From an uncultured Clostridia bacterium (GTDB lineage Bacteria; Bacillota; Clostridia; Oscillospirales; Ruminococcaceae), in contig CAMGJS010000015.1 of assembly GCA_946056455.1 (NCBI GenBank), positions 1-12,090 of the forward strand: DNA of 12,090 bases. Reading direction: 5' to 3'. Position 1 is the first letter of the stretch. Each line of letters starts with the position of its first letter. A program made the position numbers and the translations under genes. This document shows, piece by piece, positions 1 to 12,090 of the stretch. The notes beneath the pieces were generated by a model. It worked only from the letters and a program-made list of their open reading frames with translations, was not told where the DNA came from and did not search any database.

Positions 1-183
1 CGCGATATTACAGAGCTCCCCAAGCATATATTTGAAGAAATGTCGCACTTTTTCAAGGTCTATAAGACCCTTGAAGGCAAAGAGACCGCTATTGACGAAA
101 TTCTCGGAAAAGACTCTGCAATAAAGATTGTTGAGGAGTCCATTGACAGATACATAGGAAAATTCTGTCGCGCAAGAGGATAA
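1..183 (+). CDS. ppa: Inorganic pyrophosphatase, family I, C-terminal 60 residues (5' end outside window)
   Basis: This is the 3' end of a gene read in frame from base 1 to a TAA at 181-183. The visible residues include LPKHIFEEMSHFFKVYKTLE, followed by a GKE segment and a helical tail. The PKH...FF..YK.LEGK pattern is typical of the C-terminal part of soluble family I inorganic pyrophosphatase, which hydrolyses PPi to two phosphates in the cytoplasm and so drives biosynthetic reactions forward. The YK.LEGK tyrosine and lysine belong to the conserved active-site set of the family. The catalytic aspartates lie upstream and cannot be checked. The gene is followed 13 bases later by a strong hairpin terminator, so it is the last gene of its transcription unit. 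The family assignment is fairly secure although only the end is visible. Confidence 0.85.
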   Translation, partial: RDITELPKHIFEEMSHFFKVYKTLEGKETAIDEILGKDSAIKIVEESIDRYIGKFCRARG

Positions 184-196
184 TTTTTTCTCCGAT

Positions 197-240
197 AAGC
201 CGTTGTCATCTTTGGCAACGGCTTGTATTTTTTTGTATTT
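197..240 (+). terminator. Rho-independent terminator after pyrophosphatase gene
   Basis: A perfect 9-bp stem, AAGCCGTTG (197-205) with CAACGGCTT (216-224), encloses a 10-base loop. It is followed by a T-rich run, interrupted by single G and A bases, up to about 240. It sits just after the pyrophosphatase stop codon and insulates the following tRNA promoter. Confidence 0.85.
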
Positions 241-306
241 TGGCGGATTTTCTGCATTTTTGTCATAATAGGAGCTAAAATTTTTGCGTTTTTTTAAAAT
301 TAAGTA

Positions 307-335
307 TTGACAAGGCTTTTTTAAAGTGATATAAT
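307..335 (+). promoter_or_regulatory. Consensus sigma-A promoter for the initiator tRNA
   Basis: A perfect -35 box TTGACA (307-312) and a perfect -10 box TATAAT (330-335) are separated by exactly 17 bases. Transcription should start near 342, which leaves a leader of about 15 bases before the tRNA at 357. Matching consensus at all 12 positions fits the high demand for initiator tRNA. Confidence 0.93.
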
Positions 336-356
336 AAATAAGCACTCGAAAAATAC

Positions 357-433
<77 letters not shown>

Positions 434-435
434 AA

Positions 436-469
436 AAGCCGTTTGATTTAATCAGACGGCTTGTTTTTT
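436..469 (+). terminator. Terminator between tRNA-fMet and pheA
   Basis: A 12-bp stem with one T-G wobble pairs 436-447 with 451-462 around a TTA loop, and is followed by GTTTTTTG. It begins 3 bases after the tRNA CCA end. It ends only 12 bases before the ribosome site of the next gene, leaving no room for an independent promoter, so part of the transcription must pass it or come from elsewhere. Confidence 0.85.
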
Positions 470-495
470 GAAGTTTTTGCGAAAGGACTGTTAAT

Positions 496-1614
496 ATGGA
501 CTTAAACGAACTCCGTCGGCAGATTGACCTTATCGACAATGATATTCTTGAAAAGTTTCAGAGAAGAATGGACCTTTGCCTTGAAGTTGCCGAATACAAA
601 AAGAAAAATAATGTGGGTATTCTTCAATCGTCAAGGGAGCAGGACATCATAAACAGAGTGACAGCTCTTTCAGACGATAAATATAAAGACAGCGCCGCCG
701 TTCTTTTTTCAAATTTAATGGATATAAGCAAAAATTATCAGCAAAATGAGATCAACAAGGGCAAAAGCTTCATTGAAAAGGCTCCCCTTGAAATATCGGA
801 TAATTCAAGGGTAGGCTGTTACGGCGTTGCAGGTTCAAATTCAGAAGAAGCGACAAGAATGTTCTTCGGCAAAGAAAAGGAAATTTCATTTTTCAGCGAA
901 TTTGAAGATATTTTCCGTGCTGTTGACGAGGGCAGAATTGATTTCGGAGTAGTCCCCTTGCAGAATTCAAGCACAGGCTCTATCACCCAGACCTATGACC
1001 TTATGCGCAAATACAATGTATACATAAACAAGATGATAAGGGTAAGCATAAGACATTGTCTTGCTTCAAAAAACACCGATAAAATATCGGAGATTGAGGG
1101 AGTTTATTCTCACCCGCAGGCTATTATGCAATGCTCCGAGTTTATTTCAAAAAATAACCTTTCTGCCATTGAATATGCAAGCACGGCGACTTCGGCTGAA
1201 TTCGTTTCAAAAAGCGATAAAAAAATTGCGGCGATATGCTCTGAAAGCTGTGCCGAGCTTTACGGTCTTAATGTTCTTGCAAGGGATATTTCAAACGACG
1301 CTGAGAATTTCACGAGATTTATCTGCATTTCAAAGAATTTTGCCGTTGAGCAGGGTGCGGATATTATCTCGTTACAGCTTGCTATTCCTAATGAAAAAGG
1401 CAGTCTTTACAAGCTCCTCACAAAATTCAGCGTATCGGGGCTCAATCTTTTAAAGCTTGAAAGCAGACCGAGGCACGAGGGCAACTTTGATGTTGTTTTC
1501 TATCTTGACTTTGAGGGGACAATATCGGACGAAAGGATAAACGCTCTCTTAATTCAGCTTGAAAAGGAAACAACGGATTTCAAATTCTTAGGAAATTATT
1601 CTGAACTTCAATAA
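496..1614 (+). CDS. pheA: Bifunctional chorismate mutase / prephenate dehydratase (P-protein)
   Basis: The product (372 aa) converts chorismate to prephenate and then to phenylpyruvate, the committed branch to phenylalanine. Residues 1-90 form an AroQ-type chorismate mutase helix bundle. Equivalents of the E. coli active-site residues are visible as R7, R24, K35, E48, S78 and Q82, while the position of E. coli D48 is Q44. Residues about 105-280 are the prephenate dehydratase domain, with VVPLQNSSTGS at 152-162, SHPQA at 205-209 and the NFTRF motif at 271-275, whose threonine is catalytic. Residues about 291-372 form an ACT domain with GSLYKLL and ESRP (322-325), where phenylalanine normally binds to inhibit the enzyme. 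ATG 496 has an AAAGGA ribosome site at 482-487. Feedback control by phenylalanine is expected from the ACT domain. No T-box or leader peptide is seen upstream. Confidence 0.95.
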   Translation: MDLNELRRQIDLIDNDILEKFQRRMDLCLEVAEYKKKNNVGILQSSREQDIINRVTALSDDKYKDSAAVLFSNLMDISKNYQQNEINKGKSFIEKAPLEISDNSRVGCYGVAGSNSEEATRMFFGKEKEISFFSEFEDIFRAVDEGRIDFGVVPLQNSSTGSITQTYDLMRKYNVYINKMIRVSIRHCLASKNTDKISEIEGVYSHPQAIMQCSEFISKNNLSAIEYASTATSAEFVSKSDKKIAAICSESCAELYGLNVLARDISNDAENFTRFICISKNFAVEQGADIISLQLAIPNEKGSLYKLLTKFSVSGLNLLKLESRPRHEGNFDVVFYLDFEGTISDERINALLIQLEKETTDFKFLGNYSELQ

Positions 1615-1618
1615 CACA

Positions 1619-1649
1619 AAAAGGGTATCGTTTTGGACGATACCCTTTT
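1619..1649. terminator. Bidirectional terminator between convergent pheA and the RsbW-like gene
   Basis: A perfect 12-bp stem AAAAGGGTATCG (1619-1630) pairs with CGATACCCTTTT (1638-1649) around a 7-base loop. The A-run on the left and T-run on the right make it active in both directions. It lies 4 bases after the pheA stop and 1 base before the stop of the minus-strand gene. Confidence 0.85.
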
Positions 1650-1650
1650 C

Positions 1651-2079
1651 TTATGCTCTCATATTTGAGATTTTCTTTTTCATTTTAAGGACATTCTTGC
1701 CCGACTCTCTTTCATAGCAAAGGCTGTCAACCATTCTTTTCGCTATGAAAATGCCAAGTCCGCCGACCTTTCTTGTTTCAATAGCAACAGAAATATCAGG
1801 CTCTTCTCTGTCAAACGGGTTGAACGGAACACCGCTGTCCTTCATAATAATGAGAATTTCTCCGCCTGAGACCTCGCATCCGACCTCAACGCTTCCCGAA
1901 CCTTCGGGGTAAGCATAGGAGGCGATGTTTATGAAAATTTCCTCGCAGGCAAGGCGCAGGTCCTTAATCACTCTTTCGGCAGAGGGATAAAGATTACCTT
2001 CGTCTTTTATTTTTGTGAAAACAAATTCCATTATGTCCTCGTAGGACTCAGGGGTTGCCTTAACGGTAATATAATCCAT
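1651..2079 (-). CDS. RsbW/SpoIIAB-type anti-sigma factor serine kinase (HATPase_c_2)
   Basis: The protein of 142 aa is a single GHKL ATPase domain of the kind that phosphorylates a STAS antagonist on serine and, when the antagonist is phosphorylated, holds a target sigma factor inactive. The N box carries E47 and N51 (EEIFIN, 46-51), the G1 box is KDSGVPFNPF with D81, and the glycine-rich lid is GGLGIFIAKRMVD starting at 106. Length and layout match RsbW-like proteins. An in-frame ATG six codons earlier (2097) has no ribosome site. The start at 2079 follows GAAGGTGG (2091-2084), which favours the shorter form, though its spacing is tight. It is last in a minus-strand operon with an RsbU-like phosphatase, an RsbV-like STAS protein and GlgX, with a gap of 31 bases after glgX. 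No sigma factor gene follows, so the partner held by this kinase is unknown. Confidence 0.88.
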   Translation of the reverse strand: MDYITVKATPESYEDIMEFVFTKIKDEGNLYPSAERVIKDLRLACEEIFINIASYAYPEGSGSVEVGCEVSGGEILIIMKDSGVPFNPFDREEPDISVAIETRKVGGLGIFIAKRMVDSLCYERESGKNVLKMKKKISNMRA

Positions 2080-2110
2080 CTCTCCACCTTCTTTCATAAA
2101 AATTTTCGTT

Positions 2111-4255
2111 TTAAACTTCTCCCTCGGTATAGTTTATAATCTGTCTGTTTTCCTCGGAGATTTTCTTTCCGATTAAAACTGCACAGCTTCGGGATTGAAG
2201 GAATATATCTCCGCCGTGATAAAGCTCGGGAACTTCATTGAAGCTCTTCGCCTCATTTCCCGTATCGGCAACGATATGCCAGCCGAAGCCCACGGGCAGT
2301 TCGGGGAGCTGATAAGACCTTGTTTCCCATATCGTGTTCATAATATAGTATATAAAAATGTCTTCCTCGGTATGATACTTGTGCTTTGTTTCAACAAACA
2401 TTACGGCAAGCGTCATTGACGAACCATTCTTGTCGAGTTGCCAGGCTTTTGTCTGATGCCACGATACCTCGGGGTAGCCAAGCTCGGTCTTGGGAGCGTC
2501 ATAGCTCGGGTTGCGCAGAACGGGGTGCGCCTTGCGGAAATTTATCATACCCTTTGCAAAGTTGAAAAGGTCTTTGTTCTTTTCAAGATTGTTCCAGTCA
2601 AGCCAATAAATCTCGTTGTCCTGACAATATGCGTTGTTGTTGCCGAACTGAGTATTGCCGAATTCATCGCCCGAAAGCATCATCGGTGTTCCTCGGCTCA
2701 TAAGGAGCATTGTGAACGCATTCTTGCGCTGTCTTGTGCGAAGAGCGAGAATGTCGGGGTTCTGAGTTTCGCCCTCTTCTCCGCAGTTCCAGCTGTTGTT
2801 GTCGTTTGCGCCGTCACGGTTGCCTTCTCCGTTAGCCTCGTTGTGCTTGTATGTGTAGCTTACAAGGTCATTTAAGGTAAAGCCGTCGTGGCAGGTGATA
2901 AAGTTTATAGAAGCGTTTGCGCTTCTTTTGCCGTAAAGTCCCGGAGAGCCCATTATTCTGTCAATTATGCAGTCAACGGGCAAGCCGTCACTTTTAAGGT
3001 GTCTTCTTATATCGTCACGGTATTTTCCGTTCCATTCAGCCCATCTTCCTTGTGTAGGGAACGAGCCGACCTGATAAAGTCCGCCTGCGTCCCACGCCTC
3101 TGCAATAAGCTTTGTACTGCTGAGTATAGGGTCGTGTTCAAGTGCTTCAAGCAAGGGCGGATTTTCCATCGGAGCGCCGTTCTGGTCTCTTGAAAGAATA
3201 GACGCAAGGTCAAATCTGAAACCGTCTATGTGATACTCCGAAACCCAGTAGCGCAGGCAGTCGAGTATCATATTTCTTACAACGGAGTTGTTGCAGTTAA
3301 AGGTATTTCCACAACCGCTGAAATTGTAGTAATATCCTTCGGGGGTAAGAAGATAATAGGTTGCGTTGTCAAGTCCCTTGAACGAAAGCGTGGGACCGTA
3401 TTCGTTGCCCTCGGCGGTGTGGTTGAAAACAACATCGAGGATAACCTCAATCTTATTTTTGTGGAGCTGTTTGATAAGGTTTTTCAGCTCGTCAACTTCC
3501 ATTCCGTATCTTCCCGTTGCGGCATAAGCGGCTTTCGGAGCGAAAAATCCGACTGTCGAATATCCCCAGCAGTTATAAAGTCTTTTTCCGTTGTTGTCAA
3601 CATTGCAGTTGTCAAGCTCGTCAAAAGAAAAAATAGGCAGAAGTTCGATACAATTTATTCCGAGTTCTTTCAAATAGGGTATTTTGTCGATAATTCCCGC
3701 AAAGGTTCCTGGGTGGCGGATATTGCTGGATTGGTGCTTTGTGAACGCTCTTACATTCGCCTCGTATATAACAAGGTCCTCCATCGGAATTTCAAGAGGT
3801 CTGTCGCCCTCCCAGTTGAAATCGTCATAGACAATTCTTCCGCGGTTGGTAAATTCGGTATAAGCGGCGCTGTTCACTCCCCAGACATTTCTTCCGCTTA
3901 CTCCCTTGGCATAAGGGTCTAAAAGAATTTTTGTCTTGTCAAAGCGGTGTCCCTTTTCGGGAGCAAATTCGCCGTCAACACGATAGCCGTATTCAAGCGT
4001 TTCATAGTCAAGGTCGAAAACTATCATCGACCACACGCTTCCTATGCGGTATTCCTTGGGGAACGGAATTGTCGCAAAAGGCAGAGCCTCTCCCCTTTTA
4101 TAGAGAACAAGCTCAACGGAGGTCGCATTTTTTGAGAATATTGAGAAGTTTACTCCGCCCGAAACTATGGTTGCGCCAAAGGGCAGACTCTTTCCCTCTC
4201 TTATCCTCATTCCTCGGTAAATTCTTGTCGGGTATCCGTCAATTCTGTTTATCAT
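2111..4255 (-). CDS. glgX: Glycogen debranching enzyme, isoamylase type (GH13)
   Basis: The 714-aa cytoplasmic enzyme hydrolyses alpha-1,6 branches of glycogen or limit dextrin. Residues about 20-130 form an N-terminal CBM48 domain (GVNFSIFSKNATSVELVLY). The GH13 barrel follows: region I VILDVVFNHT (271-280), region II DGFRFDLAS with nucleophile D349, region III LIAEAWDAGG with acid/base E386, and region IV TCHDGFTLNDLVSY with D457. The motif order, the AWDAGG signature and the length fit GlgX/TreX-type debranching enzymes rather than pullulanase. A C-terminal beta domain covers roughly 610-700. ATG 4255 has an AGAAGG site about 10 bases upstream. The gene lies between the STAS gene (23-base gap) and the RsbW-like kinase gene, so it should be made together with a partner-switching regulator. 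A glycogen branching enzyme gene lies about 6 kb away on the same strand. Confidence 0.95.
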   Translation of the reverse strand: MINRIDGYPTRIYRGMRIREGKSLPFGATIVSGGVNFSIFSKNATSVELVLYKRGEALPFATIPFPKEYRIGSVWSMIVFDLDYETLEYGYRVDGEFAPEKGHRFDKTKILLDPYAKGVSGRNVWGVNSAAYTEFTNRGRIVYDDFNWEGDRPLEIPMEDLVIYEANVRAFTKHQSSNIRHPGTFAGIIDKIPYLKELGINCIELLPIFSFDELDNCNVDNNGKRLYNCWGYSTVGFFAPKAAYAATGRYGMEVDELKNLIKQLHKNKIEVILDVVFNHTAEGNEYGPTLSFKGLDNATYYLLTPEGYYYNFSGCGNTFNCNNSVVRNMILDCLRYWVSEYHIDGFRFDLASILSRDQNGAPMENPPLLEALEHDPILSSTKLIAEAWDAGGLYQVGSFPTQGRWAEWNGKYRDDIRRHLKSDGLPVDCIIDRIMGSPGLYGKRSANASINFITCHDGFTLNDLVSYTYKHNEANGEGNRDGANDNNSWNCGEEGETQNPDILALRTRQRKNAFTMLLMSRGTPMMLSGDEFGNTQFGNNNAYCQDNEIYWLDWNNLEKNKDLFNFAKGMINFRKAHPVLRNPSYDAPKTELGYPEVSWHQTKAWQLDKNGSSMTLAVMFVETKHKYHTEEDIFIYYIMNTIWETRSYQLPELPVGFGWHIVADTGNEAKSFNEVPELYHGGDIFLQSRSCAVLIGKKISEENRQIINYTEGEV

Positions 4256-4278
4256 TAAAAAAGACCTTCTTTTCGGGA

Positions 4279-4614
4279 TTATGCCATTGCGGCGGTTGCG
4301 TTGTCAAGGCTGTCGTAGCAGTTGAATATAGTGCCGAAGCCCGTCATATCCATAACATCTTTGACATCGTCCGTAAGGTTTGCAAGAGCTATGTTCTCGC
4401 CGAGCTGACGGCTTCTCTTTCCGAGAAGAAGCAGAACTCTCAGCCCCGAGCTTGAAACATAGGTACAGTTTTTCATATCGATGACAACATTCTTATTGTT
4501 CTCGACAACCTCCATAAGCTGTTGCCTTGCTTCCTCGCTCGAATTGTAGTCAAGCTCTCCGCCGAGTGAAACGACAGTTATATCTCCCGGCAGCATTTTT
4601 GTTTCAAGTTTCAT
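4279..4614 (-). CDS. STAS-domain anti-sigma factor antagonist (RsbV/SpoIIAA-like)
   Basis: This single STAS domain of 111 aa has the usual length of SpoIIAA/RsbV proteins. The core strand and helix reads VVIDMKNCTYVSSSGLRVLL (43-62). By alignment with SpoIIAA Ser58, the phosphorylated serine is most likely S55 within SSSG (54-57). The DSSG motif of B. subtilis proteins reads SSSG here, a common variant. In partner switching the unphosphorylated form binds the RsbW-like kinase and frees its target, and the phosphorylated form is reset by an RsbU-type phosphatase. Both partners are encoded in the same operon: the phosphatase 35 bases upstream and the kinase downstream after glgX. The start is certain from a very strong ribosome site, GGAGGGG (4628-4622), 7 bases before ATG. 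Confidence 0.92.
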   Translation of the reverse strand: MKLETKMLPGDITVVSLGGELDYNSSEEARQQLMEVVENNKNVVIDMKNCTYVSSSGLRVLLLLGKRSRQLGENIALANLTDDVKDVMDMTGFGTIFNCYDSLDNATAAMA

Positions 4615-4649
4615 ACAAATACCCCTCCGTTTATCAATAAATCGTATGC

Positions 4650-6797
4650 CTATTTAAAAAATCTTGTGATTAACATTGTTATATCGTCCGTCTGGTCCGC
4701 ACCGTAAACGAATTCATAAATATCCTCGGTAACGCTTGCGATTATCTCGTCAAGAGTCATATGCTCGGCAGAAAAGCTGTTCAAAAGGTCATAAAGCCTC
4801 TTTTTGCCGTACTGGCTCTTGTCCTTTGTCGCCGCCTCGGTGACTCCGTCGGTATAAAGGAAAATCATATCGCCTGAGTTCAGAGTGATAGTATCGGTTT
4901 TGTAAACGGTTTCTTCATCTCCTGCCAGAAAGAGATTTTTTGTGATGCTTAAATTGTCAAAACCCTGTTTATACCGATATATCAGCGGCGGAGTGTGTCC
5001 TGCGTTTGAATAGCTGAACTCGCCCGTCTTTATATTCAGTATTCCGAAAAAGGCGGTGACGAACATTGCCGCGTCGTTATTTATACAAAGCTGTCGGTTG
5101 ACTTCGGTGAGTATCTCTCCGGGCGTCATTCCCGATTTTGTTCTGTTGTTTATGAGCGTTTTGTAAATCACCATAAACAGCGCGGCAGGAACACCCTTGC
5201 CCGAAACATCGGCGATAACCATTGCAAGATGGTCGTCATCCACCATAAAGTAGTCGTAAAAATCTCCGCCCACTCCCTTTGCGGGGGTTATGGACGCTGA
5301 AATCTCAAATTCGGTGTTTGCGTCAAAATCCCTTGCGTTGTTCGGCAGAATAGACATCTGAATTTTCTTCGCGATGTCAAGCTCGGCGATGTGGTGTTCT
5401 TTTGCCTTTGATTCGGATTTTATCCGCTCGATATGCTCGTTAAGCTCTTCCGTCATATTGCGGAAGGCGTCGGCAAGGTCTTCTATTTCATCGCCCGTTT
5501 TAATGTCGCAATCAAATTCAAGCTTGCCGTGAGTAATGTTCTTTACGCTTTCGGTGAGGTCGATAATAGGCTTTGTCAGCTTTCTTGACAAGGTGTTTCC
5601 CAGTGCATATGTGAAAATAACAAGAGAAACAAGCGCGATAAGTCCGAAAACGGTTACAAAAAGAACATATTTTATAACTTTATCCGAAGCGTTCCGAGAA
5701 AGAAGTATAATGTCGTTCTTTATCTGCTCGGACGGCGACAGCGCTTGCTCGGTGTTGATATATGCGGCGACTATCCATCGCTGGCTGTCAAGCCTTGTGT
5801 GCGCGACATAAAGGTGTCTGTCTCCTATGGTAAGCGATTTTGTTCCGCTCTCGGTGTGAATTATGCGGTCGTATATGTCCATCTTTTCAGATATGTATTC
5901 GCTCAGGTCCACATCTTTTTCGCGCGTCCATTCGGTATTAGCTACAACTACCTTTCCCTCTTCGGAAAAGATTATAAATTTACAATCAAGAGAATCGTCA
6001 GAGTCAAGCTGTTTTTTTAACTTGTCCGCACGGACATTTAACCCTGCAACTCCCAAAAAATCGCCGTTTTCGGCATATACAGGCTTTGAAAAGCATATTA
6101 TCTCTTCTCTGCCGAAAGGGTCGCTGTGAACCTCTGAAACAACAAACTCGCCCTGTTTTTTTGCGTTTGTGTACCAATCCCGCTCCTTGAAATCAAAGCT
6201 TTTGTTTTCTTCAAGAAATTTCTTGTCGCTCACCACATAGAAAAGTCCGCTTTCGGAAGCGTAATAAGCGTCCGACACAACATTGTCAGATAAAGCAGTA
6301 CGGCTCAATGTCTTTCCCACATTTGCGTATATGGAAGCGTCGTTCGCAAGAAAATCCCTGTCCGCGTCCTTTGAATAAAGAAGATACGGTACCGAACCTG
6401 CTTTCGACTCAAAGGACAAGCTGTATCCCGTAGGCAAAAAGCTTTCGGGCGATTTGTTTATCTCTTCAATGACAACGGCGGTGTTATCAAGATAATTTTC
6501 GTACTTTGTGAACAGCTCTTCAATATATTCCGCCTTGCTTGTAGAAACAAGCAGAAGCTCCTTGGCGGTGAGCTCTTCTATCGCGGCGCGGCTGTTGTCG
6601 GCGGCGTGGTCGCTCATATCTCTGTATATATGTATGAACTCCGATGATACCTTGTATACTCCGAAATAGGCGACAGCCGCAGTTATTATAAGCGAAACGA
6701 GCGAAACTCTCGTGATAAGAGCAAGGACCTTGCTTTCTATCGAAGATTTTTTCTTTTTCAGCTCTGCCACCGCCTTTCCGATAAAATCAATATACAA
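4650..6797 (-). CDS. Membrane sensor PP2C-type phosphatase (dCACHE-HAMP-SpoIIE/RsbU-like)
   Basis: The protein of about 715 aa has a cytoplasmic lysine-rich N-terminus, a first membrane helix (about 31-49), a large extracellular region with a dCACHE-like fold, a second helix (about 377-398), a HAMP linker (about 400-452), a coiled segment and a C-terminal SpoIIE/PP2C phosphatase domain (about 500-712). The sensor shows RDWYTNA (206-212) and later FSKPVYAENGDFLGVAGLNV, typical of CACHE domains. Metal-binding residues are D512 (GGDFYDYF), D530 (ADVSGKG), D650 (YTDGVTEA) and the aspartates at 704-705 (QTDDIT). The likely role is to sense an external ligand and dephosphorylate the STAS partner. 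The only conventional start is TTG 6797, but it lies at the predicted transcription start and lacks a ribosome site. A CTG at 6761 (residue 13) follows AAAGGCGGTGG and may be the real start. It is the first gene of the operon. Confidence 0.93.
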   Translation of the reverse strand: MYIDFIGKAVAELKKKKSSIESKVLALITRVSLVSLIITAAVAYFGVYKVSSEFIHIYRDMSDHAADNSRAAIEELTAKELLLVSTSKAEYIEELFTKYENYLDNTAVVIEEINKSPESFLPTGYSLSFESKAGSVPYLLYSKDADRDFLANDASIYANVGKTLSRTALSDNVVSDAYYASESGLFYVVSDKKFLEENKSFDFKERDWYTNAKKQGEFVVSEVHSDPFGREEIICFSKPVYAENGDFLGVAGLNVRADKLKKQLDSDDSLDCKFIIFSEEGKVVVANTEWTREKDVDLSEYISEKMDIYDRIIHTESGTKSLTIGDRHLYVAHTRLDSQRWIVAAYINTEQALSPSEQIKNDIILLSRNASDKVIKYVLFVTVFGLIALVSLVIFTYALGNTLSRKLTKPIIDLTESVKNITHGKLEFDCDIKTGDEIEDLADAFRNMTEELNEHIERIKSESKAKEHHIAELDIAKKIQMSILPNNARDFDANTEFEISASITPAKGVGGDFYDYFMVDDDHLAMVIADVSGKGVPAALFMVIYKTLINNRTKSGMTPGEILTEVNRQLCINNDAAMFVTAFFGILNIKTGEFSYSNAGHTPPLIYRYKQGFDNLSITKNLFLAGDEETVYKTDTITLNSGDMIFLYTDGVTEAATKDKSQYGKKRLYDLLNSFSAEHMTLDEIIASVTEDIYEFVYGADQTDDITMLITRFFK
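6762..6780 (-). promoter_or_regulatory. Ribosome site that may decide an unusual CTG start of the phosphatase
   Basis: The minus-strand sequence AAAGGCGGTGG (6777-6767) differs from the ideal AAGGAGGTG by one base over its core. It is followed by 5 bases and then CTG at 6761-6759. No ATG, GTG or TTG start lies at a suitable distance. If used, the mRNA leader would be about 34 bases and the protein would lose its first 12 residues, leaving the first membrane helix intact. Confidence 0.5.
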
Positions 6798-6801
6798 AGT
6801 A

Positions 6802-6830
6802 ATTATACTATATCACTGTCAAAAAATCAA
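6802..6830 (-). promoter_or_regulatory. Sigma-A promoter of the phosphatase-STAS-glgX-kinase operon
   Basis: Read on the minus strand, a -35 box TTGATT (6830-6825) and a perfect -10 box TATAAT (6807-6802) are 17 bases apart. The predicted start of transcription is near 6795, essentially on the TTG that would otherwise open the phosphatase frame. It is the only good promoter seen ahead of the four-gene operon. Confidence 0.75.
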
Positions 6831-6888
6831 TATATCAGCAACGCCGATGACAAGAATTGTGAAGAATACACAAATTTATCTAATTTTA

Positions 6889-6926
6889 TTGACAATGTAG
6901 CAAATACCGCCGTTATATGTTATAAT
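6889..6926 (+). promoter_or_regulatory. Promoter region of the lipoprotein gene (extended -10)
   Basis: A perfect TATAAT (6921-6926) is preceded by TGT, giving a TGn extended -10 element that needs little -35 contact. A perfect TTGACA at 6889-6894 is 26 bases away, too far to serve that -10. It could serve a weaker hexamer at 6914-6919 with a 19-base spacer. Transcription probably starts near 6933. Confidence 0.65.
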
Positions 6927-6954
6927 TATCGTAAACGAAAAAGGAGGTGCCGAA

Positions 6955-8394
6955 ATGAAAGAAAACAAGCCGATTTTGGCGGCAGTATCGGTTTTTGCCG
7001 CATTTACGCTGTCATCCTGCTCTGTTGCAGATTATGTCGGTCACTTAGGACTTGACGAAACGACGGCGGCGACTTCTCCCCTTTATACAACGGCAACTCC
7101 TTACAGGGATACGACCGTTACGACCTCGGAAACTACATTCTATCAGGACGGCACGGAATTCGGTCTTATACCCGTAGAAATACCGCAAAAGCCTAAAAAT
7201 ACGCCCGTTGCGGTAAAAGTTGCCGACGGTGAAAGCGTTAAAATATCGGGGGAAGACGTTATCTCAAAGGACAGCGATGTTTCGGGGGGAATGTCAAAAA
7301 ACCGAGGAAAGCTCACCCTTGAAAAATCAACGCTTGTTTCAAGTTCAAAATCGAGCGACACCTTTGAAAGCCGTTTTTTCGGAACTTCCGCCGCGCTTCT
7401 TTCAATGCCGTCAAGCAATATTGCCGTCAGCGACAGCGTTGTGACAACAACGGGCAACGGTTCCGCCGCCGCTTTCGCATACGGAACAGGCTCTGTCATA
7501 GATATTTCAAACAGCGAGATTTCAACCCTTAACGCAAATGCAAGAGCACTTGCAACAACATATCACGGAAGTATCTTTGCGGCAGGCACAAAAATATCCA
7601 CAAACGGAGCAAATTCGCCTGCTGTCTTTATAGGAACGGGCAAGGGCACCATAAATGTCACGGGGGGAGAAATTTCAACCCTCGGAGCAAACTCCCCTGC
7701 CGTATATTCCGAGGGAACAGCCGCTTTAACGGGCGTCAAGATAAAAACCGCGTCCTCCGAGGCGGCAGTAGTAGAGGGAAACAATTCGGTGTCGCTGACA
7801 GGCTGTAATATTGAAACAGACGCTACGACCTTTACCCTTTACAGAAGCAATTCGGGCGAAACATCAAAGGGGCTTGCAACGCTGAATATTGTGGGCGGAA
7901 GTATAGAGTCGAAGTCGGGCGCAATGTTTTATGCCGCAAACACCGAGGCAAAAATCTGTCTTCAAGGGGTAAAGATAAATTCAAATTCTACATCGCTTGT
8001 CAACGTCGTTGCAAATGAAAAATGGGGAAATGTCGGCGAAAACGGGGCGAAAGTAACGCTCGTTGCGAATTTTCAGAAGTTAGAGGGCGACATCTATGCC
8101 GATAATCTGAGCGAAGTAACGCTCGACCTTTCTTCAATGTCGGAATTTACGGGTACTGTCAACTCACGAAATACCGCAAAAAAAGCGAATGTTGTCCTTG
8201 ACGCTTCAAGCAAGTGGATACTTCGGGGAAATTCGTTTGTTTCTGCTCTGACGCCGGGTATGGCGGATTTTTCAAACATAGAGGACAACGGCTACACCAT
8301 ATACTACGATGCAGACAACCCGACAAATGTATATCTTAACGGTGAAACGATAACGCTTAAAAGCGGCGGACTTCTCACCCCTATGACAAAATAA
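6955..8394 (+). CDS. Secreted lipoprotein with Thr-rich linker and beta-solenoid (right-handed beta-helix-like) domain
   Basis: No named family is recognised with confidence in this 479-aa protein. Residues 1-22 form a lipoprotein signal peptide: a lysine near the start, a hydrophobic core, and the lipobox LSSC with the lipidated C22. A threonine-rich linker (about 36-62, many TT pairs) probably spans the cell wall. Residues about 85-420 consist of short, irregular repeats rich in Gly, Asn, Ser and Thr with alternating V/I, such as GANSPAV at 218-224 and 245-251 and GTINVTGGEIST, SVSLTGCNIET and ATLNIVGGSIES. Each has the strand-turn look of one coil of a right-handed beta-helix, as in pectate-lyase-like or adhesin proteins. 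No catalytic residues of a polysaccharide lyase are evident, so a structural, adhesive or ligand-binding role is as likely as an enzyme. ATG 6955 follows a perfect AAGGAGGTG (6941-6949). The gene is divergent from the sensor phosphatase operon. Confidence 0.85.
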   Translation: MKENKPILAAVSVFAAFTLSSCSVADYVGHLGLDETTAATSPLYTTATPYRDTTVTTSETTFYQDGTEFGLIPVEIPQKPKNTPVAVKVADGESVKISGEDVISKDSDVSGGMSKNRGKLTLEKSTLVSSSKSSDTFESRFFGTSAALLSMPSSNIAVSDSVVTTTGNGSAAAFAYGTGSVIDISNSEISTLNANARALATTYHGSIFAAGTKISTNGANSPAVFIGTGKGTINVTGGEISTLGANSPAVYSEGTAALTGVKIKTASSEAAVVEGNNSVSLTGCNIETDATTFTLYRSNSGETSKGLATLNIVGGSIESKSGAMFYAANTEAKICLQGVKINSNSTSLVNVVANEKWGNVGENGAKVTLVANFQKLEGDIYADNLSEVTLDLSSMSEFTGTVNSRNTAKKANVVLDASSKWILRGNSFVSALTPGMADFSNIEDNGYTIYYDADNPTNVYLNGETITLKSGGLLTPMTK

Positions 8395-8395
8395 G

Positions 8396-8433
8396 AAATC
8401 GCCTTTCGGGATTTATCCGATAAGGCGATTTTT
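8396..8433. terminator. Terminator of the lipoprotein gene, overlapping the end of the convergent gene
   Basis: A 14-bp stem pairs 8396-8409 with 8417-8431, with a single bulged T at 8421, around a 7-base loop and ending in a T run. The stop codon of the minus-strand gene (8415-8413) lies in the loop, so its last six codons form one arm. On the minus strand the other arm ends in GATTTC followed by TTATTTT, so it probably works in both directions. Confidence 0.8.
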
Positions 8434-9222
8434 GTTGTTATTTTCTGCTATTGACCGTTTCTTGTTATCATACATATCCTCAAATTCGGTAAGACAGCTC
8501 CAGTATCTTTTGGGCATAAGGTTCATTCTCAGCTTTTCGTTGTAACGCTCCTTTATGCCGATAATGTTGTAGTAGCCTTTCCACAATTCACGATAAAAAC
8601 GCTCCTTTTCATCGGGTGGAGGTAGCTCAAAATCCTCGACAAATGCAATCTCGGAGCGGTGATTTTTATGGATAAGCACCGCCTTGTGCGTTTTGTCATA
8701 GATAAGAAAATCAAGGTTTCCGATGCGCTGTTCATAGTGATAAACGATATAGGGCAGAACAAAGTTTTTCGGCTCGATAACGGAAGCAAGCACTCCTTCA
8801 TTCTCAGAAAAACGAAGAAATTCACGGTAAAAGTGCGCCTCGTTTGAAAAGTTCTTGACAACAAAGAACATCTGCCCAACTGTATCATCGGCAAGCATTG
8901 TATCGACCTTTTTTCCGTGTTTAACGCCCAAAAGAATATATTTTAAAATCAGCATTTCTTTTTCTTCGGCGTTTGAAAAATAGCATTTTCTCACATTGTC
9001 AAGCGCAAGCGAAGATACTTTAGTTTTAATATAATCCTGCATTTTCTGCGATACGGCTCTGTCCGAAAAAATTTCTTTTTCAGCAAAAAGAAAGGTCTGC
9101 CCGTCGCCTTGCGGAATAATTCTCTCGGGCATTTTTTTATCCGAAAAAGCCTCATAAACGGCGGACATAAGACCGTCAAAGCTACCGTCATAGCGGTAAA
9201 TCAAAGCTGTCCCGTCAGACAT
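8413..9222 (-). CDS. TIGR03915-like partner of a DNA-repair radical SAM protein (no glycosylase domain)
   Basis: The 269-aa protein matches what I know of the TIGR03915 family (probable DNA metabolism protein), encoded next to the TIGR03916 radical SAM protein. In many bacteria it is fused to a uracil-DNA-glycosylase-like domain. Visible features are an N-terminal IYRYDGSFDGLMSAVYEAF, a central section around FLIYDKTHKAVLIHKN (172-187), and a C-terminal ELWKGYYNIIGIKERYN and MPKRYWSCLTEF (236-247). The chain ends soon after in an Asn/Lys-rich tail, so the glycosylase-like domain is absent here. Its exact reaction is unknown. The start overlaps the end of the radical SAM gene by 22 bases, with GGAGG about 10 bases before ATG 9222, so the two are translationally linked and should be SOS-controlled together. 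Confidence 0.85.
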   Translation of the reverse strand: MSDGTALIYRYDGSFDGLMSAVYEAFSDKKMPERIIPQGDGQTFLFAEKEIFSDRAVSQKMQDYIKTKVSSLALDNVRKCYFSNAEEKEMLILKYILLGVKHGKKVDTMLADDTVGQMFFVVKNFSNEAHFYREFLRFSENEGVLASVIEPKNFVLPYIVYHYEQRIGNLDFLIYDKTHKAVLIHKNHRSEIAFVEDFELPPPDEKERFYRELWKGYYNIIGIKERYNEKLRMNLMPKRYWSCLTEFEDMYDNKKRSIAENNNKNRLIG

Positions 9223-10541
9223 TTCTGCATATCCTCCATTGAAATATTCTGCTCGTTGTCAAAGAACGAAAGCTGTTCCATCTTCCCCCTACTTAAAGTC
9301 ATTCCGCTTTCATCAAGCTTTTTGACAATGCTTGCCGACATCAGCTCGCGCATTACAGCTGAATTTGTAACTTTGAGACCTTCCGCCCTCTTGCCCTTGC
9401 AGGTAATAAAATACTGCGCTCTTTTAAGGACAATGCCCAGTTTTTTTAAGTCCTTATAATCAAGCGACGCGCTTTTCCTTGCAAGCATTATCCGTTTTGC
9501 CGAATTTACGCCTATTCCGGGCACTCTAAGCAACATTTCATAAGGCGCTTTATTCACTTCAACGGGGAAAAATTCGGGGTGGTCGACCGCCCAGTTGCAC
9601 TTAGGGTCCAGAAGCGGATTGAATGAGTCGTGCTTTTCGTCAAGAAGCTCACCTGCCTCAAAGCCGTAAAATCGTAGCAACCAGTCCGCCTGATAAAGAC
9701 GGTGTTCACGCAGAAGAGGCGGTTTTGTATCCTTTGAGGGGAGATATTTTTCATCCCCCACGGGAACATAAGCGGAGTAGAAAACTCTTTTAAGGCTGAA
9801 TTTTTTATAAAGCGCCTCCGAGAGCCTTATTATCTGAAAATCGCTGTCTGGAGTAGCTCCTATTATCATCTGCGTGCTCTGCCCTGCGGGGACAAACTTC
9901 GGCGCCGCTTTGTATTTGACTATTTCTGTATGATTTTGTGCGATGCCCGTTTTTATGTTGTGCATAGGCAAAAGGATATTCCTCTTTGACTTATCGGGCG
10001 CTAATTTTGCAAGGCTTTCCTGCGAGGGAAGTTCAATGTTTACGCTCATTCTGTCAACAAGAAAGCCTAAGCGTTCTATAAGCAAAGGGTCCGCCCCGGG
10101 TATCGCCTTGGCGTGAATGTAGCCGTTGAATTTGTATTCAGAGCGCAGAATTGAAATCGCCTCTATAATCTGTTCGCAGGTATAATCGGGGTTTTTGATT
10201 ATGCCCGAACTTAAAAAAAGCCCCTCGATATAGTTTCGTTTATAAAAGTTTACGACAAGCTCGGCAAGCTCACGGGGTTCAAATCTTGCCCTTTCTACAT
10301 CGTTGCTTTTTCTGTTTATGCAGTATTTGCAGTCGAAAATGCAGTAGTTGGTCATAAGCACTTTGAGAAGAGAAATACATCTTCCGTCGGCGGCAAAGCT
10401 ATGGCATATTCCGCAGGAAACAGCGTTGCCTATACCGTCCGCCGTTCCTCCTCTGTCAGAGCCGCTTGAAGTGCAGGCGGCGTCATACTTTGCGGAATCA
10501 CCGAGTATTTTAAGCTTTTCAAGCAGTTCCGTAATAATCAC
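9201..10541 (-). CDS. Radical SAM protein, putative DNA modification/repair (TIGR03916-like), with helix-hairpin-helix
   Basis: From the GTG at 10541 the protein has 446 aa. It holds the radical SAM cluster motif CIFDCKYC (C67, C71, C74) preceded by cysteines at about 43, 46 and 55 (SCGICHSF, GRC). A C-terminal helix-hairpin-helix LLRVPGIGVNSAKRI (about 337-351) suggests DNA binding. The N-terminal LGDSAKYDAACTSSGSDRGG fits the TIGR03916 family, whose biochemical role is unproven. The frame stays open to TTG 10604 and contains ATG 10562. However, TTGACA at 10604-10599 is the promoter -35 box, and ATG 10562 would have only about a 7-base leader. Family proteins begin close to the ELLEKLKIL segment, so I choose GTG 10541, although its ribosome site is poor; ATT and CTG starts cannot be excluded. 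It is the first gene of a two-gene operon with the TIGR03915-like partner. Confidence 0.88.
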   Translation of the reverse strand: MIITELLEKLKILGDSAKYDAACTSSGSDRGGTADGIGNAVSCGICHSFAADGRCISLLKVLMTNYCIFDCKYCINRKSNDVERARFEPRELAELVVNFYKRNYIEGLFLSSGIIKNPDYTCEQIIEAISILRSEYKFNGYIHAKAIPGADPLLIERLGFLVDRMSVNIELPSQESLAKLAPDKSKRNILLPMHNIKTGIAQNHTEIVKYKAAPKFVPAGQSTQMIIGATPDSDFQIIRLSEALYKKFSLKRVFYSAYVPVGDEKYLPSKDTKPPLLREHRLYQADWLLRFYGFEAGELLDEKHDSFNPLLDPKCNWAVDHPEFFPVEVNKAPYEMLLRVPGIGVNSAKRIMLARKSASLDYKDLKKLGIVLKRAQYFITCKGKRAEGLKVTNSAVMRELMSASIVKKLDESGMTLSRGKMEQLSFFDNEQNISMEDMQKCLTGQL

Positions 10542-10555
10542 CCCAAAATAAAAAT

Positions 10556-10569
10556 CGAACATATGTTCT
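10556..10569 (-). promoter_or_regulatory. LexA (DinR) box 2, over the transcription start
   Basis: The minus-strand sequence AGAACATATGTTCG contains an intact GAAC-N4-GTTC palindrome and matches the ten fixed consensus positions in nine. Its centre is 27 bp from that of box 1, and it covers the predicted transcription start, so two LexA dimers could bind together. Confidence 0.88.
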
Positions 10570-10575
10570 GATTTT

Positions 10576-10604
10576 ATTATACAGAATATATGTTCGATTG
10601 TCAA
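10576..10604 (-). promoter_or_regulatory. Consensus sigma-A promoter of the radical SAM operon
   Basis: On the minus strand a perfect TTGACA (10604-10599) and a perfect TATAAT (10581-10576) are spaced by 17 bases. Predicted transcription start is near 10569. Such a strong promoter combined with overlapping LexA boxes is typical of tightly repressed SOS genes. Confidence 0.92.
10583..10596 (-). promoter_or_regulatory. LexA (DinR) box 1, between -35 and -10
   Basis: The minus-strand sequence CGAACATATATTCT matches the Firmicute LexA consensus CGAAC-N4-GTTCG at 8 of 10 fixed positions. It fills most of the 17-base promoter spacer, so a bound repressor would block RNA polymerase. Confidence 0.82.
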
Positions 10605-10611
10605 GTGTTTA

Positions 10612-12090
10612 TTACTGACTTTTTTTACCTATTATTGCTCCCGATAAAGCGCCGAGCTTTAAGGTATTAGTATTTTTTGTGGTCGTTATATCTGCGTTTC
10701 CGCTTGAAAAGATTATCTCGCCCTCTGTTTTCATTATTTTTCTTGAAACCTTTTCGTCAGAAAAATTAAGAGCAACGGTCACCTTTTCGCCGTCCTTGGA
10801 ACTTCTTTCAAACATAAAGAAACAATCCTCGTCCGAAACTTCGCGCCATACAAAATATCGGCTGTCAAAGTCATTTTCAAAAAGAGGTCTGCAAGAAGAA
10901 TACAGCGTGACAAGCTCCTTGATAAAAGCTGTCAGCTCTTCGGTACGATAGGTGTTCCATTCGAGCTGTTTGTCCTCGTTCCATTCGTTTTCGGTGGGAA
11001 TTTCCGTTCCCATAAACAAAAGTTTTTTTCCGGGGTGAGTAAAAGTATAAAGCAACAAAAGTTTTAGTTGCAGATACCTTTGCTCAAAGTCGCCGAACAT
11101 TTTCTGCATAAGAGATTTCTTTCCGTGAGAAACCTCATCGTGAGAAAGGGGCAGAATGTATTCCTCGTTATAGAAATAGTCCATCGAATGACGGATACAG
11201 TCCGACTTACGCTCTCTTTTATCAAAAGGTAGCGACATATAGTAGAGAGTGTTGTTCATCCAGCCTAAGTCCCACTTGTAGTCAAAGCCGATACCGCCGT
11301 ATTCTACGGGAGCTGTAACCTTTGTGAATATCGAGGAATCCTCTGCAATGAGCATAACGCCTTTATAGTGCTTGTCGATAAAGTAGTTTGCGGTTTTCAT
11401 AAACCATATTCCCGCTTCGTTTAGACCCTCGTCACCGCTACCGTGATGATAGAGCATATCCGAAACTGCGTCAAAGCGTATGCCGTCAATATGATAATTC
11501 TCTATCCAGAAGATGAGCGCCGAGTGAAGAAAGCTCATAACAAACGGCTTTGTGAAGTCAAAAAGTATCGTCCCCCATCGACTGTAACGCTGTTGTTCAT
11601 CTTCGCTTTCAAAGATATGTCCGCCGTCATATTCATAAAGAGCAAAATTATCGGAGGCAAAATGAAGAGGGACAAAATCCATTATAACGCCGATATTTTC
11701 TTTATGACATTCGTCGATAAGCTTCATAAGACCGCAAGGCTCGCCGAAGCGTGATGTTGCCGAAAAATACCCCGTTGTCTGATACCCCCAGCTTGCGTCA
11801 AGAGGGTGCTCCGTGAACGGCATAAGCTCTATGTGCGTTGCTCCTATGGACTTTACATAGGGTATCAGCCTTTTTGAAAGCTCGTCATAGGATAAAAATT
11901 CGCCGTCCTCGTCTTTTTGCCACGAGCCGGGATGAACTTCGTATATATTCAAAGGGGAATTGAAGTTCTTCTCTCTTTTTCTGAGCCACTCGCTGTCGTT
12001 CCACGAAAACTTTGATATATCATATATAACCGAGGCGTTTCCCGGGCGCCTTTCTGAGAAAAACGCAAAGGGGTCAATTCTATCACGGAC
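10612..12090 (-). CDS. glgB: 1,4-alpha-glucan branching enzyme (GH13), C-terminal 492 residues (5' end outside window)
   Basis: The frame is open from the window edge (12090, a codon boundary) to TAA at 10614-10612. The visible part starts in the link between CBM48 and the catalytic barrel (RIDPFAF, ERRPGNAS, then NIYEVHPGSW). In GH13 branching enzymes this domain transfers alpha-1,4 chains to make 1,6 branches in glycogen. Counting from the edge, catalytic residues are D207 (DGIRFDAVSDML), E250 (LIAEDSS) and D318 (LPLSHDEVSHGKKS). HPGKKLLFMGTE is also typical. Departures from common GlgB are VPLHF for VPGHF, a shortened stretch after DAVSDMLY where most enzymes have a GGRENLEA-like motif, and PTENEWN after LLFMGTE where E. 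coli has FAQGREWN. The TTG at 11952 is internal (Leu), not a start. The stop is only 7 bp before the -35 box of the SOS operon and no terminator separates them. Confidence 0.92.
   Translation of the reverse strand, partial: VRDRIDPFAFFSERRPGNASVIYDISKFSWNDSEWLRKREKNFNSPLNIYEVHPGSWQKDEDGEFLSYDELSKRLIPYVKSIGATHIELMPFTEHPLDASWGYQTTGYFSATSRFGEPCGLMKLIDECHKENIGVIMDFVPLHFASDNFALYEYDGGHIFESEDEQQRYSRWGTILFDFTKPFVMSFLHSALIFWIENYHIDGIRFDAVSDMLYHHGSGDEGLNEAGIWFMKTANYFIDKHYKGVMLIAEDSSIFTKVTAPVEYGGIGFDYKWDLGWMNNTLYYMSLPFDKRERKSDCIRHSMDYFYNEEYILPLSHDEVSHGKKSLMQKMFGDFEQRYLQLKLLLLYTFTHPGKKLLFMGTEIPTENEWNEDKQLEWNTYRTEELTAFIKELVTLYSSCRPLFENDFDSRYFVWREVSDEDCFFMFERSSKDGEKVTVALNFSDEKVSRKIMKTEGEIIFSSGNADITTTKNTNTLKLGALSGAIIGKKSQ

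Follow-up and report, generated by a model that had tools for sequence, protein, structure and literature searches.

A LexA-type promoter ahead of a radical-SAM/DUF4130 gene pair in Clostridia points to an SOS-induced, putatively clamp-tethered repair enzyme

An operon of two genes in an uncultured Ruminococcaceae bacterium, encoding a radical-SAM protein of the TIGR03916 family and a TIGR03915 (DUF4130) partner, is preceded by a promoter that carries two LexA boxes, and it is best read, in our judgement probably correctly, as specifying an SOS-induced repair enzyme tethered to the replication clamp. The operon lies in a window of 12,090 nucleotides, the whole stretch of DNA analyzed here, on contig 15 of a 1.33-Mb draft genome that is 74% complete and encodes a full-length LexA. 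The pair is widespread: of 148 genomes sampled from the host's family, 60 score above the cut-off. All features of the window described below lie on the minus strand.

The sequence upstream of the operon contains a -35 hexamer TTGACA (10599..10604) and, beyond a 17-bp spacer, a -10 hexamer TATAAT (10576..10581). One LexA box, GAACATATATTC, with a single mismatch, is located between the two hexamers (10584..10595), while the other, GAACATATGTTC, is perfect and lies over the probable transcription start (10557..10568); both registers are kept in homologues. A preliminary description of this DNA had reported just such an arrangement, with the boxes 27 bp apart, and we find the same. A Shine-Dalgarno-like GGGGTGAT can be read at 10537..10544. 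Single boxes are not above chance, either in the window, where 8 sites with at most one mismatch compare with 5.0 expected and 26 of 200 shuffles reach 8, or in the genome, where there are 24 perfect sites versus 63 for the reversed pattern, and single-box statistics were therefore discarded as evidence. Two boxes spaced by 20-40 bp and having no more than one mismatch between them, as here, arise in 1 of 1,000 dinucleotide shuffles of the window; a looser pair, each box being allowed one mismatch, arises in 39 of 1,000.

The preliminary description had also proposed scanning the promoters of homologous operons for GAAC-N4-GTTC, and the outcome argues strongly for LexA control of the operon. 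Up to ~300 bp was taken from each of 29 loci of the same family (from the 30 highest-ranking of the 60 genomes above the cut-off, with the window's own left out) and from the best 80 of 592 relatives in named genomes, giving 109 promoters, or 104 distinct ones once five duplicates were dropped. Within this set, 84 of the 104 promoters carry a box with no more than one mismatch, versus 8 for the control pattern CTTG-N4-CAAG; 54 carry a perfect box (control 0), and 28 carry two boxes separated by 20-40 bp (control 0). A fair sigma-A match is present in 75 promoters, and 66 of these place a box in one of three registers, versus 0 of 75 for the control. Relative to the start of the -10 hexamer, box centers lie at -40 to -36 in 11 promoters, within the spacer at -12 to -9 in 37, and over the transcription start at +13 to +24 in 47. 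The spacer and start boxes occur together, as in the window, in 18 of the 75, and all three registers are filled in four promoters (loci L093, L096, L118 and L121). The boxes thus occupy conserved positions around the -10 hexamer at which a bound repressor would keep polymerase out. No box with at most one mismatch was found in 20 of the 104 promoters, nine of which have an S24-type repressor gene, described below. Inspection of the other 11 by eye revealed sites with two mismatches in five of them (L042, L048, L075, L086 and L102); L107 has an S24-type site, and no site was seen in the promoters of L037, L049, L092, L097 and L128. A genome of the same genus (G148) has 19 perfect boxes, of which just two form a close pair, 32 bp apart; these precede the matched start of a homologue with 77% identity by 22 and 54 bp.

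In some other lineages, the boxes take other forms. The LexA box of Alphaproteobacteria is GTTC-N7-GTTC; the alphaproteobacterial loci carry GAAC-N7-GAAC in 10 of 10 cases, 31-51 bp ahead of the matched start. The 53 kb of these loci contain two further sites, and a control pattern occurs four times in all. Both Caballeronia loci carry CTGT-N8-ACAG, and no operator of any scanned type was found in two Bacteroidota loci and one Gemmatimonadota locus. In the accessible text of one study, GAAC-N4-GTTC is the LexA box of Bacillus and CTGT-N8-ACAG that of Escherichia coli (PMC4234289). The alphaproteobacterial and Caballeronia members carry, then, the operator of their own LexA type, the operators following the regulator.

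Within the host's family, and in largely the same genomes, perfect boxes are found in the promoters of 17 of 29 radical-SAM genes, versus the near-promoters of 1 of 28 recA genes (p=7e-6) and 0 of 24 lexA genes (p=2e-6); the recA and lexA genes came from 30 genomes, a set that shares most but not all of its members with the 29. With one mismatch allowed, the counts are 21 of 29, 15 of 28 and 4 of 24, respectively. In the source genome, lexA directly follows another gene, which we take from its sequence to be murC, and the lexA promoter could lie further upstream than the region scanned.

Nine distinct loci have, upstream and on the same strand, a gene for an XRE-HTH plus S24-peptidase (LexA/CI-like) protein. 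These were sought in flanks of ~1.5-2.5 kb with a search profile that included S24 proteins of the same clade, and all four S24 genes tested match both HTH_3 and Peptidase_S24. The gap to the radical-SAM gene is 28-168 bp in seven loci; in L138 and L088 the S24 gene is about 1.1-1.2 kb away, and L088 has between the two what we assume from its sequence to be a Y-family polymerase gene. A LexA box is present in 0 of the 9 S24-linked promoters versus 84 of the 95 others (p=6e-8). Full-length LexA, moreover, was not found in any of the nine S24 genomes, with no match over its DNA-binding half and a single peptidase-only match above the score cut-off in G163, while 33 of the 36 genomes with a box that were tested have a full-length match (p=2.5e-7). 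There are exceptions: G088, G175 and G176 have a box and no LexA match; G010, G144 and G165 have no box at the radical-SAM gene, no full-length LexA and no linked S24 gene; G116 and G066 have LexA and no box at up to one mismatch. Several genomes are incomplete (G052, 66%; G144, 64%), so that an absence of LexA may be an assembly gap.

The sequence AC(A/T)AC-N5-GT(A/T)GT occurs in the own promoter region of six of the nine S24 genes and again at the radical-SAM promoter of L107 (genome G165). At recA, it is present in one of three S24-genome loci (L245) and in no other of the 28 recA loci. In L138, the radical-SAM gene is preceded by the 16-mer GTGAACACTCCTATTA, whose inverse precedes the S24 gene. 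From these patterns we infer that the S24 protein is a damage-cleaved repressor standing in for LexA, which makes the linked gene a candidate regulator for genomes without full-length LexA, and relatives seem to keep the operon under damage control even where LexA was not found. Operators better than those of recA or lexA, together with the S24 linkage, suggest that the operon is central to the SOS output in these Clostridia.

The first gene (9201..10532) encodes 443 amino acids from an ACG codon at 10530-10532 that aligns with the starts of congeners. Its product matches TIGR03916, a family we take to be the same as COG4277, with 667.8 bits (cut-off 343.5) over profile positions 1-406 of 415; NCBIfam describes the family (rSAM_link_UDG) as putative DNA modification/repair. 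The preliminary description had given the limits 9201..10604. The gene itself is real, but these limits belong to a mechanical frame whose TTG falls inside the -35 hexamer, and translation most likely starts near 10530-10541, a region with an in-frame GTG at 10539-10541. The start codon is abnormal, being ACG in the window versus ATG or TTG in congeners.

The radical-SAM motif CX3CX2C (Cys64, 68 and 71; 10320..10343) is invariant in an alignment of 35 sequences picked from loci and hits (A2; a second alignment, A1, comprised the window and 50 of 120 listed homologues). It is also invariant in 15 of 15 distant members, which were taken from 158 plasmid records with genera spread on purpose. Three further cysteines are conserved, with codons at 10473..10475 (Cys20), 10404..10406 (Cys43) and 10377..10379 (Cys52); they are possible ligands of an auxiliary cluster or metal, in a region modeled at pLDDT mostly <50. 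A helix-hairpin-helix region with a GIG core spans 9444..9563. The DNA-binding helix-hairpin-helix that had been announced for this protein does not reach the Pfam cut-off (HHH_3, 21.7 bits versus 27), but the TIGR03916 family profile matches a ComEA-related helix-hairpin-helix chain in the PDB (E 0.005), and on that ground we retain it.

Proteins that bind the beta clamp typically do so through a QL[SD]LF-type motif located in a flexible tail. The C-terminal tail of the radical-SAM protein fits this pattern with QLSFF (residues 420-424; 9261..9275), in a segment of pLDDT <50, and relatives mostly have QLSLF. The motif is found in 75 of 105 family tails in its strict form and in 95 of 105 in a loose form, two of the ten misses (L068 and L125) having no readable tail, versus 0 of 933 control tails, which are from six-frame ORFs >150 amino acids and not all genes. 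QLxL-type tails are present in 15 of 15 distant members. The protein would thus dock on the clamp through QLSFF, a feature of this radical-SAM family for which we found no open-access paper. The conserved CLTGQ at the C-terminus may be no more than a consequence of the overlap with the start of the partner gene.

The partner gene (8413..9222) encodes 269 amino acids from an ATG and matches TIGR03915 with 218.8 bits (cut-off 112.25) and PF13566 with 143.8 bits; with both proteins above curated cut-offs, the names first given to the pair stand. The two genes overlap by 22 bp (9201..9222), the same length as in 52 of 113 pairs (48 of 109 without duplicate loci), which suggests coupled translation. 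In 113 of 116 loci (109 of 111 once duplicates are removed), a DUF4130 gene follows downstream in the same orientation, and in 109 of these 113 pairs it lies no more than 200 bp away.

Pairing of TIGR03916 with TIGR03915 or TIGR03914 is a mark of the family. The one alphaproteobacterial and the one betaproteobacterial partner scanned are fused to TIGR03914. In the aligned alpha- and betaproteobacterial partners, the UDG part, which is their C-terminal domain, has the marks of UdgX: GEQPG, a loop resembling KRRIH/KRRLH with His as its last residue, and HP(S/A)..LR (L215, which was read in the wrong frame, is left out). The window's partner matches TIGR03915 alone; no UDG domain was found in it, nor GEQPG or KRRIH.

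DHH/DHHA1 phosphoesterases, the group of RecJ, Cdc45 and PAP phosphatase, have a fold that the partner model resembles, with low TM-scores of 0.3-0.42 and no support from sequence. In hhalign, 160 DUF4130 proteins (row L148 cut to one residue) were compared with 18 NrnA-type and 29 longer DHH proteins, and the probability of 0.1-0.2% was no better than for a radical-SAM control. Pfam matches on members were DUF4130 in 51 of 51 plus scattered weak matches, none of them to a DHH family; a PDB sequence search with DUF4130 returned nothing below E 0.25, and the partner consensus contains no DHH or GGGH motif. Homology to DHH proteins by sequence was accordingly rejected, and from the model the partner may be a divergent DHH-like domain. 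The clamp-type tail, the three further conserved cysteines and this fold resemblance are new here.

In the mechanism that we propose, LexA dimers on the spacer and start boxes would exclude RNA polymerase in the resting state, and RecA-driven cleavage of LexA after damage would open the promoter, the overlapping genes then being translated in a coupled manner. The radical-SAM protein would bind DNA via its helix-hairpin-helix and be held by QLSFF at the replication clamp DnaN, where the CX3CX2C cluster would generate a 5'-deoxyadenosyl radical and Cys20, 43 and 52 might hold a second metal or Fe-S site. Together with its DUF4130 partner, to which a uracil-capturing UdgX-type domain is attached in Proteobacteria, it would process a replication-blocking lesion, probably one related to uracil or an abasic site, which is the weakest step. 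Repression by LexA, induction by damage and action on DNA are predicted here with good support, while the type of lesion, the role of the extra cysteines and a DHH-like partner are put forward tentatively.

A role in damage repair or tolerance, as suggested in the preliminary description, gains support from the three operator types, the clamp-type tail, the UdgX-type fusion and the locus with the Y-family polymerase; that the role is radical-based repair of a base lesion is something we can only infer. Clamp tail, extra cysteines and UdgX-type fusion narrow the search from an unknown radical-SAM protein to an enzyme that putatively works on DNA at replication forks. It is conceivable, though on balance we are inclined to doubt it, that the family forms a second class of radical-SAM DNA repair. 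Such enzymes would be clamp-docked and SOS-induced, with a DHH-like, often UdgX-fused partner, and would act on uracil or abasic lesions or on UdgX-type crosslinks at stalled forks, damage control being kept through changes of LexA operator or replacement by S24.

Other explanations have to be set against a repair enzyme. Many radical-SAM proteins act on proteins, and this one could modify its DUF4130/UdgX-type partner, linked in 113 of 116 loci, or a clamp-bound protein; among solved folds, the nearest are lipoyl synthase and HydE, neither of which is an enzyme of DNA. However, the helix-hairpin-helix and the clamp-type tail point to DNA, and we consider protein modification unlikely. A second spore-photoproduct-lyase-like enzyme, reversing a UV photoproduct, is less likely still. 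SplB differs from the window's protein by NCBIfam family, only TIGR03916 being matched at E<=0.001, and we know of no DUF4130 partner of SplB. What recommends this explanation is that SplB is a radical-SAM DNA repair protein under SOS control in several bacteria (PMC8565304, in the text available), and that DUF4130 has been described as a predicted enzyme related to mutagenesis, in association with SplB-like photolyases and UDGs (PMC3765255, likewise). Yet the named relatives include gut anaerobes, which have little UV exposure, and the UdgX-type fusion speaks for a different lesion.

Mobile elements are commonly under SOS control, and 158 of 72,556 plasmid records have a member of the family, as would suit a function in mobile-element or phage conflict in place of repair. 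Such a function is quite improbable in view of the metabolic neighbors in the window, the lack of any PADLOC match and the presence of the pair in 60 of 148 family genomes above the cut-off. Finally, both boxes might be chance matches and the operon outside SOS control, in keeping with the lack of enrichment of single sites in window and genome and with the frequency of the looser pair in shuffles (39 of 1,000); a pair as good as that observed, in 1 of 1,000 shuffles, and a position conserved across relatives with three operator types make this extremely improbable.

LexA control of the pair is not new, since CAC3343-CAC3344 was placed in the predicted LexA regulon of Clostridium acetobutylicum in 2013 (PMC3828012); the accessible portion of that paper mentions no clamp motif, operator positions or S24 replacement. 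The available part of another study includes "a radical SAM protein", its family not named, in the Gram-positive core SOS regulon (PMC7739468). An operon likewise of two genes, SOS-regulated and with a UDG, is COG1573-COG4277 of Bacteroidetes, for which Verrucomicrobia and Alphaproteobacteria are also cited; that system is described, in the text at hand, as UDG base excision (PMC8565304), whereas the window's partner is without a UDG domain. UdgX becomes covalently bound to the abasic site that it generates (PMC10359453), and the terms "DUF", "operon" and "SOS" do not occur in the accessible sections of that paper. Elsewhere in the source genome there is one UDG-family match.

Sequence comparison of the radical-SAM gene with its congeners showed an ACG within window positions 10530-10541 (minus strand), where L198 starts with ATG and L043 with TTG. 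P0121, a homologous protein that is 97% identical, reads like the radical-SAM gene of the window at this point. The in-frame GTG of the window gene sits within the Shine-Dalgarno sequence, and an ATG within operator 2 (10557..10568, minus strand), the LexA box over the probable transcription start, is the point where the P0121 sequence would begin.

An XRE-S24 (LexA/CI-like) repressor gene is found 5' of the pair at L047, L053, L057, L058, L083, L088, L108, L112 and L138, and full-length LexA was not found in the genomes of these nine loci, six of which carry a candidate operator, AC(A/T)AC-N5-GT(A/T)GT. Between the S24 and radical-SAM genes of L088, a further gene (1237-2484) codes for a 416-amino-acid protein, by its sequence a Y-family (DinB-like) polymerase. 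Three LexA boxes, spaced about 28 bp, precede the radical-SAM gene in L093, L096, L118 and L121.

The lexA gene at L020:2526-3110 (G000, contig 103) has no box immediately 5', and none of the 24 family genomes examined has a perfect box near lexA, so that autoregulation through GAAC-N4-GTTC is not evident in them. Elsewhere in G000 (contig 69, L028:94-105), a perfect box lies in the spacer of a TTGACA-N17-TATACT promoter; the downstream gene, coding for a 105-amino-acid sigma-70 region-4-like protein, is likely a further LexA target.

In the window, positions 6955-8394 code for a Ser/Thr-rich protein of 479 amino acids with no match at E<=0.001 in Pfam or NCBIfam and, judged by eye, a possible lipoprotein signal. 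At 1651-6797, genes with HATPase_c_2, STAS and dCache-HAMP-SpoIIE phosphatase domains flank a glycogen-debranching-type gene, a set that forms a partner-switching-type module.
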